A stretch of DNA of 64,000 nt, taken from Jiangella sp. DSM 45060. GTDB taxonomy: Bacteria > Actinomycetota > Actinomycetes > Jiangellales > Jiangellaceae. The notes under the pieces are model-generated. The model saw nothing but the letters and a program-made list of their open reading frames with translations. It made no database searches and was not told where the DNA came from. The stretch spans positions 3,348,001-3,412,000 of the forward strand of contig NZ_LT629771.1 in assembly GCF_900105175.1 (NCBI RefSeq), read 5' to 3'. Positions 1-64,000 of this stretch are shown here, piece after piece. The stretch's first letter is position 1. Each line of letters opens with the position of its first letter. The translations under genes and the position numbers were made by a program.

Positions 1-234
1 CGGCAGCTGGCGGCGGCCCCGCCACCGTCCGAGCCGCCCGGCGAACACCCCGGCGGGTGGCAGCCGCCGGGTGAGCCGGCGCCCGCGGGCGCCGCCACCC
101 GGGCACCCGCCCCGGCACTCGACCCCACCGTCCCCGAGGCCATCGACGTGCTCGGGATCGCCGGCCGCTCGGTGCTGCGCCGTATGGGCGCGGCCCTGGC
201 CCGTGTCGTGCGCCGGCTGTTCCGGCGCTCCTGA
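1..234 (+). CDS. C-terminal end of an unidentified protein (truncated by window edge)
   Basis: Frame 1 is open from the first base to a TGA at 232-234 and gives 77 residues. The visible part is a Pro/Ala/Gly-rich linker of about 45 residues followed by a segment rich in Leu, Arg and Val that ends in RRLFRRS. The basic amphipathic tail could contact membrane or nucleic acid, but no domain is recognisable. The stop lies 32 bases before the next gene, in the same direction, so the two may share a transcript. I do not recognise the family. Confidence 0.6.
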   Translation, partial: RQLAAAPPPSEPPGEHPGGWQPPGEPAPAGAATRAPAPALDPTVPEAIDVLGIAGRSVLRRMGAALARVVRRLFRRS

Positions 235-266
235 CCCCCCACCCGACGTCCCGTAAGGAGCCCACC

Positions 267-1361
267 GTGGCGAGCGGCACCACGATCACCGACGTGACCA
301 CCACCTTCCTCTCCATCCCGCTGGAGCGGCCGTTGGTCACGGCGGCGTTCCCGATCCCGGCCATCGACACCGCACTCGTGCAGGTGCGCACCGCCGACGG
401 CCATGAGGGCGTCGCCTGGAGCTTCGCCTTCGGGCGCGGGCGCGTCGCCAGCCTGGTCCGGCTCATCGACGATCTCGGCGAGCTGGCCGTCGGCGCCGAC
501 GCGGTGGCCACCGAGGCCCTGTGGGCGCGGCTGTCGAAGGCGGTGGAGTTCGCCGGCCGGCGTGGCCTCGCCGCGGCGGCGATCTCCACCATCGACACCG
601 CCTGCTGGGACATCACCGGCCAGGCCGCGGGCCTCCCCGTACACCGGCTGCTCGGCGGGTTCCGCGACCGGGTCGAGACGTACGCGAGCCAGGGCCTGTG
701 GCTGGACCGCGGCCGCGACGAGCTCGCCGCCGAGGCGCAGGCTCTGGCCGGTCAGGGCTTCCGGGCGGTCAAGATGCGCGCCGGGCTGCCGGACCCGGCC
801 GAGGACGTCGCGCGCGTGCGGGCGGTGCGCGAGGCCATCGGGCCCGACGTCGCGCTGATGGTCGACGCCAACCAGGCGTGGGACCTCAAGCAGACCCTCC
901 GCATGGCCCGCGACCTGGCCGAGTTCGACCTCTTCTGGCTGGAGGAGCCGATGCCGCACGGCCACATCGACGACTACGCGGCCGCGGCGCCGGCCATCGA
1001 GATGCCGCTGTGCACCGGTGAGTCGAACTACTTCGCCGACGAGCTGCTCCTCCTCGCCCGGCGACGAGCGGCGGACTACGTCATGCCCGACCTCATGCGC
1101 ATGGGCGGGGTGACGGAGTGGATGAAGGCGGCCCGGATGTGCGAGGTGTTCGGGCTGCGCGTCACGCCGCACCTGTTCATGGAGCACTCCGCGCACCTGG
1201 CCGGCGCGGCGCCCAACGTGGTGTGGCAGGAGTACCAGCCCTGGTGGCAGCCGATCCTGGAGACGCCCGTGCAGGTGGTCGACGGCTGCATCGCGCTGGG
1301 CGACGAGCCCGGCTTCGGCCTGCGGCTGTCCGCGTCCGCCGTCGCCGAGTACCGGCTCTGA
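267..1361 (+). CDS. Enolase-superfamily enzyme (mandelate racemase/muconate lactonizing type)
   Basis: A 364-residue cytosolic enzyme with the enolase-superfamily layout: an N-terminal capping domain, then a (beta/alpha)7beta barrel. Metal ligands and catalytic residues are visible: VKMRAG (Lys169 and Arg171, the KxK/KxR position), MVDANQ (Asp200, Asn202), WLEEP (Glu226/227), TGES (Glu252) and TPHLFMEH (His302). The Lys plus His pair resembles the mandelate racemase subgroup, whose members abstract the alpha-proton of a sugar acid or other carboxylate. The GTG start is supported by AAGGAG at 255-260. It precedes an amidohydrolase by 13 bases, so the two are probably co-transcribed. The substrate cannot be read from the sequence; a second, divergent superfamily member lies at 2731-3810. 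Confidence 0.9.
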   Translation: MASGTTITDVTTTFLSIPLERPLVTAAFPIPAIDTALVQVRTADGHEGVAWSFAFGRGRVASLVRLIDDLGELAVGADAVATEALWARLSKAVEFAGRRGLAAAAISTIDTACWDITGQAAGLPVHRLLGGFRDRVETYASQGLWLDRGRDELAAEAQALAGQGFRAVKMRAGLPDPAEDVARVRAVREAIGPDVALMVDANQAWDLKQTLRMARDLAEFDLFWLEEPMPHGHIDDYAAAAPAIEMPLCTGESNYFADELLLLARRRAADYVMPDLMRMGGVTEWMKAARMCEVFGLRVTPHLFMEHSAHLAGAAPNVVWQEYQPWWQPILETPVQVVDGCIALGDEPGFGLRLSASAVAEYRL

Positions 1362-1374
1362 AGGGGACGCGTCC

Positions 1375-2721
1375 GTGCCCACCCTCGACCTGCTGATCTC
1401 CGGCGGCACCGTCGTCACCTCCTCCGGTCGCCGCCGCGCCGACGTCGCCGTCCGCGACGGCCGCGTCGTCGCCGTCGGCCGGCTGGACGCCGACGCCGCG
1501 AGAGTGGTCGACGCCGGCGGCCTGCTCGTGCTGCCCGGCGGCGTCGACAGCCACGTGCACCTCATGGACCCCGGCGACATCGAGCGCGAGGACTTCCCCA
1601 CCGGCACCCGCGCCGCCGCGGCGGCCGGCACCACGACGATCGTCGAGCACTCCCACGGCGCGCCGGTGCGTACCGTGGCCGACCTGGACACCAAGGTCTC
1701 GTACTTGACCGGCCGGTCCAACGTCGACTACGCGCTGGCCGCGCACGCGTGGCCGGGCGCGGCCGGCAGCGTCGCCGGACTGTGGCGGGCCGGTGTCGCC
1801 TTCTTCAAGGTGTTCACCTGCACCACTCACGGCATCCCCGGCCACGGCGCCGCGGCGCTGCGCGGGCACCTGCGCGCGACCGCCGACGCCGGCGCCGTGA
1901 GCCTCGTCCACTGCGAGGACGAGTCGCTCACCGAGGACGCGGAGGCGCTGCTGCGTGCCGACGGGCGCGACGACGGCGGCCTGCTGCCCGAGTGGCGCGA
2001 CCGCGACGCCGAGGTGGTCGCCGCCGTCGTGACCGCCCTGCTGGCCCGGCGCAGCGGCGCGCGGCTCACCATCGCGCACGTCAGCCACCCGGAGGTGGCC
2101 GAGTACCTGGCCGGCGAGCGCCGCCGCGGCGCGCGCATCTGGGCCGAGACCTGCCCGCAGTACCTCCTGCTCCGTGAGGACGAGGTCGTCGAGCACGCGA
2201 CGTTCCGCAAGTTCACCCCGCCGGCGCGGGCCCGCAGCGACGCCGACGAGGCCGCGATGTGGCGGCTGCTGCGCGACGGTGTGCTGACCCATGTGTCGTC
2301 CGACCACGCGCCGGCGACCCGGGACCAGAAGACCGGGAGCATGTGGGACGTCCACTTCGGCCTGCCCGGTCTCGACACCACCATGCCGGCGCTGCTGGAC
2401 GCCGCCGCCCGGCAGCACCTCGCCTACGAGGACGTCGCGCGGCTCTACGCCGAGGTGCCGGCCCGGGTCTACGGTCTCTGGCCGCGCAAGGGCGCCGTCG
2501 CACCCGGCTTCGACGCCGACCTCGCCCTGGTCGACCCGGACGTCGAGTGGGAGCTGCGCGACGCGTCCGTGCTGTCCAAGGCCGGCTGGACCCCGTACGA
2601 CGGCCGCCGGGTCACCGGCCGGGTGATCCGCACGTACCTGCGCGGACGCCTCGTCGCCCAGGACGGCCGGCCGGCCGACGACCGCACCGGCCGGTTCGTC
2701 CCGGGCCTGGGGCGGACGTAG
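1375..2721 (+). CDS. Cyclic amidohydrolase (allantoinase/hydantoinase/dihydroorotase family)
   Basis: A 448-residue member of the urease-related amidohydrolase superfamily, which hydrolyses cyclic amides using two metals. Visible ligands are HVH (His60, His62) in HVHLMDPG, the carbamylated-lysine candidate Lys145 in FFKVF, HCED, the IAHVSHPE histidine, and Asp310 in SSDHAP. The segment after HVH (DPGDIEREDFPTGTRAA) resembles allantoinases and hydantoinases more than pyrimidine-pathway dihydroorotases, and no pyrimidine genes are nearby. The GTG start is preceded by AAGGGGA at 1361-1367. Its pairing with an enolase-superfamily racemase suggests catabolism of a chiral ureide or hydantoin, but this is inference. 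Confidence 0.85.
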   Translation: MPTLDLLISGGTVVTSSGRRRADVAVRDGRVVAVGRLDADAARVVDAGGLLVLPGGVDSHVHLMDPGDIEREDFPTGTRAAAAAGTTTIVEHSHGAPVRTVADLDTKVSYLTGRSNVDYALAAHAWPGAAGSVAGLWRAGVAFFKVFTCTTHGIPGHGAAALRGHLRATADAGAVSLVHCEDESLTEDAEALLRADGRDDGGLLPEWRDRDAEVVAAVVTALLARRSGARLTIAHVSHPEVAEYLAGERRRGARIWAETCPQYLLLREDEVVEHATFRKFTPPARARSDADEAAMWRLLRDGVLTHVSSDHAPATRDQKTGSMWDVHFGLPGLDTTMPALLDAAARQHLAYEDVARLYAEVPARVYGLWPRKGAVAPGFDADLALVDPDVEWELRDASVLSKAGWTPYDGRRVTGRVIRTYLRGRLVAQDGRPADDRTGRFVPGLGRT

Positions 2722-2730
2722 GTCAGCCGG

Positions 2731-3810
2731 TCACGCACCGTCCCGGAAGGTGAGGCCGAGGCCGGGTCGGGTGTGGGCGGTGAGGTGGCCGCTGGTGATG
2801 GTGACGGGGCTGGGTGTGGTGAGGCAGTCGAGGGCGGTGAAGGAGGCGTCTTCGACGTCCTCGACGAGGGTCGGTTCGGGCAGGGTGAGCGCGAGTTGGC
2901 CGGACAGTTCCGGGAGGAGGTGGGGGGCGAGGGTGGCGCCGTGGGCGCGGGCGAGTGCGGTGATGCGCAGGAACGGGGTGATGCCGCCGACGCGGACGAT
3001 GTTGGGTTGGATGATGTCGCAGGCGCCGGCGTCGAGCAGGTCGCGGAAGCGGTGCAGGGTGTGGGCGTTCTCGCCGAGCGCGATCGGCACCTCGACGGCG
3101 CCGCGGAGCTGGGTGTAGGCGCGGGTGGCGTCGGCGAGGAGGGGTTCCTCGACCCAGGTGAGGTCGAACCGGGCGAGGGCGGTGATGGCGCGGCGCGCGG
3201 CGGGCAGGTCCCAGCGCTGGTTCGCGTCGACCATGAGCCGGCGCCCGGGCCCGATCACGTCCCGCACCGCCGCGACGCGTTCGACGTCCTCGCCCAGGTC
3301 CGGGCGGCCGACCTTGATCTTGACCGCTCGGTGGCCGGCCGCGACCCACCGCCCGGCCTGCTCGACCAGCTGGTCGAGGGGGTAGTGCAGGTTGACGCCG
3401 CTGCCGTAGACCTCGACGGAGTCTCGTTGCCGGCCGAGCAGGTCGACGAGTGCGGTGTTGTGGTGGCGGGCGCGCAGGTCCCACAGCGCCAGGTCGATGC
3501 CGGCGAGGGCGAGGGTGGTGATGCCGCCGCTGCCGGCCTCGTGCAGGTGCCGCCACAACCCGTCCCACACGGGTTCGGGGTCGGCCGGCTTTCCGACGAC
3601 GAACGCCGCGCAGTCGTCATCGATCAGGGCCCGGATGGCGGTGGCGCCGATGGTGGGGGTCCAGGAGAACCCGGTCCCGGTGGCGCCGTCCGCGGTGGTG
3701 ACGTCGACGACGATGACGTGCACCCGCGGCACGTCCGGCCCCCACGGCCGGGGCAGCGGGATGCGCAGCAGCCGCGTCGCCACCGAGGCGATGAGGTCAG
3801 GCGAGCCCAT
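2731..3810 (-). CDS. Enolase-superfamily dehydratase/cycloisomerase-like enzyme
   Basis: A 359-residue enzyme with the complete superfamily signature: KIKVG (KxK), MVDANQRWD, WVEEPLL, LGENAH and APHLLPELSG. The KxK plus His pattern is typical of MR/MLE-type sugar-acid dehydratases and racemases. It is the last gene of the leftward operon. Its ATG overlaps the end of the KdgD-like gene by 14 bases, which implies translational coupling. Next to a 5-dehydro-4-deoxyglucarate dehydratase homologue, the likely role is aldarate/aldonate dehydration or aldarolactone isomerisation. It ends 9 bases from the convergent amidohydrolase with no obvious terminator between them. It is not a close duplicate of the enzyme at 267-1361. 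Confidence 0.9.
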   Translation of the reverse strand: MGSPDLIASVATRLLRIPLPRPWGPDVPRVHVIVVDVTTADGATGTGFSWTPTIGATAIRALIDDDCAAFVVGKPADPEPVWDGLWRHLHEAGSGGITTLALAGIDLALWDLRARHHNTALVDLLGRQRDSVEVYGSGVNLHYPLDQLVEQAGRWVAAGHRAVKIKVGRPDLGEDVERVAAVRDVIGPGRRLMVDANQRWDLPAARRAITALARFDLTWVEEPLLADATRAYTQLRGAVEVPIALGENAHTLHRFRDLLDAGACDIIQPNIVRVGGITPFLRITALARAHGATLAPHLLPELSGQLALTLPEPTLVEDVEDASFTALDCLTTPSPVTITSGHLTAHTRPGLGLTFRDGA

Positions 3811-4696
3811 CGGCCACCGCGAGCAACTGGCGCAACTGGTCGAGGTGGGCCGGGGACGGATCGGTCAGTGGTGGGCGCACGGCGCCGGCGTCGAGGCCGC
3901 GCAGCCGGACGGCGGCCTTGACCAGCGACACGGCGTAGCCGGGGACCTGATCGCGCAGCCGCACCAGCGGGGTGAAGAACTCCACCAGCAGCCGCTCACG
4001 CTGGGCGTCGTCGCCGGTGGCCAGGGCGTGGTGGAACGCCAGGGACACGTGGGGGGCGAAGCAGAACACCGCCGACGAATACAACGGCACCCCGATCGCC
4101 CGGTAGGCGGCCTGGGTCTGCTCCGCGGTGGGCATGCCGTTGAAGAACAAGAACCCCTCACCGGCCTCGGCGCGGACCGCGAGCACGATGCGCTGCATCA
4201 GGTCCAGATCGCCCAGCCCGTCCTTGAACCCCACCACCCTCGGGTGCCGCGCCAACCGGGCCACCGACTCCGGGGTGAACCGGACCCCGCCGCGCTGATA
4301 CAGCACCAGCGGCAGACCGGTCGCCGCGGCGACCGCCTCGACGTAGGCCACCAGCCCGTCGCCCGGCCCGGCCACCAGATACGGCGGCAGCACCAGCAAC
4401 CCATCCGCGCCGGCCCCCTCCGCGCGGCGGGCGCAGGCGATCGCGTGCGGGAGCGGACCGCCGGTGCCGGCGAACACCGGCACCGCTGCGTTGACGGCCT
4501 CGACCGCGGTCGACACCACCAGCTCGTGCTCGTCGGCGTCCAGAGCGTGGAACTCGCCGGTCCCACACGCCGCGAACACCGCCCCCGGCCCATGCTCCAA
4601 CCCGCCCTTCACGTGGAGGGCCAGCACGCCCGCGTCGACCGCCCCGGACCCGTCGAACGGGGTCACCGGGAAGAACAACACACCATCGAGTTTCAT
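3797..4696 (-). CDS. kdgD: 5-dehydro-4-deoxyglucarate dehydratase-like (DHDPS/NAL family)
   Basis: A 299-residue TIM-barrel class I aldolase-type protein. The N-terminal FFPVTPFDG and FAACGTGEFHAL segments are hallmarks of KdgD, which converts 5-dehydro-4-deoxy-D-glucarate to 2,5-dioxopentanoate with loss of water and CO2. LVLYQRGG contains the conserved Tyr, and GFKDGLGDLDLMQRI contains the Schiff-base lysine. The ATG at 4696 overlaps the preceding gene's stop as ATGA, preferred over an in-frame ATG six codons upstream. In the operon it follows an NAD-dependent sugar dehydrogenase/epimerase candidate and precedes an enolase-superfamily enzyme, matching an oxidative uronate/aldarate route. 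A generic DHDPS-family lyase on a different 2-keto acid is the alternative. Confidence 0.85.
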   Translation of the reverse strand: MKLDGVLFFPVTPFDGSGAVDAGVLALHVKGGLEHGPGAVFAACGTGEFHALDADEHELVVSTAVEAVNAAVPVFAGTGGPLPHAIACARRAEGAGADGLLVLPPYLVAGPGDGLVAYVEAVAAATGLPLVLYQRGGVRFTPESVARLARHPRVVGFKDGLGDLDLMQRIVLAVRAEAGEGFLFFNGMPTAEQTQAAYRAIGVPLYSSAVFCFAPHVSLAFHHALATGDDAQRERLLVEFFTPLVRLRDQVPGYAVSLVKAAVRLRGLDAGAVRPPLTDPSPAHLDQLRQLLAVADGLA

Positions 4697-5577
4697 CGCA
4701 GCTCCGTCCGCCAAGATCGTGCCGGTTTCCAGCCCAGCAACCGTTCCGCGTTCGCGTTCTCGAATGCCGACTTGGACCCGGTCAGCCGGCCGGCCAGTCC
4801 TGCGGTGCCCGGGTGGAACCGCGGCAACAACTCCGCCAACGGCGCCCGCGCCAACGCATCCGCCGCGCCGGCGAAGAACGTCTCCCCATTCGGCACCTCA
4901 TCCCCCCTCGACAGGATCAGGCCGATGAGGTCCGCGGCGTCACGGGCATCGACATAGTTGAACAACGACCCCGCCGCCAGCGACGGATCGTCCAGCCGCT
5001 CCCGCACCGTGTGCCCCAACTGCGTCGGCCCACCGGCCCACTCCTCCTCGCCGATCACGTAACACGGCCGGACGACGCTGACCCGCATCCGCTCACCCAC
5101 CCGGGCGGCGAACATCCGCACCACCTGCTCCGCCACCAGCTTCGACAACCCATACGCATGCCACGGCGCCACCGGATGCGCCTCATCAACCGGCAGATAC
5201 GACGGCACCCACCCGCCCGGCGCGCCATACCCCACCACCGTCGGACTACTCGCCACCACCACCGACCCCACCCCGGCGTCCAACGCGGCCGCACACACGT
5301 TGTGAGCCAACGCCGTGTTCACCCGCAAGATCTCCCCCTCCGGCCGGCTGAACGGCACCGCCACCGCCGCCAAATGCACCACCGCGTCCGGACCCACCCG
5401 CCCCACCGCCCACCGCGCCTCCTCCACCACCGCCAGATCAGCCGCGAACCACCCCCCACCATGACGCCGGCCCGGCGCACACCGGTCCACACTCACCACC
5501 TCATGCCCCAACCCCAACAACCCCTCCACCACCGCCACACCCAACCGACCCGACCCACCCGTCACCAGCACCTTCAT
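4693..5577 (-). CDS. NAD-dependent epimerase/dehydratase family protein (uronate dehydrogenase-like context)
   Basis: A 294-residue extended short-chain dehydrogenase/reductase. The N-terminal Rossmann motif GGSGRLG, the VVHLAA strand, a SSPTVVGYG segment and the catalytic Tyr-x-x-x-Lys in AYGLSKLVAE are all present. The family oxidises or epimerises nucleotide sugars or free sugars using a bound or exchangeable NAD. Because it is coupled by ATGA overlaps to both the Gfo/Idh enzyme and the KdgD homologue, a uronate dehydrogenase role (uronate to aldarolactone) would complete an oxidative pathway. That is inference from neighbours; the sequence itself shows only the SDR fold. The start at 5577 is fixed by the ATGA overlap. 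Confidence 0.85.
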   Translation of the reverse strand: MKVLVTGGSGRLGVAVVEGLLGLGHEVVSVDRCAPGRRHGGGWFAADLAVVEEARWAVGRVGPDAVVHLAAVAVPFSRPEGEILRVNTALAHNVCAAALDAGVGSVVVASSPTVVGYGAPGGWVPSYLPVDEAHPVAPWHAYGLSKLVAEQVVRMFAARVGERMRVSVVRPCYVIGEEEWAGGPTQLGHTVRERLDDPSLAAGSLFNYVDARDAADLIGLILSRGDEVPNGETFFAGAADALARAPLAELLPRFHPGTAGLAGRLTGSKSAFENANAERLLGWKPARSWRTELR

Positions 5578-6893
5578 CGCGGGCCCAGCGGGAGGCCGAG
5601 GTCCGCGACCCGGACCGGACGCCCGGTCGCCAGGGACTCGTTGGCGGCCAGCCCGACGGCGATGCTGCGGAACCCGTCGGCGAGACCAGCGGGCCGGCGC
5701 AGCGGGTCGTCGCCCGGCCCGCGGAACAGGTCGTCGAGGAGCAGCGCGTCGCCGCCGCCGTGCCCGTGCGGCCCATGCGCACCCTGCGGCACCGGCACCT
5801 CGACCGCCCGTTCCCAGTGCCGCTGCAGCACGATGCGGTCGCCCTCGGCCCGGACGGCGTCGGCGCCCGGCTCCGCGGCCTGGTGCGCCGTCTCGACGAC
5901 CTCGAGCTCGAGCCGGCCGGCCGTGCCGTTGACGGCGACCCGGTAGCCCTCCCACGGGGCGTGCGCGTTCAGGGAGTACGTCATGGCGGCGCCGCGCTCG
6001 TAGCCCACCAGCACGCTGAGGTTGTCCTCGATGCTGATGCCCTCGCCGAACACGTCCTGGTCGCGGAGGTAGCCGTCGTCGCCCTCGGCCTCCAGGTACA
6101 GCCGCCGCAGCGTGTCGTCGGCGGCCAGGTCGAGCGCGAACGGGTCGTCCGCGCGGGCGGGGTCGTCGCGGCTGCGCGCCGGTCGCGGGCCGAGTCCGCG
6201 CTCCGCGGCCCGCCGGGCGCCGTAGAACCGCAGCCCGCCGAGCGCGAACACCGTCGCCGGCACGTCCTCGAGCCACCAGTTGGCGAGGTCGAAGTGGTGG
6301 GTCGCCTTGTGCACCAGCAGCCCGCCGGACTTGTCCTTCTCCCGATGCCACCGCCTGAAGTAGTCCGCACCGTGCGCGGTGTCGAGCAGCCACTCGAAGT
6401 GCACCGACGTGACGTCACCAACGGCGCCGGACGCGATCAGCCGCCGCACCTCGGTGTTGCGCGGCGAGTAGCGGTAGTTGAAGGTCAGCACCGCACGGGC
6501 CGCGCTCTCCTCCGCCGCGCGCGCGATGGCGAGGGCGTGGCCGGCGCTGGTCGTGAGCGGTTTCTCGACGATGACGTCGCAGCCGTGCTCCAGCGCCGCG
6601 ACGACGTAGCGGTGGTGCGTCCAGTCCGGCGAGGTGACGATGACCCCGTCGGGGCGGACCTCCGCCAGCAGGGCGGCGAAGTCGTCGGGACCGTACCGGC
6701 GCGGGGCCGGGGCGTCGCCGTGCACGGAGCGGTAGCGGTCGTCGTAGTACGACATCCGGACCGCGTTGACGTCGCACCAGGCCACGGGGGTGCCCACGTC
6801 GGCGTGGGTGGTCAGCAGCGCGTCCACGTACAGCTGCGCCCGGTTCCCGGTGCCGACGACGGCGTACCGCCTGCGGCCGACTGTCAGGTTCAC
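5574..6893 (-). CDS. Gfo/Idh/MocA family sugar oxidoreductase
   Basis: A 439-residue NAD(P)-dependent dehydrogenase. The N-terminal Rossmann segment YAVVGTGNRAQLY, the EKPLTTS motif with its conserved Lys, and GGLLVHKATHHFDLANWW with the catalytic-region histidines identify the family. Such enzymes oxidise a hydroxyl of sugars, inositols or glycosides, and some start beta-elimination of glycosidic bonds. It is longer than the usual 330-390 residues; the extra length lies in an insertion around residues 225-290 and in the C-terminal beta-sheet domain. The GTG start at 6893 overlaps the upstream stop as GTGA. It probably acts on the imported sugar before the epimerase and KdgD steps. Confidence 0.9.
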   Translation of the reverse strand: MNLTVGRRRYAVVGTGNRAQLYVDALLTTHADVGTPVAWCDVNAVRMSYYDDRYRSVHGDAPAPRRYGPDDFAALLAEVRPDGVIVTSPDWTHHRYVVAALEHGCDVIVEKPLTTSAGHALAIARAAEESAARAVLTFNYRYSPRNTEVRRLIASGAVGDVTSVHFEWLLDTAHGADYFRRWHREKDKSGGLLVHKATHHFDLANWWLEDVPATVFALGGLRFYGARRAAERGLGPRPARSRDDPARADDPFALDLAADDTLRRLYLEAEGDDGYLRDQDVFGEGISIEDNLSVLVGYERGAAMTYSLNAHAPWEGYRVAVNGTAGRLELEVVETAHQAAEPGADAVRAEGDRIVLQRHWERAVEVPVPQGAHGPHGHGGGDALLLDDLFRGPGDDPLRRPAGLADGFRSIAVGLAANESLATGRPVRVADLGLPLGPR

Positions 6894-8857
6894 TGCTGCT
6901 CCATCTCCCATTGGTTCGTGTACCGGCCGCGCAGTGCCGCCGCGAGCTGCTCCGGCGGGCAGTGGCGGGCCAGGCCCGGGACGACGCACTGGTTGTCGCG
7001 TTCGGGCCCGTAGAAGCGGGTGTTGACGATGCGCACCGGATCCAGCGGCGGGGTCAGGCAGACGACCTCGGCGACGCCGGGATCCAGGGCGCCGGCCAGG
7101 ACCGCGAGGAACGCGCCCTGACCGGCGCCGACCAGCCGGACGGGACCGTCCGCGCCGGGCCAGCCCCGGACGAACGCGACGGCGCGCAGGACGTCGTACA
7201 CGCGGGCCGCGCCGAGGCTGTCGGCCAGGCAGACGAGGTCGGCGACGATCTTGTACATCGTGCCGTAGTTCTGTTCCAGGCCGAACTCGTTGAACCGGTG
7301 CACCGCGAGGGCGCCGGTGCCGCGGACGTCCAGCACGACCACGCGCCGGCCGGCGGCCCGGGCGCGGGCGCAGGCGTCGAGGTGGGCGGAGAGGTCCTCG
7401 GTGCCGCGGTCGAGCACGAGGAGGTCCGTCCCCGCTGCCCCGGCGCCGGTCGGCTCCAGCACGATCGCGGCGTTGACGACGTCGCGCTCGGACCACCAGA
7501 ACGCCTTGCGCGCGCCGGACTCGGGGTCGGTCCACCACCGCGGGTAGAACTCCGGCCCCGGATCGCGGCCCGACCACACCTGGTCGTGCAGCCAGGGCAC
7601 GCCACCGGCCTCGCCCGCGCCGGCCGGCGCCCCGGCCAGGCGTTCCCGGTTGAGCTCGAAGACCTGGCGCGCGGCCGGGTGGTCGGTGGAGATCTGACCG
7701 GTCCGGGTGCACTGTAGCTCTGCGGCCGTGTGCAGCACCGGTTCCGGGAGCGCTCGCTCATCGGGCGCCCACGACGTCGCGCCCAACTGCCGGGCGAAGA
7801 ACTCGACCGCCTCCCCCGCGAGCTCCGGGCCGAGGCCGTGCTCGCCGTCGGCGCGCACGTGCGTCAGCGAGCCGCCGGTCAGGTCGAAGACCCGCCGGGC
7901 CCGTTGAACCGTGCGGATGGCGCCCTCGACGCAGAAGAAGTCGGAGTTCGCCGAGAGCACCAGCGTCGGCCGGGGCGCCATGGCGATGAGGAGGTCCTCG
8001 TGGTCGATGCCCGCCAGCGCGCCGCCCGGGATGATCTGCTCCGGGTCCTGTGCCTGGCCGGAGCGCTGGTACTCCTCGCGGCCGGTGATGAAGCAGCTCG
8101 GCGCCGCGGCGGCGATCCGCGGCTCCACCAGCATGAGCCAGGTGGCCTGCGTGCCGCCGCCGCTGTTGCCGGCCACGCCGATCCGATCCGGGTCGACCTC
8201 GGGGCGCGCGGCCAGGTAGTCCAGGGCGCGCCGGGCGTCGCTGACGAAGTAGCGCGCGATGGTGTCGCCCGCCCACCAGCACTGCACGCCGGCGTGGACG
8301 TGCTCGGGCACGTTGGCCGCGATGAGCTCCTTCCCGTCGGCGTCGAGGTAGCTCTTGCGCTCGCCCTGCCCGATCGAGTCGAACGTCAGCACCACCAGGC
8401 CGGCCCGGGCCAGCCGGGCACACATGGCCTGGTAGCGGGGGGCGGCCTTGCCGGAGTCGGCGTGCCCGCAGAGGAACAGCACCGCGCCGGCCGGGCGGGC
8501 GGGTGTCGCGTCGTCCGGCCGGTACAGGTTCGCCGGGATCAGGACGCCGCCGCCGACGTCGAGCACCAGCTTGTCGATCGAGTACCCGTCCGCCGCAAGC
8601 GTGCCGGCCGGCCGGGCCGCGGGGACCGGCCGGTCGTCCGGCAGGTCCCCGCCCAGGGCGTCGAGGGCGAGCTTGCGCAGCTCCTCCTGCCGCCGGCGCA
8701 CGTCGTCGGGGGTCCGCAGCAAGTCGTTGGCGCGCCGGCCGGCCGCGAGCCACTCGCTGGTCCGCCGGTGGACGTTCTGCTGCACCTGCAGCGACGGGTC
8801 GTACATCCCGTCGAGGAAGTCGCGGAACCCCGGCACCGTGCCGTCGGCGTCAGCCAT
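6890..8857 (-). CDS. Large alpha/beta hydrolase (acetyl xylan esterase/dienelactone hydrolase-like), two-lobed
   Basis: A 655-residue protein without a signal peptide. The first half carries an alpha/beta-hydrolase core: AVLFLCGHADSGK (oxyanion region), DSIGQGER, the nucleophile elbow GNSGGG near 8160, the strand APRPTLVLSANSDFF expected to carry the acid, and a candidate His in DGEHG. The second half looks like another hydrolase lobe with LVGAGQGAFL near 7100-7135, where the elbow serine is replaced by Gln. The family cleaves carboxyl esters, for example acetyl or acyl groups on sugars. Its stop overlaps the next gene as GTGA and its start overlaps the beta-helix gene by 8 bases, so it is firmly within the operon. 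A cytoplasmic de-esterification of the imported oligosaccharide is likely. Confidence 0.85.
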   Translation of the reverse strand: MADADGTVPGFRDFLDGMYDPSLQVQQNVHRRTSEWLAAGRRANDLLRTPDDVRRRQEELRKLALDALGGDLPDDRPVPAARPAGTLAADGYSIDKLVLDVGGGVLIPANLYRPDDATPARPAGAVLFLCGHADSGKAAPRYQAMCARLARAGLVVLTFDSIGQGERKSYLDADGKELIAANVPEHVHAGVQCWWAGDTIARYFVSDARRALDYLAARPEVDPDRIGVAGNSGGGTQATWLMLVEPRIAAAAPSCFITGREEYQRSGQAQDPEQIIPGGALAGIDHEDLLIAMAPRPTLVLSANSDFFCVEGAIRTVQRARRVFDLTGGSLTHVRADGEHGLGPELAGEAVEFFARQLGATSWAPDERALPEPVLHTAAELQCTRTGQISTDHPAARQVFELNRERLAGAPAGAGEAGGVPWLHDQVWSGRDPGPEFYPRWWTDPESGARKAFWWSERDVVNAAIVLEPTGAGAAGTDLLVLDRGTEDLSAHLDACARARAAGRRVVVLDVRGTGALAVHRFNEFGLEQNYGTMYKIVADLVCLADSLGAARVYDVLRAVAFVRGWPGADGPVRLVGAGQGAFLAVLAGALDPGVAEVVCLTPPLDPVRIVNTRFYGPERDNQCVVPGLARHCPPEQLAAALRGRYTNQWEMEQQ

Positions 8858-10382
8858 AGGTGCCCTCGGCGATCGGGCCGACCGGGCCGGCCGGGTTGCC
8901 CCACCGGACGGCCGGCCCGGTCACCACGGTCTGCGTGCCGTCGGCGTCGTCCTCGACCACGATGCTCTTGAGGTGGATGTACCACCGTTTCGCGGTGGAG
9001 CCCATCGCCTCGGTGAACGTGCAGGCCACCAGCCGGCTCCCCCAGGGGTGGGTCTGGTAGCTCCCGTCGGCGAGGGCCGAGTGGCGATGGTCGAACGTAC
9101 AGCGGACGAAGTGCCTCCGCACGGCCGGGAGGTCGGACGGGATGGAGGTCCAGATGCTGCGCACCTCGCGGGCGACGAACGTGCAGTCGGCGAACCGCGC
9201 GTTGTGGCCGGCGTTCTCCGCGTCCGAGACGAGATACCCGTCGCGGAACACCTGCCCGTTCGTCCATGGCCGGTCCTCGAAGCGGCAGTCGCCCCACACC
9301 GTGGCCAGCGACGCGTCGGACGACCCGTACCCGACGGTGCACGAGCCGTGGATGTTCGACCACTTGAAGACCACGCCGGGCTTCGTGACGAGGACGCTGC
9401 GCTCCGTCGTGCCCCAGAACGTGCAGCCCTCGAACCGGGTGTAGCCGCTGTCGCCGTGGGTGATGTTGACGCCCTCGCCGGCGTTGTTCACGAACTCGCA
9501 GTTGCTGAAGAACCCGTCGCGGGTGACGCTGTCCTCGGCCTCGATGTCCACCCCGGCCGACGGCTCGGACCGCACCGCACCCCGCCCGGTGTGGTTGAAC
9601 TGGCTGTCCGTGCAGGTGAGTCCGCGCCCGCCGGTCCACGACAGGCCCTGGCGGCCGTTGTACTCCGAGCGCAGCCGGGTGATGGCGTGCGGGGTGGGCG
9701 GGTCGGCCGCGGTGAGTCCCCCGTGGCCGATGGTGACGCCGTCGAGGCCGTGGTGATGGGAGTGAACGTCGGTGATCTGGACGTTCGTGCAGCGCAGCAG
9801 CCTGATACCGGTGGCCTTGAGCTGACGGCCGGTGTCACCGAACTCGCCGCCGAGGACGAGCTGGTCGTTGTTGCCGTCGAGCTCGAGGTCCTCGATGGTG
9901 AGGTTCGCGCCGTCGAGCACCTCGATCATCCGGCCGGCCTCGACGCCGTAGTCGGGGTCCGTGGTGATGCCGGCGAGTGGCGCGCCGGTCGCCGGGTCGA
10001 ACGAGCCGTACCGCAACCCGGCGGCCAGCCGCAGAACGGTACCGGCGACGCCCTTGACGTGCAGGAACTGCACCCCGGTGAGGGCGAAGATCGGCTGCAT
10101 GACCCAGTACGGCGTGACGCCGCTGGTGTGCGTCTGCCGGCCCACGACGTAGACGCCGGCCGGGATGGTGAGGGTGCCGCCGCCGGCCGCCTGGATCGCG
10201 GCCGCGGCCTGCTGGAAGGCGGTGGTGTCGTTGGTGCTGCCGTTGCCGGCGGCGCCGAAGTCGGCCTTGAGGTCGAAGGTCGGGTAGGCGGACGCGGCGG
10301 CCTTGGGCAGCTGGGTCGCGACGGCCAAGGCGGCGCCGGCGGCGAGGACGGTGCGGCGGCGGAGTCGACGGGGGTCGGCCAT
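8850..10382 (-). CDS. Tat-exported right-handed parallel beta-helix protein (pectate lyase-like fold)
   Basis: A 510-residue secreted protein. The N-terminus carries a twin-arginine signal (RRLRRRTVLAAGAAL) with an Ala-rich h-region and a likely AxA cleavage near residue 31. The mature part opens with FDLKADFGAAGNGSTNDTTAFQQA, typical of pectate-lyase_3/GH28-like helices. It then shows repeated N/C-rich coils such as LTIEDLELDGNN, VQITDVHSHHH and FSNCEFVNNAGEGVNI. Such proteins bind or cleave acidic polysaccharides outside the cell. No catalytic set is unambiguous. The ATG at 10382 follows a strong AAGGAGG. It lies between the permeases and the hydrolase, so it probably releases or binds the imported saccharide. 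Confidence 0.85.
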   Translation of the reverse strand: MADPRRLRRRTVLAAGAALAVATQLPKAAASAYPTFDLKADFGAAGNGSTNDTTAFQQAAAAIQAAGGGTLTIPAGVYVVGRQTHTSGVTPYWVMQPIFALTGVQFLHVKGVAGTVLRLAAGLRYGSFDPATGAPLAGITTDPDYGVEAGRMIEVLDGANLTIEDLELDGNNDQLVLGGEFGDTGRQLKATGIRLLRCTNVQITDVHSHHHGLDGVTIGHGGLTAADPPTPHAITRLRSEYNGRQGLSWTGGRGLTCTDSQFNHTGRGAVRSEPSAGVDIEAEDSVTRDGFFSNCEFVNNAGEGVNITHGDSGYTRFEGCTFWGTTERSVLVTKPGVVFKWSNIHGSCTVGYGSSDASLATVWGDCRFEDRPWTNGQVFRDGYLVSDAENAGHNARFADCTFVAREVRSIWTSIPSDLPAVRRHFVRCTFDHRHSALADGSYQTHPWGSRLVACTFTEAMGSTAKRWYIHLKSIVVEDDADGTQTVVTGPAVRWGNPAGPVGPIAEGTYG

Positions 10383-10411
10383 GATTCCTCCTTGCGGGCT
10401 GGGCGGGGGGA

Positions 10412-11320
10412 CTACTTCAGGGCGCCGGTGACCATGCCGCCCTGGATCTGCCGCTGGAAGCTGAGGTAGACGACGAGCACGGGGACGATCGAGATGGTCA
10501 GGCCGGCGAACAGCGCGCTCCAGTTGCCGGCGTAGCCCTGGCTGACCGCGAGGTTGGCCAGCCCCTGCGCGAGCACGTAGTTCTCCGGGCTGGACTGCAG
10601 GATGAGTGGCAGCAGGTACTGGTTCCACTGCCCGAGCACCACGAAGATGCCGACGCTCACCAGGCCGGGACGGGCCAGCGGCAGCATGATCCGCACGTAG
10701 GTGCCCCAGTGCCCGCAGCCGTCGATGAACGCGGCCTCCGACAGCGAGGTCGGCAGCGTGCGGAAGTAGGCGGTGAGGAAGAAGACCGCGAACGGCAGGT
10801 TGTACGCCGCGTAGATGATCGCCAGGCCGGGGAGCGAGTCGGCCAGCCGCAGGCTCTGCGCGATGAAGAACAGCGGCACGATGGCGAGGAACGTCGGGAA
10901 CGTCATGCCGATGACGAACAGGAAGTACACCAGCCGGTTGCCGCGGAACGCGTAGCGCGCCACGACGTACGACACGGTCGCGCCCATCGCCAGCGTGAGC
11001 ACCGTCCCCAGCGCCACGACGATCACCGTGTTGACGAAGTAGCGGCCGATCTCGGCGTTCGTCCAGGCGTCGGCGAAGTTCTCCCACCGCAACGCGCCGG
11101 GCAGGCTCCACGGGCTGCTGAACAGCTCGTCGTTGGTCTTGAACGCCGACATCACGCACCACGCCAGCGGGATGATCACCAGCGCCGCCCAGGTGAGCAG
11201 GAAGCCGTGGGTGAAGACGTTCAGGACGGTCCCGGTGGCCGAGCGGCCGTCGCCGGGTCCGGGCGGCGCGGGCCGGGCCGCGGGGGCGGCGGGCGCGCGT
11301 TGCGTGGTGTCGAGGCTCAT
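10412..11320 (-). CDS. Sugar ABC transporter permease (MalG/NgcG type)
   Basis: A 302-residue inner-membrane permease with about six transmembrane segments and the binding-protein-dependent transport signature EAAFIDGCGHWGTYVRIMLPLARP (EAA loop), which contacts the ATPase. A Pro/Ala-rich, disordered 35-residue N-terminus precedes the first helix. It forms the CUT1-type heterodimer with the permease starting 8 bases upstream. No ATPase is encoded in the operon, as is common in actinobacteria, where one shared MsiK-type ATPase serves several sugar importers. The following intergenic gap is 29 bases. Confidence 0.93.
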   Translation of the reverse strand: MSLDTTQRAPAAPAARPAPPGPGDGRSATGTVLNVFTHGFLLTWAALVIIPLAWCVMSAFKTNDELFSSPWSLPGALRWENFADAWTNAEIGRYFVNTVIVVALGTVLTLAMGATVSYVVARYAFRGNRLVYFLFVIGMTFPTFLAIVPLFFIAQSLRLADSLPGLAIIYAAYNLPFAVFFLTAYFRTLPTSLSEAAFIDGCGHWGTYVRIMLPLARPGLVSVGIFVVLGQWNQYLLPLILQSSPENYVLAQGLANLAVSQGYAGNWSALFAGLTISIVPVLVVYLSFQRQIQGGMVTGALK

Positions 11321-11328
11321 GGATGCTC

Positions 11329-12246
11329 CTAGAACTCGACGCGTTCGCGCCGGGTCAGCCGCAGCGACGCCGCGGCGAAGGCCAGGGTCAGCACGAGCAG
11401 GGCGACGCCGATGGCGGTGGCGTAGCCGAACTCGCTGTTCTGGAACGCGGTGATGTACAGGTAGTTGCCGAGCACCTGGGTGGCGTTGTCGGGCCCGCCC
11501 GACCCACCGGCCGCCGACATCACGTTGACGATCGCGAACATGTCCAGCGCGTGGATGCCGAGGTAGATGCCGGCGACCTGGACGGTGTCCCAGATCAGCG
11601 GCAGCGTCATGCGCCAGAACGTCTGCCACCGGGTCGCGCCGTCGAGCCGGGCGGCCTCGAAGATGTCGTCCGGGATCGAGCTCATGGCGCTGGTGAACAG
11701 GATCACGTAGAAGCCGACGGACAGCCAGACGATGACCGCGAGCATCGCCGGGTAGGCGGTGTCCCTGCTGCCCAGCCAGTTCACCGGCTCGATGCCGACC
11801 AGGCCGAGCAGGCCGTTGAGCAGGCCGCTGTCGGTGGGGTCGTACACCGTCGAGAACAGCACGCCGACGACGGCGATCGAGAGCAGGTGCGGGAAGAAGT
11901 AGACGATGCGGTAGACCGCGGCGCCCCGCACGCCGCGGCCACCGCCGCGTGCCCGGTACCGGCCGACGTGGATCATCGTCGCGAAGAACAGCCCCAGCGC
12001 CAGCGTCGCGACCGGGAGCACCAGCACGGCGATGACGTTGTGCCACACCGAGATCCAGAACACGTCGTCCTGGATCAGCCGGGTGTAGTTGTCCAGCCCC
12101 ACGAACGTCCGCTCCGGCGACAACCCGTTCCAGTCGGTCAGCGAGATGTAGAACGACTGGGCGTACGGCGAGATGACGAGGACGCAGTAGAGGAGGACCG
12201 GGACGGCGAGGGCCGTGACGACGAACCTGAGACTGCCGGCACGCAT
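11329..12246 (-). CDS. Sugar ABC transporter permease (MalF/NgcF type)
   Basis: A 305-residue CUT1-family permease with about six transmembrane helices and the EAA loop FEAARLDGATRWQTFWRMTLPL. The N-terminus is short and basic (MRAGSLRF), followed directly by the first hydrophobic helix. The gene starts only 4 bases after the solute-binding-protein stop, and the MalG-type partner follows after 8 bases, so the order SBP, F, G is the canonical actinobacterial sugar-importer arrangement. Its place in the operon suggests import of oligosaccharides produced outside the cell by the beta-helix proteins. Confidence 0.93.
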   Translation of the reverse strand: MRAGSLRFVVTALAVPVLLYCVLVISPYAQSFYISLTDWNGLSPERTFVGLDNYTRLIQDDVFWISVWHNVIAVLVLPVATLALGLFFATMIHVGRYRARGGGRGVRGAAVYRIVYFFPHLLSIAVVGVLFSTVYDPTDSGLLNGLLGLVGIEPVNWLGSRDTAYPAMLAVIVWLSVGFYVILFTSAMSSIPDDIFEAARLDGATRWQTFWRMTLPLIWDTVQVAGIYLGIHALDMFAIVNVMSAAGGSGGPDNATQVLGNYLYITAFQNSEFGYATAIGVALLVLTLAFAAASLRLTRRERVEF

Positions 12247-12250
12247 GACG

Positions 12251-13678
12251 TCACTGATCCCCGTGCTTCTCGATCGAGTCGTCCTCCCGGACGGCGTCGG
12301 CGGCGGCCTGGCAGCGTTGGGCCCACTCGTCCGGGTCGATCTCGCCGGTCATCAGCGCGCTGGTGGCGTTGGCCGCCTCGGTCTGCAGCGGCGAGTACCA
12401 GGTGCCGTAGCGCCACAGGAACGTGTCGTCGCCGGACGCCGACAGGGCGTCTCGCACCGAGGTGAGGCCGGTGCCGGCCGACTGCGGGTCGTACTCGGCG
12501 AGGCTGGTCAGCGTCTGGGTCTGCCGGGTGAAGTTCTGCGACGACGTCGGCGAGATCATGATGCGCAGCAGCTCCATGCCGCCGTAGGGGTTCTTCGCCT
12601 GCGCCGGGACCATGAACGGCTCGTTGCCCATGCCGCGGATGGCTGCCTGCGGCATCGCGTCGTCGTCGGTCAGCGACGGAGGCGAGGCGATGACCATGTC
12701 GAAGCCTTCGGGCGTGACGTCGCCCAGCTCGCTCTCCAGCCACGATCCGCACGGGATGAACGCCGCCTCGCCGTTGGCCCAGTAGGTCTGCGCCTGGATG
12801 TGGGTGAGGCCGGAGGTGCCCTGCATGATGAAGTCGCGCTCCACCAGCTGGTGCATCGCCCGGGCCGACTCGAGCATCGGCTCGCTGGTCCAGCTGTCCG
12901 GGTCGAGATTGTCCAGCGCGTCGATGAGGTCCCGGCCGCCGGCCTTGATCGCCATCATGACCAGTGGCGTCAGGATGTAACCGGGGTTCTTGCCCTGGTA
13001 GGTCCAGGGCGCCATGCCGGTGGAGTCCTTGATCTCCTGGCACAGGTCGAGCATCTCCGCCCACGTCGACGGGTAGCTCCAGCCGTGCTGCTCGAACAGC
13101 GAGCTGCTGTAGTACAGGCCATGCACCGTGAAGGTGTAGTTGAGCGCGTACGGCACGCCGCCGAACGTGCCCTGCTCGACGACGCCCGGCAGCAGGGTCT
13201 CGCGGACGGTCTTGCCGTCGCCGCCCTCGGCGGGGGCGTCGAGGAGCGGCGTCAGGTCGGTCAGCTGGCCGTTCTCGACCAGCGGGGCGAGCGGCAGCGC
13301 GCCGGCGCCGGCATTGCAGATCATGTCCGGGACGTCGCCGGAGACGAACCGTGGCTGCAGCAGCTTGGCCAGCTCCTGGGCACCGGTGTGCTGGATCTCG
13401 GCCTGCGGGAAGCGCTGCTGGTAGATGGCCTCGGCGTCGATGACGTACTGGTCGCCGTAGCCGCCCTTGAAGACGACGGCCTCCAGAGGCAGGTCGGTCG
13501 GGACGCCGAGCGGGTTGTCCGCGTCGCCGGTGGCGCGCGGGCTGGCGGACGCTGAGCCGTCGCGGGTGGACGACGACGTCGCGCACGCGGACAGGAACCC
13601 GGTGCCGGCCAGGGCGCCGAGTCCGGCGCCCAGGCCCAGGAGGGTGCGCCGGCTCAGGGCGCGGGGCTGGTGGGTCAT
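12251..13678 (-). CDS. Sugar-binding lipoprotein of an ABC importer (NgcE-like)
   Basis: A 475-residue extracellular solute-binding protein. The N-terminus combines a twin-arginine motif (SRRTLLGLG) with a lipobox ending LSAC (lipidated Cys near residue 32), so it is exported folded and anchored to the outer face of the membrane. The mature start, with PLGVPTDLPLEAVVFKGGYG and the later HTGAQELAKLLQPRFVSGD, strongly resembles NgcE, the N-acetylglucosamine/diacetylchitobiose-binding protein of Streptomyces. Here it is surrounded by sugar-acid genes rather than chitin genes, so the ligand may differ. It is the first transporter gene, followed by both permeases. Confidence is high for class, moderate for the NgcE relation. 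Confidence 0.92.
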   Translation of the reverse strand: MTHQPRALSRRTLLGLGAGLGALAGTGFLSACATSSSTRDGSASASPRATGDADNPLGVPTDLPLEAVVFKGGYGDQYVIDAEAIYQQRFPQAEIQHTGAQELAKLLQPRFVSGDVPDMICNAGAGALPLAPLVENGQLTDLTPLLDAPAEGGDGKTVRETLLPGVVEQGTFGGVPYALNYTFTVHGLYYSSSLFEQHGWSYPSTWAEMLDLCQEIKDSTGMAPWTYQGKNPGYILTPLVMMAIKAGGRDLIDALDNLDPDSWTSEPMLESARAMHQLVERDFIMQGTSGLTHIQAQTYWANGEAAFIPCGSWLESELGDVTPEGFDMVIASPPSLTDDDAMPQAAIRGMGNEPFMVPAQAKNPYGGMELLRIMISPTSSQNFTRQTQTLTSLAEYDPQSAGTGLTSVRDALSASGDDTFLWRYGTWYSPLQTEAANATSALMTGEIDPDEWAQRCQAAADAVREDDSIEKHGDQ

Positions 13679-13697
13679 GGTCTCTCCTCGGGTGGGG

Positions 13698-15287
13698 TCA
13701 GCCGGCGACGCGCACCGTGACGGCGTCGCGGCCGGCGACGGTCGTGCCGGGCAGCGGACGCAGCGTCAGCGTCAGGTCGCGTGGAGTGGTGGCGGCGGTG
13801 TCGCGGGCGCGGACGGGGATGGTGACGGCGCGCTGCCCGGGCGCGATGACGGCGACGCCGGGCAGGCCGTCGTAGTCGACCCGGTGCCGGGCGGTCCCGG
13901 TCAGGTCGTAGTGCAGCGCGAGCGGCGCGGCGAGGTCGTCGCCGAGCCGGCGGACGGTGACGGTGGCGGTCTCGCCGGCGCGCACCCAGCGCCGGTCGCT
14001 GGTGACGACGACGGTGGCGGCGCCGTCGATCGGCCGGATGTCCAGGTCGACGTCCTTGCTCGCGCCCGTGGTCTCGATGATCGGCTGCTGCGGCCGGACC
14101 GCCCAGATGGTGCCCTGGACGTTGCACAGCATCGGGTCGCCGGCGCCCTCCATGCCGGCCAGGAACGGGCCGTCGAGGTCGCCGAGTACGACGCAGTCGG
14201 TGAACCCGACGTTGCCGTACTCCGGGAGGACGTTGACCAGGCCGGACCAGACCTTGACGTACGGGTCGGTGCGCGGGGTGTCGCGCAGCGCGGTGAACGC
14301 CACCCGCTCGAACCGGGTCTGTGTGCTGTCGTAGCCGCGCTGGCCGTAGACGTTGACCGTGCCCGGCGAGTCCCCGGCGTCGAAGACGCAGTCGCGGAAG
14401 ACGAACGACCCGCCGACGGGGCCGCGGGTGGCCGGCTGGACGTGGACGACGGCGTCGGCCGTCGGTCCCATGTAGCACCGCTCCACGAGCATCGTCGGCG
14501 GCACGCTCTGGGCGGTGTACCGCATCAGGTTGATCGCGAAGCTGTAGGTCTCGTTGCCGGCGAAGACGCAGTCGCGGATGACGACGTCCTTGATCAGCTG
14601 CGTCGACGTGTCCGGCTCGAGGTCGATGCCGGCCTGCGGCAGCGTCCCCGCTGTGTTGATCAGGGCGCAGCCCTCGATCAGCAGGCCGTCGGCGTAGATG
14701 ACGCTGATGGCGTTGCGCTTGTTGTCGTCGCAGACCACGTTGCGGATGGTGATGTTCGTCGAACCCGCGCCGGTGATGACGCCGTCGCCGGGCGCACCCC
14801 GTAGCACCAGGCCCTCGACGAGGATGTCCTCGCTGGTGCCCATGCGCACGATCGCGCGCCACTCGCCGGTGTACTCGGGCTTGTTCATGACGCAGGTGGC
14901 GCCGTAGCCGATCAGCTTGACGCCCCGCCGGCCGTGGATGCGCCAGATGCCGTCGCGCTTGTCCGGGAACGCGGCCGCCTTGCCGCGCACGGTGACACCG
15001 TCCTCCAGGATGACGGTGAGGTCGTCGCGGTTGATCCACAGCGGGCCGGTGATCCAGTCCTGACCGACGTTGTCGATGACGACGACGTCGGCGCCGCTGT
15101 CCAGGGCCGCCGTCAGCGCCGCCGTGGAGTCGGCCGGGTCGAAGCCGAAGTCGGAGGCCTTGACGACGCCGGCGGCCGGGTCGGCGTCCGCGGCCGCGAC
15201 GCTGAGCTTCGTCGCGCCGTGGAACAGCGGGATCGCGGCGGCCATGGTGAGCAGGGTGCGGCGGGTCATGGGGCTCGTTGGTGCCAT
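13698..15287 (-). CDS. Tat-exported beta-helix protein with C-terminal Calx-beta-like domain
   Basis: A 529-residue secreted protein. A twin-arginine signal (MTRRTLLTMAAAI) follows seven residues after the chosen ATG, which has GGAGGG just upstream. Residues of roughly 60-400 show right-handed beta-helix coils (DILVEGLVLRGAPGDGVI, NITIRNVVCDDN, VVIRDCVFAGNETYS). The last about 100 residues (GETATVTVRRLGDDLAAPL ... RHRVDYDGL) resemble a Calx-beta/immunoglobulin-like domain, often a carbohydrate or calcium-binding appendage. It lies second in the operon, 34 bases after the FAD oxidoreductase. Function is probably extracellular polysaccharide binding or lyase activity; no catalytic residues can be assigned. 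Confidence 0.85.
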   Translation of the reverse strand: MAPTSPMTRRTLLTMAAAIPLFHGATKLSVAAADADPAAGVVKASDFGFDPADSTAALTAALDSGADVVVIDNVGQDWITGPLWINRDDLTVILEDGVTVRGKAAAFPDKRDGIWRIHGRRGVKLIGYGATCVMNKPEYTGEWRAIVRMGTSEDILVEGLVLRGAPGDGVITGAGSTNITIRNVVCDDNKRNAISVIYADGLLIEGCALINTAGTLPQAGIDLEPDTSTQLIKDVVIRDCVFAGNETYSFAINLMRYTAQSVPPTMLVERCYMGPTADAVVHVQPATRGPVGGSFVFRDCVFDAGDSPGTVNVYGQRGYDSTQTRFERVAFTALRDTPRTDPYVKVWSGLVNVLPEYGNVGFTDCVVLGDLDGPFLAGMEGAGDPMLCNVQGTIWAVRPQQPIIETTGASKDVDLDIRPIDGAATVVVTSDRRWVRAGETATVTVRRLGDDLAAPLALHYDLTGTARHRVDYDGLPGVAVIAPGQRAVTIPVRARDTAATTPRDLTLTLRPLPGTTVAGRDAVTVRVAG

Positions 15288-15321
15288 GGGTCCCTCCAGT
15301 GGGAGATGTGGTCCTGGGGCG

Positions 15322-16947
15322 TCAGACCGTGCGGGTGCGGATGCGCTCGGGCCAGGCGAGTTCGGCGCCGAGCACGCCGGTGAGCAGGCGCTGGAACTCC
15401 GCCAGCACGTCGCTCTTCGCCCGGACCGCACGCGGCGGCAGACCGGTGGTGAGGGCGTACGCGGCCAGCGCGCCGGCCGCCTCGCCGATGGTCCACTCGA
15501 CCGGGTGCAGCCGGTATCCGCCGTTGGTGATGTGGGTGGTGGCGATGTTCTTCGCGGCGGCGATCAGGTTGTCCATGCGGACGGGGAGCAGCGCGCCGAG
15601 CGGCACCTGGAAGGGGTGGCAGGCGATGTCGACGTAGCTGCGCGGGTGGCCGGCGCCGGTGCTGGGGTGCAGGTCGATGCGGTAGCAGCCGATGCCGACG
15701 GAGTCGGGGAACACCTCCGAGCCGGCCGGCAGCCCGGCGGCCCGGCGCGCCTCGACACCGATGTGCTCCTCGACGACGGTGAGCTCGCCGGCGATGCGCC
15801 GCGACTCGCGGACGTACGGGCGCAGCGCCAGCCCGGCGTCGTCGGCGCCGCCGTCGCGCAGCAGGTCGCCGCGCGGACGCAGCCCGGGGTAGCCGGTGCC
15901 GCCGTCGTGCCGGGGCGCCTCGGTCTGCATCCAGAAGAGCAGCGACCGGCTCAGCTGCCGGGCGGCGCCGAGATGTCGCTGCCGCTCGGCCGGGTCGACG
16001 CCGACGAGCGGGCCGAGGACGTAGTCGTTCTGCGGCCAGTTGACGAGGGTGACGTCGCTGGCCAGGAAGCCGGGTGTGAACGTGCGGGCGCTGAGGATGC
16101 GACGGAAGGTCCAGCGGTCGATGCCGTGCCCGCCGGTGGGCGTCTCGGCGTCGGTGAACAGCGGGTGGGTGCGGACGGCCAGCGAGTCCGGCCGCACGTC
16201 GGTCCAGGACAGCAGCGGTCCCGGCCAGTAGGCGGGTGCGAGGTCGCGCCAGAACTCGTAGTCGTCCGGGCGGTCGATGGTCCAGTCCTCGCCCTCGCGG
16301 TAGTCCATGGCGAAGCACCAGGTGAACGACTGCTGGTCCAGCGGCTGCGCCGGGCCGGGCAGCGCGTGCAGCTCGCCGGTCCGCTCCCGGCTCTCCGCGC
16401 CGATGACCGACTCGGCGCCGGACAGCTCGACGACGTCGCCCAGCTCGGTCGCGTCCAGGACGTAGGGCGCGCGGACGGCGACGTCGTCGCCGTCGCGCTC
16501 GAACCGGACCGCGGTGACGGTGTCGCCGTCGACCTCGGCCGCCGTGGGCCGGGCGCCGGTCAACACGGTGAGCCGGCGGTTCGCCCGGTACGGCGCCAGC
16601 ATCGCGCCGATGGCGGCCAGCGCGACCTTGGGTTCGTGACACAGCGGGCTGACGCGGCCGTCGCCGGGACTGAGCGCGGCGGACGCCCGGGCGGACTCCG
16701 TCAGCGGGTAGTGGCGCCGGTACAGCTCGCGGATCTCGGTGCGCAGGCGGCGGTAGCTCGCGGGCGCGCCGAACGTCTCGACCCAGGCGTTCTCGTCGGG
16801 TGGGACCGCCTGCGAGGTGAGCTGACCGCCGAGCCACGGCGACTCCTCGGTGAGGACCACCGTACGGCCCAGGCGCAGGGCCGCGAGCGCCGCGGCGACA
16901 CCGCCCAGCCCGCCACCGACGACGAGCACCTCCGCCTCGTGGTCCAC
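15322..16947 (-). CDS. FAD-dependent oxidoreductase (FAD_oxidored / 'xanthan lyase-like' family)
   Basis: A 541-residue flavoprotein. The N-terminal dinucleotide-binding motif [17 protein letters not shown] is followed by [15 protein letters not shown], the pattern of the FAD-dependent family commonly found in polysaccharide-utilisation loci. A second FAD-contact segment, VLDATELGD, lies near residue 170, and the C-terminal segment [20 protein letters not shown] closes the FAD site. The GTG start has GGAGG upstream. It is the promoter-proximal gene of the 11-gene leftward operon and faces the LacI regulator across the repeat operator. Its substrate is unknown; oxidation of a sugar hydroxyl or a glycan-derived intermediate is likely. 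Confidence 0.85.
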
Positions 16948-16972
16948 GGCGCCTCCTGCCTCGTCAGAAGCT

Positions 16973-17011
16973 GATTAAACGCTTTGATTAAGCGCTATGA
17001 TTAAACGCGTT
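16973..17011. promoter_or_regulatory. Three tandem 13-bp LacI-type operator-like repeats
   Basis: GATTAAACGC at 16973, GATTAAGCGC at 16986 and GATTAAACGC at 16999 recur at an exact 13-bp period. Each unit contains a TTAA(A/G)CGC core resembling a LacI-family pseudopalindrome centred on CG. The array lies in the 144-bp gap between the divergent FAD-oxidoreductase operon and the lacI-type gene, so it can control both. A possible -10 element TAGACT at 17021-17026 points toward the regulator. The stretch is AT-rich against its surroundings. Binding by the adjacent LacI homologue is inference. Confidence 0.6.
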
Positions 17012-17091
17012 AGCCGATGGTAGACTCGGCTCGTTCCGTCGTCAATGGGTGGGGCCGGCGAGGTTCGCCGGCACAAGGGAGGCAGGTACTC

Positions 17092-18186
17092 GTGGCTCAG
17101 CGCCGCCGGGCCGACAAACGACGCGTCACGCAGAGCGACGTCGCTCGCGCCGCCAACGTGTCCACGGCCATCGTCTCCACGGTCATCAACGGCAAGACCG
17201 ACTCCATCCGGGTGAGCGACACGACCCGCGAACGGGTCTGGCAGGCGGTGCGCGACCTGCACTACACCCCGAACATCGCCGCGCAGAGCCTGGCCGGCGG
17301 CCGCAACCGCATCATCGGCGCGTTCACCTACCAGCGGCTGTTCCCGTGGGAGAGCCGCGACTTCTACTACGAGTTCCTGCTGGGCATCGAGGAGGAGGCC
17401 GAGGCCGTCGCGCACCACCTGCTGCTGTTCACCGGCGCCAAGAACGAGTCCGGCGAGCGCTCCATCTTCAACCACGACGCCAACCTGCTGCGGCTGGCCG
17501 ACGGCGCCATCCTGGTCGGTGGCCGGGTCGACGGCGACGAGCTCGCGAAGCTGGCCGCCGACGGCTACCCGTTCGTGATGATCGGCCGGCACGACGAGGT
17601 CGGCCCGCAGGTGTCCTGGGTCGCCGCCGACTACGCGGCCGGAGCCGACGCCGTCGTCGAGGAGCTGTACGCGCGCGGCCACCGGCGGCTGCTCTACGTC
17701 GCCGGCTCGCGCACGCAGGAGACGCTGACCGAGCGGCGGTCCGGGTTCGCGGCCGCCTGCGCCCGGCACCGGCTGGGCCCGAAGCGCGCCGCCATGGTGG
17801 CCTTCGGCGCGGCCAACCCCGACCTCCCGCGCCTCGCGGTCGCCGACGACGAGACCGCCGTCCTCGCCGCGGCCCGCGCGGCCGGCTCGACCGCCGTCAT
17901 CGCCGAGTCCTCGTACGTCGCGCACCGCCTCCTCGAGACCGCGCGGGCCCAGGGCGTCGACGTGCCGGGCGAGCTGAGCATCGTCGGGCTGGGCGACCAC
18001 GGCGACCGCGCGAACGTCCTCTCCCCCGACCCCGCGCTGACGCTGCTGCGCACCCCCAGCCGCGAGATCGGCGCGGGCGCGGTCCGCATGCTGCTGCGGC
18101 TGCTCGACGCGCCCGACACCGGCCCCGAGCAGGAGTTCGTCCCCTGCGAGCTGACCGGCGGCCAGACCGTCGGCACGCCGGGCTGA
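17092..18186 (+). CDS. LacI/GalR-family transcriptional regulator
   Basis: A 364-residue regulator. The N-terminal helix-turn-helix VTQSDVARAANVSTAIVSTVING is followed by the hinge-helix segment PNIAAQSLAGG and a periplasmic-binding-protein-like effector domain. GTG at 17092 is chosen because AAGGGAGG lies 9 bases upstream and because it places the HTH close to the N-terminus, as in the family; an ATG 25 codons upstream is in frame but has no SD and overlaps the promoter region. It probably represses the divergent operon and its own transcript until a sugar ligand binds. The GH3 gene follows after 5 bases, so they are co-transcribed. Confidence 0.93.
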   Translation: MAQRRRADKRRVTQSDVARAANVSTAIVSTVINGKTDSIRVSDTTRERVWQAVRDLHYTPNIAAQSLAGGRNRIIGAFTYQRLFPWESRDFYYEFLLGIEEEAEAVAHHLLLFTGAKNESGERSIFNHDANLLRLADGAILVGGRVDGDELAKLAADGYPFVMIGRHDEVGPQVSWVAADYAAGADAVVEELYARGHRRLLYVAGSRTQETLTERRSGFAAACARHRLGPKRAAMVAFGAANPDLPRLAVADDETAVLAAARAAGSTAVIAESSYVAHRLLETARAQGVDVPGELSIVGLGDHGDRANVLSPDPALTLLRTPSREIGAGAVRMLLRLLDAPDTGPEQEFVPCELTGGQTVGTPG

Positions 18187-18191
18187 CCCCG

Positions 18192-20585
18192 ATGGACGAC
18201 CTGCTGGGGAAGCTGACGCTGGAGCAGAAGGTGCGGCTGCTGACCGGGACCGACTCGTGGCGGCTGCCGGCCGAGCCGGCCATCGGGCTGCGTCCGGTGG
18301 TCCTCACCGACGGTCCCGCCGGGGTCCGCGCCGCCCACCTCGCCGGCCACGGCACCGCCGTCAACCTGCCGTCGGGGACCGCGCTGGGCGCGTCGTGGGA
18401 CGTCGAGCTGGCGGCCCGGTTCGGCGCGGTGCTGGCGGCCGAGACCCGCCGGGTCGGCGCCGACGTCCTGCTCGGGCCCACCGTCAACCTGCACCGCAGC
18501 CCGCTCGGCGGCCGGCACTTCGAGGCGTTCTCGGAGGATCCGCTGCTGACGTCGCGGCTGGCGGCCGCCTACGTGCGCGGCGTGCAGGACGGCGGGGTGG
18601 GCGCCTGCCCGAAGCACTACGTGGCCAACGACTTCGAGACCGAGCGGTTCACCGCCGACGTCGCCGTGTCCGAGCGGGCGCTGCGCGAGCTGTACCTCGC
18701 GGCGTTCGAGGACACCGTCGTCGAGGAGCGCCCCTGGATGGTGATGGCCGCCTACAACTCGGTCAGCGGGGCGACGATGACGGAGAACGCCTTGCTGGCG
18801 TCGCCGCTGTGCGACGAATGGGCCTTCGACGGCGTCGTCGTCTCCGACTGGGGCGCGGCGCGGACGACCGTCGCGGCGGGGCGGGCGCGGCTGGACCTGG
18901 TGATGCCGGGGCCGGACGGGCCCTGGGGTGCGGCGCTGGTCGACGCGGTACGGGCCGGGTCGGTGCCCGAGGCGGCGGTCGACGAGAAGGTGCGGCGGCT
19001 GCTCCGGCTGGCCGAGCGGGTGGGTGCGCTGTCCGACGCGCCGCCGGTCGCGCCGCCGCCGGTCGACGGGCCGGCACTGGCCCGTGAGGCGGCCGCCGCC
19101 GGGATGGTGCTGGTGCGCAACGCGGGCGGCGAGCTGCCCTGGAACCCGGCCCGGCTGCGGTCGCTGGCGGTCATCGGGCAGAGCGCCGTGCTGGCGCGCA
19201 CACAGGGCGGCGGCAGCGCGTACGTGCAGCCCGAGCACGTGGTGTCGCCGCTCGACGGGCTGCGCGCCGCGCTGCCGGACGTCGACGTGCGGTGGTCGCT
19301 CGGAGCCCAGGTGCAGCGCGGCCTCGTGCCGCTCCCCCCGGCCGGGCTCACCGATCCGGAGACCGGATCGCCAGGCGTGCGGCTGGTGGTCCGGGCGGCC
19401 GACGGCACCGTCCTGCGCTCGGAGCGGCACCGCTCGGCCGACCTCACCCGCATCGGCTCGAAGCGGCTGGCCGGCGCGGCCTCGATCGAGCTGGCCACGA
19501 TCCACCGTCCCGACGACGACGGCCCGGTCCGGCTGGGGGTCGCGGCGGCCGGGCGGGTCCGGCTTCGCGTCGACGGCGCCGACGCCATCGACACCGTGCT
19601 GGACCACGACGGCGCCTCGTTCGCCGGAGGGCTGGTGTCACCGCCGGTGGCCAGCGCACCGGTCGAGCTGCGGGCCGGCCGGCCGGTGCACGTCGCCGTC
19701 CGGCTCGACCTCCCCGACCGGCCGGGCGACCACACCGCGGCGACGCTCGTCGTCGGGACCGACCTCGCCACGTCGTCGCCCGAGGACGAGCTGGCGGCCG
19801 CGGTGGCCGCCGCACGCGACGCCGACGCCGTCCTCGTCGTCGTCGGGACCACGCCGGACATGGAGAGCGAGAGCTTCGACCGGTCCACGCTGGCGCTGCC
19901 CGGGCGGCAGGACGAGCTGGTGCGCGCGGTGTCCGCGGCCAACCCGCACACCGTCGTCGCCGTGAACGCCGGCGCGCCGGTGCTGCTGCCGTGGCGTTCC
20001 GAGGTCGCCGCGGTGCTGCTGACCTGGTTCGGCGGGCAGGAGCTCGGCCACGCTCTGGCCGACGTGCTGCTCGGGCTGGTGGAACCGGGCGGGCGGCTGC
20101 CGACGACGTGGCCGGCCGCCGAGGACGACGTGCCGGTGCTGGCCACCGCGCCTGTCGACGGCGTCGTCCGCTACGACGAGGGCGTGCACGTCGGCTACCG
20201 CGCCTGGCTGCGCTCCGGCGCCGAGCCGGCGTACCCGTTCGGCCACGGCCTCGGCTACACGACGTGGTCGTTCGACGACCTCGTCGTCGACGGCCGCGAG
20301 GTCACCGTCAGAGTCCGCAACACCGGGGCGCGGCCCGGCAAGCAGGTCGTCCAGGTGTATCTGTCCCGCGCCGACAGCACCGTCGACCGCCCGGCTCGCT
20401 GGCTGGCCGGCTTCGCCGTCGTCCGCGCCGCCCCCGGCGCCACCGCGACGGCCCGCGTCGAGCTGCGGCCGCGGTCGTTCGCCCACTGGGACGGCGGCTG
20501 GCGCACCGAGCCCGGGACGTTCACCGTCCACGCCGGCCCTGATGTCGCGGACCTCCCCCTGCGCGCCGAGGTCACGACGACGTGA
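18192..20585 (+). CDS. GH3 family beta-glycosidase (beta-glucosidase-like)
   Basis: A 797-residue glycoside hydrolase. The N-terminal barrel shows LTDGPAGVR, KHYVANDFETERF (substrate-binding KH motif) and the nucleophile Asp219 in VVVSDWGA. A PA14-like insertion occupies roughly residues 390-530. The second domain carries ESESFDRSTLALP, with the acid/base Glu region, and GHGLGYTTW; a fibronectin-III-like domain closes the protein. There is no signal peptide, so it acts in the cytoplasm on imported glycosides, releasing the terminal sugar. It is in one unit with the LacI regulator and ends at a strong hairpin. Confidence 0.93.
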   Translation: MDDLLGKLTLEQKVRLLTGTDSWRLPAEPAIGLRPVVLTDGPAGVRAAHLAGHGTAVNLPSGTALGASWDVELAARFGAVLAAETRRVGADVLLGPTVNLHRSPLGGRHFEAFSEDPLLTSRLAAAYVRGVQDGGVGACPKHYVANDFETERFTADVAVSERALRELYLAAFEDTVVEERPWMVMAAYNSVSGATMTENALLASPLCDEWAFDGVVVSDWGAARTTVAAGRARLDLVMPGPDGPWGAALVDAVRAGSVPEAAVDEKVRRLLRLAERVGALSDAPPVAPPPVDGPALAREAAAAGMVLVRNAGGELPWNPARLRSLAVIGQSAVLARTQGGGSAYVQPEHVVSPLDGLRAALPDVDVRWSLGAQVQRGLVPLPPAGLTDPETGSPGVRLVVRAADGTVLRSERHRSADLTRIGSKRLAGAASIELATIHRPDDDGPVRLGVAAAGRVRLRVDGADAIDTVLDHDGASFAGGLVSPPVASAPVELRAGRPVHVAVRLDLPDRPGDHTAATLVVGTDLATSSPEDELAAAVAAARDADAVLVVVGTTPDMESESFDRSTLALPGRQDELVRAVSAANPHTVVAVNAGAPVLLPWRSEVAAVLLTWFGGQELGHALADVLLGLVEPGGRLPTTWPAAEDDVPVLATAPVDGVVRYDEGVHVGYRAWLRSGAEPAYPFGHGLGYTTWSFDDLVVDGREVTVRVRNTGARPGKQVVQVYLSRADSTVDRPARWLAGFAVVRAAPGATATARVELRPRSFAHWDGGWRTEPGTFTVHAGPDVADLPLRAEVTTT

Positions 20586-20587
20586 CA

Positions 20588-20623
20588 GCACTGTGCGCCG
20601 ACCGGCGGGTCGCCGCACAGTGC
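20588..20623. terminator. Hairpin between convergent GH3 and DoxX-like genes
   Basis: GCACTGTGCG (20588-20597) and CGCACAGTGC (20614-20623) are a perfect 10-bp inverted repeat. GACC/GGTC (20600-20603, 20608-20611) extends the stem inward to about 15 bp with one mismatch. There is no T-tract, but such I-shaped hairpins are common actinobacterial terminators, and the position serves both convergent genes. Confidence 0.7.
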
Positions 20624-20635
20624 GGTGCGCTGGGC

Positions 20636-21217
20636 TCAGATGAGCCAGCGGTTCTTCTGGACGAGGGGGATGCGTTCCCAGAGCCGGCCCAGACCGAGGT
20701 AGCGGCCCGAGAAGGTCAGCGCCAGCACCACGATCATGAGTGCTTCGGTGATGTGCTGGTCGAGGAACGGGTTGGTGTCCAGCGGCAGCGACGCCAGGTA
20801 CATCATGCCGAGCATCAGCACACCGGCCACGGCGGCGATGCGCATGCCGATGCCGAGCATCAGCGCCAGCCCGATGCCGAGCAGGCCGATCATGAACAGC
20901 CAGTCGACCCAGGTGGTGCCGGCCAGGTCGTTGAAGAAGTCCTTGAACGGCCCTTCGACGCCCGACAGGTACCCGGTGGTGGGGCTGCCGCCGTCGATCC
21001 AGGCGTTCTCGCTCGGGGTGGCGTAGCCGAGGCCGAACGTCTTGTCGAGGAACGCCCAGAGGAAGGTCCAGCCGAGTGCCAGCCGCAGGGCGGCCAGGAC
21101 GTACTGGAGCGCGACGGGACGAACGTCGGGGTGGGTGGTGCCGGTGGTGGTCACCGGCGCGGTGCGCTGACGCGGGAGGTTCCGGATCGGCGCGTCGTGG
21201 CTGCTGGGCGTGGTCAT
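20636..21217 (-). CDS. DoxX/DoxD-like membrane protein
   Basis: A 193-residue integral membrane protein with about four transmembrane helices (ALRLALGWTFLWAFLDKTFG, WLFMIGLLGIGLALMLGIGMRI, VAGVLMLGMMYLASLPL, EALMIVVLALTFSGRYLGLGR). This resembles DoxX/DoxD-type proteins linked to quinone-dependent thiosulfate or redox metabolism. The N-terminal 35 residues are polar and Thr/Pro-rich. ATG at 21217 follows AAGGAGA. It is divergent from the flavodoxin gene; a DosR-like box lies in the 195-bp gap between them. Its precise electron donor is unknown. Confidence 0.85.
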   Translation of the reverse strand: MTTPSSHDAPIRNLPRQRTAPVTTTGTTHPDVRPVALQYVLAALRLALGWTFLWAFLDKTFGLGYATPSENAWIDGGSPTTGYLSGVEGPFKDFFNDLAGTTWVDWLFMIGLLGIGLALMLGIGMRIAAVAGVLMLGMMYLASLPLDTNPFLDQHITEALMIVVLALTFSGRYLGLGRLWERIPLVQKNRWLI

Positions 21218-21317
21218 CGTCCCGTCTCCTTCTGGAGTTCCGCCGGTCTCTCCGGCGCTGACTCCAGTCCATCGCTCCGCGGGTGTCCGGCGCTGCTGCC
21301 CAACGTCGTCGCCGGGC

Positions 21318-21331
21318 GGGACCTTGGTCAT
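21318..21331. promoter_or_regulatory. Partial DosR/DevR-like box upstream of flavodoxin
   Basis: GGGACCTTGGTCAT matches GGGACCTTCGGCCC, the reverse complement of the boxes at 24777 and 27375, at 10 of 14 positions, including the whole GGGACCTT half. It lies 82 bases before the flavodoxin start and about 100 bases before the DoxX-like start, so it could serve either. It is weaker than the two perfect copies. Confidence 0.4.
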
Positions 21332-21412
21332 CTCAGCAGAGGACCGACGGAGGTGGCGCGGCGGCGCGGTCCGGCGCAGGGTCGAAACAGGCAGATCGAG
21401 AGGAGTGCCACC

Positions 21413-21910
21413 ATGCGCGCACTCGTCGTCTACGAGTCCATGTTCGGCAACACCCAGAAGATCGCCGAGGCGATCGCCGGCGGCCTCGCGCTGACCATGA
21501 CCACCGACATCGTCGAGGCGGGTTCCGCCGGCCGCTCCCTCGCCGGCGTCGACCTGCTGGTGGTCGGCGGGCCCACCCACGCCTTCGGGATGAGCCGCGA
21601 GTCCACCCGCGAGAGCGCGCACGACCGGACCTCCGGCACCGTCGTGTCGAGGGCCGGCGGCATCCGCGAGTGGATCGCCGCCCTCGACGCCGACGGCACA
21701 CCGTTCGCGACCTTCGACACCAAGGCCGAGCGGCCCCGCCTGCCGGGCTCCGCGGCCCACGCCGCACGCCGGCACCTGCGCCGCCGCGGCCTGCGTCCCG
21801 TCGCCGCGGCGACCAGCTTCCACGTCACCGGCATGGAGGGCCCGCTCGCCGACGGCGAGGAGGAGCGCGCCCGCCGCTGGGGCGAGGAGCTCGGCCGCGC
21901 CAGGACCTGA
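21413..21910 (+). CDS. Flavodoxin-domain protein
   Basis: A 165-residue flavodoxin-fold protein. The N-terminal phosphate loop YESMFGNTQKIAEAIA binds FMN, GGPTHAFGMSRESTR supplies the ring-stacking loop, and ATFDTKAERPRLPGSAA the third FMN loop. Such proteins carry electrons between reductases and acceptors in the cytosol. GAGAGGAG just upstream supports the ATG. The FMN-binding split-barrel gene starts 21 bases later. Together with the stress proteins around it, a role in low-oxygen or redox adaptation is plausible. Confidence 0.9.
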   Translation: MRALVVYESMFGNTQKIAEAIAGGLALTMTTDIVEAGSAGRSLAGVDLLVVGGPTHAFGMSRESTRESAHDRTSGTVVSRAGGIREWIAALDADGTPFATFDTKAERPRLPGSAAHAARRHLRRRGLRPVAAATSFHVTGMEGPLADGEEERARRWGEELGRART

Positions 21911-21931
21911 GCCCGGACGGGAGGCAGCGCG

Positions 21932-22369
21932 ATGGACGTCGATCCGCGCACCGGGATGACGATCCTCGATGCGGACACCTGCTGGGAACTGCTCGCGTCG
22001 GCGGACGTGGTCCGGCTCGCCGTCGTGGCCGCCGGCGACCTCGAGATCTTCCCGGTCAACGCGGTCGTCGACGGCCACACGCTCGTGTTCGCCACGGGCG
22101 AGGGCACCAAGCTCGCGGCCGTGACGATCGCACGCGACGTCGTGCTCGAAGCCGACGGCGCAGACGCGGCGCGGGGCGTCGCGTGGAGCGTCGTCGTCAA
22201 GGGCCGGGCCGAGCGTCTGGAGCGGTTCGCCGACATCTACCGGGCCGAGGAGCTCCCGCTCCGGTCGTGGACGACCCACCCGAAGCAGTGGTTCGTGCGG
22301 GTCCGTCCGGCACGGATCACCGGCCGGCGATTCGTCAGCGCCGCGGGTCGAGGTCGCGGACGACGGTGA
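21932..22369 (+). CDS. Pyridoxamine 5'-phosphate oxidase-like FMN-binding split-barrel protein
   Basis: A 145-residue split-beta-barrel protein: LLASADVVRLAVVAAGDLEIFPVN gives the first strands, followed by HTLVFATGEGTKLAAV and VVKGRAERLE. The family (PPOX/FDOR) binds FMN, F420 or heme and reduces varied substrates. GGGAGG upstream supports the ATG. Its last 35 bases overlap the end of the convergent universal stress protein gene, so the two mRNAs are complementary at their 3' ends. Function beyond flavin/F420 binding cannot be assigned. Confidence 0.88.
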   Translation: MDVDPRTGMTILDADTCWELLASADVVRLAVVAAGDLEIFPVNAVVDGHTLVFATGEGTKLAAVTIARDVVLEADGADAARGVAWSVVVKGRAERLERFADIYRAEELPLRSWTTHPKQWFVRVRPARITGRRFVSAAGRGRGRR

Positions 22370-23210
22370 CGGGGATCGGCAGGCGCCGCAGGATGCTCCG
22401 CGCGGACGAGCCGAGCAGCAGGCCGGTGATCCGGCCGTGTCCGCGCCCGCCGATGACGGCGAGGTCCGCCCCTCCGGCGTACTCGGCCAGCACGTGGGCG
22501 GGGCGCCCGTACTCGACGGTGGTGGTCACCCGCACGGCGGGGTACTTCGCCCGCCAGGGATCCACCGAGGCCCGGAACACCTCCGCGGCCGCCGCCTCGT
22601 AGCGCGCGGCGTCCGGGCGCAGCGGCCGGTCCGCCGGGTAGCCGAGCGGCAGCTCCATCGCGTGCACGGCGATGATCCGCGCACCGCGTGCGGCCGCCAG
22701 CGTGAACGCGTACTCCACCGCCGCCTGGCCGCGAACCGACCCGTCGACGCCGAGCAGGACGCCGTGGCGCGGCCGGGCGGGCGGCGCCCAGATGTCCGGG
22801 ACGATGGTCAGCGGCACGCGGGTGCGCGCGGCGCACGCCAGCGAGGTGGACCCCATCACCAGCTCCGCGACGCGGCCCGTGCCCTGCCGGCCGACCACCA
22901 GCATCGGCGCGCGCAACGAGGCGCGCAGCAGGATCCGGGGACCCAGGCCGTAGCGCAGGACCGTCCGGGCCGGGACGTCGCGGTAGCCGCGCTCGGCGAG
23001 CCGGTCGAGTGCCTCGTCGAAGATGTCGTCGGCCAGCTCCTGCGGCGCGGTGTCGAGGACGGCGAGCGAGTGGCGTTCGCCCGGATGGGCGAAGACCAGC
23101 GTCAGCCCGCACCGGCGCGTCCGCGCCTCCTCCGCGGCCCAGTCCAACGCGAGCAGCGCGCTCGGCGATCCGTCCAGTCCGACGACGATGGGTGCGGTGC
23201 TGGTGGCCAT
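22335..23210 (-). CDS. Tandem-domain universal stress protein
   Basis: A 291-residue protein with two UspA folds. The first begins PIVVGLDGSPSALLALDWA and carries the nucleotide-binding GRQGTGRVAELVMGS pattern; the second begins HGVLLGVDGSVRGQAAVEYAF and ends with GGRGHGRITGLLLGSSARSILR. Tandem Usp proteins bind ATP and accumulate in stationary or hypoxic actinobacteria. ATG at 23210 is preceded by TGGAGGC with only one base spacing, the same leader as at 24847. The DosR-like box at 23269-23282 lies about 65 bases upstream. It overlaps the split-barrel gene by 35 bases at the 3' end. Confidence 0.9.
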   Translation of the reverse strand: MATSTAPIVVGLDGSPSALLALDWAAEEARTRRCGLTLVFAHPGERHSLAVLDTAPQELADDIFDEALDRLAERGYRDVPARTVLRYGLGPRILLRASLRAPMLVVGRQGTGRVAELVMGSTSLACAARTRVPLTIVPDIWAPPARPRHGVLLGVDGSVRGQAAVEYAFTLAAARGARIIAVHAMELPLGYPADRPLRPDAARYEAAAAEVFRASVDPWRAKYPAVRVTTTVEYGRPAHVLAEYAGGADLAVIGGRGHGRITGLLLGSSARSILRRLPIPVTVVRDLDPRR

Positions 23211-23268
23211 GCCTCCAGCAGACCGCCACGGGCCGGGTCGCGCACAGGGCCCGGCGACCCGTCCGGCC

Positions 23269-23304
23269 GGGCCCAAGGTCCCGCACGGCGCACGCCTTCG
23301 GCCC
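23269..23304. promoter_or_regulatory. Paired DosR/DevR-like boxes in divergent stress-gene promoter
   Basis: GGGCCCAAGGTCCC (23269-23282) differs by one base from the perfect boxes at 24777 and 27375. A weaker CACGCCTTCGGCCC (23291-23304, 10 of 14 to the inverted consensus) lies 22 bp away, about two helical turns, like primary plus secondary DevR sites. They lie between the leftward Usp gene and the broken rightward gene at 23371. Confidence 0.55.
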
Positions 23305-23370
23305 TGGGACCCGTCCGGCGTGCTCCGTAGCGTCGGACGTGGAATGGGTTCTGAAGAGCTGGTGAGTCAC

Positions 23371-23703
23371 ATGCGCGTCCTGCTGTCCTCCACCGCCCCG
23401 GGCGGTGACATGGTCGAAGTGCTCGGCCGCGACCCGGCCGACCTCGCGCACCGCGCGGAATCGGGTCCGGCAGGCCGTGACCGGGGTGCTGCGGCCGCAC
23501 GGGCTCCGGCCGCCGCGCTACGTCCGGATCACCGCCGATCACGATGTGATCGACGTCTCGCTGACGTTCGAGCACCAGGTGCCCGTGGTCGTCCGTGAGC
23601 AGGTACGCCCGGCGGTCCGGGTGGCGCTGGTGCCGTTCAGCCCACACTGGGCTTACGCGCGGGTGAGGATCCTCGAGGACCTGCCGGTCACGCCGGCGAA
23701 CCG
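23371..23703 (+). pseudogene. Possible frameshifted ribosome-hibernation/DATIN-like gene
   Basis: Two fragments in different + frames look like one protein. The first reads MRVLLSSTAPGGDMVEVLGR and continues PADLAHRAE. After about 23455 the next frame continues RNRVRQAVTGVLRPHG, YVRITADHDVIDVSLTF and FSPHWAYARVRILEDL. Joined, they give about 110 residues with an alternating helix/strand pattern faintly like HPF/S30AE or mycobacterial DATIN proteins, which inhibit translation in dormancy. The context of DosR-like boxes and Usp genes fits. A frameshift mutation, a sequencing error or a chance open frame in high-GC DNA are all possible; no function is asserted. The remainder to 23873 holds nothing recognisable. 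Confidence 0.35.
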
Positions 23704-23873
23704 ACCGCCACCACCTCGATGCCCCGTCCAGCACGGCCCGCAGGTAGGTGCGCCCGATGCGGCCGAAGCCGGGCGGCGGGACCTGCGGCTCTACCGGCGG
23801 CCGCTGGCCGGCGCGACGGTGAACCGGCGACGGCGCCGACGAGGTGCGCCGTCACGGACGAACGGAGCCGACG

Positions 23874-24770
23874 ATGTGGAATGTGCTGGACGCGACGGAC
23901 CGGCCGATCGTGGCCGGCATCGACGGCCGCCCCGAGAGCGAGGCCGCCCTGCACTGGGCCGTGGCCGCCGCCCGGGCGCGCCGGACGTCATTGCGCGTCG
24001 TCCTGGTCGCCGACGCGTCCGAGCTGCAGCGCTACGTGCCGTACCGGCCGGACGTCCACGGCGAGACGTTCATGGTTCCGGCGCGGCCGCACCGGCATCC
24101 GTCCGACGACGACCTCGACCGCGCGGTCGCGATCGCCCGGCTGCGCCTGCCGCCCGGCGCCGTCACCGGACGACGCGCGCCCGGCGCCGCGGCGGCGGCT
24201 CTGATCGAGGACTCCGCCGACGCCGCCATGCTCGTCGTCGGCACCCGCAGGCGCGGCCCGCTCGCCGCCGCCGCGCTCGGTTCGGTGAGCGCGACGGTGG
24301 CCGTACACGCACGCTGCCCCGTGGTCGTCGTCGGCGCCGAGCCGCCGGAGTCCGGCGCCGGCCTGCCGGTCGTCGCCGGGATCGCGGACGACCGCGCCGC
24401 CGACGGCGTCCTCGACTTCGCCTTCCGCGAGGCGTCGGTGCGCCGGGTCCCGCTGACGGTGATCCACGCCGGCCGGGCCGATCCCGGCCTGGCGCCCGGG
24501 CTGGCGAACCACGCCGCCCGGTATCGCGACGTGCGGGTGACGGCGCACCTGTCCGGCGACGGCGCGGCCGAGACGCTGACCGCGGCCAGTGCCGGCGCCC
24601 AGCTGGTGGTCGTCGGGTCGCGGCGGCGCGGCCGGGTGGCCGGCCTGGTGCTCGGCTCGGTCGGGCGGCAGTTGCTGCACGAGGCCGGCTGCCCGGTCGC
24701 CGTCGTGCACCCCGCCCGCGCCCGGACGCCGCGCCGCACGGTCGTCCGGCCCGCCGAGGCGCCGCTGTGA
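23874..24770 (+). CDS. Tandem-domain universal stress protein
   Basis: A 298-residue protein with two Usp domains: RPIVAGIDGRPESEAALHWA with GTRRRGPLAAAALGSVS in the first, and LPVVAGIADDRAADGVLDFAF with GSRRRGRVAGLVLGSVGRQLL in the second. The GxxG-9x-G(S/T) ATP-binding pattern is intact in both. The first lobe has a long loop after strand 2 (about residues 50-75, RPHRHPSDDD). ATG at 23874 is preceded by GGAG with six-base spacing. It is followed at 24777 by a perfect DosR-like box driving the next gene. Confidence 0.9.
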   Translation: MWNVLDATDRPIVAGIDGRPESEAALHWAVAAARARRTSLRVVLVADASELQRYVPYRPDVHGETFMVPARPHRHPSDDDLDRAVAIARLRLPPGAVTGRRAPGAAAAALIEDSADAAMLVVGTRRRGPLAAAALGSVSATVAVHARCPVVVVGAEPPESGAGLPVVAGIADDRAADGVLDFAFREASVRRVPLTVIHAGRADPGLAPGLANHAARYRDVRVTAHLSGDGAAETLTAASAGAQLVVVGSRRRGRVAGLVLGSVGRQLLHEAGCPVAVVHPARARTPRRTVVRPAEAPL

Positions 24771-24776
24771 CGTCTC

Positions 24777-24810
24777 GGGCCGAAGGTCCCGACATCACCG
24801 TCTTCGGCCT
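24777..24810. promoter_or_regulatory. Perfect DosR/DevR-like box plus weaker second box
   Basis: GGGCCGAAGGTCCC (24777-24790) has the imperfect-palindrome layout of DosR/DevR boxes and recurs identically at 27375. A weaker ACCGTCTTCGGCCT lies 20 bp downstream (24797-24810). The box is centred about 64 bases before the PIG-L-like start, the same geometry as the box at 23269 relative to its Usp gene. Confidence 0.6.
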
Positions 24811-24846
24811 CTACGCCCGCAGCCGCCCGAGGCGGACGCTGGAGGC

Positions 24847-25509
24847 ATGGGCCACCACACGAGACCAGTGCCGGCGGTGCGACGGATGCTCGTCGTCTGC
24901 GCCCACCCCTACGACGCGACGTTCGCGCTCGGCGGCGTGATCGGCGCCTTCGCCGACGCCGGGACCTCGGTGCACATCCTGTGCCTCACGCACGGACGGC
25001 GGCCGGATCCGACGCCGCGCCGGCGGGTCGACCGCGCGCGCGACCTCGGCCGCGCCGTCCGGCGGCTCGGCGCCGAGGACGTCGTCCTGCTGGACCACGC
25101 CCCCGGCACGCTCGGGGCCGCGACCATCGACGAGCTGGCGGCCGAGATCCGGGAGGCGGCGGCCGCCGCCGACGCGCTGCTCGTCGTCGACGCCACCGGC
25201 CCCGGCGCCCACCCCGACCACGTGCGGACGATGCGGGCGGCCTACCGCGCGGCCACCACCACCGGCGCCGTCCTCTACGCCTGGACGCTGCGACCAGCCG
25301 CGCACGGGGCAGCGCACCAGGGGCTGGTGATCGACGCCGACCGTGCCCGGCAGCGCGCGGCCATCGCCTGCCATACCGGCCTGCCCGAGGACGACCCGCT
25401 GCGCAGCCGGTGGATGCGGCACCAGGACCCGGCCGAACGGCTGGTCGTGCTGCGGGACGAGCGAACCCTCGCCCCCGTCGACCGCCCACCGGAGCCGAGC
25501 TCGTTGTGA
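24847..25509 (+). CDS. PIG-L/LmbE-type deacetylase-like protein with altered active site
   Basis: A 220-residue PIG-L-fold protein, the family of zinc N-deacetylases that includes MshB and Mca of mycothiol metabolism. The first motif reads AHPYDATF instead of AHPDDE: the metal-binding His and second Asp remain, but the first Asp, the general base in MshB, is Tyr. The later motif GAHPDHV keeps the third zinc ligand. Activity may therefore be altered or lost. The start is uncertain: ATG at 24847 has TGGAGGC one base away, and an internal ATG at 24886 gives MLVVCAHPYD. The following Usp gene begins within 21 bases, so the two are co-transcribed. Confidence 0.8.
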   Translation: MGHHTRPVPAVRRMLVVCAHPYDATFALGGVIGAFADAGTSVHILCLTHGRRPDPTPRRRVDRARDLGRAVRRLGAEDVVLLDHAPGTLGAATIDELAAEIREAAAAADALLVVDATGPGAHPDHVRTMRAAYRAATTTGAVLYAWTLRPAAHGAAHQGLVIDADRARQRAAIACHTGLPEDDPLRSRWMRHQDPAERLVVLRDERTLAPVDRPPEPSSL

Positions 25510-25529
25510 CCGGCGCGGCGGAGCCGGCC

Positions 25530-26417
25530 ATGACCAACGCCGTCGTCGTCGGCGTCGACGGGTCGCCCGACAGCGGCCACGCCCTCTCCTGGGCGGCCGC
25601 GCAGGCGCATCGGCGCGGCAGCGTGCTGTACGTCGTGTTCGCGCTCTGGACGCCGCTGGCCGCGCTCCCGTTCGGCGGCACGGTGCTGCAGCCGCCGCCG
25701 GACGAGCTGCGCCTGTACTCCGGGCGCGTCCTGGACCGGGCGAAGCAGCTCGTGCTGGAGCAGCACCCCGGCGTCGAGGTGAGCACGGTGCTCGTCGTGC
25801 GCCCGCCGGTGCAGGCGCTGCTCGACGTCTCTCACGACGCCGCCCTGGTGGTCGTGGGGACGCGTGGTCTCGGCGCGTTCGGCGGGCTGCTGCTCGGCTC
25901 GGTGAGCGCCCGGGTGGCCGCCCGCGCCACCGCGCCCGTCGTCGTCGTGCCGGAGCCAGCCGGTCCGGGCAACGGCACGATCGTCGCCGGGGTCGACGGC
26001 TCGCCGCACGGCGACGCCGCGCTGCGGTTCGCGCTGACCGAGGCGGACCGCCGGGACGTGCCCGTCGTGGCGGTGACCGCCTACGAGCCGGACCCGCTCA
26101 TGCTGCCCGTCCTCGACCCCGCGGCCGTGGAACGCGCCGCCGCGATCGAACGGCGCGGCGCCGAGCAGCTGGCGTCCGACGCGGTGGGCCGGGCCAGGGC
26201 GGCCACCGGCTCCGCCGCCACCGTCACCGTCCGCGTCCAGGCCGGGCGGGAGGCGCAGGTCGTCACCGACGCCGGACGCGACGCCGGCCTCATCGTGGTC
26301 GGGTCGCGCGGCCGCGGCGAGGTGCGCGGCCTGCTGCTCGGCTCCACCAGCCAGGCCGTCCTGCACCACGCGGGCCGCCCGGTCGCCGTCCTGCACGCAC
26401 GGTCCGACGACGGGTGA
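25530..26417 (+). CDS. Tandem-domain universal stress protein
   Basis: A 295-residue protein with two Usp folds: AVVVGVDGSPDSGHALSWAA with GTRGLGAFGGLLLGSVSARV, then TIVAGVDGSPHGDAALRFAL with GSRGRGEVRGLLLGSTSQAVL, so both ATP-binding signatures are intact. ATG at 25530 has GGAG six bases upstream; a GTG at 25506, overlapping the preceding stop as GTGA, is an in-frame alternative. It is the third two-domain Usp in 5 kb. Its stop faces the convergent split-barrel gene after 8 bases. Confidence 0.9.
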   Translation: MTNAVVVGVDGSPDSGHALSWAAAQAHRRGSVLYVVFALWTPLAALPFGGTVLQPPPDELRLYSGRVLDRAKQLVLEQHPGVEVSTVLVVRPPVQALLDVSHDAALVVVGTRGLGAFGGLLLGSVSARVAARATAPVVVVPEPAGPGNGTIVAGVDGSPHGDAALRFALTEADRRDVPVVAVTAYEPDPLMLPVLDPAAVERAAAIERRGAEQLASDAVGRARAATGSAATVTVRVQAGREAQVVTDAGRDAGLIVVGSRGRGEVRGLLLGSTSQAVLHHAGRPVAVLHARSDDG

Positions 26418-26425
26418 CCGGCGCG

Positions 26426-26932
26426 TCAGAAGCGGTGCCGGGTGTGTGAGAACGTGTCGCCCTTGCCGAAGGCGAGCACCTTGGCCGGGGCGACGGCGAA
26501 CACCAGCGCCTCGCCGCCGTCGCCGTGGTGGAAGGCGCCGTCGCGCACCTCGAACCGCCAGGATCCGTCCCACTTCGTGCGCCACGCGGCGGCCAGCCGC
26601 TGCAGCGCGGCGTCGTCGGTGACCTGAACGGCGTCACCCTCGACGACGACGTCCAGGCCGCCGTCCCAGTCGTTGCGCCCGGTGATGAGGGTGACCCGCG
26701 GGTTCGTCCGCAGGTTGACGGCCTTCTGCTCGGCGGCGCCGGTGCAGAAGTGCAGGGCGCCGTCGAGCCAGACCGCCACGAGCGGGGTGACGTGCGGCCG
26801 TCCGTCGGCGCGGACGGTCGTGATCCAGAACAGCTCGGCGTCCTCGATCACGCGCAACGTGTCGTCCCATGAGGCCGGCGTGGCGCCAGGGGCGCTGAAC
26901 CGGGAGTCGAGTGACGTGGTCGGTGCGCTCAT
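26426..26932 (-). CDS. Pyridoxamine 5'-phosphate oxidase family FMN/F420-binding protein
   Basis: A 168-residue split-barrel protein. WITTVRADGRPHVTPLVAVWLDGALHFCTG is the classical PPOX opening, EQKAVNLRTNPRVTLITG follows, and VVVEGDAVQVTDD gives the next strand. Homologues bind FMN or F420 and reduce small molecules. ATG at 26932 follows AGGGGAG and is preferred to an ATG seven codons upstream. The small membrane-protein gene at 26950 precedes it in the same direction, so both are likely controlled by the DosR-like box at 27375. Confidence 0.88.
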   Translation of the reverse strand: MSAPTTSLDSRFSAPGATPASWDDTLRVIEDAELFWITTVRADGRPHVTPLVAVWLDGALHFCTGAAEQKAVNLRTNPRVTLITGRNDWDGGLDVVVEGDAVQVTDDAALQRLAAAWRTKWDGSWRFEVRDGAFHHGDGGEALVFAVAPAKVLAFGKGDTFSHTRHRF

Positions 26933-26949
26933 CGGTCTCCCCTTCTCGG

Positions 26950-27339
26950 TCATGACAGGTACGACCGGCCGGCGGAGGAGAACTCATCGCCGCCGATGCC
27001 CCGGACGGCGACGACCGCCAGGCCGGCCAGTGCGGCCGCCGTCAGCACGGGCACCGCGGCCTTCGCGGCCCGAGGCGGCAGGACCAGCTCGAACAGCGGC
27101 ACCGGGTCGCCCAGACGTCGCTGCAGCGGCCCGAGCGGGCAGTTCCCGCGGCCGATCACCAGCGCCACCCCTTCGGCCGCGAGCGCGCCGGCACTGACCG
27201 CCAGCCCGCGGTCCCGCCGTCCGGTCAGCGCACACACCCAGACGTGGCCGAGGGCGGCCAGCTCGGCCGCCGCGATACCGGTGTGGACCAGCCGCAACGC
27301 CGTCGCCCGGCGCGGCAGCTCGGCCGGTTGTGGTGCCAT
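26950..27339 (-). CDS. Small conserved membrane protein
   Basis: A 129-residue protein with about three hydrophobic segments (LVHTGIAAAELAALGHVWVCAL, GALAAEGVALVIG, AAVPVLTAAALAGLAVVAV). A polar loop, GRGNCPLGPLQRRLGDPVPLFEL, holds the single conserved-looking Cys. I recognise the loop as typical of actinobacterial membrane proteins of unknown function. ATG at 27339 lies about 42 bases from the centre of a perfect DosR-like box, consistent with a short leader or leaderless mRNA. It is probably co-transcribed with the split-barrel gene 17 bases downstream. Confidence 0.65.
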   Translation of the reverse strand: MAPQPAELPRRATALRLVHTGIAAAELAALGHVWVCALTGRRDRGLAVSAGALAAEGVALVIGRGNCPLGPLQRRLGDPVPLFELVLPPRAAKAAVPVLTAAALAGLAVVAVRGIGGDEFSSAGRSYLS

Positions 27340-27374
27340 ACGGCCACGGTCGCGCACCGGCGCTCCCGGCCGCA

Positions 27375-27388
27375 GGGCCGAAGGTCCC
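27375..27388. promoter_or_regulatory. Perfect DosR/DevR-like box
   Basis: GGGCCGAAGGTCCC is identical over 14 bases to the site at 24777-24790. It lies 36 bases upstream of the leftward membrane-protein start, where an activator bound next to the -35 region would sit. Confidence 0.6.
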
Positions 27389-27739
27389 CGGATGGGCGGG
27401 TCGTCCCGCCCGGCGCCGGGCGGTCACCGGTCCGCGTGCGGCGGTTCCTTCTCGCGTCCCGCCCCGGCGGCGAGGGCGGCGCCGGCCTGCTCGGCGAGGG
27501 TGTCGGCGACCATGCGTTGCTCCAGGGACGGCCGCCCGTATCGCGGTGGCGGCCGTGAGCAGGAACCGGCCATGTCTCGTCCCGCCGACCGTGGTGAGCG
27601 CGGCGCACGCCACCAGCGGCCCCAGCAGGGCCACGGCCATCACCACGGTGGCGGAGCGGCTCGGCGACGCGTCCACGTCTCCATCTACCGCCCGGCCGCC
27701 CGGTGCTGTCAACGATCTTGACGAGTCCTTAGCGGTGCG
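27389..27739. other. Gap without a convincing gene
   Basis: About 350 bases between the DosR-like box and the small Cys-rich protein gene. On the minus strand a hydrophobic stretch (TVVMAVALLGPLVACAALTTVGG, near 27570-27650) and a 29-codon ORF (27424-27513) are visible, but they are in different frames and have no clear SD. They may be remnants of a small membrane-protein gene. Nothing here is supported well enough to call. Confidence 0.4.
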
Positions 27740-27904
27740 TCAGGACCGGCGCCCGAAGATGCGCCCGAGCAGCGAGCCGCGCTCGGAGCCGTGGCCCGGG
27801 CAGCGCTCCTCTTCGGGGATGCCCGCCATGACCTGCTGCACGTGCAGGCCGCAGCCGCGCCAGGTGGTGCGGCCGCAGGTCTTGCACAACGCCGGATGAC
27901 ACAT
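27740..27904 (-). CDS. Small Cys-rich zinc-ribbon-like protein
   Basis: A 54-residue protein beginning MCHPALCKTCGRTTWRGCG, with CPGH further on. The CxxC pair plus further Cys/His residues suggests a single metal-binding knuckle, and the pattern is common in small uncharacterised actinobacterial proteins. The C-terminus is basic (GRIFGRRS). It is transcribed divergently from the thioredoxin operon, and the CsoR-family operator at 27943-27960 lies just upstream of its start, so it probably belongs to the same thiol or metal-responsive regulon. Confidence 0.7.
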   Translation of the reverse strand: MCHPALCKTCGRTTWRGCGLHVQQVMAGIPEEERCPGHGSERGSLLGRIFGRRS

Positions 27905-27942
27905 GTCTCGCCTCCTGCCGAGTCGTCGTCCGGGAATGAACG

Positions 27943-27960
27943 TATCCCCCCGGGGGGTTA
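27943..27960. promoter_or_regulatory. CsoR/CstR-family operator
   Basis: TATCCCCCCGGGGGGTTA contains a perfect 12-bp C6G6 palindrome with AT-rich flanks, the form of operators bound by CsoR, RcnR and CstR proteins. It lies between the divergent small Cys-rich gene and the thioredoxin operon, whose third gene encodes such a repressor, so autoregulation is likely. Confidence 0.75.
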
Positions 27961-28000
27961 TGCTGTCAACCGAACCATCGCATCGAAGGGCACGACGTTC

Positions 28001-28363
28001 ATGACCACCACCACCCTGACCAGCCAGACCTTCCAGCAGACCGTCGAGGACAACGAGATCGTGCTGGTCGACTTCTGGGCCGCCTGGTGCGGACCGTGCC
28101 GCAGTTTCGCGCCCGTCTACGAGCAGGCGTCCGAGCAGCACCCGGAGATCGTCTTCGGCAAGGTCGACACCGAGGCCGAGCGCGACCTCGCCGGCTGGGC
28201 CCAGATCACCTCCATCCCCACCCTGATGGCGTTCAAGAAGGGCCACCTGGTCTTCTCCCAGCCCGGTGCCCTCCCGGCCGCCTCCCTGCAGCAGGTCATC
28301 GACGCCGTCGTCGACCTCGACGTCGACGCCGCCCTGGCCGCTGCCCAGGACGCGCAGCAGTGA
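28001..28363 (+). CDS. trxA: Thioredoxin
   Basis: A 120-residue thioredoxin with the active-site WCGPC (Cys30, Cys33) after VLVDFWAAW, the cis-Pro in ITSIPTLMAF, and the family's normal length plus a short Ala/Asp-rich tail. It reduces protein disulfides and can reduce persulfides in the cytosol. It is the first gene of a three-gene operon with DUF302 and a CsoR-family repressor; its stop overlaps the next start as GTGA. The operator at 27943 lies 40 bases upstream. There is no strong SD before the ATG. Confidence 0.95.
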   Translation: MTTTTLTSQTFQQTVEDNEIVLVDFWAAWCGPCRSFAPVYEQASEQHPEIVFGKVDTEAERDLAGWAQITSIPTLMAFKKGHLVFSQPGALPAASLQQVIDAVVDLDVDAALAAAQDAQQ

Positions 28364-28677
28364 CGGGCTACGCCCCGGGCGTCACCACCCTGAAGGCCGA
28401 GCTGGACGTCGACGTGCCCGACGAGGTCATCCTCGGCGCCTGCCGGCCGGAGCTGGCGCACCGGGCGCTGACCGCCGATCCGTCCGTCGCCACGCTGCTG
28501 CCCTGCAACGTGGTGGTGCGCGCGGCGGCGCCCGGCCGCACGGTTGTCGAGGCCGTCGACCCCGCCACCATGCTCGGCGTCACGGGCCGCGACGACCTCG
28601 CCGGGGTGGCCGGCGAGGCCCGCCGACGCCTCACCGGGGCCCTGTCCCAGCTCACCGCCGTCGCGCGGAGAGGATGA
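28360..28677 (+). CDS. DUF302 family protein
   Basis: A 105-residue protein. The LLPCNVVVRAAAPGRTVVEAVDP segment is the signature strand-turn-strand of DUF302 proteins, an alpha/beta fold of unknown role often found with sulfur-, copper- or redox-related genes. It starts with GTG overlapping the thioredoxin stop. A single conserved Cys lies in LPCNV and another in GACRPE. Its position between thioredoxin and a CstR-like repressor suggests a role in handling reactive sulfur or metal, which is inference. Confidence 0.8.
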   Translation: MTGYAPGVTTLKAELDVDVPDEVILGACRPELAHRALTADPSVATLLPCNVVVRAAAPGRTVVEAVDPATMLGVTGRDDLAGVAGEARRRLTGALSQLTAVARRG

Positions 28678-28680
28678 GCC

Positions 28681-28944
28681 ATGCAGCTCGAGCCCGACAC
28701 CACCACGCCGATCATCCACCGCGCCCGGCGCGCCCACGGCCACCTCGCCCGCGTCATCACGATGCTGGAGAACGGCGACGACTGCGAGGACGTGCTGACC
28801 CAGCTCGCCGCGGTGATCAAGGCGCTGGACCGCACCGGCTTCGCCATCGTCGCCACGGGGCTGCAGCAGTGCCTCAGCTCCGGGCAGGACACCGACAGCG
28901 TCGACGTCAAGAAGATGGAGAAGCTCTTCCTCACGCTCGCCTGA
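28681..28944 (+). CDS. CsoR/FrmR-family repressor, CstR-like
   Basis: An 87-residue all-helical repressor: RARRAHGHLARVITMLENGDDCEDVLTQLAAV is the first conserved block with Cys35, and Cys64 lies in GLQQCLSSG. Copper-sensing CsoR proteins have a Cys-His-Cys set; here the residue four before Cys64 is Gly rather than His. Only the Cys pair remains, as in persulfide-sensing CstR. The basic residues needed for DNA contact are present in helix 1. It starts 3 bases after the DUF302 stop and probably controls its own operon through the palindrome at 27943. Confidence 0.88.
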   Translation: MQLEPDTTTPIIHRARRAHGHLARVITMLENGDDCEDVLTQLAAVIKALDRTGFAIVATGLQQCLSSGQDTDSVDVKKMEKLFLTLA

Positions 28945-28957
28945 ACTGCAGAGCCGG

Positions 28958-28978
28958 CTGACCGCGGAGCGCGGTCAG
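28958..28978. terminator. Hairpin between convergent CstR and TcuA-like genes
   Basis: CTGACCGCG (28958-28966) and CGCGGTCAG (28970-28978) form a perfect 9-bp stem with a GAG loop, directly after the repressor gene and over the stop codon of the convergent flavoprotein gene. No T-tract follows. Confidence 0.6.
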
Positions 28979-30507
28979 GCGACGCTGCCGGCGCGGTGCC
29001 CGAAGACGGCGCCCGCGGCCAGGCCGGTGCCGCCCGGGTAGTTGCCGCTGAACAGGCCGCCGAGCATCTCGCCGGCGACCAGCAGGCCCGGGATCGCCGT
29101 ACCGTCGTCGGCGAGGACGCGGCCGTGGGTGTCGGACCGCAGCCCGCCGAAGGTGAAGGTGATGCCGCACGTCACCGGGTAGGCGTAGAACGGCGGCGTG
29201 AGCAGCGGCGCGGCCCAGTTGCTCTTCGGCGGGCGGACGTCGGCGCGGCGGCCGTCCTTGACGGTGGGGTCGAAGCGCACCGTGGTGTCGATGGCGGCGT
29301 TGTACTCGGCGACGGTCTTGCGCAGTCCCGCCTCGTCGATGCCGGCCTCCCGCGCGAGCTCGTCGACCGTGTCGGCGACGACGACGCTGATGCCTGGCAT
29401 GTCGTACTCCTCGGCCCGCAGCATGGGCCGCAGCTCGGCGTCGAACAGCTGGAAGGCCACCGAGCCGGGCTGCTCGAGGATCTGGCTGCCATACTTGGCG
29501 TACGTGTAGTTGCGGAAGTCCTCGCCCTCGTCGATGAAGCGCTCGCCGTCGACGTTGACGACGATGCCGAGCGGGTAGCTCTGCCGGGTCAGCCGGTTGG
29601 TCAGTTCGCGGTTGCTCTCGTTCCGCGGATGCCCGGCGTCCCAGGCCACGGCGTGGCACGTGGACCAGTCGCCGGCCCGCCCGGCGCCGATCCGCAACGC
29701 CTCGACCAGCACCTCGCCGGTGTTGTTCGACGTGCCGCGCACGCGGGCGTTGGCCCAGCCGCGACCCAGGTGGCGTTCGCGCAGCCGCGGATCGGCCTCG
29801 AACCCGCCGGCGGCGAGCACCACCGACGCGGCCGCCACCTCGCCTTCGACACCGTCGCTGGTCAGGTACCCGACGCCGGTGACGGCGCCGTCGTCGACCA
29901 GCAGCTCGCGGACGGCGTGGCCGTAGCGGACGTCGACGCCGAGGGCGGCGGCCGCGCGGGCGTGGTCGGCCATCAGGCCCTGTCCGCCGTCGACGTTGCC
30001 GATGTGCAGGCCGCCCCAGAACAGGTACCTGCCGTCGTCGCGCTGGTACGCCTGGCGCTCGTACATCAGCCGGTAGCGCAGCCCGTGACCGTGCAGCCAC
30101 CGCACGACCCGGCTGCTCTGCGCCACCAGCACCCGGGTGAGGTCGGGGTCGTTGCGCCCGCCCGTCACCTTGGCGAGATCGGCGGCGTACTCCTCGGCGG
30201 AGTAGGGCGGGACCTCGGTGGCGCCGTGCCGGTCGTCGGGCTCGACGATGTCGAGCAGGTCGGGCAGGCCGTCGTGCACGATGCGGGTCGCGCCCGCTGT
30301 GTAGTAGCTGTTGCCACCCGCGTGCTCGCGCTCGCCCTTCTCCAGCAGGACGACCGAGCGGCCACGCTCGGCGGCGGCGAGCGCGGCGCAGAAGCCGGCG
30401 TTGCCGCCGCCCACGACGACGACGTCGGCGTACGGCCGGGAGGTTCCCAGTCGGTTCAAGGTGTTCTCCACTTCTGTGGACGGGCGGACGCGCGGATGCG
30501 GCGTCAC
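28975..30507 (-). CDS. tcuA: TcuA-like FAD-dependent tricarballylate dehydrogenase family protein
   Basis: A 510-residue FAD enzyme of the fumarate-reductase/succinate-dehydrogenase flavoprotein class. VVVVGGGNAGFCAALAAAERG (dinucleotide fold), EHAGGNSYYTAGATR and the C-terminal GGLFSGNYPGGTGLAAGAVFG match TcuA, which oxidises tricarballylate to cis-aconitate. GTG at 30507 overlaps the aldehyde-dehydrogenase stop (GTGA); a later GTG at 30471 is possible. TcuA normally needs the Fe-S/heme partner TcuB, which is absent here, so the electron acceptor and even the substrate may differ. It is the last gene of the enzyme operon. Confidence 0.82.
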   Translation of the reverse strand: MTPHPRVRPSTEVENTLNRLGTSRPYADVVVVGGGNAGFCAALAAAERGRSVVLLEKGEREHAGGNSYYTAGATRIVHDGLPDLLDIVEPDDRHGATEVPPYSAEEYAADLAKVTGGRNDPDLTRVLVAQSSRVVRWLHGHGLRYRLMYERQAYQRDDGRYLFWGGLHIGNVDGGQGLMADHARAAAALGVDVRYGHAVRELLVDDGAVTGVGYLTSDGVEGEVAAASVVLAAGGFEADPRLRERHLGRGWANARVRGTSNNTGEVLVEALRIGAGRAGDWSTCHAVAWDAGHPRNESNRELTNRLTRQSYPLGIVVNVDGERFIDEGEDFRNYTYAKYGSQILEQPGSVAFQLFDAELRPMLRAEEYDMPGISVVVADTVDELAREAGIDEAGLRKTVAEYNAAIDTTVRFDPTVKDGRRADVRPPKSNWAAPLLTPPFYAYPVTCGITFTFGGLRSDTHGRVLADDGTAIPGLLVAGEMLGGLFSGNYPGGTGLAAGAVFGHRAGSVA

Positions 30508-31922
30508 GGGCCGAGCGTCAGCAACGTCTCCTCGGTCATGTCGCGGATGGCGTACGCCGGGCCCTCGTGGCCGAATCCGCTGCCCTTCACCCCGCCGAAC
30601 GGCATGAGGTCGACACGTGCGCTGGAGGTCTCGTTGACGTGCACGGTGCCGACCCGCAGCCGGCCGGCGACGTGCAGCGCCCGCCCGATGTCGGACGTGA
30701 ACAGGCCGGCCGCGAGGCCGTACGGGGTGTCGTTGGCCTCGTCGATCGCCTTGTCGACGTCGGCGAACGGGCGGATCGACACCACCGGGCCGAAGATCTC
30801 GCGGCACATGACGTTCATGTCCGGCGCGACGCCGGTGAGCACGGTGGGCCGGACGACCGCGCCGGCGCGGGTGCCGCCGGTCACGATCTCGGCGCCGTCG
30901 CCGGCCGCGGCCGCCACCCAGCTCTCGACCCGTTCGGCCGCCTGCTCGTCGATGAGCGGGCCGATGAACGTGCCCGGCTCGCGCGGGTCGCCGACCGGCC
31001 GCCCGTCCAGCGCGGCCAGCAACGCCGCGGTGAAGTCGGCGACGACGGCCTCGTGGACGTAGAGCCGCTGCACCGACGTGCACACCTGGCCGGCCTTGCG
31101 GAAGGCGGCGTTGACGCACAGCTGCGCCACCCGCGCGAGGTCGGCGTCCTCGCAGACGATGGTGCTGGCCAGGCTGCCCAGCTCGAGCTGGGCCCGGCGC
31201 ACGCCGATGGTGCGCTGGATGTGCTCGCCGACGGCCGTGCTGCCGGTGAACGCGTAGTACGCCGGCACGTCGTCCTCGAGCAGCCACTGACCCACCGTCG
31301 AACCGTCGCCGTACAGCACGCTGATCAGGCCCGGCGGCAGCCCGGCGTCGAGCAGCACGCGCAGCAGCAGGTCCGCGGTGAGCGGCGTCAGCTCGGCCGG
31401 TTTCAGCACGACGCCGTTCCCGGCCGCCAGGGCCGGCGCGACCTTGTGCGCAACGGTGTTGAGCGGCGAGTTGAACGGGGTGATCGCGCACACGACGCCG
31501 ACCGGGCGGCGCACCGTGAACGCGACCCGCGCGGGCGCGCTCGGGTCTGCGTCGATGGGCACCACCTCGCCGCGCAGCCGCTTGGCCTCCTCACCGGACA
31601 GCAGCAGGGTCTGCGCCGTGCGCTCGACCTCGCGCCGGGCGTCCACCGTGGTGAAGCCGGTGTCGGTGACGATGGACTCGACCAGCTCACCGGCCCGCTC
31701 GAGCACCAACTCGCTCGCGCGGGCGAGGATGCCGTAGCGGTCGTAGGGCGAGAGCGACTGCCCGGCCTGCGCGGCCGCGACGGCCCGGGTGGCCGCCGCG
31801 ACCTGCGCGCGGCCGGGCGAGTGGACCTCGGCCACCGGCTCGCGCGTGTAGGTGTCGCGGGCGACGGCGCTCTGTTCGCCGTCGGTCCAGTCGCCGTCGA
31901 CGAACGGGCGCAGCTGCTTCAT
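30504..31922 (-). CDS. NAD(P)-dependent aldehyde dehydrogenase
   Basis: A 472-residue ALDH-superfamily enzyme. The Rossmann loop FTGSTAVGEHI, catalytic-base Glu in LELGSLAST, nucleophile Cys in GQVCTSVQR and EIFGPVVSI are all present. The usual GGK(N/S)P region is changed to LGSLAS, as in lactaldehyde/glyceraldehyde-3-phosphate-type ALDHs. It oxidises an aldehyde to the acid. Directly downstream of a ThDP-dependent enzyme, it may take the aldehyde released by decarboxylation. GGAGGAG supports the ATG at 31922. Confidence 0.92.
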   Translation of the reverse strand: MKQLRPFVDGDWTDGEQSAVARDTYTREPVAEVHSPGRAQVAAATRAVAAAQAGQSLSPYDRYGILARASELVLERAGELVESIVTDTGFTTVDARREVERTAQTLLLSGEEAKRLRGEVVPIDADPSAPARVAFTVRRPVGVVCAITPFNSPLNTVAHKVAPALAAGNGVVLKPAELTPLTADLLLRVLLDAGLPPGLISVLYGDGSTVGQWLLEDDVPAYYAFTGSTAVGEHIQRTIGVRRAQLELGSLASTIVCEDADLARVAQLCVNAAFRKAGQVCTSVQRLYVHEAVVADFTAALLAALDGRPVGDPREPGTFIGPLIDEQAAERVESWVAAAAGDGAEIVTGGTRAGAVVRPTVLTGVAPDMNVMCREIFGPVVSIRPFADVDKAIDEANDTPYGLAAGLFTSDIGRALHVAGRLRVGTVHVNETSSARVDLMPFGGVKGSGFGHEGPAYAIRDMTEETLLTLGP

Positions 31923-31936
31923 GCTTCTCCTCCGGG

Positions 31937-33544
31937 TCAGAACTGCGACGCGTACTGGGCAGGGTCGATGCGGGCCTCGACGACCAGGGGCCGGGTCAGC
32001 CCGGCGACGCCTTCGAGGGCGCGGTCGAGCTCGGCCCTGGACTCCACCCGGACGCCGTCGCAGCCCATCGCCCCGGCCAGTTGGACGAGGTCGGTGTCCT
32101 CGATACGGGTCGCGACGCTCGGGTAGCTGACCGCCATCTGTTTGAGCTCGATGCGGTTGAGGCTGCCGTCGACGAACACGACCACGACGATCGGCAGCCC
32201 GAGCGCCGCCGCCAGCCGCATCTCCGTCGCGACCATGGCGAAGCCGCCGTCACCGACGAGCGCCGCCACCGGCCGGTCCGGGCGCAGCAGTTTCGCCGCG
32301 ATCGCGGCCGGCACGCCGAAGCCCATCGCCGAGAGACCGTTGGTCATGAGCACGCTGCGCGGCCGGGTGGCCGGCCACCCCTGCCCCACCAGCAGCTTGT
32401 GCGAGCCGACGTCGGAGGTGACGATCGCCGTGCCGGCCAGCCGCCCGGCCACGACGTCGACCACGTCGGTCGGGTTGAGCCGGCCCTCCACGCGGCCGTC
32501 GTAGTAGGCGTCGCGCAGCCGGGACCGCTGCTCCTTGACCTCGCGCTCGGTCCACCGCGGCTCGCCGGTCCAGCCGTCGGCCAGCAGGTCCAGCCCGGCC
32601 GCGATGTCGCCGACCACCTCGGTGGCGGCGGCGTAGATCTGGTCGGTGTTCGGTGTGGTGTCGACGTGCAGCACCGGGGTGGTCAGCCGCCACGGCTTGA
32701 TCAGCTCGACCGGGTCGAACCCGGCCGCCACGATCAGGTCGGCCGAGCCGAGGAAGTCCCAGACCACCTGATTGCAGGCCATGTCGAGCACGCCTGCGAA
32801 CATCGGCGAGTCCTCGGGCACGACGCCCTTGGCCATCGGCGCCACGACCACCGGCATCCCGGCGGTCTCGGCCAGCCGGAGCAGCTGCTGCGTCGCCTCG
32901 CACCGCGCCGCGCCGATGCCGGCCAGCAGCACCGGGCGCCGCGCCGCCGCGAGCACCCGGGCCGGGTCCGGGCCGGTCACGCCCACTCCCCCGCGCGCCG
33001 GGCCGAACGGCGGCACCGCCACCTCGGCGTCGCGCGCGGTGGCCTTGAAGGTGTCCGAGCTCACGGTCAGGTGCACGGCGCCGGGCCGTTCGGCCGTCGC
33101 CGTGCGCAGCGCCTTGCGCATGACGGTGGCCACGGCGCCGGCGTCCATGCGACCGGCCCACTTGGTGACCGGCCCGAACAGTGCCTGGTGGTCGACCACC
33201 TGGTGGGTGAAGAACGGCTCCCGGGCCGACTCGATCTGGCCCGACACCGCGAGCATCGGCACACGGTCCAGCGTGGCCGCCGCGACGCCGTTGACCAGCG
33301 CGGTGGAGCCCGGGCCCAGCGTCGACAGGCAGACGCCGGGCCGGCCCGTGACCATGCCGTACGCCTCGGCCATGAACCCGGCCGTGCCCTCGCGGCGGGC
33401 CAGCACGACGTCGATGCCGCGCACCCGCGAGCGCTCCATGAACTCGATGATCGGATCACCGGGATAGGCGAAGATCGCCTCGGTGCCCGCCTCGGCGAGG
33501 TAGGCCGCCATCACGTCCGCGGTGCTCGCCGCCTCGGTCGTCAT
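31937..33544 (-). CDS. Thiamine-diphosphate-dependent enzyme (acetolactate synthase/2-keto acid decarboxylase family)
   Basis: A 535-residue three-domain ThDP enzyme. The N-terminal PYR domain holds the catalytic Glu in ARREGTAGFMAEAYG, the middle domain is Rossmann-like, and the C-terminal PP domain contains GDGGFAMVATEM and ends with FVDGSLN (Mg-ThDP motif). The family decarboxylates 2-oxo acids or ligates the product. No small regulatory subunit is encoded, so anabolic acetolactate synthase is unlikely. With ALDH immediately downstream, decarboxylation of a pathway-specific 2-oxo acid is the best guess. Confidence 0.9.
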   Translation of the reverse strand: MTTEAASTADVMAAYLAEAGTEAIFAYPGDPIIEFMERSRVRGIDVVLARREGTAGFMAEAYGMVTGRPGVCLSTLGPGSTALVNGVAAATLDRVPMLAVSGQIESAREPFFTHQVVDHQALFGPVTKWAGRMDAGAVATVMRKALRTATAERPGAVHLTVSSDTFKATARDAEVAVPPFGPARGGVGVTGPDPARVLAAARRPVLLAGIGAARCEATQQLLRLAETAGMPVVVAPMAKGVVPEDSPMFAGVLDMACNQVVWDFLGSADLIVAAGFDPVELIKPWRLTTPVLHVDTTPNTDQIYAAATEVVGDIAAGLDLLADGWTGEPRWTEREVKEQRSRLRDAYYDGRVEGRLNPTDVVDVVAGRLAGTAIVTSDVGSHKLLVGQGWPATRPRSVLMTNGLSAMGFGVPAAIAAKLLRPDRPVAALVGDGGFAMVATEMRLAAALGLPIVVVVFVDGSLNRIELKQMAVSYPSVATRIEDTDLVQLAGAMGCDGVRVESRAELDRALEGVAGLTRPLVVEARIDPAQYASQF

Positions 33545-33547
33545 CGC

Positions 33548-34537
33548 TCAGGCCGCCAGCTCGCGCAGCCGGGGCAGCACGTTCTCGCCGATGAGCTTGA
33601 TGGTGCCCATCGGGTCGTTGCTGGCCACCTGGATCGACACCCACTCCGCGTCGATCTGCTCGACCAGCGGCCGGTACGCCTCGACCAGCGCGTCGGCGTC
33701 GGGGACGACCGTGTAGCTGCCGAGCACCTCGGCGCGGTCCATCGCGTCGGCCCGCTCGCGCAGCACGGCCGGGTCGGCCGCCTCCAGCCGGCCGGGCGCG
33801 CGCAGCCCGCGCATCGGGCCGAGCGCGCGCCAGGCCTCCTCGTCGTCGCCGGCCAGGACGGTCCACCGGGTGGCGAGGATCCGCGGGTCGGGGTTGCCGC
33901 GCTCGGCGGCCGCGGCCCGGAACGGCTCGATGACCTTGGTGATGGTGTCCTGCGGGTTCTTGACGCTGGTGATGAGGCCGTCGGCGTGGGCGCCGGCGAA
34001 CGCGGCCGACTTCGGCCCACCGGCCGCGAGCAGCGTCGGCACCGGGGACGTCGGCGGGCTGTACAGCTTGGCCGTGGTCGTCGTGTAGTAGTCGCCGGCG
34101 AAGTCCAGCTTCTCGCCGCCGTGCAGCCGCCGGATGATCTCCAGCGCCTCACGCATGCGGCCCATCCGCTCGCCGTAGCCGGGGAACTCCCAGCCCAGCG
34201 GCGTCTCGTTGATGGCCTCACCGCTGCCGACGCCCAGCAGCAGCCGGCCGCCGGACAGCCGCTGGACGGTGGCCGAGGCCTGCGCGACCACGCCAGGGTG
34301 GTAGTGGAACAGCGGGCAGGTGACGGACGTGCCGAGCTCGACCCGCTCGGTGCGGGCCGCCACCATCCCCAGCCAGCTCCACACGAACCCCGCGGCCGAC
34401 GTGTCGTCGACCCACGGGTGGAAGTGGTCGGACCCCAGGACGGTGTCGAACCCGGCCTGCTCGGCCAGGACGGCCTGCTCGACCAGCTCCTCCGGCTGGT
34501 AGGACTCGTGACTGCACAACCAGGCGAACTTGACCAT
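33548..34537 (-). CDS. LLM-class F420-dependent oxidoreductase
   Basis: A 329-residue luciferase-like TIM-barrel protein. FAWLCSHESYQPEELVEQA, GFDTVLGSDHFHPW, LGTSVTCPLFHYHP and GGRLLLGVGSGEAINE closely follow the F420-dependent glucose-6-phosphate dehydrogenase-like group (TIGR03557 type). It transfers hydride between an alcohol or aldehyde and coenzyme F420, in agreement with an actinobacterial host. AAGGGAAGAG precedes the ATG at 34537. Only 3 bases separate its end from the ThDP enzyme start. Confidence 0.9.
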   Translation of the reverse strand: MVKFAWLCSHESYQPEELVEQAVLAEQAGFDTVLGSDHFHPWVDDTSAAGFVWSWLGMVAARTERVELGTSVTCPLFHYHPGVVAQASATVQRLSGGRLLLGVGSGEAINETPLGWEFPGYGERMGRMREALEIIRRLHGGEKLDFAGDYYTTTTAKLYSPPTSPVPTLLAAGGPKSAAFAGAHADGLITSVKNPQDTITKVIEPFRAAAAERGNPDPRILATRWTVLAGDDEEAWRALGPMRGLRAPGRLEAADPAVLRERADAMDRAEVLGSYTVVPDADALVEAYRPLVEQIDAEWVSIQVASNDPMGTIKLIGENVLPRLRELAA

Positions 34538-34549
34538 GCGCTCTTCCCT

Positions 34550-34978
34550 TCAGGCCCGGCCGACGACGATGGCCGACGGGCCCTGGTCGGCCGTGCGGGC
34601 CACGACGGACAGGAACTCCGTCCGGTTGGTGACGATCTTGGCCAGGCGAGTGGTGTAGTCGACGCCGACCGCCCAGCGGTACTCGCCGACGCCGTAGCCG
34701 ATGAGGATCTCGCTGCCACGCGGGCGCATCACGAGCGTGCCCGGGTAGATCGACGTGACCGGGTTCTCCAGCTCGGCGACCTCGCGCAGCGGGCCCTCGC
34801 CCGGGTGCAGCACGCCAACGTCGCCGGACCACTTGGCCGAGATCAGCCTGCGCTCGATCGGCTCGGCCAGCATCTCCCACAGCGCACCGGTCGCCTTCGG
34901 CGCGTTCGCCTCCAGCAGCAGCGCCTCGGCGGTCACGCCGCCGGACTCGAGCCGGATCCGCTTCTGCGTCATCGTCAC
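34550..34978 (-). CDS. DUF3830 family protein (cyclophilin-like fold), copy 3
   Basis: A 142-residue protein whose core, PVTSIYPGTLVMRPRGSEILIGYG followed by WAVG, matches DUF3830, a family with a cyclophilin-like beta-barrel and no assigned function. RIRLESGGVTAEALLLE gives the first strands and KATGALWEMLAEP the helix. It overlaps the upstream paralogue by four bases. It is the most downstream of three tandem copies, closest to the F420 oxidoreductase. No catalytic residues can be named. Confidence 0.75.
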   Translation of the reverse strand: MTMTQKRIRLESGGVTAEALLLEANAPKATGALWEMLAEPIERRLISAKWSGDVGVLHPGEGPLREVAELENPVTSIYPGTLVMRPRGSEILIGYGVGEYRWAVGVDYTTRLAKIVTNRTEFLSVVARTADQGPSAIVVGRA

Positions 34979-35385
34979 TCCCCCTGCTCGATCAGCACGT
35001 CCAGCGCTCCACGGTCGCGGGTGTCCTGGAGCTTCCCCGCGAGCCCGGCGGCGTTCTCGACGACGTCGCCCAGGTAGGTCACCCAGTGGGTGCCGGTGTT
35101 GCTGCGCGCCTGGCCCTGGCCGTAGGCGAACACCAGGTAGCCGCGGACGGGGTCGTAGGCGACCATGCCCGGGTAGTACATGGAGACCTGGCCCTCGATG
35201 CCGGCCGTCTCGTCGCGCAGGGCGGCGTCGTGCACGACGGCGCAGTTGCCGCTGCGGCTGGCGTGCACGACCCGGGCCCGCAGGGGCAGCGTGGCCAGGA
35301 CCGCGGCCACGCCGTTCGGCGCGGCGGCGTCCTTCAGCTCTGCGACGGCGGTGACGCCGTCGACGGTGATGCGCAGCTTCGTCAC
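34975..35385 (-). CDS. DUF3830 family protein, copy 2
   Basis: A 136-residue paralogue of its neighbours: LRITVDGVTAVAELKD, then GVAAVLATLPLRARVVHASRSGN, then SMYYPGMVAYDPVRGYLVFAYG in place of the IYPGT core. It is the most diverged copy; the conserved YPGT becomes YPGM. GTG at 35385 overlaps the upstream stop as GTGA and its own stop overlaps the next start. Stoichiometric co-expression of all three copies is implied. Confidence 0.75.
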   Translation of the reverse strand: MTKLRITVDGVTAVAELKDAAAPNGVAAVLATLPLRARVVHASRSGNCAVVHDAALRDETAGIEGQVSMYYPGMVAYDPVRGYLVFAYGQGQARSNTGTHWVTYLGDVVENAAGLAGKLQDTRDRGALDVLIEQGE

Positions 35386-35816
35386 GACTCGTCCTCCGCT
35401 CGGGTGATCGACACCTCGGTGGAACCGCCCTGCCAGGTGCCGCCGAAGGCGGCCAGCAGGTCGGCGCCGTCGCCGTCCAGCTCGGCCACCGGCGTGGCGT
35501 AGGTGCGGCCCACCGGGCCGCGCGACTCGGCGACGCCGTACGACATGAACAGTTCGGCGACGCCCCGCGGGTTCGGCCGCACCACGATGGTGCCCGGGTA
35601 GATCGACGTCACCGGCAGCTCGATGTCGTCGAGGGCGGCGATCGGCTGGTTCGGTGTCTTCACCCACACCGCCGACCCGGCCCACCGGGCATGCGTGATG
35701 GTGCCCTCGATCGGCAGCGACTCCCAGAAGGCGTCGGCCGTCTTCGGCGCGTCCTCGAGCAGGGTGTAGCGCGCCGTGGCGTCGCCCACCCGGACTTCGA
35801 TCCTCTTCATTCCCAT
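35382..35816 (-). CDS. DUF3830 family protein, copy 1
   Basis: A 144-residue DUF3830 protein: IEVRVGDATARYTLLEDAPKTADAFWESLPI, HARWAGSAVWV, then PVTSIYPGTIVVRPNPRGVAELFMSYG and GPVGRTYATPV. It shares with copy 3 the VTSIYPGT core. It follows the LLM oxidoreductase gene by 36 bases. An ATG two codons in (MKRIEV) is an equally good start. The three copies may form a heteromeric barrel assembly; this is inference. Confidence 0.75.
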   Translation of the reverse strand: MGMKRIEVRVGDATARYTLLEDAPKTADAFWESLPIEGTITHARWAGSAVWVKTPNQPIAALDDIELPVTSIYPGTIVVRPNPRGVAELFMSYGVAESRGPVGRTYATPVAELDGDGADLLAAFGGTWQGGSTEVSITRAEDES

Positions 35817-35852
35817 CCCATCGGTCGTCTCGATGCGTGTGTGCCGGAGGCG

Positions 35853-36836
35853 TTACGCGAACTGCGCGATGACCTCCTTCCCGAGCAGCTGGATCTGCTC
35901 GAGCACCTGCTCGGGGGTGTTCCCGCTCGGGATGAGCCCGACGTGGCGCATGCCGGCCTCCTCGTACTCGCGCAGCCGCGCGACGACGTCGTCCGGCGAC
36001 CCGACGATGTACGACGTCTCGGCGGACCGGCCGCGCGCCGCACCCAGGCCGCGGGCCAGCGAGTTCTCCCACCGCTCCTGCGCCTGTGCGCGGGTCGGCG
36101 CGACGAGCACGTCGAACTGCAGGCTGACCTCGATCTCGTCCGGGTCGCGATCGACCTGCGCGCACGCGGCGTGCAGCGCCTGGATCCGCTCGGTCAGCTG
36201 CTCCGGCGTGATGTGCATGTGGATCCAGCCGGCGCCCCACCGGGCGGTGCGGCGCAGCATCTCGTCGCCGGCGCCGGTCATGTACAGCGGGAACGGGCGC
36301 TGCACCGGCTTCGGGAAGACCTCCGCGCCCTGAACGCTGAAGTACTCGCCGTCGTGGTCGACGACCTGGTCGGTGAGCAGCTTCTCCAGCAGCTCCAGCG
36401 ACTCCTCCAGCCAGCGCCCGCGGTTGATCGACGAGCTGAACCGGCCGCGCAGGCGGTCGAGCTCGGTGCGCTTCCCGCCGAGCCCGAGACCGAGCGCGTA
36501 CCGCCCGCCGGACAGCACGTCGAGCGTGGCCACCTGCTTGGCCAGCAGGATCGGGTCGCGCAGCGGCACCGTGACGGCCGACGTGACGAACCGGATCCGC
36601 TCGGTGCGAGCGGCCAGGAACGCCAGCGTCGTCTGTGCCTCGAAGAAGTTCGGCGTCGCGCGGGCCCGGCCCGCCAACGCCTCGTCGAAGGTGGACTGCA
36701 GGTCGTTGGCCCAGAGCGAGTCGAACCCGCTCGCCTCCGCCGTCACCGCGATGTCGGTGAGCACCTCGGGCGTCGTGAACCCGGGCGGATAGACCTTCCC
36801 TTCGCGACAGTTCGGTATGGCTGCTCCGAAACGCAT
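35853..36836 (-). CDS. LLM-class flavin-dependent oxidoreductase
   Basis: A 327-residue luciferase-like monooxygenase-fold protein: MRFGAAIPNCREGKVYPPG, ASGFDSLWANDLQ, IRFVTSAVTVPLRDPILLAKQVATLDVLSGGRYALGLGLG. FMN or F420 could be the cofactor. It is the first gene of the enzyme operon that runs to the TcuA-like gene, with a GCATAC-type operator 27-42 bases upstream of its ATG. Monooxygenation or dehydrogenation of the imported substrate would make it the entry step of the pathway. Confidence 0.88.
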   Translation of the reverse strand: MRFGAAIPNCREGKVYPPGFTTPEVLTDIAVTAEASGFDSLWANDLQSTFDEALAGRARATPNFFEAQTTLAFLAARTERIRFVTSAVTVPLRDPILLAKQVATLDVLSGGRYALGLGLGGKRTELDRLRGRFSSSINRGRWLEESLELLEKLLTDQVVDHDGEYFSVQGAEVFPKPVQRPFPLYMTGAGDEMLRRTARWGAGWIHMHITPEQLTERIQALHAACAQVDRDPDEIEVSLQFDVLVAPTRAQAQERWENSLARGLGAARGRSAETSYIVGSPDDVVARLREYEEAGMRHVGLIPSGNTPEQVLEQIQLLGKEVIAQFA

Positions 36837-36862
36837 GCGCTCGAACCTCCGTGTCTACGATT

Positions 36863-36878
36863 GCATCCCAACGTATAC
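36863..36878. promoter_or_regulatory. GntR-type operator candidate, site 1
   Basis: GCATCCCAACGTATAC resembles GCATACCGAAGTATGC at 43281 and GCATACCGGCGTACAC at 44176. It lies between the GntR regulator gene and the LLM oxidoreductase, 27 bases from the latter's start, where a repressor would cover the promoter of the enzyme operon. Confidence 0.6.
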
Positions 36879-36923
36879 CGTCGCGCGCAACGACGTCCAT
36901 ACCCGCCGGGCGCGCGCGACGCC

Positions 36924-37601
36924 CTAGCTCAGATCGGTCTCCCAGAGCTTCAGCCTGATGTCCCGGGCAGCGGTGAAGTGCTGCCCCGCCAGCTCGGCGG
37001 CGAGCTCGCCGTTGCGTGCCTCGATGGCGTCGACCAGCTGCTCGTGCTCGCGGTTGGACGTCTCCCACCGGCCCGGGTAGGCCAGCGTCGTCGCCGGGTA
37101 CCGGCCCAGGTGCATGCTCAGCCGCCCGAGCAGGTCGATCAGCGAGCCGTTGTGGCTGGCCCGCCAGACCAGGCGATGGAAGTCGGCGTTGATCGCCGCC
37201 TTGGTGGTGGCGTCGGCATCGGCGAGCGTGGCCATGCGCGGGATCATCCGGCGCATCAGCAGCAGGTCGTTCTGGTTGCGGCGGTCGGCGGCGAACCGGG
37301 CCGCCGTGGCCTCCAGCACGATGCGCGTCTCGTAGATGTCGAGGATCTCCTCGGGGCTGCTCTCGCGCACCACCAGGCCGCGGTCGCCGCGGCGGATCAG
37401 CCCGTCCTGCTCCAGGCGGGTCAGCGCCTCGCGCACCGGCGTACGGCTGACCTGGCACCACTCGGCCAGCGTGGCCTCGACGAGCGGCTGCCCCGGCTCC
37501 AGCTCACCGGACAGGATGGCCTGCCGGATCTTCTCGTACGGGTTCGGCCGGCGGTCCGGTGGCGGGAATCGTCGCTGATCGTCGCTGGGGGCCGTGACCA
37601 T
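36924..37601 (-). CDS. GntR-family regulator, FadR (FCD) subgroup
   Basis: A 225-residue regulator. The winged HTH (PYEKIRQAILSGELEPGQPL, then VSRTPVREALTRLEQDGLI) is followed by an all-helical FCD effector domain with metal-ligand candidates (INADFHRLVWRASHN, TSNREHEQLVDAI). It is the last gene of the transporter unit, 53 bases after the binding-protein gene. Three similar inverted repeats with GCAT/GTAT half-sites in front of the three neighbouring transcription units are its likely operators. The effector is probably a carboxylate, since FCD domains bind organic acids through a metal. Confidence 0.9.
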   Translation of the reverse strand: MVTAPSDDQRRFPPPDRRPNPYEKIRQAILSGELEPGQPLVEATLAEWCQVSRTPVREALTRLEQDGLIRRGDRGLVVRESSPEEILDIYETRIVLEATAARFAADRRNQNDLLLMRRMIPRMATLADADATTKAAINADFHRLVWRASHNGSLIDLLGRLSMHLGRYPATTLAYPGRWETSNREHEQLVDAIEARNGELAAELAGQHFTAARDIRLKLWETDLS

Positions 37602-37654
37602 CGGTGCGCCTTTCTCAGGATGAGCATTCGAGAGTAGCCGATCTTGCCTGCTCG

Positions 37655-39259
37655 TCACGGTTCCAACGCGCTCCAGGTGAGGTCGCCGGAGAGCGCCCCC
37701 GACAGGAACTCGTCGATGCCGCCGAAGCTCGAACGGATGGCGTCGGGCTGATCGGCTTGGAGCAGCGTGAGCGCCGGCAGGTCCGCGGCGATGATCTCCT
37801 GGGCCTGGCCGTAGATCTCGGCCCGCGCGGCCTGGTCCTGCGTGCGTGCGGCCTCGGCGAAGAGCGCGTCCAGTTCCTCGTTGCAGTAGCCGGTCGGGTT
37901 GTTGAACGCCAGCTTGTTCGGGTTGCACTTGTAGACCCTCCCGATCCCGAACTCCGGGTCCGGGCGCGTGTCCAGCGAGAGCAGGTTGGTGCCGAAGTCC
38001 TGCTGGACGAAGAGCGCGTCGCTGTTCACCGTCGCCTCGTCCTGCGTGGGTTCGGTCTCCACCCCGATGGCCCGCCAGTTGTCCGCGATGATCGCGGCCA
38101 GCGCCTGCGTGTACGGCTGCGTCGCCACGTAGCGGAGCCTGACGCTGAACCGGGTGCCGTCGCCCTGCTCGGGGTACCCCGCCTCGTCCAGCAGAGCGGC
38201 GGCCGCGTCGGGGTCGTAGGCGAAGGCGTCGAGGTAGTCGATGCCGGTGTCGGTCGCCCAGAGCCCCGTCGGGAACGACCCGGCCGCCGGCTCGGTGAAG
38301 TCCGGGTCGGCCGACTTCGACATCAGCTCGCGGTCCAGCGCCATGAACAGCGCCTTGCGCACCTCGGGGTCGTCCAGCGGCTCCTCGTTCTGGTTGAGCC
38401 ACATCGTCATGAACGTCGCCGACACCCGGCCGTTCTGCAGCGTGATCTCGTCGTTGCCCTCGAGGGCCTTGACGATGGTGTCGTCGACGTCGAACTTGTT
38501 GATGTAGTCGATCTCCCCGTTGACCAGGGCGTTGGCGCGCGAGTTGCTGTCCGGGATCACCTTGTAGATCAGCCGGTCGACGGCCGGTGCGCCGTCCCAG
38601 TAGTCCGGGTTGGCGGTCAGCGTGATGGTGTCGCCGCTCCAGCTGTCGAAGACGAATGGGCCGGTGCCCACCGGTGCGCGGTTGTTCGGGTTGGTCAGCA
38701 GGTCGGTGCCGGCGTAGATGTGCTCGGGCTGGATGCTGAAGTCCTGCGGGCCCAGCGCCAGCAGCAGCGGCGCCAGCGGCTGCTTCAGCGTGACGACGAC
38801 GGTCGCCTCGTCGGGTGCCTCGACCGAGGCGATGGTGCTGGTCAGCACGGCTCCGGTCGGCGACAGCGGCAGCACCTCCTGGAAGCTGAAGAGGACGTCG
38901 GCCGAGCTGAACGGCTCGCCGTCGTGCCAGGTGACGCCTTGGCGGAGGTGGAAGGTGTAGGTCAGGCCGTCGTCGGAGATGTCCCAGCTCTCCGCCAGCG
39001 CCGGCACGACGTCCTTGTCCTTCGTCGTGCGCACCAGGCCCTCGGCGACGGCCAGGCCGACCGTGGCCGTGAGGGCGTCGGAGGTGAAGCTGCGCACCAG
39101 CATCTCCGGCTGGCTGGCGAGCCCCGTGACGAACGTGGTCTCACCGCCGCCGTCGCCGCCGGTGGACTCGGTGCCGGAGCCGCCGCAGGAGGCCAGGAGG
39201 AGCGCCGCGGCCGCGATGGCCGGCACGATGCCGGCCCGTCGCGCGAACGTGATGGTCAT
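37655..39259 (-). CDS. Family 5 solute-binding lipoprotein of a peptide/nickel-type ABC importer
   Basis: A 534-residue secreted lipoprotein: a hydrophobic signal with lipobox LLASC (Cys near residue 25), a Gly/Ser-rich linker, then the family-5 signature LTYTFHLRQGVTWHDGEPFSSADV and NPDYWDGAP. Such proteins capture oligopeptides, opines or other amphiphilic carboxylates and pass them to DppBC-type permeases. Its ATG overlaps the ATPase stop as ATGA, so the binding protein is translated last in the transporter block, before the GntR gene. Confidence 0.92.
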   Translation of the reverse strand: MTITFARRAGIVPAIAAAALLLASCGGSGTESTGGDGGGETTFVTGLASQPEMLVRSFTSDALTATVGLAVAEGLVRTTKDKDVVPALAESWDISDDGLTYTFHLRQGVTWHDGEPFSSADVLFSFQEVLPLSPTGAVLTSTIASVEAPDEATVVVTLKQPLAPLLLALGPQDFSIQPEHIYAGTDLLTNPNNRAPVGTGPFVFDSWSGDTITLTANPDYWDGAPAVDRLIYKVIPDSNSRANALVNGEIDYINKFDVDDTIVKALEGNDEITLQNGRVSATFMTMWLNQNEEPLDDPEVRKALFMALDRELMSKSADPDFTEPAAGSFPTGLWATDTGIDYLDAFAYDPDAAAALLDEAGYPEQGDGTRFSVRLRYVATQPYTQALAAIIADNWRAIGVETEPTQDEATVNSDALFVQQDFGTNLLSLDTRPDPEFGIGRVYKCNPNKLAFNNPTGYCNEELDALFAEAARTQDQAARAEIYGQAQEIIAADLPALTLLQADQPDAIRSSFGGIDEFLSGALSGDLTWSALEP

Positions 39260-40305
39260 GATCTGTCGCTTTCTGCCGCACCGACGGTGCGGCGGTCATG
39301 GGCCGGCGGCGGGACCGCCGGCTCGGACAGCAGATGACACGCCGCCAGTCCGTGATCCGGAACGGGCAGCAGCGGGGGGTCGACCGTCGCGCAGACGTCC
39401 ATGGCGGACGGGCAGCGCGGGTGGAACCGGCAGCCGCTCGGCGGGGAGAGCGCTGACGGCGGGTCACCGGAGAGGGTGCGCCGGGACGGTGTGGAGCCGC
39501 CCCGCCGGATGCGCGGGGTGGCGGCGAGCAGGGCCTGGGTGTACGGGTGCCGGGGCGACTGGAAGACCCGCTCCGTCGGCCCCTGCTCGACGATGCGGCC
39601 GAGGTACATGACCGCGACGTCCTGGGCGGTCGACGCGACCACCGACAGGTCATGGGTGATCAGCAGGACGCTGATGCCGCGTTCGGCCCGGATGTCGGCG
39701 AGCAGGTTGAGGATCTGGCCGCGGATGGACACGTCCAGCGCGGAGACCGGCTCGTCGGCGATGATCACGTCGGGCTCGACCGCCAGCGCGCGGGCGATGC
39801 CGACCCGCTGCAGCTGCCCGCCGCTGAGCTCGTGCGGGCGGCGGGCCAGGAACTGGCGTCCCGGCTGCAGGCCCACCTGGTCGAGCAGGCGGACCACGTC
39901 GTCCTGGGCCGACGCGCGCGACGTTCGGCTGTACAGCGCCATCGCGCTGTGCAGCGTCTCGAAGACGGTCTTGCGGGGGTTGAGCGCCGAGCCGGGGTCC
40001 TGGAAGACCGCCTGCACCTTCGGCCGGAACGCCCGCCGGTAGTCGCGGCGGCTGAGCTGGTCGATCGGCCGGCCATGCAGGGCCACCGTGCCGGTGTCGG
40101 GCCGCAGCAGGCCGAGCGCCATCCGGGCGGTGGTGCTCTTGCCGCACCCGCTCTCCCCCACCAGCCCCAGCATCCGGGCACGGTGCAGCTGCAGGTCGAC
40201 GCCGTCGACAGCGAGGGCCTGGCCGGGTCCGCGGGACAGGACGCCGCGGCGGACGCCGTAGCGCTTGCTCACGCCGGACAGGCTGAGCACGGGTTCTCCG
40301 GTCAC
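39256..40305 (-). CDS. Oligopeptide-type ABC transporter ATPase (DppF/OppF-like)
   Basis: A 349-residue ATPase: Walker [12 protein letters not shown]-loop AVFQDPGSALNPR, signature LSGGQLQR, Walker B VIIADEPVSALD, switch His in LLITHDL, and the C-terminal oligo_HPY segment HPYTQALLAATP. GCRFHPRCPSAMDVC carries the Cys residues of an oligopeptide-ATPase Fe-S cluster or metal site. GTG at 40305 overlaps the DppD-type stop as GTGA. The C-terminus is about 25 residues longer than usual and Pro/Ala-rich. Confidence 0.95.
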   Translation of the reverse strand: MTGEPVLSLSGVSKRYGVRRGVLSRGPGQALAVDGVDLQLHRARMLGLVGESGCGKSTTARMALGLLRPDTGTVALHGRPIDQLSRRDYRRAFRPKVQAVFQDPGSALNPRKTVFETLHSAMALYSRTSRASAQDDVVRLLDQVGLQPGRQFLARRPHELSGGQLQRVGIARALAVEPDVIIADEPVSALDVSIRGQILNLLADIRAERGISVLLITHDLSVVASTAQDVAVMYLGRIVEQGPTERVFQSPRHPYTQALLAATPRIRRGGSTPSRRTLSGDPPSALSPPSGCRFHPRCPSAMDVCATVDPPLLPVPDHGLAACHLLSEPAVPPPAHDRRTVGAAESDRS

Positions 40306-41279
40306 GACGCCTCCCCCGCGGTGTCGGCGAGCAGCCAGCAGCGTGCGGTCCGGTCCCGGTCGAGCCGCACGACCGGAGGGTCGGCGGCGCACCGGTCGTG
40401 GGCGGCGGGACACCGCGACCGGAACCGGCAGCCCGTCGTGATGCTGCCCGGCGGCGGGACCACGCCGGGGATGGTGCGCACCCGCTGCTCGACCGGCTCG
40501 TCGACGTCGAGCACGCACGCGAGCAGCCCCTGCGTGTAGGGGTGGCCGGGGTCGTCGAAGACGGCGTCGACGGGGCCCGACTCCACGATCTGCCCGGCGT
40601 ACATGACGTACACGAACTCGCAGGTCTCCGAGACCACGCCGAGATCGTGCGTCACCACCAGCAGCGCCATGCCGCGCTCGCGCACCACGTCGGTGATGGT
40701 GTCGAGGATCTGCGCCTGCACCGTGACGTCGAGCGCCGTCGTCGGCTCGTCGGCCACCAGCAGCTCGGGGTCGCCGGCCAGGGCGATCGCGATCAGCACC
40801 CGCTGGCGCATGCCGCCACTGAGCTCGTGCGGGTAGCGCCGGCGGAACGCGCGCGAGCTGTCCAGCCCGACGGAGCGGAACAGCGCCGTCACCTGGGTCT
40901 CTCGCTCGCGCCGGTCCTTGGCGGCGAGCACCTCCTCGACCTGCGCCCCGACCGTCATCGTGGGGTTCAGCCGGGCCAGCGCGTCCTGGAAGACCATCGC
41001 GATGCGCCGGCCGCGGTAGTCGCGCAACCCGCGGTCGTCCAGCTGCGCGAGGTCGACCCCGTCGTAGCTCGCCTCGCCGCTGACACCGTCCAGCACCGAC
41101 GGCGGGATGAACCGCAGGATGCCGCGCAGCGTCATCGACTTGCCGCAGCCGCTCTCCCCCACCAGCGCCACGCGCTGCGACGGCCGCACCTCGATGCTCA
41201 CCTCGTCGACCGGCCGGATCACCCCGGCCGGGGTCTTCAACGCGACCGAGAAGTCGCGGACCGCAAGTCCTGTGCTCAT
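40302..41279 (-). CDS. Oligopeptide-type ABC transporter ATPase (DppD/OppD-like)
   Basis: A 325-residue ATPase with Walker [27 protein letters not shown] (Q-loop), signature LSGGMRQR, Walker [22 protein letters not shown] and the [11 protein letters not shown] tail, followed by [14 protein letters not shown] with paired Cys. It works as a heterodimer with the DppF-type protein encoded next. A gap of 24 bases separates it from the permease gene upstream. Confidence 0.95.
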
Positions 41280-41303
41280 CGCCGGCTCCGTCTCGTCGAA
41301 GGG

Positions 41304-42221
41304 TCAGAGGTGGCTGCTCGTCGGCCGCAGCGCGCGGTTGAGTCCGTCACCGACGAAGTTGGCGGCGAGCACGACGAGGAAGATCACGACGCCGGCCGGA
41401 ACGCTCATCCACCACGCGGAGAGGTCGCGCTGGGCCTGCTGGAGGATGTCGCCCCAGCTGAGGTTGGTCGGGTCGCCAAGACCGAGGAATGCCAGCCCGG
41501 CCTGCAGCAGGATCGCGCTGCCGAGGTCGATGGTCGCCTGCACGATCAGCGGCGGCAGCGCGTTGGGCAGGACGTCGGACATGATGATCCGCCGGTTCGA
41601 ATGGCCCACCGTCCGCGCGGCCGCCACCATGTCCGTCGTCATGATCCGCAGCACCTCGCCGCGCACCAGCCTGGCCATCTGCGGCCACAGCGCCATCACC
41701 AGGGCGGCGCAGATGTAGGCGAGGTTCGCGCCGAGCACGGCGACGATGATCAGCGCCAGCGCGAAGCTCGGGATCACCTGGAAGACCTCGGCGATGCGCA
41801 TGAGCACGGCGTCGACCCGCCCGCCGTAGAACCCGGCGACGGCGCCGACCAGCGAGCCGATCACCAGCGTGCCCAGCCCGGTCACCAGCGCGACGATCAG
41901 TGACACGCGGCCGCCGTGGATGATCTGGGAGAGGATGTCGCGGCCGACGGTGTCGGTGCCCAGCAGGTGCTCGCCGCTCGGCGGCTGGAGCAGCGACTGC
42001 GAGACCGCCTGCGGGTCGTACGGCGCGATCCAGTCGGCGCCGATGGCCACCAGCGCGACCACGGCCAGGACGACGAGTCCGGCGACGGCCGGCGGGTGAC
42101 CGAGGAAACGGCGCAGCGCCTGACGTCCGCCCGGAGCCGGCGGACGGCGCCGGCCCGGCCGCCACCGCCGGCCAGGGGGTGTCACGCCCGGCGGCGTGGC
42201 GGGCACCAGTTCGACGTTCAT
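41304..42221 (-). CDS. Peptide-type ABC transporter permease (DppC/OppC-like)
   Basis: A 305-residue permease with about six transmembrane segments. After a Pro/Arg-rich cytoplasmic N-terminus comes the OppC N-terminal signature (YDPQAVSQSLLQPPSGEHLLGTDTVGRDILSQII). The EAA loop is MVAAARTVGHSNRRIIMSDVLPN. It pairs with the DppB-type permease whose stop overlaps its ATG as ATGA. The complete B-C-D-F-A set makes a self-sufficient importer. Confidence 0.94.
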   Translation of the reverse strand: MNVELVPATPPGVTPPGRRWRPGRRRPPAPGGRQALRRFLGHPPAVAGLVVLAVVALVAIGADWIAPYDPQAVSQSLLQPPSGEHLLGTDTVGRDILSQIIHGGRVSLIVALVTGLGTLVIGSLVGAVAGFYGGRVDAVLMRIAEVFQVIPSFALALIIVAVLGANLAYICAALVMALWPQMARLVRGEVLRIMTTDMVAAARTVGHSNRRIIMSDVLPNALPPLIVQATIDLGSAILLQAGLAFLGLGDPTNLSWGDILQQAQRDLSAWWMSVPAGVVIFLVVLAANFVGDGLNRALRPTSSHL

Positions 42222-43204
42222 GCGCGACCTCCCGCGCCGGCGCCGACCCGGATCCGCGGGTCGACGAGGCCGTAGACCAGATCGGTGACGAGGTTCACCA
42301 CGACGACCGCGACCGCGATCAGCAGGACGACGCCGATGGTCACCGCGTTGTCGCGGTTGCGGATCGACTCGTAGAGCAGCTGGCCCATGCCCGGCCAGCC
42401 GAACACGGTCTCGACCAGCACCGAGCCGGCCAGGATGAAGCCGAAGTTGTAGCCGATGACGGTGACGGCCGGCAGCAGCGAGTTGCGCACCACGTGCCGG
42501 CGGATGATCGTCGCCCGGCTGAAGCCCTTGGCCCGGGCGGTCTCCACGTACGGCAGCGTCAGCACGTCGTGCACGCTGGTCCGCACGATGCGCGCCACGA
42601 CGCCGATCTCCCGCATCGCCAGCACCAGGGCGGGCAGCAACAGGTGCGTCAGCAGGTCCGGCAGCCGGTCCAGGCCCTCGGCGGTCGACCGCGTCGAGTA
42701 CATGCCCTGCGACGGCAGCACCGACAGCTTGATCGCGAACACCAGCACCAGCATCTGGCCGAGCCAGAACATCGGGATCGAGAGCGAGCCGACGGCGACG
42801 CCGGTGACCAGGTGGTCGAGTGCGCGGGAGCGCGAGACGCCGGCCCAGACGCCGACCGCCACGCCGACGATGGCGGCGAACGTCATCGCGGTGACGGTGA
42901 GGATGAGCGTGTTGCCGAGCCGGTCGGCGATGAGGTCGGCCACCGGGACCCGGCCGGCCAGCGACTCGCCGAGGTTCAGCGTGAACACCTGCTGCAGGTA
43001 CTCCCAGTAGCGCACCAGCAGCGGCTGGTCCAGGCCGTAGGCCTCCGTGACCTGGGCGATGTACTCCGGCGTGGCCGGGTAGTCGCCGATGAGCGCCTGG
43101 ATGGGGTCTCCGGGCGCGAGCTGGAGCAGGAAGAACATCAGCGTCACGACGCCGAAGAGCAGCGGGATCGCGTGCAGGAGCCGGCGTGCGGTGAAGCGGA
43201 GCAT
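42218..43204 (-). CDS. Peptide-type ABC transporter permease (DppB/OppB-like)
   Basis: A 328-residue permease beginning MLRFTARRLLHAIPLLFGVVTLMFFLLQLAPGDP, the standard DppB opening. It has about six membrane segments and the EAA loop YVETARAKGFSRATIIRRHVVRNSLLP. ATG at 43204 is preferred over in-frame codons further upstream because it follows GAGGTG and gives the family's normal N-terminus. It heads the transporter unit, with the perfect GCATAC-GTATGC repeat 77 bases upstream. Confidence 0.94.
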   Translation of the reverse strand: MLRFTARRLLHAIPLLFGVVTLMFFLLQLAPGDPIQALIGDYPATPEYIAQVTEAYGLDQPLLVRYWEYLQQVFTLNLGESLAGRVPVADLIADRLGNTLILTVTAMTFAAIVGVAVGVWAGVSRSRALDHLVTGVAVGSLSIPMFWLGQMLVLVFAIKLSVLPSQGMYSTRSTAEGLDRLPDLLTHLLLPALVLAMREIGVVARIVRTSVHDVLTLPYVETARAKGFSRATIIRRHVVRNSLLPAVTVIGYNFGFILAGSVLVETVFGWPGMGQLLYESIRNRDNAVTIGVVLLIAVAVVVVNLVTDLVYGLVDPRIRVGAGAGGRA

Positions 43205-43280
43205 GAACACCTCGCTCTCGCCTGACGGTGGGGATCCCGGCCAGCGAGCGCGTCCTCGCCGCGCCGCTCCGTAGACCATT

Positions 43281-43296
43281 GCATACCGAAGTATGC
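43281..43296. promoter_or_regulatory. GntR-type operator candidate, site 2 (perfect inverted repeat)
   Basis: GCATACCGAAGTATGC is a perfect 6-bp inverted repeat with a CGAA spacer, in the 120-bp gap between the dehydrogenase stop and the first permease gene. It is the best of three related sites (36863, 43281, 44176). Confidence 0.65.
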
Positions 43297-43324
43297 GGCA
43301 GCGTACGGCTGCTGCGCTGACGCG

Positions 43325-44137
43325 TCAAGAGGTCTCCGCGGCCCACCGCATCCTGCGCGCCGCCGCCTCGGCGAGCCACGGCTCGAGACCGGCGGCCGAC
43401 ACCGTCCTGGCCACCTCGTCCAGCTCGGACGCCCGGCGGGCGCCGTGCTCGCGGACCCGGGAGTGCAGGTAGGCCGACAGCGCGCGCCAGTCCGACGTGT
43501 CCGGCGTGCCGTCCAGCGACCGCAGCACCTCGTCGACGACGCCGTAGTGGCCGGCGGCCACGGTGCACTCGACCACGAGCGATTCCAGGCCCTTGACGAT
43601 CAGGCTGCGCAGCATCTTCACCGCCGCCGCCTGCCCCGGCTCGGCGCCGATGACCCGCAGGTTCATCCCCAGGCCGGCACAACGGCGGCGCAGCTCCTCC
43701 GCCCCGGCGCCGCTGAGCAGCACCGGCACCCGGTGGCCGTGCGCGGGCACCGCCGCCATGACGGCGCCGTCGGCGAACCGGGCGCCGCTCGGCTCGACCG
43801 CCGCGGCCACCCGCCGCTTGGTGTCCGGGCTGGCGGAGTTCCAGTCGGCGTAGACGTGCCCGGGCCGCAACGCACCGGCCAGCACTTCCGCCACCGCCAC
43901 GGCGGACGACCCGCTGGTCAGCCCGATGACGACGTCGGACCGCGCGGCGAGCTCCGCCGGGTCAGCCACCAGCGTGACACCGCCCGCCGCCGCGCGCTCG
44001 CGCACCGTCGCGTCGCCGGCCCGGGCGTCGAACGCGTACAGCCGGGCCGCGGACCCGGACAGGCCGGCGGCGATCGCGCCGGCCGCCTCCCCCAGGCCCA
44101 CGAACCCCAGCCGGACGATGTCGCGCGCGAGTTCCAT
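43325..44137 (-). CDS. NAD(P)-binding beta-hydroxyacid dehydrogenase-like protein (6PGDH N-domain, DUF1932 C-domain)
   Basis: A 270-residue oxidoreductase. The N-terminus LGFVGLGEAAGAIAAGLS is a dinucleotide-binding GxGxxG variant as in 3-hydroxyisobutyrate and tartronate-semialdehyde reductases. The C-terminal helical block AAVKMLRSLIVKGLESLVVECTVAA contains the catalytic-position Lys and matches the DUF1932 domain. AAGGGG supports ATG 44137. It forms its own unit under site 3 and is a good candidate for oxidising or reducing a hydroxy acid in the neighbouring pathway. Confidence 0.88.
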   Translation of the reverse strand: MELARDIVRLGFVGLGEAAGAIAAGLSGSAARLYAFDARAGDATVRERAAAGGVTLVADPAELAARSDVVIGLTSGSSAVAVAEVLAGALRPGHVYADWNSASPDTKRRVAAAVEPSGARFADGAVMAAVPAHGHRVPVLLSGAGAEELRRRCAGLGMNLRVIGAEPGQAAAVKMLRSLIVKGLESLVVECTVAAGHYGVVDEVLRSLDGTPDTSDWRALSAYLHSRVREHGARRASELDEVARTVSAAGLEPWLAEAAARRMRWAAETS

Positions 44138-44175
44138 GGAGCCCCTTCCGCCGGCCGAACGTGGCGGACACCATC

Positions 44176-44191
44176 GCATACCGGCGTACAC
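44176..44191. promoter_or_regulatory. GntR-type operator candidate, site 3
   Basis: GCATACCGGCGTACAC lies 39 bases upstream of the dehydrogenase start and shares GCATACC-n-n-(c)GTA with the other two sites. It also lies 44 bases before the rightward acetyltransferase start. Confidence 0.55.
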
Positions 44192-44234
44192 AAGGGAAGG
44201 CTCGTCCTTGCCGCGCCTGCTGGCTTGCCGGGTT

Positions 44235-44753
44235 GTGACCATTCGGCGTGCCACGCTCGACGACCAGGCGGCGATGCGCGACGTGTGCCTGCGCACGGGC
44301 CACGGCGGCCAGGACGCGACCGGATCCTGGTCGGACGACGGCCTGCGGCCCGACGCCTTTCTCGAACCGTACGTGCGGTACCCGGCCAGCCGGTGCTGGG
44401 TCGTCGACGACGGCGCGGGGACCGCCGCGGCGGCGCGACCGGCAGCCGGGCCAGGCCTGCTCCACGACGCCGGCACCCTCCCCGATCGCATGCTGGACGA
44501 CGCGTCAGCGCCGCTCCCGGCCCACCTGCACGTCGATATGCTCCCCGAGCTCCAGCGACGGGGCCACGGGCGGCGGCTCATGCGAGCGCTCGGGGAATCG
44601 CTGGCGGCCGACGGTGTGCCGGGCGTGCACCTGCGCGTCGGCGACGGCAACCAGGTCGCCGTCGCGTCCTGTCGCCGGCTCGGCTTCGACGAGCGGCACG
44701 ACGACGACGGCTACCTGATGACGATCGCGTCGCAACGCCTCGCCGCGCTCTGA
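44235..44753 (+). CDS. GNAT-family N-acetyltransferase, shortened
   Basis: A 172-residue GNAT protein: VTIRRATLDDQAAMRDVCLRTGHGG (strand 1/helix 1) and the acetyl-CoA loop ELQRRGHGRRLMRALGESL, then VHLRVGDGNQVAVASCRRLGFDE. Related actinobacterial proteins, similar to the acetyltransferase domain of O-GlcNAcase, are about 200 residues and contain a central strand pair. Here the middle (GTAAAARPAAGPGLLHDAG) looks degenerate or deleted, so function may be impaired. The GTG start has no obvious SD. The acceptor substrate is unknown. Confidence 0.75.
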   Translation: MTIRRATLDDQAAMRDVCLRTGHGGQDATGSWSDDGLRPDAFLEPYVRYPASRCWVVDDGAGTAAAARPAAGPGLLHDAGTLPDRMLDDASAPLPAHLHVDMLPELQRRGHGRRLMRALGESLAADGVPGVHLRVGDGNQVAVASCRRLGFDERHDDDGYLMTIASQRLAAL

Positions 44754-44781
44754 TCCCGCCCGGCGCGCCGTCTCATCCCGT

Positions 44782-44835
44782 TCAGCAGCAACCGGAGTCG
44801 CAGCAGTCCGTGGTCTGGTCGTCGCAGCAGTCCAT
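44782..44835 (-). CDS. 17-residue Cys-pair peptide next to arsenic/metal regulator
   Basis: An 18-codon ORF encodes MDCCDDQTTDCCDSGCC: six cysteines in three CC pairs, five Asp residues and no basic residues. Its start follows GGAGGTGATC, a ten-base match to the anti-SD end of 16S rRNA, at ideal spacing, which makes translation very likely despite its size. It lies 36 bases downstream of the 64-residue CC-containing gene and on the same strand, divergent from an ArsR regulator that itself has a CC pair. A metallothionein-like chelator of arsenite or a soft metal, or a leader peptide, are possible roles. I know of no family for it. Confidence 0.55.
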   Translation of the reverse strand: MDCCDDQTTDCCDSGCC

Positions 44836-44871
44836 GGTGATCACCTCCCCTCGGTCAGGCCGGCAGCGCGG

Positions 44872-45066
44872 TCAGGACGGCGCGCAGCAGGCGGCGCCCC
44901 GGGCGGCGGACCGCCCCCTCCAGCCGTCACGCACGCGCGACACGGCGCGGCCCAGGGCACTCACCCGGCAGCAGGTCGCCAACGCGACCAGGCGGGCACG
45001 GGCGGCCTCGGCGATCAGGTCGCGCCGGCGCTCGGCGGCCATCGTCTCGGGCAGGTACGGGTCCAT
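44872..45066 (-). CDS. Small basic protein with two CC pairs
   Basis: A 64-residue protein: MDPYLPETMAAERRRDLIAEAARARLV is helical and Arg-rich, followed by LATCCRVSA and a C-terminal GAACCAPS. ATG at 45066 is chosen for the strong AAGGAGG upstream; a second ATG seven codons earlier lacks one. The N-terminal helix resembles small actinobacterial proteins of unknown function. The paired cysteines echo the neighbouring peptide and the N-terminal CC of the divergent ArsR, which suggests metalloid binding. No enzyme fold is visible. Confidence 0.6.
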   Translation of the reverse strand: MDPYLPETMAAERRRDLIAEAARARLVALATCCRVSALGRAVSRVRDGWRGRSAARGAACCAPS

Positions 45067-45090
45067 GACGCCTCCTTGTTTCGACATTCA

Positions 45091-45110
45091 TCTAATCACT
45101 GATTCGAAGA
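45091..45110. promoter_or_regulatory. ArsR/SmtB operator candidate
   Basis: AATCACTGATT (45094-45104) is a perfect 5-1-5 inverted repeat inside an AT-rich stretch, with outer ATCT/AGAT bases. It lies in the 85-bp gap between the small Cys protein genes and the divergent ArsR gene, the usual location of an autoregulatory ArsR site. Confidence 0.5.
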
Positions 45111-45151
45111 TTTTGGAAATAGCCGACGGTCCCGGGTAGCCTGGAGCCACC

Positions 45152-45517
45152 ATGACCAGCCCCACCATCAGTCCCGTCGCACCGGGGAACGCCCGCACCC
45201 TCCCGGTGCTGACCGACTGCTGCACGCCCAGCTCCGCCGTGAGCGACGACGACGCGTCGCTGCTCGCCGGTATGTTCAAGGCGCTGGCCGACCCAGCCCG
45301 GGTGAAGATCCTGTCGATGCTGCTCAACGCCGACGAGGTCTGCGCCTGCGACTTCTCGGCGAGCATCGGCAAGACGGCGGCCACCACCAGCCACCACCTG
45401 AAGCTGCTGCGCGACGCCGGACTGATCACCGGCGACCGCCGCGGCACCTGGGTCTACTACCGGGTCATCCCGGAGCGCCTCGCCGCCATCCGCGACGCCC
45501 TGTCGCTGGGCCGGTGA
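45152..45517 (+). CDS. ArsR/SmtB-family metalloregulator with CC and CxC motifs
   Basis: A 121-residue winged-helix repressor. After an extended N-terminus containing Cys23-Cys24 come FKALADPARVKILSMLL and EVCACDF (Cys64, Cys66), the ELCVCDL-type metal motif at the start of the DNA-recognition region. TSHHLKLLRDAGLI then gives the recognition helix. N-terminal Cys plus CxC resembles CadC/As(III)-type thiolate sites, so it should respond to arsenite, antimonite or Cd/Pb. It faces the two Cys-pair genes across the AATCACTGATT repeat. Confidence 0.9.
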   Translation: MTSPTISPVAPGNARTLPVLTDCCTPSSAVSDDDASLLAGMFKALADPARVKILSMLLNADEVCACDFSASIGKTAATTSHHLKLLRDAGLITGDRRGTWVYYRVIPERLAAIRDALSLGR

Positions 45518-45521
45518 AGCG

Positions 45522-45971
45522 CTAGTCCGGCTGGACGTAGAGAGGTCGCCTCCACGGCGCTTGCTCTGGGTGTTCGTACCGTTCCCAACCGAGGGATGCC
45601 CAGAACCCGTCAGCTTCCTCACTGAATGCCACCAGGCGACGGCTTGGGTTGGCAGCTGACAGAAGCGCGATCACCTGGGTGCCGACACCCTTGCCGCGAT
45701 GGGCGGGCGCAACTTCGATGAACTGGATCTCCAACGCGATGGCACCAAGCCTTGACGCACCGAACTCGTGCGCGAAGTCGGCCCGGTCGTCGAGTTCGAC
45801 GCGGGCGACCTCGACACCATTCAGTCGCACTTCAAGGTAGGTCGCACCGTCATCGAAGAGCCGCGGCTCGTTCCACCAGCGCTTATTGAAGTGCTCACTC
45901 TGCTCGAACCGCTGCCAGACGTAACGGCTCTCGCTGGACAGTCGCTTCTTCTCAATCAGCTCAAGGTCCAT
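45522..45971 (-). CDS. GNAT-family N-acetyltransferase, atypical base composition
   Basis: A 149-residue acetyltransferase. IQFIEVAPAHRGKGVGTQVIALLSA is the acetyl-CoA-binding motif A, and FWASLGWERYEHPEQAPWRRPLYV the C-terminal strand. Its GC content, by eye near 60%, is far below its neighbours, and codons such as agc, ctt and aag are frequent, which suggests recent acquisition. It starts 7 bases after the stop of the ArsR gene on the same strand and may be carried on its transcript. Substrate unknown. Confidence 0.85.
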   Translation of the reverse strand: MDLELIEKKRLSSESRYVWQRFEQSEHFNKRWWNEPRLFDDGATYLEVRLNGVEVARVELDDRADFAHEFGASRLGAIALEIQFIEVAPAHRGKGVGTQVIALLSAANPSRRLVAFSEEADGFWASLGWERYEHPEQAPWRRPLYVQPD

Positions 45972-45978
45972 GACAGGC

Positions 45979-46323
45979 TCAGCAGCAGACCCTGAGGTAG
46001 TTCTGCAGGTCCTCGAGCGCGCGGGCCATGCCGTCCTTGTCGGCGCGGTAGTAGACGGCCTTGCCGTCACGGCGGGAGGTGACGATGCCACCGCGGCGCA
46101 TCAGCTGCAGCTGCTGCGACGCGGTCGACTGGCCGATGCCGGCCTGTTCGGCGATCTCGTTCACCGACAGCTCGGCGCCGCGCGCGAACAGCAGCATGAT
46201 CTTCTGCCGGGCCGGACTGGCCAGCGCCTTGAGGAACTCGTGCGTGGCATCGCTCAGCTCGACCAGGTCATCGGTCACCAGCGGCAACGACCGGCGCTCC
46301 CCCGCCTGCACGACATCGTCCAC
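45979..46323 (-). CDS. ArsR-family regulator with C-terminal Cys pair
   Basis: A 114-residue winged-helix protein: FLKALASPARQKIMLLFARGAELSVNEIA, then GIGQSTASQQLQLMRRGGIV (recognition helix) and VYYRADKDG. It lacks CxC in the DNA-binding region and instead ends RVCC, a C-terminal thiolate pair like that used by some actinobacterial As(III) sensors. GTG at 46323 follows TATGCT (46330-46335, reverse strand) by about six bases, so the mRNA may be leaderless. It is divergent from the ArsO-like gene across a long inverted repeat. Confidence 0.9.
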   Translation of the reverse strand: MDDVVQAGERRSLPLVTDDLVELSDATHEFLKALASPARQKIMLLFARGAELSVNEIAEQAGIGQSTASQQLQLMRRGGIVTSRRDGKAVYYRADKDGMARALEDLQNYLRVCC

Positions 46324-46337
46324 ACGTCGAGCATACG

Positions 46338-46381
46338 CAACGTATCGTCATTTTGACATATCGCGATTCGACGATACGTTG
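46338..46381. promoter_or_regulatory. Long inverted-repeat operator over divergent ars promoters
   Basis: CAACGTATCGTC (46338-46349) and GACGATACGTTG (46370-46381) are a perfect 12-bp inverted repeat with a 20-bp spacer. The spacer contains TTGACA (46353-46358) and the 8-bp palindrome ATCGCGAT (46360-46367). TTGACA is 16 bp from TACGTT (46375-46380), whose start point would fall on the GTG at 46387. Repressor binding to the arms would cover the whole promoter. Confidence 0.75.
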
Positions 46382-46386
46382 TCGTC

Positions 46387-47463
46387 GTGACCCCAACACA
46401 TCCTGTGATCGTCGTCGGCGCCGGCCAGTCCGGGCTCGCCGCGGCCCGCGCCGCTCGCGACGCCGGCCTGCACCCCGTCGTCCTGGAGGCCGGTGACCGC
46501 CCGGCCGGTTCCTGGCCGCACTACTACGACAGCCTGCGGGCATTCTCCCCCGCCCGCTACAGCGCCATGCCGGGCTTCCCGCTGGACGGCGACCCCGACC
46601 GCTACCCCACCCGCGACGAGGTCGCCGACTATCTCGACCGGTACGCGCAACACCTCGGCGTCGACATCCGCACCCGCACTCGGGTGACGACCGTCGAGGC
46701 CGACGGCCCGGGGTTCGTCGTGCACACCGCCGGCGGCGACGCCCTGCCGGCCGCGGGCGTCGTCGCGGCGTCCGGGTCGTTCGGCAACCCCACCATTCCG
46801 GACCTGCCCGGACGCAAGACGTTCACCGGCGAGCTGCGCCACGTCGCGGACTACCGCAACCCGGCCCCGTACGCGGGCCGACGGATCGTCGTGGTCGGCG
46901 GCGGCAACTCCGGCGTCCAGATCGCCGACGAGCTCGCCGGCGTCGCCGACCTCACCCTCGCCACGCTCGCGCCCATCTCGTTCCTCCCGCAGACGATCCG
47001 CGGCCGCGACCTGCACCACTGGCTGGAGGTCACCCATTTCGACCACCTGCCCGCGGCCTGGCTGCGCCACCTCGTGCGCAAGCCGCTGGTGCTCGATACC
47101 GGCCGCTACCGCGACGGCATCGAGTCCGGCCGCATCGACCGCCGCGCGATGTTCACCGCCTTCGACGGCGACGGCGTCGTGTGGGCGGACGGCGAGCGCG
47201 AGCACGTCGACGCCGTCATCTTCGCCACCGGTTACCGGCCGGCCGTCGGCTACCTCCGCTCCCTCGGCGCGCTGGACGAGCACGGCCTGCCGCTGCATGC
47301 CGAGGGCATCTCGACGACGCACCCGGGCCTGGTCTACCTGGGCCTGGAGTTCCAGCGCTCGTTCTCGTCCAACACCGTGCGCGGCGTCGGCCGCGACGCC
47401 GACCATGTCGTGCGGCCGCTGGCCGCCCACGTCCAGCAGGCACACGCGATCATCGGCCTGTGA
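46387..47463 (+). CDS. Flavin-containing monooxygenase, ArsO-like
   Basis: A 358-residue protein with the FAD motif VIVVGAGQSGLAAARAA, the NADPH motif IVVVGGGNSGVQIADEL and FATGYRP near the C-terminus. It belongs to the flavin monooxygenase/ArsO group, a family found in ars operons with an unestablished reaction (possibly oxidation of arsenicals). The GTG start lies at the predicted transcription start, implying a leaderless mRNA. Its stop overlaps the MFS gene as GTGA, so oxidation and export are coupled. A general FMO is the alternative. Confidence 0.85.
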   Translation: MTPTHPVIVVGAGQSGLAAARAARDAGLHPVVLEAGDRPAGSWPHYYDSLRAFSPARYSAMPGFPLDGDPDRYPTRDEVADYLDRYAQHLGVDIRTRTRVTTVEADGPGFVVHTAGGDALPAAGVVAASGSFGNPTIPDLPGRKTFTGELRHVADYRNPAPYAGRRIVVVGGGNSGVQIADELAGVADLTLATLAPISFLPQTIRGRDLHHWLEVTHFDHLPAAWLRHLVRKPLVLDTGRYRDGIESGRIDRRAMFTAFDGDGVVWADGEREHVDAVIFATGYRPAVGYLRSLGALDEHGLPLHAEGISTTHPGLVYLGLEFQRSFSSNTVRGVGRDADHVVRPLAAHVQQAHAIIGL

Positions 47464-48716
47464 GACCAGCCCGCCCGCCCGGGGACCCGCGCAGCGCCCA
47501 GCGCGCCGGTCCCCGCGGCGTGCTGGCCGCGCTGTGCCTGACCCAGATCGTCGGCTGGGGCGTGCTGTACTACTCGTTCCCGGTCGCGCTGCCGGCCATC
47601 ACCGCGGACACCGGCTGGTCCGAGTCGTCCACGACCGCGGCCTTCTCCGCCGCGCTCGTGGTCGCGGCCGTCGCCGGCATCGCCGTCGGCCGGATCATCG
47701 ACCGGCACGGCCCGCGCTGGGTGATGACGCTCGGGTCGGTCGTCGGTGTCGCGGCGACCCTCGGCGTCGCCGCCGCGCCGGGCATCGGCTGGTTCGCGGC
47801 CGCCTGGGTGGTCGCCGGGCTCGCCCAGGCCGCCACGCTGTACGCGGCCGCGTTCACCGCGCTGACCCGCTGGTACGGGCCCGCGCGGATCCGCGCGCTG
47901 ACCGTCCTGACGCTGGTCGCCGGTCTCTCCAGTACCATCTTCGCCCCGGCCACCGCGGCCCTTCTCGACCACGCCGGCTGGCGGCAGACCTACGTCGCGC
48001 TGGCCGTGCTGCTGGCCGTCACCACCGTCCCCGGCCACGCCCTCGGTCTCGCCGCACCCTGGCCCGCACACGAGCACGCGACCCATCCACGACCACGCGA
48101 CGGCCACGTCCGCGCGGTGGCCACCAGCCCGGCGTTCGTCTGCCTCACGGCCGCCTCGGCGCTGACCGCCTTCGCGATGTTCGCCGCGACGATCCACCTC
48201 ATCCCGCTGCTCACCGGCCGCGGGCTGTCCATGACGCTGGCCGCCTGGGCGCTCGGCCTGTCCGGCGCCGGGCAACTGCTCGGCCGCGTCGGCTACGCCC
48301 CGCTGTCGCGTCGCACCACCCCACGGTTCCGGTCCGTCCTCATCCTGGCCGCCGTCGCCGCCGCCATCGCCGTCACCGGTCTGCTCCCCGGACCGGCCGC
48401 GGCCCTCGTCGCCGCCAGCATCGTCCTCGGCATCGCCCGCGGCGCCTTCACGCTGTTGCAGTCGACCGCCGTCAGCGACCGCTGGGGCATCACCGGTTTC
48501 GGCGCCCTCTACGGCATCCTCAACGCGCCCACCACCGTCGCCATGGCCGTCGCGCCCTGGGCCGGCAGCGCCATCGCCTCCGCCGTCGGCTCGCACCCGG
48601 CGATGTTCGCCGTCCTCACCGCCATCGCCGGCGCGGCCGCCGTCGTGGCGCTCGGCACCGAGCCGGGCCGGCGACGTGGACGGGGCCGCGCCACGGTGGC
48701 AGGGTGCGACCCATGA
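47460..48716 (+). CDS. MFS transporter (candidate arsenical exporter)
   Basis: A 418-residue major-facilitator protein with 12 hydrophobic segments. VGWGVLYYSFPVALPAI is helix 1, GRIIDRHGPRW the loop 2-3 motif, and SRRTTPRFR the cytoplasmic loop in the second half. Its position in an ArsR-controlled operon directly after an ArsO-like gene suggests efflux of arsenite or an organoarsenical, comparable to ArsK/ArsJ-type MFS exporters. The family assignment is sure; the substrate is inference. Start GTG overlaps the ArsO-like stop and its own stop overlaps the next ATG. Confidence 0.88.
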   Translation: MRPARPPGDPRSAQRAGPRGVLAALCLTQIVGWGVLYYSFPVALPAITADTGWSESSTTAAFSAALVVAAVAGIAVGRIIDRHGPRWVMTLGSVVGVAATLGVAAAPGIGWFAAAWVVAGLAQAATLYAAAFTALTRWYGPARIRALTVLTLVAGLSSTIFAPATAALLDHAGWRQTYVALAVLLAVTTVPGHALGLAAPWPAHEHATHPRPRDGHVRAVATSPAFVCLTAASALTAFAMFAATIHLIPLLTGRGLSMTLAAWALGLSGAGQLLGRVGYAPLSRRTTPRFRSVLILAAVAAAIAVTGLLPGPAAALVAASIVLGIARGAFTLLQSTAVSDRWGITGFGALYGILNAPTTVAMAVAPWAGSAIASAVGSHPAMFAVLTAIAGAAAVVALGTEPGRRRGRGRATVAGCDP

Positions 48717-50329
48717 CGGGTGCGCGTGACGACGGCGTCCTGGACGTCCTCGTCGTCGGCGCCGGGCCCACGGGGCTCGCGCTGGCCGCCGAACTGCGGC
48801 GGTACGGCGTGCGCTTCCGGCTCGTCGACCGCGCGCCGGACCGCGTGCACGAGTCGCGCGCGTTGGCCATCCAGCCGCGCACGCTGGAGGTGCTGGCCGG
48901 GCTCGGCGTGACCGGCCGACTCGTCGAGCACGGCAACCGCACCGTCCAGCTCCGTCTGCACACCGGACGCCGCACCGTCTCGATGCCACTGTTCGACATC
49001 GGCCTCGACGACACCGTCTACCCGTATCTGCTGTTCCTCGCGCAGGCCGAGACCGAGCGCGTCCTCGTCGAGCACCTCGCCCGGCACGGTGTCCGGCCCG
49101 AGCGGGGCACCGAGCTCGTCGGGCTGGAGCAGGATGCCGACGGCGTCACCTGCCGGCTGCGCGTCGCCGGCTCGGGCGAGGAGACCGTCACCGCCCGGTA
49201 CGTCGTCGGCTGCGACGGCGCGCACAGCGCCGTCCGCCGGTGGGCCGGCATCGACTTCGAGGGACTCGCCTACCCGCAGACGTTCGTGCTGGCCGACCTC
49301 GAGGCCGACGGCATCGAGCCCGGCGCGGCCCACGCCTTCCTCGGCGGCAACGGCTTGTCGTTCTTCTTCCCGCTCCAGACCCCGGCCTCGTGGCGGCTCC
49401 TGGCCATGCGCCCGCCCGGCGGGCCGGCACCCACCGGCCGCCGGGTCGAGCTGAGCGAGCTGCAGACCCTTGCCGATGCGGCCACCGCGTCGACGGTGCG
49501 GCTGCACGACTCCGTCTGGGCCACCGACTTCCGCATCGCCAACCGCGGCGCCACCCGGTACCGGTCCAGGCGGGTCCTCCTGGCCGGCGACGCCGCCCAC
49601 ATCCACAGCCCGGCCGGTGCGCAAGGCATGAACACCGGCATCCAGGACTCCGTCAACCTCGGCTGGAAGCTCGGCCTCGTCGTCACCGGCCGCGGCGCCC
49701 CGGCGCTGCTGGACACCTACGAGGCCGAGCGCGCGCCGGTCGGACGCCGGGTCCTGCGCTTCACCGACCGCGCCTTCACCATCGGCACGTCGTCGAACCC
49801 GCTGATCCGGGCCGCCCGCGGCCACGTCGTTCCCGCTGTCCTGCCGCTGGCGACCCGGTTCCGGCGGGTCCGCGGCTACGGCTTCCGCACGCTCGCCCAG
49901 CTCGCGATCCGGTACCGGCACAGCCCGCTGTCGGCGGGCGACCGTCGCCGGTCCGGCCGCGGCCCTCGACCGGGTGACCGGCTCCCCGACGCCCCCGTCA
50001 CCCATGGCGGCCGGGCGACGACGCTGCACGCCGCCCTCGGAGGCCCCGGCTTCCACCTGCTGCTGTGCAGCCCGGGCGGCGTCTGGCCCGCACCTGCCGG
50101 CGCGGACCTCGCGGCCGCCCACCCGGGCCTCGTCACCGTCCACCGCCTCAGCCGCGGCGGCGGGCCGGACGTCCTGGTCGACCACACCGGCCGCGCCGGG
50201 CGGCTACTCGGCCTCGGCGGCGATGCGGTCCACCTGCTCATCCGGCCCGACGGCCACCTCGCCCGGCGCGGCGACACCGACCTCACCGCCGTCCGCGACG
50301 ACCTCGCCCGCTGGCTGCCGACGACCTAG
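48713..50329 (+). CDS. FAD-dependent aromatic hydroxylase (PheA/TfdB-like)
   Basis: A 538-residue class A flavoprotein monooxygenase: GAGPTGLALAAELRRYG (FAD), ESRALAIQPRTLEVL, GCDGAHSAVRRWAG (DG motif for NADPH and FAD), and VLLAGDAAHIHSPAGAQGMNTGIQDSVNLGWKL (GD motif). A C-terminal thioredoxin-like domain (about residues 430-538) is typical of phenol hydroxylases. It hydroxylates aromatic rings using O2 and NADPH. ATGA overlap with the MFS gene makes it the third gene of the ArsR-controlled operon. Aromatic arsenicals are a speculative substrate; phenols or antibiotics are equally possible. Confidence 0.9.
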   Translation: MTGARDDGVLDVLVVGAGPTGLALAAELRRYGVRFRLVDRAPDRVHESRALAIQPRTLEVLAGLGVTGRLVEHGNRTVQLRLHTGRRTVSMPLFDIGLDDTVYPYLLFLAQAETERVLVEHLARHGVRPERGTELVGLEQDADGVTCRLRVAGSGEETVTARYVVGCDGAHSAVRRWAGIDFEGLAYPQTFVLADLEADGIEPGAAHAFLGGNGLSFFFPLQTPASWRLLAMRPPGGPAPTGRRVELSELQTLADAATASTVRLHDSVWATDFRIANRGATRYRSRRVLLAGDAAHIHSPAGAQGMNTGIQDSVNLGWKLGLVVTGRGAPALLDTYEAERAPVGRRVLRFTDRAFTIGTSSNPLIRAARGHVVPAVLPLATRFRRVRGYGFRTLAQLAIRYRHSPLSAGDRRRSGRGPRPGDRLPDAPVTHGGRATTLHAALGGPGFHLLLCSPGGVWPAPAGADLAAAHPGLVTVHRLSRGGGPDVLVDHTGRAGRLLGLGGDAVHLLIRPDGHLARRGDTDLTAVRDDLARWLPTT

Positions 50330-51729
50330 CGACGGGCCAGGGCCCTCGCCTGGGCCGGCAGGCGGTGCTCGCGCACCCACGTCTGCGCCGCCAGCTGCGT
50401 GGCGTCCCAGGGCGAGCCCAGCGGCGGCGTGTACGACAGGTCGAGCTCGCTGAAGCCGTCCACCGTCATGCCGTGGAACAGCGCCGTGGCGTAGGTGTCG
50501 ACGCGCTTGGCCGTCTCGGTGCCGCGCCGCCCCACCAGTTGCGCGCCGAGGAGCAGGCCGGTGTCGGCGTCGCCGGTGATGCGGATGGTGATCGGCTGCG
50601 CACCCGGGTAGTACGCCTTGTGGTCGTCGGGGGTGGCGGTGCTGCTCACCGGCGCGAACCCGGCCGCCGTCGCCTCGTGCTCGCGCAGCCCGGTGCGGGC
50701 GGCGACCAGGTCGAAGACCTTGACGACCTGGGTGCCGAGGCTGCCGGCGAACCGGGCCGTGCCGCCGAGGGCGTTCTCGCCGGCGACGCGGCCCTGCTTG
50801 TGCGCGGTGGTGCCGAGCGGCAGGTAGGTGACGCCGAGCTGACGGTGGTGGGTGACGACGCAGTCGCCCGCGGCCCAGACGTGCGGCAACCCGGTGGCCA
50901 TGGTCTCGTCGACGACGACGGCGCCGCGCGGCCCGGTTCGTGCCCCGGCCGCCACGAGCAGATCGGTGTCCGGGCGCACCCCGACGACGAGGAGGACGAG
51001 GTCGACGTCCCAGGCGAGCGGCGCACCGTCCGGGCCGGCGCCGTCGACGTGCAGGCCCGACGACCCGCGGGAGACGGCGGTGACGGTGGAACGGGTGTGG
51101 ACGGCGACGCCGTTCCGGTCCAGCTCGGCGCGGACCAGCGCGCCGAGCGACGGGTCGACGGTGGGCAGCACCTCGGGGAGCATCTCGACCTGCGTGACGG
51201 CGATGCCGCGGGCGGTGAGGCCCTCGGCCATCTCCAGCCCGACGTAGCCGGCGCCGACGATCAGCGCGGTCGACGGCTTGATGCGGTCCAGGCTCTGCTC
51301 GAGCGCGAACGTGTCGCCCATCGAGTGCAGCACGTGCACGCCGTCGGCCGGGCCCAGGTCATCCAGCCCGGCGATGGGCGGGCGCACCGGCAGGGCGCCG
51401 GTGCCGACGATCAGCTCGTCATAGCTAAGACTCGTTTCCGCCCCGTCTGGCGTCCGCAGCGCCAGCCGCCGCCCGTCGACGTCGATCGAGGTGACGAGGG
51501 TGTCCAGCCGCAGCCGCATGCCGGTGGCCTCGAGATCGGCGTGGGTCCGGTGCGCCAGGTTCGACCAGTGCCCGACCTCACCGGACACGTAGTACGGGAT
51601 GCCGCAGATGGAGAAGTTCGGGTAGGCGTCGGCGACCACCACGGTGACCTCGGCCGACGGGTCCAGCTCGCGGGCGCGCAGCGCGGCGGAGATGCCGGCG
51701 TCGCTGCCGCCGATGGCGACGATGTGCAT
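50326..51729 (-). CDS. CoA-disulfide reductase/NADH oxidase-type flavoprotein
   Basis: A 467-residue pyridine-nucleotide disulfide oxidoreductase. GGSDAGISAALRARELDP binds FAD, and the single redox Cys lies in FSICGIPYYVSGEV as in CoA-disulfide reductases and Nox. The second GxGxxG, ALIVGAGYVGLEMAEGL, binds NAD(P)H, VWAAGDCV closes the FAD site, and the C-terminal dimerisation domain is complete (SYTPPLGSPWD). It recycles low-molecular-weight or protein thiols or reduces persulfides. The stop overlaps the convergent hydroxylase by four bases. It lies 9 bases downstream of the aquaporin gene, so the two are co-transcribed and may both serve arsenic detoxification. Confidence 0.9.
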   Translation of the reverse strand: MHIVAIGGSDAGISAALRARELDPSAEVTVVVADAYPNFSICGIPYYVSGEVGHWSNLAHRTHADLEATGMRLRLDTLVTSIDVDGRRLALRTPDGAETSLSYDELIVGTGALPVRPPIAGLDDLGPADGVHVLHSMGDTFALEQSLDRIKPSTALIVGAGYVGLEMAEGLTARGIAVTQVEMLPEVLPTVDPSLGALVRAELDRNGVAVHTRSTVTAVSRGSSGLHVDGAGPDGAPLAWDVDLVLLVVGVRPDTDLLVAAGARTGPRGAVVVDETMATGLPHVWAAGDCVVTHHRQLGVTYLPLGTTAHKQGRVAGENALGGTARFAGSLGTQVVKVFDLVAARTGLREHEATAAGFAPVSSTATPDDHKAYYPGAQPITIRITGDADTGLLLGAQLVGRRGTETAKRVDTYATALFHGMTVDGFSELDLSYTPPLGSPWDATQLAAQTWVREHRLPAQARALARR

Positions 51730-51738
51730 GGATACCTC

Positions 51739-52419
51739 TCAGAGTCGGACCCGCGCGGGCGCGGGATAGAGGGCGAGAACGAGCAGGACGCCGACGGCGG
51801 CGCCCACCACCTGGGCGGCGACGAAGGCCGGCGCCGACGACGGTGCGATGCCGGCGAAGGTGTCGGAGAAGATCCGGCCGACTGTGACAGCCGGGTTGGC
51901 GAACGAGGTGGAGCTGGTGAACCAGTACGCCGCCCCGATGTAGGCGCCGACGGCCGGGGCGACGAGCGCGGAACGGCCGGACCGGACGAGCGCGAAGATC
52001 AGCAGCACCAGCCCGGCCGTCGCCACCACCTCACCGACCAGCAGGCCGGTGCCGGTGCGCTCCGTCGTCGCCAGCCCGGCGTCGACGGAGAACATGACGT
52101 TCGCCAGCAGCGCTCCGCCGATGCCACCGGCACCCTGCGCGACGACGTACGCGGCGACCTCCGTCGGCGAGGTGCCGGCGCCGGACCGGCGCCCCAGCCA
52201 CCAGCCGGCCAGGGTGACCACCGGGTTGAGGTGCGCCCCGGACACCGGACCGAACAGCAGGATCAGCACCGCCAGCCCCAGCACGGTCGCGGTGCTGTTC
52301 TGCAGCAGCTGCAGCCCCACGTCATCCGGGGACAGACGCTGAGCGGCGATCCCCGACCCCACGACCACCGTCACCAGCAACCCCGTGCCGAGGAACTCGG
52401 CCAGCAGTCGTCGCGTCAT
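51739..52419 (-). CDS. MIP-family aquaglyceroporin (AqpS-like arsenite channel candidate)
   Basis: A 226-residue channel with six transmembrane helices and two half-helices: HLNPVVT (first NPA box altered to NPV) and FANPAVT (second box intact). A changed first NPA box and ars neighbours match AqpS-type channels that let arsenite flow out after arsenate reduction. It is divergent from an ArsR-ArsC fusion gene over a 49-bp gap holding an inverted repeat. The start is ATG 52419, with a GTG one codon upstream as an alternative. Confidence 0.9.
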   Translation of the reverse strand: MTRRLLAEFLGTGLLVTVVVGSGIAAQRLSPDDVGLQLLQNSTATVLGLAVLILLFGPVSGAHLNPVVTLAGWWLGRRSGAGTSPTEVAAYVVAQGAGGIGGALLANVMFSVDAGLATTERTGTGLLVGEVVATAGLVLLIFALVRSGRSALVAPAVGAYIGAAYWFTSSTSFANPAVTVGRIFSDTFAGIAPSSAPAFVAAQVVGAAVGVLLVLALYPAPARVRL

Positions 52420-52431
52420 CACGCCGCCATC

Positions 52432-52459
52432 CTTGACGACGCGAGATAGCTCAGTCAAG
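52432..52459. promoter_or_regulatory. Inverted repeat in divergent aquaporin/ArsR-ArsC promoter
   Basis: CTTGAC (52432-52437) and GTCAAG (52454-52459) form a 6-bp inverted repeat with a 16-bp spacer. Each arm doubles as an outward-facing TTGAC -35 candidate. It is the likely autoregulatory site of the ArsR domain at 52469. Confidence 0.5.
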
Positions 52460-52468
52460 ATTGAGGCA

Positions 52469-53140
52469 ATGAACGCTGAGCGAACAGCCCTGGAGCGGCG
52501 GGCCGCCAAGCACGCGGCGCTGTCCGACCCGTCCCGGCTGCACATCGTCGACCTGCTCAGCCTCGGCGACCTCTCCCCCAGCGAACTGCAGGCCAGGCTC
52601 GCGATGCCGTCGAACCTGCTCGCCCACCACCTCAAGACCCTGGAAGCCGCCGGTCTGCTCGCCCGGGGCCGCTCCGAGGCCGACCGGCGGCGCAGCTACG
52701 TCCGGCTCACCCCCGGCGCGCTCGACGGCCTCGTTCCCGGCGCCGCCGGCCACGCCCACCGGGTGGTGTTCGTCTGCACCGCCAACTCCGCCCGCTCGCA
52801 GCTCGCGGCCGCGCTCTGGCGGCGCGCGAGCGCCATCCCCTCCACGTCCGCCGGCACCCATCCGGCCGGCCAGGTCGACCCCGGCGCCGTCGCGGCGGCC
52901 CGGCGCCACCGCCTGCCGCTGCGCGCGACCCGGCCGCGGCGGCTGGCCGACATCGCCGGCGACGACGACTTCGTCATCACCGTCTGCGACCACGCCCACG
53001 AGGAACTCGGCGACCGCGGCGACCTGCACTGGTCCGTCCCCGATCCCGTCCGCGCCGGTACCGACGACGCCTTCGACGCCACCCTCACCGCGCTCACCGA
53101 CCGCGTCCACGCCCTCGCACCACGCCTCGCCGCGTCCTGA
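52469..53140 (+). CDS. ArsR-ArsC fusion: winged-helix regulator plus LMW-phosphatase-type arsenate reductase domain
   Basis: A 223-residue two-domain protein. Residues 8-90 are an ArsR-type wHTH (KHAALSDPSRLHIVDLLSLGDLSPSEL, SNLLAHHLKTLEAAGLL) with no thiolate metal site. Residues 97-223 are a low-molecular-weight tyrosine-phosphatase/ArsC domain with the loop VCTANSARS (Cys103, Arg109) and VCDHAHEEL further on. The second domain may sense or reduce arsenate, linking catalysis to derepression. ArsC follows 12 bases after it. GAGG upstream of ATG 52469 gives a modest SD. Confidence 0.9.
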   Translation: MNAERTALERRAAKHAALSDPSRLHIVDLLSLGDLSPSELQARLAMPSNLLAHHLKTLEAAGLLARGRSEADRRRSYVRLTPGALDGLVPGAAGHAHRVVFVCTANSARSQLAAALWRRASAIPSTSAGTHPAGQVDPGAVAAARRHRLPLRATRPRRLADIAGDDDFVITVCDHAHEELGDRGDLHWSVPDPVRAGTDDAFDATLTALTDRVHALAPRLAAS

Positions 53141-53152
53141 AGGAGACCCGCC

Positions 53153-53800
53153 ATGTCGCACACCGGCGAACGAGAGCCGCTCACCCTCGACCAGCGACAC
53201 GCGCTCACCACCGCCGCCACCCGGCTGGCCGGCGAGTTCGACGGCACCTTCGGGGAGGCGACGATCGAACGGTTCCTGCACACCTCCTACGACCAGTTCG
53301 CCGGCCGAGCCGTCGTCGCCAACTTCCTCCCGCTGCTCGCCGAACGGTTCGCCCGGCAACGCCTCACGGCGCTCGCCCGCGTCGAGGGACACGGCCACGA
53401 CGGCCGGCCCACCGTGCTGTTCCTGTGCGTGCACAACGCCGGCCGGTCCCAGATGGCACTCGGGTTCTTCCAGCACCACGCCGGCGACGACGCCATCGCC
53501 TGGTCCGGCGGCTCCGAGCCCGGCGACCGGGTCAACCCGGTCGCCGTCGCCGCCATGGCCGAACGCGGCATCGACATCGCCGCCGAGTTCCCCAAGCCCT
53601 GGACCGACGAGATCGTCCGCGCCGCCGACGTCGTCGTCACCATGGGCTGCGGCGACGCCTGCCCCGTTTTCCCCGGCAAGCGCTACGAGGACTGGACCCT
53701 CGACGACCCCGCGGGCCAGGACCTCGCCGCCGTCCGTCCCATCCGCGACGACATCGAGCGTCGCGTCCTCACCCTCCTCGACGAGCTCCGCCGAGCCTGA
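53153..53800 (+). CDS. arsC: Thioredoxin/mycothiol-coupled arsenate reductase ArsC with helical N-domain
   Basis: A 215-residue arsenate reductase. An N-terminal three-helix bundle (about residues 15-75, ATIERFLHTSYDQFAGRAVV) precedes the phosphatase-fold domain with LCVHNAGRSQ (Cys92-x5-Arg) and the resolving pair in MGCGDACPVFPG (Cys166, Cys170). That architecture is typical of actinobacterial ArsC enzymes that reduce arsenate to arsenite with thioredoxin or mycoredoxin electrons. GAAGGAGA precedes the ATG. It forms one operon with the ArsR-ArsC fusion; the aquaporin would let arsenite exit. Confidence 0.93.
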   Translation: MSHTGEREPLTLDQRHALTTAATRLAGEFDGTFGEATIERFLHTSYDQFAGRAVVANFLPLLAERFARQRLTALARVEGHGHDGRPTVLFLCVHNAGRSQMALGFFQHHAGDDAIAWSGGSEPGDRVNPVAVAAMAERGIDIAAEFPKPWTDEIVRAADVVVTMGCGDACPVFPGKRYEDWTLDDPAGQDLAAVRPIRDDIERRVLTLLDELRRA

Positions 53801-53809
53801 GCGGGGCCT

Positions 53810-53829
53810 GGCGGAACGCCGGGGTCCCC
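53810..53829. terminator. GC-rich hairpin after arsC
   Basis: GGCG-GAA-CGCC (53810-53820) is followed by GGGG-T-CCCC (53821-53829), two small adjacent stems within 30 bases of the arsC stop. No T-tract follows; intrinsic termination is possible but weakly supported. Confidence 0.3.
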
Positions 53830-53872
53830 CGTCGCTGCCGCTGGTCAGGCGTTCGCCCTGGTCATCACGGGT

Positions 53873-53891
53873 GGCGTAACTCCGGCGTAAC
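53873..53891. promoter_or_regulatory. Direct repeats upstream of GntR/UTRA regulator
   Basis: GGCGTAAC occurs at 53873-53880 and 53884-53891, an 11-bp period (one helical turn), and is flanked by GGTGGCG/CGCCACC. A TAGCGT -10-like element (53903-53908) ends seven bases before the GTG start, so the mRNA may be leaderless. Autoregulation is plausible. Confidence 0.4.
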
Positions 53892-53914
53892 ACGCCACCG
53901 CCTAGCGTGGGAGC

Positions 53915-54679
53915 GTGAGCCAGCACAGCGAACGGTCGAAGTGGGTGTCGTCGCGGCCGCGGGCCGAGCGGGCCCGGCAGGTCGCCGACAACCTCCGGCA
54001 GCAGATCACGGCCGGCGTCTACCCCGACGGCAGGCTGCCCGACGAACCGACACTCGGACGCCGGCTGGGCGCGTCACGCAACGCCGTCCGCGAGGCGCTG
54101 GACCTGCTGCGCGCGGAAGGACTCATCAGCCGCCGGCGCGGGGTCGGCACGTCGGTCGTCGCGGCAAAGCTCGGGCACGGGCTGGACCGCCTCGCCGGCC
54201 TGGCCGAGACCCTGGTCGGCCACGGGACCGTCACCAACGAGGTCCGCGTCGCCGAGGTCGTCGCCGATCCGCCGGCGGCCATCGCGGACCGGCTCGGGGC
54301 GGCGACGGGCGACGGCGTGGTCCGCATCGAGCGGCTGCGCCACCTCGACGGCCGGCCGCTGTCGCTCGACACCAGCTACCTCGTCGCCGACGTCGGACGC
54401 CGGGTGCTCGAGGCCGACCTCGTGCATCGGGACGTCTTCGCCGTGATCGAGGAGGTGGCCGGCTGCCGGCTGGACCGCGCCGAGGTCGCGGTGCACGCGG
54501 TGAACGCCGACGCCGACACCGCCCGGCTGCTGGAGATCCCGGCGGGCGCCGCGGTGTTCGCCATCGAGCGGAGCACCTTCCTGCCCGGCGGCCGGCTGGT
54601 CGACGTCGAGTCGATCCGCATCCGCGCCGACCGGCTGATCCTGCGGGCGACCGCCTACCGCGGCCCGGCCGCCGGCTGA
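53915..54679 (+). CDS. GntR-family regulator, HutC/UTRA subgroup
   Basis: A 254-residue regulator. The wHTH (RQVADNLRQQITAGVYPDGRLPDEPTLGRRLGASRNAVREALDLLRAEGLI) is followed by a UTRA effector domain ending with VFAIERSTFLPGGRLVDVESI. This subgroup binds small acids, sugars or amino acids. The membrane permease gene starts 6 bases after its stop, so it probably regulates that transporter. The relation to the ars genes is only positional. Confidence 0.9.
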   Translation: MSQHSERSKWVSSRPRAERARQVADNLRQQITAGVYPDGRLPDEPTLGRRLGASRNAVREALDLLRAEGLISRRRGVGTSVVAAKLGHGLDRLAGLAETLVGHGTVTNEVRVAEVVADPPAAIADRLGAATGDGVVRIERLRHLDGRPLSLDTSYLVADVGRRVLEADLVHRDVFAVIEEVAGCRLDRAEVAVHAVNADADTARLLEIPAGAAVFAIERSTFLPGGRLVDVESIRIRADRLILRATAYRGPAAG

Positions 54680-54685
54680 CGCGGC

Positions 54686-55432
54686 ATGCCTGACCCCCTG
54701 CTCGTCCTGCTGGCGTCGTTCGGGCTGATCGGCGGCATCGGGATCGCCGCCGTCGGCCCGGGCGGCGTGCTGCCCACGACCGGCCTGTTCCTGCTGACCA
54801 ACCTCACCCCGTCAGAGGTCGCGGGGACGGCGATCGTCACCCACGTCGCCACCGGCGCGCTCGCGACGGCGGCGTACGCCCGCTCCGGGCACCTCACCGA
54901 GCCGCACACCCGGCGCGCCGCGCTCGTCCTGGCCGCCGCCGCGGTGGCCGGTGCTCCGGCCGGTGTGCTGATCAACTCGGCCATCTCCAGCGACGTCTTC
55001 GGGCTGATCCTCGCGGCCCTCATGGTCGTGGCCGCCGCGCTGGTGTGGCGGCGTGAACGGCGCCGCGAGCCGTCGCCGGCGCCGCCGCCCGCGGTCGTCG
55101 CCGGGATCGGACTGGCCGTCGCGGTGGTGTCCGGCGTCGTGGGCATCGGCGGCCCGATGCTGGCCGTTCCCCTGCTCGTCGCGGCCGGCGTGCCGTTGCT
55201 CGAGTCGCTGGCCGCCGCCCAGGTCCAGTCGATCGTCATCGCCGGCACGGGCACGGCCGGCTACCTCGCCGCCGGCGCCGTCGACTGGCCGCTCGCGGCG
55301 CTCATCGGCGTCCCCTCACTCGCCGGCGTGCTGCTCGGATGGAAGATCGCGAGGACCCTGCCGACCCGTCAGCTCGCCACCGCCCTCGTCGTCTCGCTCC
55401 TCGTCCTCGCCCCGTTCGTCGCCTTCGGCTGA
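54686..55432 (+). CDS. TauE/SafE-family membrane permease
   Basis: A 248-residue protein with about eight transmembrane segments. LIGGIGIAAVGPGGVLPTTGLFLL and VSGVVGIGGPMLAVPLL are the two Gly-rich repeat motifs of the TauE/SafE (sulfite/organosulfonate exporter) family. The second half repeats the first in topology. It is coupled to the GntR gene upstream. Substrates in the family include sulfite, sulfoacetate and thiosulfate; none can be singled out. Confidence 0.9.
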   Translation: MPDPLLVLLASFGLIGGIGIAAVGPGGVLPTTGLFLLTNLTPSEVAGTAIVTHVATGALATAAYARSGHLTEPHTRRAALVLAAAAVAGAPAGVLINSAISSDVFGLILAALMVVAAALVWRRERRREPSPAPPPAVVAGIGLAVAVVSGVVGIGGPMLAVPLLVAAGVPLLESLAAAQVQSIVIAGTGTAGYLAAGAVDWPLAALIGVPSLAGVLLGWKIARTLPTRQLATALVVSLLVLAPFVAFG

Positions 55433-55515
55433 CGCAGCCGACGAGCATGTCGAGAACGAGGGAAGGCTCAGGCCCCTGAGTCACAGGCACTTCTGAACGA
55501 TGGCGGCCATGACCT

Positions 55516-55578
55516 CTGAAGACCCTCAACCACGTCTGCATCACCATCGCCGACCTCGACCGGGTGACGGCGTTCTTC
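55516..55578 (+). pseudogene. Remnant of a VOC (glyoxalase-fold) gene
   Basis: One frame reads LKTLNHVCITIADLDRVTAFF, the characteristic first strand and helix of a vicinal-oxygen-chelate protein with its metal-ligand His. No start codon is in frame (an in-frame TGA lies two codons upstream) and similarity ends after about 21 codons. It lies at the junction between the ars/TauE region and the lower-GC helicase operon, and may be a gene cut by the insertion. The stretch 55433-55719 otherwise holds nothing recognisable. Confidence 0.45.
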
Positions 55579-55719
55579 GTCAGCTCCGTTCCCCGCGGCG
55601 GCACCTGGCGCAAGTTCGCGCGCTTCATCGCGCCCACCCACGATCCCCGGCTCGCCCACCGCCATGGCCCACGTGCGCGCGGCCCGGAAAGCACCGTCGT
55701 CTCGGTGTCCGAGCGGCAG

Positions 55720-58068
55720 TCAGGAACTCCCGGGCAGGATCAGGGTGAAATGCGCACCTTTGAAGACTGGGTGACCCTCGGAGCGTTCCGCCACTTCCAG
55801 CTCGCCCTGGGCGGCCTCGGTGATCCGGCGAGCAAGGTGCAGTCCCGTGCCGCGGTTCGAGCCACGAGTGGAGAACCGGGGCCGGAACACTTGCGCAGTG
55901 CGTGTGATGGTGGGATCCAGGCCTGGCCCGTCGTCGTAGAGGTCGATGAGGACGTCAGTGTCGTCAGCCCGCGCCGAGAGGTAGATCCTGCCCGCTCGCT
56001 CAGTCGCCTCGAGCGCGTTCTCCAAGAGCTCATAGAGCACGGTCAGCAGAACGCGCTCTGGCACGGCCACGATGGTCCGTTCAGGGATATCGGAGACGAA
56101 CTCGGCAGCGGGGAAGCTCGCGTCGGCCAGCGCGACGAGTGAGCCGGCGACCTCGGCGACGTCGCAGGATCCGGACATTCGCGAGGCCGCCTCGATGAGC
56201 GCGTCCGGCTCGGTGGTGAGGTCCGTCCCGGCACTCGAGTCCATTTCCGTCCGGAGCTCAGAGCTGACCCAGTTCTCGTTGAGCGCGTACCGGTGCATCG
56301 ACCACGCCCTCGGCGGCTCCGACGTGTCGGAGGGCCTGTTGACGGCTGACGCAGTCAGCTCGAGGGCACACTCCGCCAGCCGCCGTTCCGCCAGGCCGCG
56401 CAGGCTGGTGAGGACGCCGAGAGGCCGCAGCGATACGTCGTCCTCGGCGCCTTCCTCCACGAACCACTGCTCACGCAGCCAGTCGAAACCGACAGGCAGG
56501 ACGGACTCCCAGTCCGCGTCGTCGCCGGCGGCGCTGAACACGGCGGCGATGACAAGGGCGTCGAGGGCGAGCGGCGTGCCGGGAGGCTCCGCCAGGAGAG
56601 CAGCCCAGAAGGCGGCTCTATCCGACGGGCCCCGGCAGTCCCGGAGCACGGCGCTCTCGACACCGACCAGGCCTCGGTCTCGGAACGGGGAGCTACCCGC
56701 CGGGCGGCCCGTCGTCCGGTTCGCGGTGGCGGGCACGGCGTCCACGAGGTTCATCAGCAGCGTGTACAGGACCTGCGCGTCGTCTCCAGTCTGGAACTGG
56801 AGGTCCTCGGCGGTCGCCGAGCCGCCGATGCCGGCGAGGTCGCACAACCATGCGAGCAGGTGCCACGGATCGTTGTCCGCAAGGAGACGGGCCAAACCGG
56901 CCGGCGTGTCGACACCGAGTGCGGAGAGCGGCCAGGTCGAGCCCGCGATTCGTGCGAGGCCGATGGCCCGCCCCGACTCCAGGGTCGCCAACCGCAGGAT
57001 GTCGACCATGGTCAGTGCGGCGGCCCTCGTCCGGAATCCGCCACCCGCCTGGAGGTCCGGGCCGACGGCGAGGTACTGGTCGACGCCGCGCAACGACGGA
57101 GCGCTCTGGACACCCGGCGGCAGGACGAGCAGGTCCACGCCCGCTGTGGCGTGGAAGGAGGCGAGCGGTGGGTGCCGGAACAGCGTCACCGTGCTCAGCC
57201 AGCCGCCGCTGAACTCGTGCACGGCTGGCTCGGGTGCGTCCGGATCGAGGAACCGCTCGAGTGTGAGCGCGAACTCCCTGGCTGCTTCCGAGCTGCCGCT
57301 CCCGAGCGCTTCCGCGGCCTCGATGAGGTCCTGCGCGTCGCCCACGGCCCTCCACGCGCTGAACTCAGGCGGCCTCGGCCGCCTCGGATCGACGTGCCAC
57401 CCCAGTACGTCCTCAACGGGCTCGCTCCACCGCCACGGTGGCAGGGCCGGCTGGGCCTCCGGCACCATGAGATCCGAGGTCCCCTCCTCCAGCAGCCGAC
57501 GGGCGAGTGCCAACCGGCCGGCGGCGATGAGCGAGTCCACCGCGGCGCGTAGTCGCGGGTCGGCACCGTCGGAACGGTTTCGCGCCGTGAGGTCGTCACG
57601 GAAACGGGCGATGTCTCGCGAGATGCGTTCCCGGTGCCCGGCCAGGATCGTCTCGACGGCCGGCCAGGACACCCGGGTCTGGGCCTCGAGATCGATGGCG
57701 TGGACCTCGAACGGGACCCCGGCGGCGGACGCTTCATCGGTCAGCGCGCGCAGCCGGATGGCGAGCTCGGCCGAACGTTCCGCCCGGAGAGGCTCCAGAT
57801 CGGCGAACCGCGCGCGCACCCGCTCGGAGACCGCCTCGGACTCGGCGAGTAACAGCTCGGCAAGGTTGAACTCGCCCTTGTCTGCGAATTCCTCCAGCAC
57901 GTCGTCGACGGTTCGGTCGACGGAGATGCCGTCGAGCAGGCACTGAGCCAGGTCGTCATCCACCTCGTCACCATGGAGCCGACGCACGAGCTTGGCGTGG
58001 CGGAAGCGGCCCGGCCATGCGCGCAGGAACGACTCAGGCCCGCGCGGCGCGTTCTGCTCGGTGGTCAT
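55720..58068 (-). CDS. Large protein with C-terminal GHKL (HATPase_c) ATPase domain
   Basis: A 782-residue protein, last of three coupled genes. Residues 1-660 are mostly helical and unrecognised, with coiled-coil-like stretches at about 60-150. The C-terminus is a GHKL ATPase: N-box LYELLENALEAT (about 678-689), G1 box DDGPGLDP (about 713-720) and G2 box SNRGTGLHLARRI (about 737-749). A histidine-kinase phosphoacceptor domain and a receiver are not evident, so it is more like MORC/Hsp90/MutL-type or anti-phage GHKL ATPases than a sensor kinase. ATG 58068 overlaps the upstream stop as ATGA. GC is lower than in the rest of the window. Role inferred: an effector or switch in a defence-type complex. 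Confidence 0.8.
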   Translation of the reverse strand: MTTEQNAPRGPESFLRAWPGRFRHAKLVRRLHGDEVDDDLAQCLLDGISVDRTVDDVLEEFADKGEFNLAELLLAESEAVSERVRARFADLEPLRAERSAELAIRLRALTDEASAAGVPFEVHAIDLEAQTRVSWPAVETILAGHRERISRDIARFRDDLTARNRSDGADPRLRAAVDSLIAAGRLALARRLLEEGTSDLMVPEAQPALPPWRWSEPVEDVLGWHVDPRRPRPPEFSAWRAVGDAQDLIEAAEALGSGSSEAAREFALTLERFLDPDAPEPAVHEFSGGWLSTVTLFRHPPLASFHATAGVDLLVLPPGVQSAPSLRGVDQYLAVGPDLQAGGGFRTRAAALTMVDILRLATLESGRAIGLARIAGSTWPLSALGVDTPAGLARLLADNDPWHLLAWLCDLAGIGGSATAEDLQFQTGDDAQVLYTLLMNLVDAVPATANRTTGRPAGSSPFRDRGLVGVESAVLRDCRGPSDRAAFWAALLAEPPGTPLALDALVIAAVFSAAGDDADWESVLPVGFDWLREQWFVEEGAEDDVSLRPLGVLTSLRGLAERRLAECALELTASAVNRPSDTSEPPRAWSMHRYALNENWVSSELRTEMDSSAGTDLTTEPDALIEAASRMSGSCDVAEVAGSLVALADASFPAAEFVSDIPERTIVAVPERVLLTVLYELLENALEATERAGRIYLSARADDTDVLIDLYDDGPGLDPTITRTAQVFRPRFSTRGSNRGTGLHLARRITEAAQGELEVAERSEGHPVFKGAHFTLILPGSS

Positions 58069-61000
58069 GTCTGCTCCTTCGCCCATGTCGTCAGCGGGTT
58101 GAGCAGAGTGAGCAGCGCCATCGCGGGCAGCGCATAGGGCCGCCCGGACTCCTGGGCTTCCGTGTAGAGACGTGCCCAGCTCTCGCTGAGGTACTTGCCG
58201 AGCTCCACCGTTTCGGCGAGGCCACGGTCCTCGGCACGAGGCTCGACCTGCGTGGCGCCCGCGGCCGCCGCCACAGCGCGAAGATCGCGGACGAGGCCTT
58301 CGATGCGACGCAGGAAGCTGATCTGTTTCAGCCATTCCATCGGCTCCGCACCGGCTCCCGCAATGACGTCGTCGAGGTGACGCCTGACGTTGTGTGGCAC
58401 CTGGAGTGCCAACTCCTGGCACTCCGGCGCGCCGGCACGTGCTGCCGCCCGCAGTTGCTGCAACAGCCCACCCGTGCGGAACAGCTCGCGGTGCAGGGCC
58501 ACACCTGTGTTGAAGCTGAACCTGTTGCGCAGGGCCTCGATCCGGTCGATCGAGCCGATGATCTTCGCTCGTCGTTCCTCGATGGCGCGTTCCATCGCGC
58601 TGCGGTTCTGGTCGGCGGCAAAGCGGGACAGTGGAAGGGGGGCCGATCCGAAGGACTCGACCCGGGAGCAGAAGTCACGCCAGGCGGGTGCGAGGTCGCC
58701 AGACAGCAGACCCAGGAAGTCGCGGTGGCCCGTCGAACCACAGACGAGGACGTCGCAGGCGAGCGACGCCGCCCCTGCAGTCTTGGCGCCGAGCGAATCC
58801 CCTAGGTCGAACACAGCCTCGGCCATGTCGCCAGTCAGGGGCCGGGTCTCCAGCGCGGCGGCCAGCAGCGCGGCCGCCCGGAGCGGCCGGTCTGGTGTGG
58901 CCACCTCGCCGTCGCGAGCCTCGGGTTCCCACCGGGAGAGCAGCGCCGCTTCGACAAACGCCCCGCGTGTCCATCCGTCCTCGACGAGCCAGCCCAGCCA
59001 GGTCTCGGCCTGTCGGGCCGGCCCGAGGCCGTTGTGGAGTGCGGCAGCCGCGACCCGGCGGAGGTCACCGCGAGGCACGTCACTCTCCAACCAGCTCTTC
59101 AGCACGTCGAACGGCCGGTCATGAGCCCGAAGGCGCTCGGCGGCGACCCGCCCGAAGTCCTGAGCCGGCACCGAACGGGCCTCGAGGAGAAGGGCGATCC
59201 CGGCGCCGGCGCCCGATGGCGAGGACGGAGGTTCGGGCACCGGTTCGGCGGCCTCTGGCGATGGGGTCCCGGCGCTGCGGGCTCCGAGTAGGTCGGCGAG
59301 TTCGGCGGCGAATGGGTCGTGCCGGATCTGCACGCCCAAGCGGGAGACTCGCCGCCCGATTCCCTCGCCGCGGCGGTCGTCGAACGGGGAGAAGCTTCCA
59401 ATGACGACCCAATCATCGGCGATGAGAAGCCGCCCACCGGTTCGCTGGTGGCGCACCGAGATCGAGTTGGCTCCACGGGCCAACTTCGCGAACTCCTGCA
59501 GGCCAGGTTCGGACGAGTGCGGGTCGGGATGCAGCACGTGGACTGCCGCGCCGGCGGCCCGGCGCTCCCGGAGATGGCGGGCGACCGCCGGCCCGGCGCT
59601 GCGTGTGCTCAGCCGGTCGTCGCTGATGACCAGGCGTATCTGGGCGTCGCGAATGCCCTGCCACAGCAACGTCCGGTGCTCGGCGTCCCGAACGACCTGG
59701 ACCGCGGCCGCCTTGGCGAGTAGCTGCCGCCGGGTCTCGGCCAGTCCTGCGTAGACGTCGTTCCATCCGGCGGCCCATAGAGCCAGCGAGCTCGCGTCGA
59801 CGTCGGCGGCGTCGACGTCGTCGCTCATCGAGTCGGTCACCCCGTCGGGTCGGCTCGGGTTCACGATGCTCGAGCCGGCGGTCGCCCTGGTCGCCCCCAT
59901 GTCAGCCTGCTCGATCTTCTGGGCCATCACCCACGGATCGAACTCCCGTCTGGTCCACTGCAGGAGTTCGGCGACCGCCGCGGGCACCTCTGGTCCGGAC
60001 TCGGCGGGTTCGATGAGCACCGAGACCTCAGCCGGCTCAGGTGCCTTGTACCCGAGGCACGAGTGGGATCCCACCATCGCCCGGCAGTCGTCCTGGATCA
60101 CGAGGCAAGCCTCGGTCTTCGCGCTCTTGGGATTGCGGAGCAGGCGTGCGCCGGGCCGTAGGTAGAGCTCGTCCAGCAGGTTCTCCACCTGCGAGTTCAG
60201 CTGTTCGTTCGACGACCGGCCCCAGACGAAGACGACCTGGACGCCATGATCGAGCGCGCGACGCAGGCCCGGCAGGAACTGGCGGACCTTGCCGGGGTCG
60301 GGATCCGGTACGACGAGGACGAGTTGCCGCCGAGCCGAGGCGATGAGGTCGTTGACCGTCCACGTGTGGCCCTCGGGCCGGGTGATCAGGCTGACCCGCG
60401 CCTGGGCGCGGCGGATGTCCTCCAAGCGATCGTCGATCTGTGCGGCCCACTCGGACAGCCACTTGTGCCGCTCCTGAACCTGGTCGAGATCGATCGCCTC
60501 CAGACGGTCGAGCCGCCGCCGCATCCGGCGAAAGAGGTCATCGAGGTCGTCCGGCGCTTCCCGCTCGATCTGCGCCTGTCCTGAGACGGCCTGGACCACT
60601 GGGTGATTCGGTTCCTCGGCCATCAGTCGGTCGAAGAACGTGTTGAGCCGCCGTTGGCTGCGCAGACTCCAGCCCGAGGTCTCGCTTGTGGTGAACTGGA
60701 CCCGGCCGTTGTCGGGGTCGCGGCGCACCACGGCATCGACCTCCAGCCACACGATCCGCTCCGCGCTCTGCAGGGCAGGGGTGCCGAAGCCCACGCTGAG
60801 GACGTTGACGCGGCCCCGGCGCTGCCGTTCGGTGCGCAGTGCCGACTGCACGCTGCTCACGAGCTCCGCCGGGGGTATGTCGGACACCTTGAGCTGCGGC
60901 CGCAGCGGAAGTCGGATGCTCGTCTCCGAGGCTCGGCCCCGCGCGTGGAACGTCGAGCGGATCATCCCGGTCACGGGCTCGAAGAGGAACTCCCGGGTCT

Positions 61001-61364
61001 GGAGCTCACCTCCGTCCGCGAGCGACTGCTGGCTGGTGATCTTCGCCCGCGCCGCCTCGGAGAGCTGGATGCCGCCGCTGTCGAAGTCGACCGTGAGGTG
61101 GCCTTTGCTCCATAACGTGCCGACGACCTCCATCACGATTCGCTGCGGTATGCAGAGCAGCGTGGTGAGGTAACTCATCGTCGCTTCGGCGCGATCCTGC
61201 ACGTCACCTGCTCCGAGAGGCGGGCCGGCCCAGGCACCCTGAGCCGCGGCAAGGACGCCGCGAGCCACGAGGTCCTCCAGCGGGGTGACCCCCTCGGGCG
61301 GTCCGACGAGCACGTCGAGCTTCAGCACCCGGCAGGGCAGGGCCAATGTGAGTGGGACGATCAT
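58065..61364 (-). CDS. 1099-residue PLD-fold protein with two degenerate HKD motifs
   Basis: ATG 61364 overlaps the helicase stop as ATGA. Residues about 60-115 resemble a winged helix (PQRIVMEVVGTLWSKGHLTVDF). A coiled-coil-like stretch lies near 275-330. Two phospholipase-D-like halves follow: one with SAKTEACLVIQDDCRAMVGSHS (about 60080-60145) and one with GGRLLIADDWVVIGSFSPF (about 59385-59440). In each the expected HxK is replaced (SAK and GGR), while the Asp and the GS-x-S/N turn remain. It may therefore bind nucleic acid or lipid without cutting. The C-terminal 350 residues are helical and unrecognised. Confidence 0.78.
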   Translation of the reverse strand: MIVPLTLALPCRVLKLDVLVGPPEGVTPLEDLVARGVLAAAQGAWAGPPLGAGDVQDRAEATMSYLTTLLCIPQRIVMEVVGTLWSKGHLTVDFDSGGIQLSEAARAKITSQQSLADGGELQTREFLFEPVTGMIRSTFHARGRASETSIRLPLRPQLKVSDIPPAELVSSVQSALRTERQRRGRVNVLSVGFGTPALQSAERIVWLEVDAVVRRDPDNGRVQFTTSETSGWSLRSQRRLNTFFDRLMAEEPNHPVVQAVSGQAQIEREAPDDLDDLFRRMRRRLDRLEAIDLDQVQERHKWLSEWAAQIDDRLEDIRRAQARVSLITRPEGHTWTVNDLIASARRQLVLVVPDPDPGKVRQFLPGLRRALDHGVQVVFVWGRSSNEQLNSQVENLLDELYLRPGARLLRNPKSAKTEACLVIQDDCRAMVGSHSCLGYKAPEPAEVSVLIEPAESGPEVPAAVAELLQWTRREFDPWVMAQKIEQADMGATRATAGSSIVNPSRPDGVTDSMSDDVDAADVDASSLALWAAGWNDVYAGLAETRRQLLAKAAAVQVVRDAEHRTLLWQGIRDAQIRLVISDDRLSTRSAGPAVARHLRERRAAGAAVHVLHPDPHSSEPGLQEFAKLARGANSISVRHQRTGGRLLIADDWVVIGSFSPFDDRRGEGIGRRVSRLGVQIRHDPFAAELADLLGARSAGTPSPEAAEPVPEPPSSPSGAGAGIALLLEARSVPAQDFGRVAAERLRAHDRPFDVLKSWLESDVPRGDLRRVAAAALHNGLGPARQAETWLGWLVEDGWTRGAFVEAALLSRWEPEARDGEVATPDRPLRAAALLAAALETRPLTGDMAEAVFDLGDSLGAKTAGAASLACDVLVCGSTGHRDFLGLLSGDLAPAWRDFCSRVESFGSAPLPLSRFAADQNRSAMERAIEERRAKIIGSIDRIEALRNRFSFNTGVALHRELFRTGGLLQQLRAAARAGAPECQELALQVPHNVRRHLDDVIAGAGAEPMEWLKQISFLRRIEGLVRDLRAVAAAAGATQVEPRAEDRGLAETVELGKYLSESWARLYTEAQESGRPYALPAMALLTLLNPLTTWAKEQT

Positions 61365-64000
61365 GAGCCGGACCATTCCTCAGCCCGCACGCGGGTTCCG
61401 AACCGTTCGACGAGCGAGGTGATGTCCCGCCATGACTGACCGCCGTTGTCCCGGAAGTGGTCGAAGCGGCCCACGAGCACGAGCAGCCGCTTCGCCCGCG
61501 ACAGGAGCACGTTGGCGACCTCGTCCTTGCCCACGTGCCCGACGTTCTGGCGGGGATCGTCCGCCACGCGGGTCGTGCGTACGAGTGACACGATGACGCG
61601 GTCCGCCTCTCGTCCCTGGAACGAGTGAACGGTGAAGACTCGATTGGTGAGATTGCCCCGCCGTTGGAGCATTTCGAGCTGCTTGGCGTAGGGCGTCAGA
61701 ACGGCGAGGCTGTCCGGGCCGTCGTCACCGGGCGGCGCGGAGTCCGGGCGCAGCTGAGCGACCAGATCGTCGATGATGGCCACCTCACCCTCGTTGGACC
61801 ACATCGGCTGGTCCTGACACCCCGGGGAATCGCCGGTGTCGACCCAGACCAGGGGTCTCTGCAGCAAGTACCGCGGCCGGGTCACCCCGTGCGGCGCTCT
61901 GGCCGAGACGTGTGACTCCAGAAAGCTCTCCCACAGCCCGGTGGCATCCAGTCGCGCAGGATTCGACCGGTAGAAGACCCGGCGCACGGGCTCGGCGATG
62001 TCCGGGTGCATGCGGAACTGCATCTTCAGCTGGCCAAGCCCCTGGGTCCGGTCGGAGAGCACCTCGGCGACCGTCGCATCGGACGTACCCGCGGTCGTCA
62101 TGGGCTCGAACAGGCTCCGGAACAGGTTGAGTACCCCGAGCCGATCCTTCTTGGCGACGTAGTGCAGCTTGACCTTCGCCTCGTTCGAGTACTGGCTCAG
62201 ACTCTCCAGGAAGTTCTCGACATCGTCGCTTCGATGTGCGCCCAACTGCCGGTGATCGCCGATCAGCGTCCACCGCATACCGAGCGTCAGCGGCACCAAG
62301 AGCTCGGTCGGCCACGCCTTGGCCGCCTCCTCGACGATGACCCAGTCGAAGCTCTCGGTGATGTCGGTGGAGTCGGAAAGCGCGTCTGCCGCGACCGAGC
62401 AGGTGGCCAGCACGACGCTGGCTCCGTTGCGAAGCCGTTCGGAAAGCTCGAGTTGGCCGGACCGCACGTTCTCCAGCCATTCCTGAGAAATCTGTTGCTC
62501 GGCCTCAGTCAACCGGCGTCCGAATTCCCGATCGGGATCCCCCTTGGCGTGCTGCTTCAAGCGTGCCTGTAGCGACTTCACGACCTTGTCGTACGTACTC
62601 CGGGAGAGATTGTCGAGCGTGTACGGCTGTACGGCGTCCGAGACCGAGTCTTCGCCGCGCCGACTCGTCTCGCGCAAGATGATGTTGGTCTCCGGTAGCA
62701 GCTTGACGAGCCGCTCGGCGAGGTTGTCGAGTGCGTAGTTCGATTGCGCGCTCACGAGCACCTTAGCCCCGCGCTCGTTGGCCAGGAACAGCTTCAGCGC
62801 GTTGGCGACCGCCGTGGTCTTCCCGCTTCCCGGCGGGCCCTGCAGGGCGTAGAACGGTAGCTGGGAGAGCATGGCGAGGATGACCTCAGGGCTGTTTCCG
62901 TGGAGCTTTCCCTCGGGATCCACGTCCCAGTCCTGTTGGCCGATCTCGATCGACCGTGGGTGACGTAGCTCGCTGATCAAGGTGGGCTGGCCCTCGAGCG
63001 CCTGGCGCGCCCGCAACTGCCGGCTCAGTTGCGGCCGCGACCCGCTGTCCTCGGCCGGCCGCACCCAGCCCCGGTCTGGTACGTTCACACCGGGTTTGGC
63101 CCGGACTGTGACAGTGTTCTCGTCGAGGCGCCGGGAGTACTGCACCGTGTTCGAGCTACCGCTGAAACCCGGGGACGTCAGCCGCCCGTCCAGCGAGAGG
63201 TCGGTCCAACCTTTGCCTTCGTCCAACCCGGCCAGGAAGTCACCCAGCGGCGGGCGCCGTCGAGGATCCCTGGCGTAGGCAGTCATCAACCCGTCGCCGC
63301 GTTGCCGCCAGCCGTCGTCCCGTGACTCGTCGAGCCGCAGGTCGACCAGCGCGCCTCGCCGGTCCTGGACAACGTAGGGATAGGTCCGGGCGTCGAGGAC
63401 GGCGCGCTGGTAATCCAGCAGGAAGTCCACCGACTGCAGGAACCTCTCGTTCTCGGGGTCGCGCAGGTGGCTGCGATCCACGCTCGTGGCCAGCGGTTCC
63501 CACGACGGCCGGTCGACTCGCTTGTCGCTGATCGACTGCTGGGGGAAGAAGGCGACCAGGTCGATCGCGGGCACCTTCCGGCGCGGCTGCGCGGTGTAGA
63601 TCTCCCTCGCATAGATGTGCTCGCGCAGGTATTTGATGACTAGGGTGTCCTTGAGCGTCTCCCGGATGGAGCCGTCCAGCCCTTTGTCCTGCAGGTAGGC
63701 GCAGAACCACACGGCACGCTGGCCGATCAGCACCCATTCCGCCTCATGGAGGACATCCGAGGGACCGGTGGCATAGCCCTCCGCACCCGTCAAGGAGTGC
63801 ACGAGGTAGGCGTCCTGGAGTTCCTGCTCGTAGAAGGCCTTGAGCTCGTCCCGGCCGGCCGCATCGCGCGGGCTACGTGAGATCCAGCCTCGTTCCTTGT
63901 AGATGGTGTCCGCGGACTCGTCCGGCATGAAGGCGACCAGGTAGGGCCGGCTGGCCCTGCCCTCCCAGGCACTGCGGATGACGTCCCAGGACCGCTCGAT
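61361..64000 (-). CDS. SF1 helicase (UPF1/COG1112-like), N-terminus beyond window
   Basis: The minus frame is open to the right edge, so the start lies outside; 879 residues are visible. An internal ATG at 63928 exists, but the preceding codons read WEGRASRPYLVAF like coding sequence. Helicase motifs are complete: Walker A LQGPPGSGKTTA (near 62830), motif II VIVEEAAKA, motif III GDHRQLGAH, motif IV QFRMHPDI, motif V VHSFQGREADRVIVSL and motif VI NVLLSRAKRLLVLVG. The N-terminal 300 residues (FCAYLQDKGLDGSI, LVAFFPQQSI) are unrecognised. SF1B helicases translocate on RNA or DNA. It is the first visible gene of the operon and is coupled to the PLD-fold gene. Confidence 0.9.
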   Translation of the reverse strand: MERSWDVIRSAWEGRASRPYLVAFMPDESADTIYKERGWISRSPRDAAGRDELKAFYEQELQDAYLVHSLTGAEGYATGPSDVLHEAEWVLIGQRAVWFCAYLQDKGLDGSIRETLKDTLVIKYLREHIYAREIYTAQPRRKVPAIDLVAFFPQQSISDKRVDRPSWEPLATSVDRSHLRDPENERFLQSVDFLLDYQRAVLDARTYPYVVQDRRGALVDLRLDESRDDGWRQRGDGLMTAYARDPRRRPPLGDFLAGLDEGKGWTDLSLDGRLTSPGFSGSSNTVQYSRRLDENTVTVRAKPGVNVPDRGWVRPAEDSGSRPQLSRQLRARQALEGQPTLISELRHPRSIEIGQQDWDVDPEGKLHGNSPEVILAMLSQLPFYALQGPPGSGKTTAVANALKLFLANERGAKVLVSAQSNYALDNLAERLVKLLPETNIILRETSRRGEDSVSDAVQPYTLDNLSRSTYDKVVKSLQARLKQHAKGDPDREFGRRLTEAEQQISQEWLENVRSGQLELSERLRNGASVVLATCSVAADALSDSTDITESFDWVIVEEAAKAWPTELLVPLTLGMRWTLIGDHRQLGAHRSDDVENFLESLSQYSNEAKVKLHYVAKKDRLGVLNLFRSLFEPMTTAGTSDATVAEVLSDRTQGLGQLKMQFRMHPDIAEPVRRVFYRSNPARLDATGLWESFLESHVSARAPHGVTRPRYLLQRPLVWVDTGDSPGCQDQPMWSNEGEVAIIDDLVAQLRPDSAPPGDDGPDSLAVLTPYAKQLEMLQRRGNLTNRVFTVHSFQGREADRVIVSLVRTTRVADDPRQNVGHVGKDEVANVLLSRAKRLLVLVGRFDHFRDNGGQSWRDITSLVERFGTRVRAEEWSGS

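Follow-up and report, generated by a model that had tools for sequence, protein, structure and literature searches.

What is a run of 17 codons, made largely of cysteine pairs, doing close to an arsenic-type repressor in Jiangella sp. DSM 45060, and is it a gene at all? The window that we analysed, 64,000 nucleotides of contig NZ_LT629771.1, carries on its minus strand (44782..44835) a micro-ORF, here PEP, that reads from 44835 to 44782, stop included, and has as its predicted 17-residue product MDCCDDQTTDCCDSGCC, followed by TGA. A first-pass annotation had proposed a 17-residue peptide with three CC pairs, and such a peptide is encoded, on a strand that the annotation did not name. Its description of a near-perfect Shine–Dalgarno (SD) sequence at ideal spacing stands in part: GGAGGTGATC is present (44839..44848, minus strand), with its GGAGGT 7 nt ahead of the ATG, but the grade ‘near-perfect’ was given against an anti-SD sequence that we assume, not against the 16S RNA of the organism. 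Exact searches of the organism's own genome (G000; a single contig of 7,485,957 bases, rated 100% complete) with the 16S 3′-end patterns GGATCACCTCCTTTCT and GGYTGGATCACCTCC gave no match, and its rRNA may differ. The peptide was also said to lie next to an ArsR regulator and a 64-residue protein with CC pairs. The latter, p64, does have two CC pairs, and the regulator, ArsR1, does have CC and CxC motifs (DCC and VCAC), but the p64 gene and an intergenic region lie between it and the peptide. Standard gene finders would probably overlook a gene of 17 codons, and this one is probably unannotated in the genome records.

The first matter to settle is conservation. The sample consisted of 22 genomes of the family, 12 of them from Jiangella, five from a second genus and five from four other genera. 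A p64 gene occurs in 13 of the 22, and ArsR1, at 72–100% identity, in the identical 13, which comprise 11 of the 12 Jiangella genomes and two of the five from the second genus; neither was found in the five genomes of the other four genera, and two further genomes of the family have ArsR proteins of only 43–48% identity. In every locus with ArsR1 and p64 a micro-ORF follows p64 after 34–55 nt, so that the intact trio is present in those 13 genomes at 14 loci. The count includes two from J. anatolica (G007; L082, L080; L106, L107), in which two diverged ArsR1–p64–peptide modules lie about 21 kb apart. An SD sequence precedes the peptide ORF at all 14 loci, as GGAGGT in 13 and as GGGGGTG in one. 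Retention of the ORF and its SD in close relatives was one of the checks set by the first-pass annotation, and both are kept throughout. The twelfth Jiangella genome (G014) has a degraded copy of the peptide, VDCRDDLSTDCCDTGSC, that lacks an SD and is accompanied by no match to ArsR1 or p64; this decayed copy is found at about 1498–1551 of locus L077. In G008 there is, on another contig, an extra p64-like fragment without peptide, ArsR1 or operator, which counts against the chelator reading developed below; the fragment (L015/L048, contig C55) looks like the remnant of a second module. A weak p64 match in G005 (E 0.007) has no module parts beside it.

It is also possible to ask whether the sequence changes as a coding sequence would. 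Mean pairwise nucleotide identity is 86.6% in the ORF, 74% in p64, 49% in the spacer between them and 53% in the 54 bases downstream. Over the 91 pairs compared, which are not independent because the sequences are related, the predicted frame has a pN/pS of 0.35, against 0.59–1.34 for the other five, and p64 itself gives 0.46 (12 of the 14 sequences, of equal length). Changes at codon positions 1 and 2 are far rarer in cysteine codons (0.048 and 0.024) than in the other codons (0.147 and 0.186). The 14 ORFs differ by a single indel, a whole codon inserted at the G013 locus; this codon was dropped for the codon counts. None of the ORFs contains a stop. Against this, amino-acid identity did not reach significance when alignment columns were permuted: 177 of 2000 permutations attained the identity of the real alignment, although 1510 of 2000 created a stop. 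The substitution pattern, the second check that had been set, favours the predicted frame and points to clear coding constraint in that frame only.

Three other explanations were rejected. That the ORF arose by chance is ruled out by its conservation across loci, by its identity compared with that of its flanks, and by a scan for tiny ORFs (10–40 codons with three or more CC pairs, or with two or more and an SD) over the 311,012 bases of the window and the 14 loci. Every match in that scan was an ortholog of the peptide or its upstream in-frame start, and 1,555,060 bases shuffled in 200-base blocks contained no ORF with three CC pairs. An extension of p64 by readthrough or frameshifting is contradicted by the variable distance from the p64 stop to the ATG, over which the relative frame takes all three values, and constraint imposed by an antisense gene by the pN/pS ratios of the minus frames at the ORF (1.30, 0.59 and 1.15). 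There is scarcely any probability, in our estimate, that the conserved unit is a functional DNA or RNA element rather than a peptide: the high nucleotide identity would suit such an element, although the confinement of constraint to one frame, the whole-codon indel and the lack of stops do not, and the predicted folds of the 14 ORF RNAs had no common shape when compared by eye. Scans of the window for Rfam families and for tRNAs gave no match. The micro-ORF is a genuine conserved gene.

The peptide has six cysteines at 11 loci and five at three, and is 17 residues long except at one locus, where it has 18. Its cysteine pairs are separated by six and three residues (four for the latter at the locus with the extra codon). 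The outer pairs, Cys3, Cys4, Cys16 and Cys17 in the numbering of the window, are invariant in all 14 peptides; all three pairs are kept in 11, and in the remaining three the middle pair is disrupted (C11S twice and C12G once), which counts against a chelator. The cysteine fraction lies in the range expected of a small metallothionein-like protein (about 15–35% Cys); the CxC and CxxC arrays of classical metallothioneins do not occur in any of the 14 peptides, which have CC pairs only. The net charge of the peptide is −4 to −6 and that of p64 is +3 to +7, the two being opposite at all 14 loci.

The p64 gene (44872..45066, minus strand) is co-directional with PEP and upstream of it, and has its own SD (AAGGAGG, 45071..45077, minus strand). 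The protein is basic, with CC at 32–33 and 60–61; the first of these pairs is absent at two of the 14 loci, another point against the chelator reading. An AlphaFold2 model consists of one helix from residue 5 to residue 60 (pLDDT 76.6, pTM 0.37), and no Pfam or NCBIfam family is matched above its cut-off. We predict that p64 and PEP form a two-gene operon with the peptide second and last, and that the two are co-transcribed. Stable hairpins lie 3′ of the ORF at eight of the 14 loci (z at or below −2 against 100 simple shuffles) and fit a terminator for this operon. A comparison of the 2.5 kb downstream of the peptide at the 14 loci, by blastn and by all matches of at least 50% identity, gave no conserved gene; DNA is shared there within only three groups, namely the window with the G005 and G013 loci, G010 with G011, and G016 with G020, and in the window the shared DNA begins 580 bases out, past a GNAT-like gene.

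These observations bear on the other role that the first-pass annotation had allowed for, that of a cysteine-sensing leader. A leader or attenuator that responds through its cysteine codons to the supply of cysteine or mycothiol could use the six codons and the hairpins that follow the ORF. The polycysteine attenuator leaders of mycobacteria have a leaderless start, and the peptide, with its SD at every locus, is not of that kind. Cysteine-rich sORFs predicted to regulate a downstream gene exist in mycobacteria (Canestrari et al. 2020, cited in PMC9094748); the peptide resembles them as a tiny cysteine-rich actinobacterial ORF but differs in being led by an SD, second behind p64 and followed by no conserved gene. 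A leader is unlikely because the ORF is not at the start of the transcript and no downstream gene is conserved. Moreover, the bases immediately behind the ORF diverge as described above, and the aspartates are kept nearly as well as the cysteines. The leader proposal is thus not supported, and we would give it only a very small probability. A RiPP-like peptide, modified after translation or secreted, has the same slight chance in our judgement. A very short cysteine-rich product does look like a RiPP precursor, and p64 gives a match to FxSxx-COOH, at 16.4 bits below the cut-off of 28; however, no modification enzyme was recognised among the classified neighbours, and, among those window proteins for which we searched, ArsR1 and p64 alone occur with the peptide in the two genera.

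ArsR1 (45152..45517, plus strand) is divergent from p64–PEP. It is identified as an ArsR/SmtB winged-helix repressor by matches above cut-off to HTH_5 and NF033788 (89.9 bits for the latter, cut-off 55), and its N-terminal CC and its CAC motif are kept in all 14 proteins. The CC aligns with that of PDB 6j0e, which is named as an arsenic-responsive repressor and which we take to be CgArsR. According to PMC11868830, the CgArsR site combines Cys15 and Cys16 from one monomer with Cys55 from its partner, and that of R773 ArsR consists of Cys32, Cys34 and Cys37. On that account ArsR1 resembles the CgArsR1 type (type 3 site) in its N-terminal CC, but its remaining cysteines are placed as an R773-type CxC rather than at Cys55; compared with R773 it has the CxC without an equivalent of Cys37. 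ArsR1 thus has the CC of one three-cysteine As(III) site and the CxC of the other, with neither set complete, and from its sequence it is plausible that its metalloid site is a hybrid of the CgArsR and R773 types.

Between the divergent genes, in the predicted p64–PEP promoter region, lies an operator-like element, TTCGAATCAGTGATTAGATGAATGTCGAAACA (45077..45108, minus strand), which is common to all 14 ArsR1–p64 intergenic regions with a consensus near TCGAATCAnTGnTTAGATgaAcnTCGAAACA. With up to three mismatches allowed, its 22-base core occurs once in the organism's own genome. Across the 12 Jiangella genomes it has 12 occurrences, each at a different module; the module-less G014 has no match. 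At 12 of the 14 loci a TTGAnA box lies 16–19 nt ahead of a TAGATG-like box in a scan made without a chance control. The former is TTGACA at five of these loci and at one is found only as the second-best match. The window and G005 have a weak −35 box (TTTCCA), that of the window being a further point against the chelator reading. By the 22-base pattern, the shared ArsR1/p64–PEP region would be the only target in Jiangella, with ArsR1 as the presumed binding protein, and the switch ahead of the peptide looks dedicated to one arsenic-type sensor. A peptide produced behind such a site could serve its own circuit, stripping As(III) from ArsR1 or binding to ArsR1 so as to turn the sensor off. This would leave p64 unexplained, and we consider feedback of this kind improbable.

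What surrounds the module in the window is an ars island. It should be noted that its members are mostly below NCBIfam cut-offs and hence are named by best match. A second ArsR-family regulator, ArsR2 (45979..46323, minus strand; NF033788 78 bits, cut-off 55), lies outside the core module and ends in VCC; it is divergent from an ArsO-like flavin monooxygenase (46387..47463, plus strand; NF040505 248.7 bits, cut-off 425) and may be another kind of arsenic sensor. Further along are an ArsK-like MFS transporter (47538..48716, plus strand, start approximate; NF033733 158.6 bits, cut-off 400), a CoA-disulfide-reductase-like flavoprotein (50326..51729, minus strand; TIGR03385 308 bits, cut-off 579) and a channel of the MIP/aquaporin family (51739..52416, minus strand; TIGR00861 80 bits, cut-off 171). 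These are followed by an ArsR–ArsC-like fusion (52466..53140, plus strand), in which both domains are in one ORF and both matches are below cut-off (NF033788 47.3 bits and TIGR02691 28.4 bits). Last is an arsenate-reductase-like protein with an N-terminal three-helix domain (53153..53800, plus strand; NF046112 55.3 bits, cut-off 25), which also matches PRK13530 at 81.4 bits (cut-off 215). Every one of the 12 Jiangella modules, window included (12 of the 14 loci), has arsenate reductase homologues no more than about 10 kb away, and the second copy in J. anatolica has an ArsC gene that runs in the direction of ArsR1 and lies 85 nt beyond it. None of the ars genes searched was found in the 18 kb covered at the two loci from the other genus; the trio is therefore separable from the ars island, and this too counts against the chelator reading.

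Two further alternatives turn on this distribution. The module might answer to some other soft metal (Cd, Cu(I), Zn, Sb or Bi) or to thiol stress, with the arsenic context incidental. ArsR/SmtB proteins sense many metals, and the two loci outside Jiangella have no searched ars gene. We nevertheless regard a different ligand as distinctly unlikely, given the alignment of the N-terminal CC of ArsR1 with that of the arsenic-responsive 6j0e and the arsenate reductase homologues near every Jiangella locus. Alternatively, the peptide and p64 might act as a metallochaperone relay that does not store As(III) but delivers it to an exporter or an enzyme. The precedent is ArsD, an As(III) metallochaperone with three vicinal cysteine pairs that works with ArsA. 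The peptide resembles ArsD in its three vicinal cysteine pairs and its ars context, p64 is also CC-paired and accompanies it at all 14 loci, and an ArsK-like transporter is nearby. On the other hand, the peptide is far shorter than ArsD, p64 has no Pfam or NCBIfam match to ArsD or ArsA, and an ArsA ATPase partner does not occur in the p64–PEP operon, where only the 34–55 nt spacer separates the two genes and the genes downstream are not conserved. The two loci at which the trio was found without searched ars genes likewise speak against a relay, which is an unlikely but not negligible possibility.

The best fit is the idea that the first-pass annotation had put forward, a putative minimal soft-metal chelator. 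It is preferred because the checks on conservation and substitution pattern failed to refute it, because the module lies by an ars island in the window and because the operator-like site is confined to the module. Also in its favour are the invariant outer cysteine pairs, the CC and CAC motifs kept by every ArsR1, the arsenate reductase homologues near 12 of the 14 loci and the opposite net charges of p64 and the peptide. In the scheme that we propose, ArsR1 would repress p64–PEP from the shared intergenic operator until As(III), the presumed inducer, or a similar soft metalloid filled its cysteine site and the promoter opened. The basic helical p64, in which two CC pairs are usual, would then be made together with the acidic peptide and its five or six cysteines. 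The thiolates of the peptide would bind As(III), six cysteines allowing up to two tri-coordinate sites, and the peptide, alone or in a putative complex with p64, would lower free As(III), which the ars island, through its genes for reductase, oxidoreductase and efflux functions, might then deal with. We give about an even chance to the proposal that p64 and a thiolate peptide under ArsR1 control sequester As(III) or hand it on.

The peptide would thus be a ribosomally made functional counterpart of phytochelatin or of a minimal metallothionein. Bacterial SmtA/BmtA and MymT and the short fungal Cu-metallothioneins were considered for comparison; the peptide is like them in being very rich in cysteine (5–6 of 17–18 residues), in its soft-metal context and in its probable metal-controlled expression, but differs in having 17 residues and CC pairs only and in lying behind an ArsR whose cysteines are of the arsenic type. 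Enzymes make phytochelatins from glutathione; the peptide, although ribosomally encoded, is likewise short and acidic with repeated cysteines and could bind As(III). These are likenesses of cysteine content and context; the peptide most likely works like a minimal metallothionein or phytochelatin, a statement that makes no claim to membership of a known family. More tentatively, and with rather less than even confidence, it can be suggested that a dedicated arsenic repressor circuit has no output other than the peptide and p64, that the peptide forms a two-part As(III) trap with its oppositely charged, helical CC partner and that it is the smallest natural genetically encoded arsenic-binding peptide. 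We know of none smaller.

Three alignments were made: A1, of 11 of the 14 p64 sequences (all but those from the G006, G008 and G016 loci); A2, of 12 peptides out of 14 (all but those from the G008 and G016 loci); and A3, of seven of the 14 (the window and six related loci). With A2, 15 of 393 genomes of the class were matched at E values up to 0.1. Fourteen of these belong to the family, including the decayed copy in G014, and the only match beyond it (E 0.09) looks like chance. Among 396 genomes of the phylum two were matched, the organism's own and one at E 0.009 that lies inside a 368-residue frame. A search of genome_contigs, described as covering 84,980 species, was limited to MDCCDD[QL] and cannot see every member; it matched 24 stretches, of which six were confirmed, all from Jiangella (the species named were J. 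anatolica, J. endophytica, J. asiatica, J. aurantiaca and J. muralis). Outside the family, A1 gave 15 weak matches in the 393 genomes, the best (E 4.9e-5) in a frame with a stop. Around 21 of the more distant ArsR genes listed, opened to about 1.5 kb on each side, there were two CC-rich small ORFs, neither resembling the peptide. One lacks an SD; the other (L098, minus strand from 927) has an SD and two CC pairs in its 32 residues, and it may be no more than the end of a longer gene. No title among the literature matches listed describes such a peptide. The peptide gene is known here from one family only, since neither the class and phylum genomes nor the pattern search of genome_contigs gave a relative outside it.

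Bacteria are known to defend themselves against arsenic mainly by efflux, reduction, oxidation and methylation. The peptide offers a candidate minimal As(III) ligand that can be tested directly and would be of use in biosensors and remediation; it also makes a case for looking for micro-ORFs in ars clusters. If the proposed function is correct, an arsenic-type sensor whose sole detected operator-like site stands before two tiny genes with cysteine pairs would add to these defences a sequestration branch, one that gene callers have probably missed because its key product has 17 residues.
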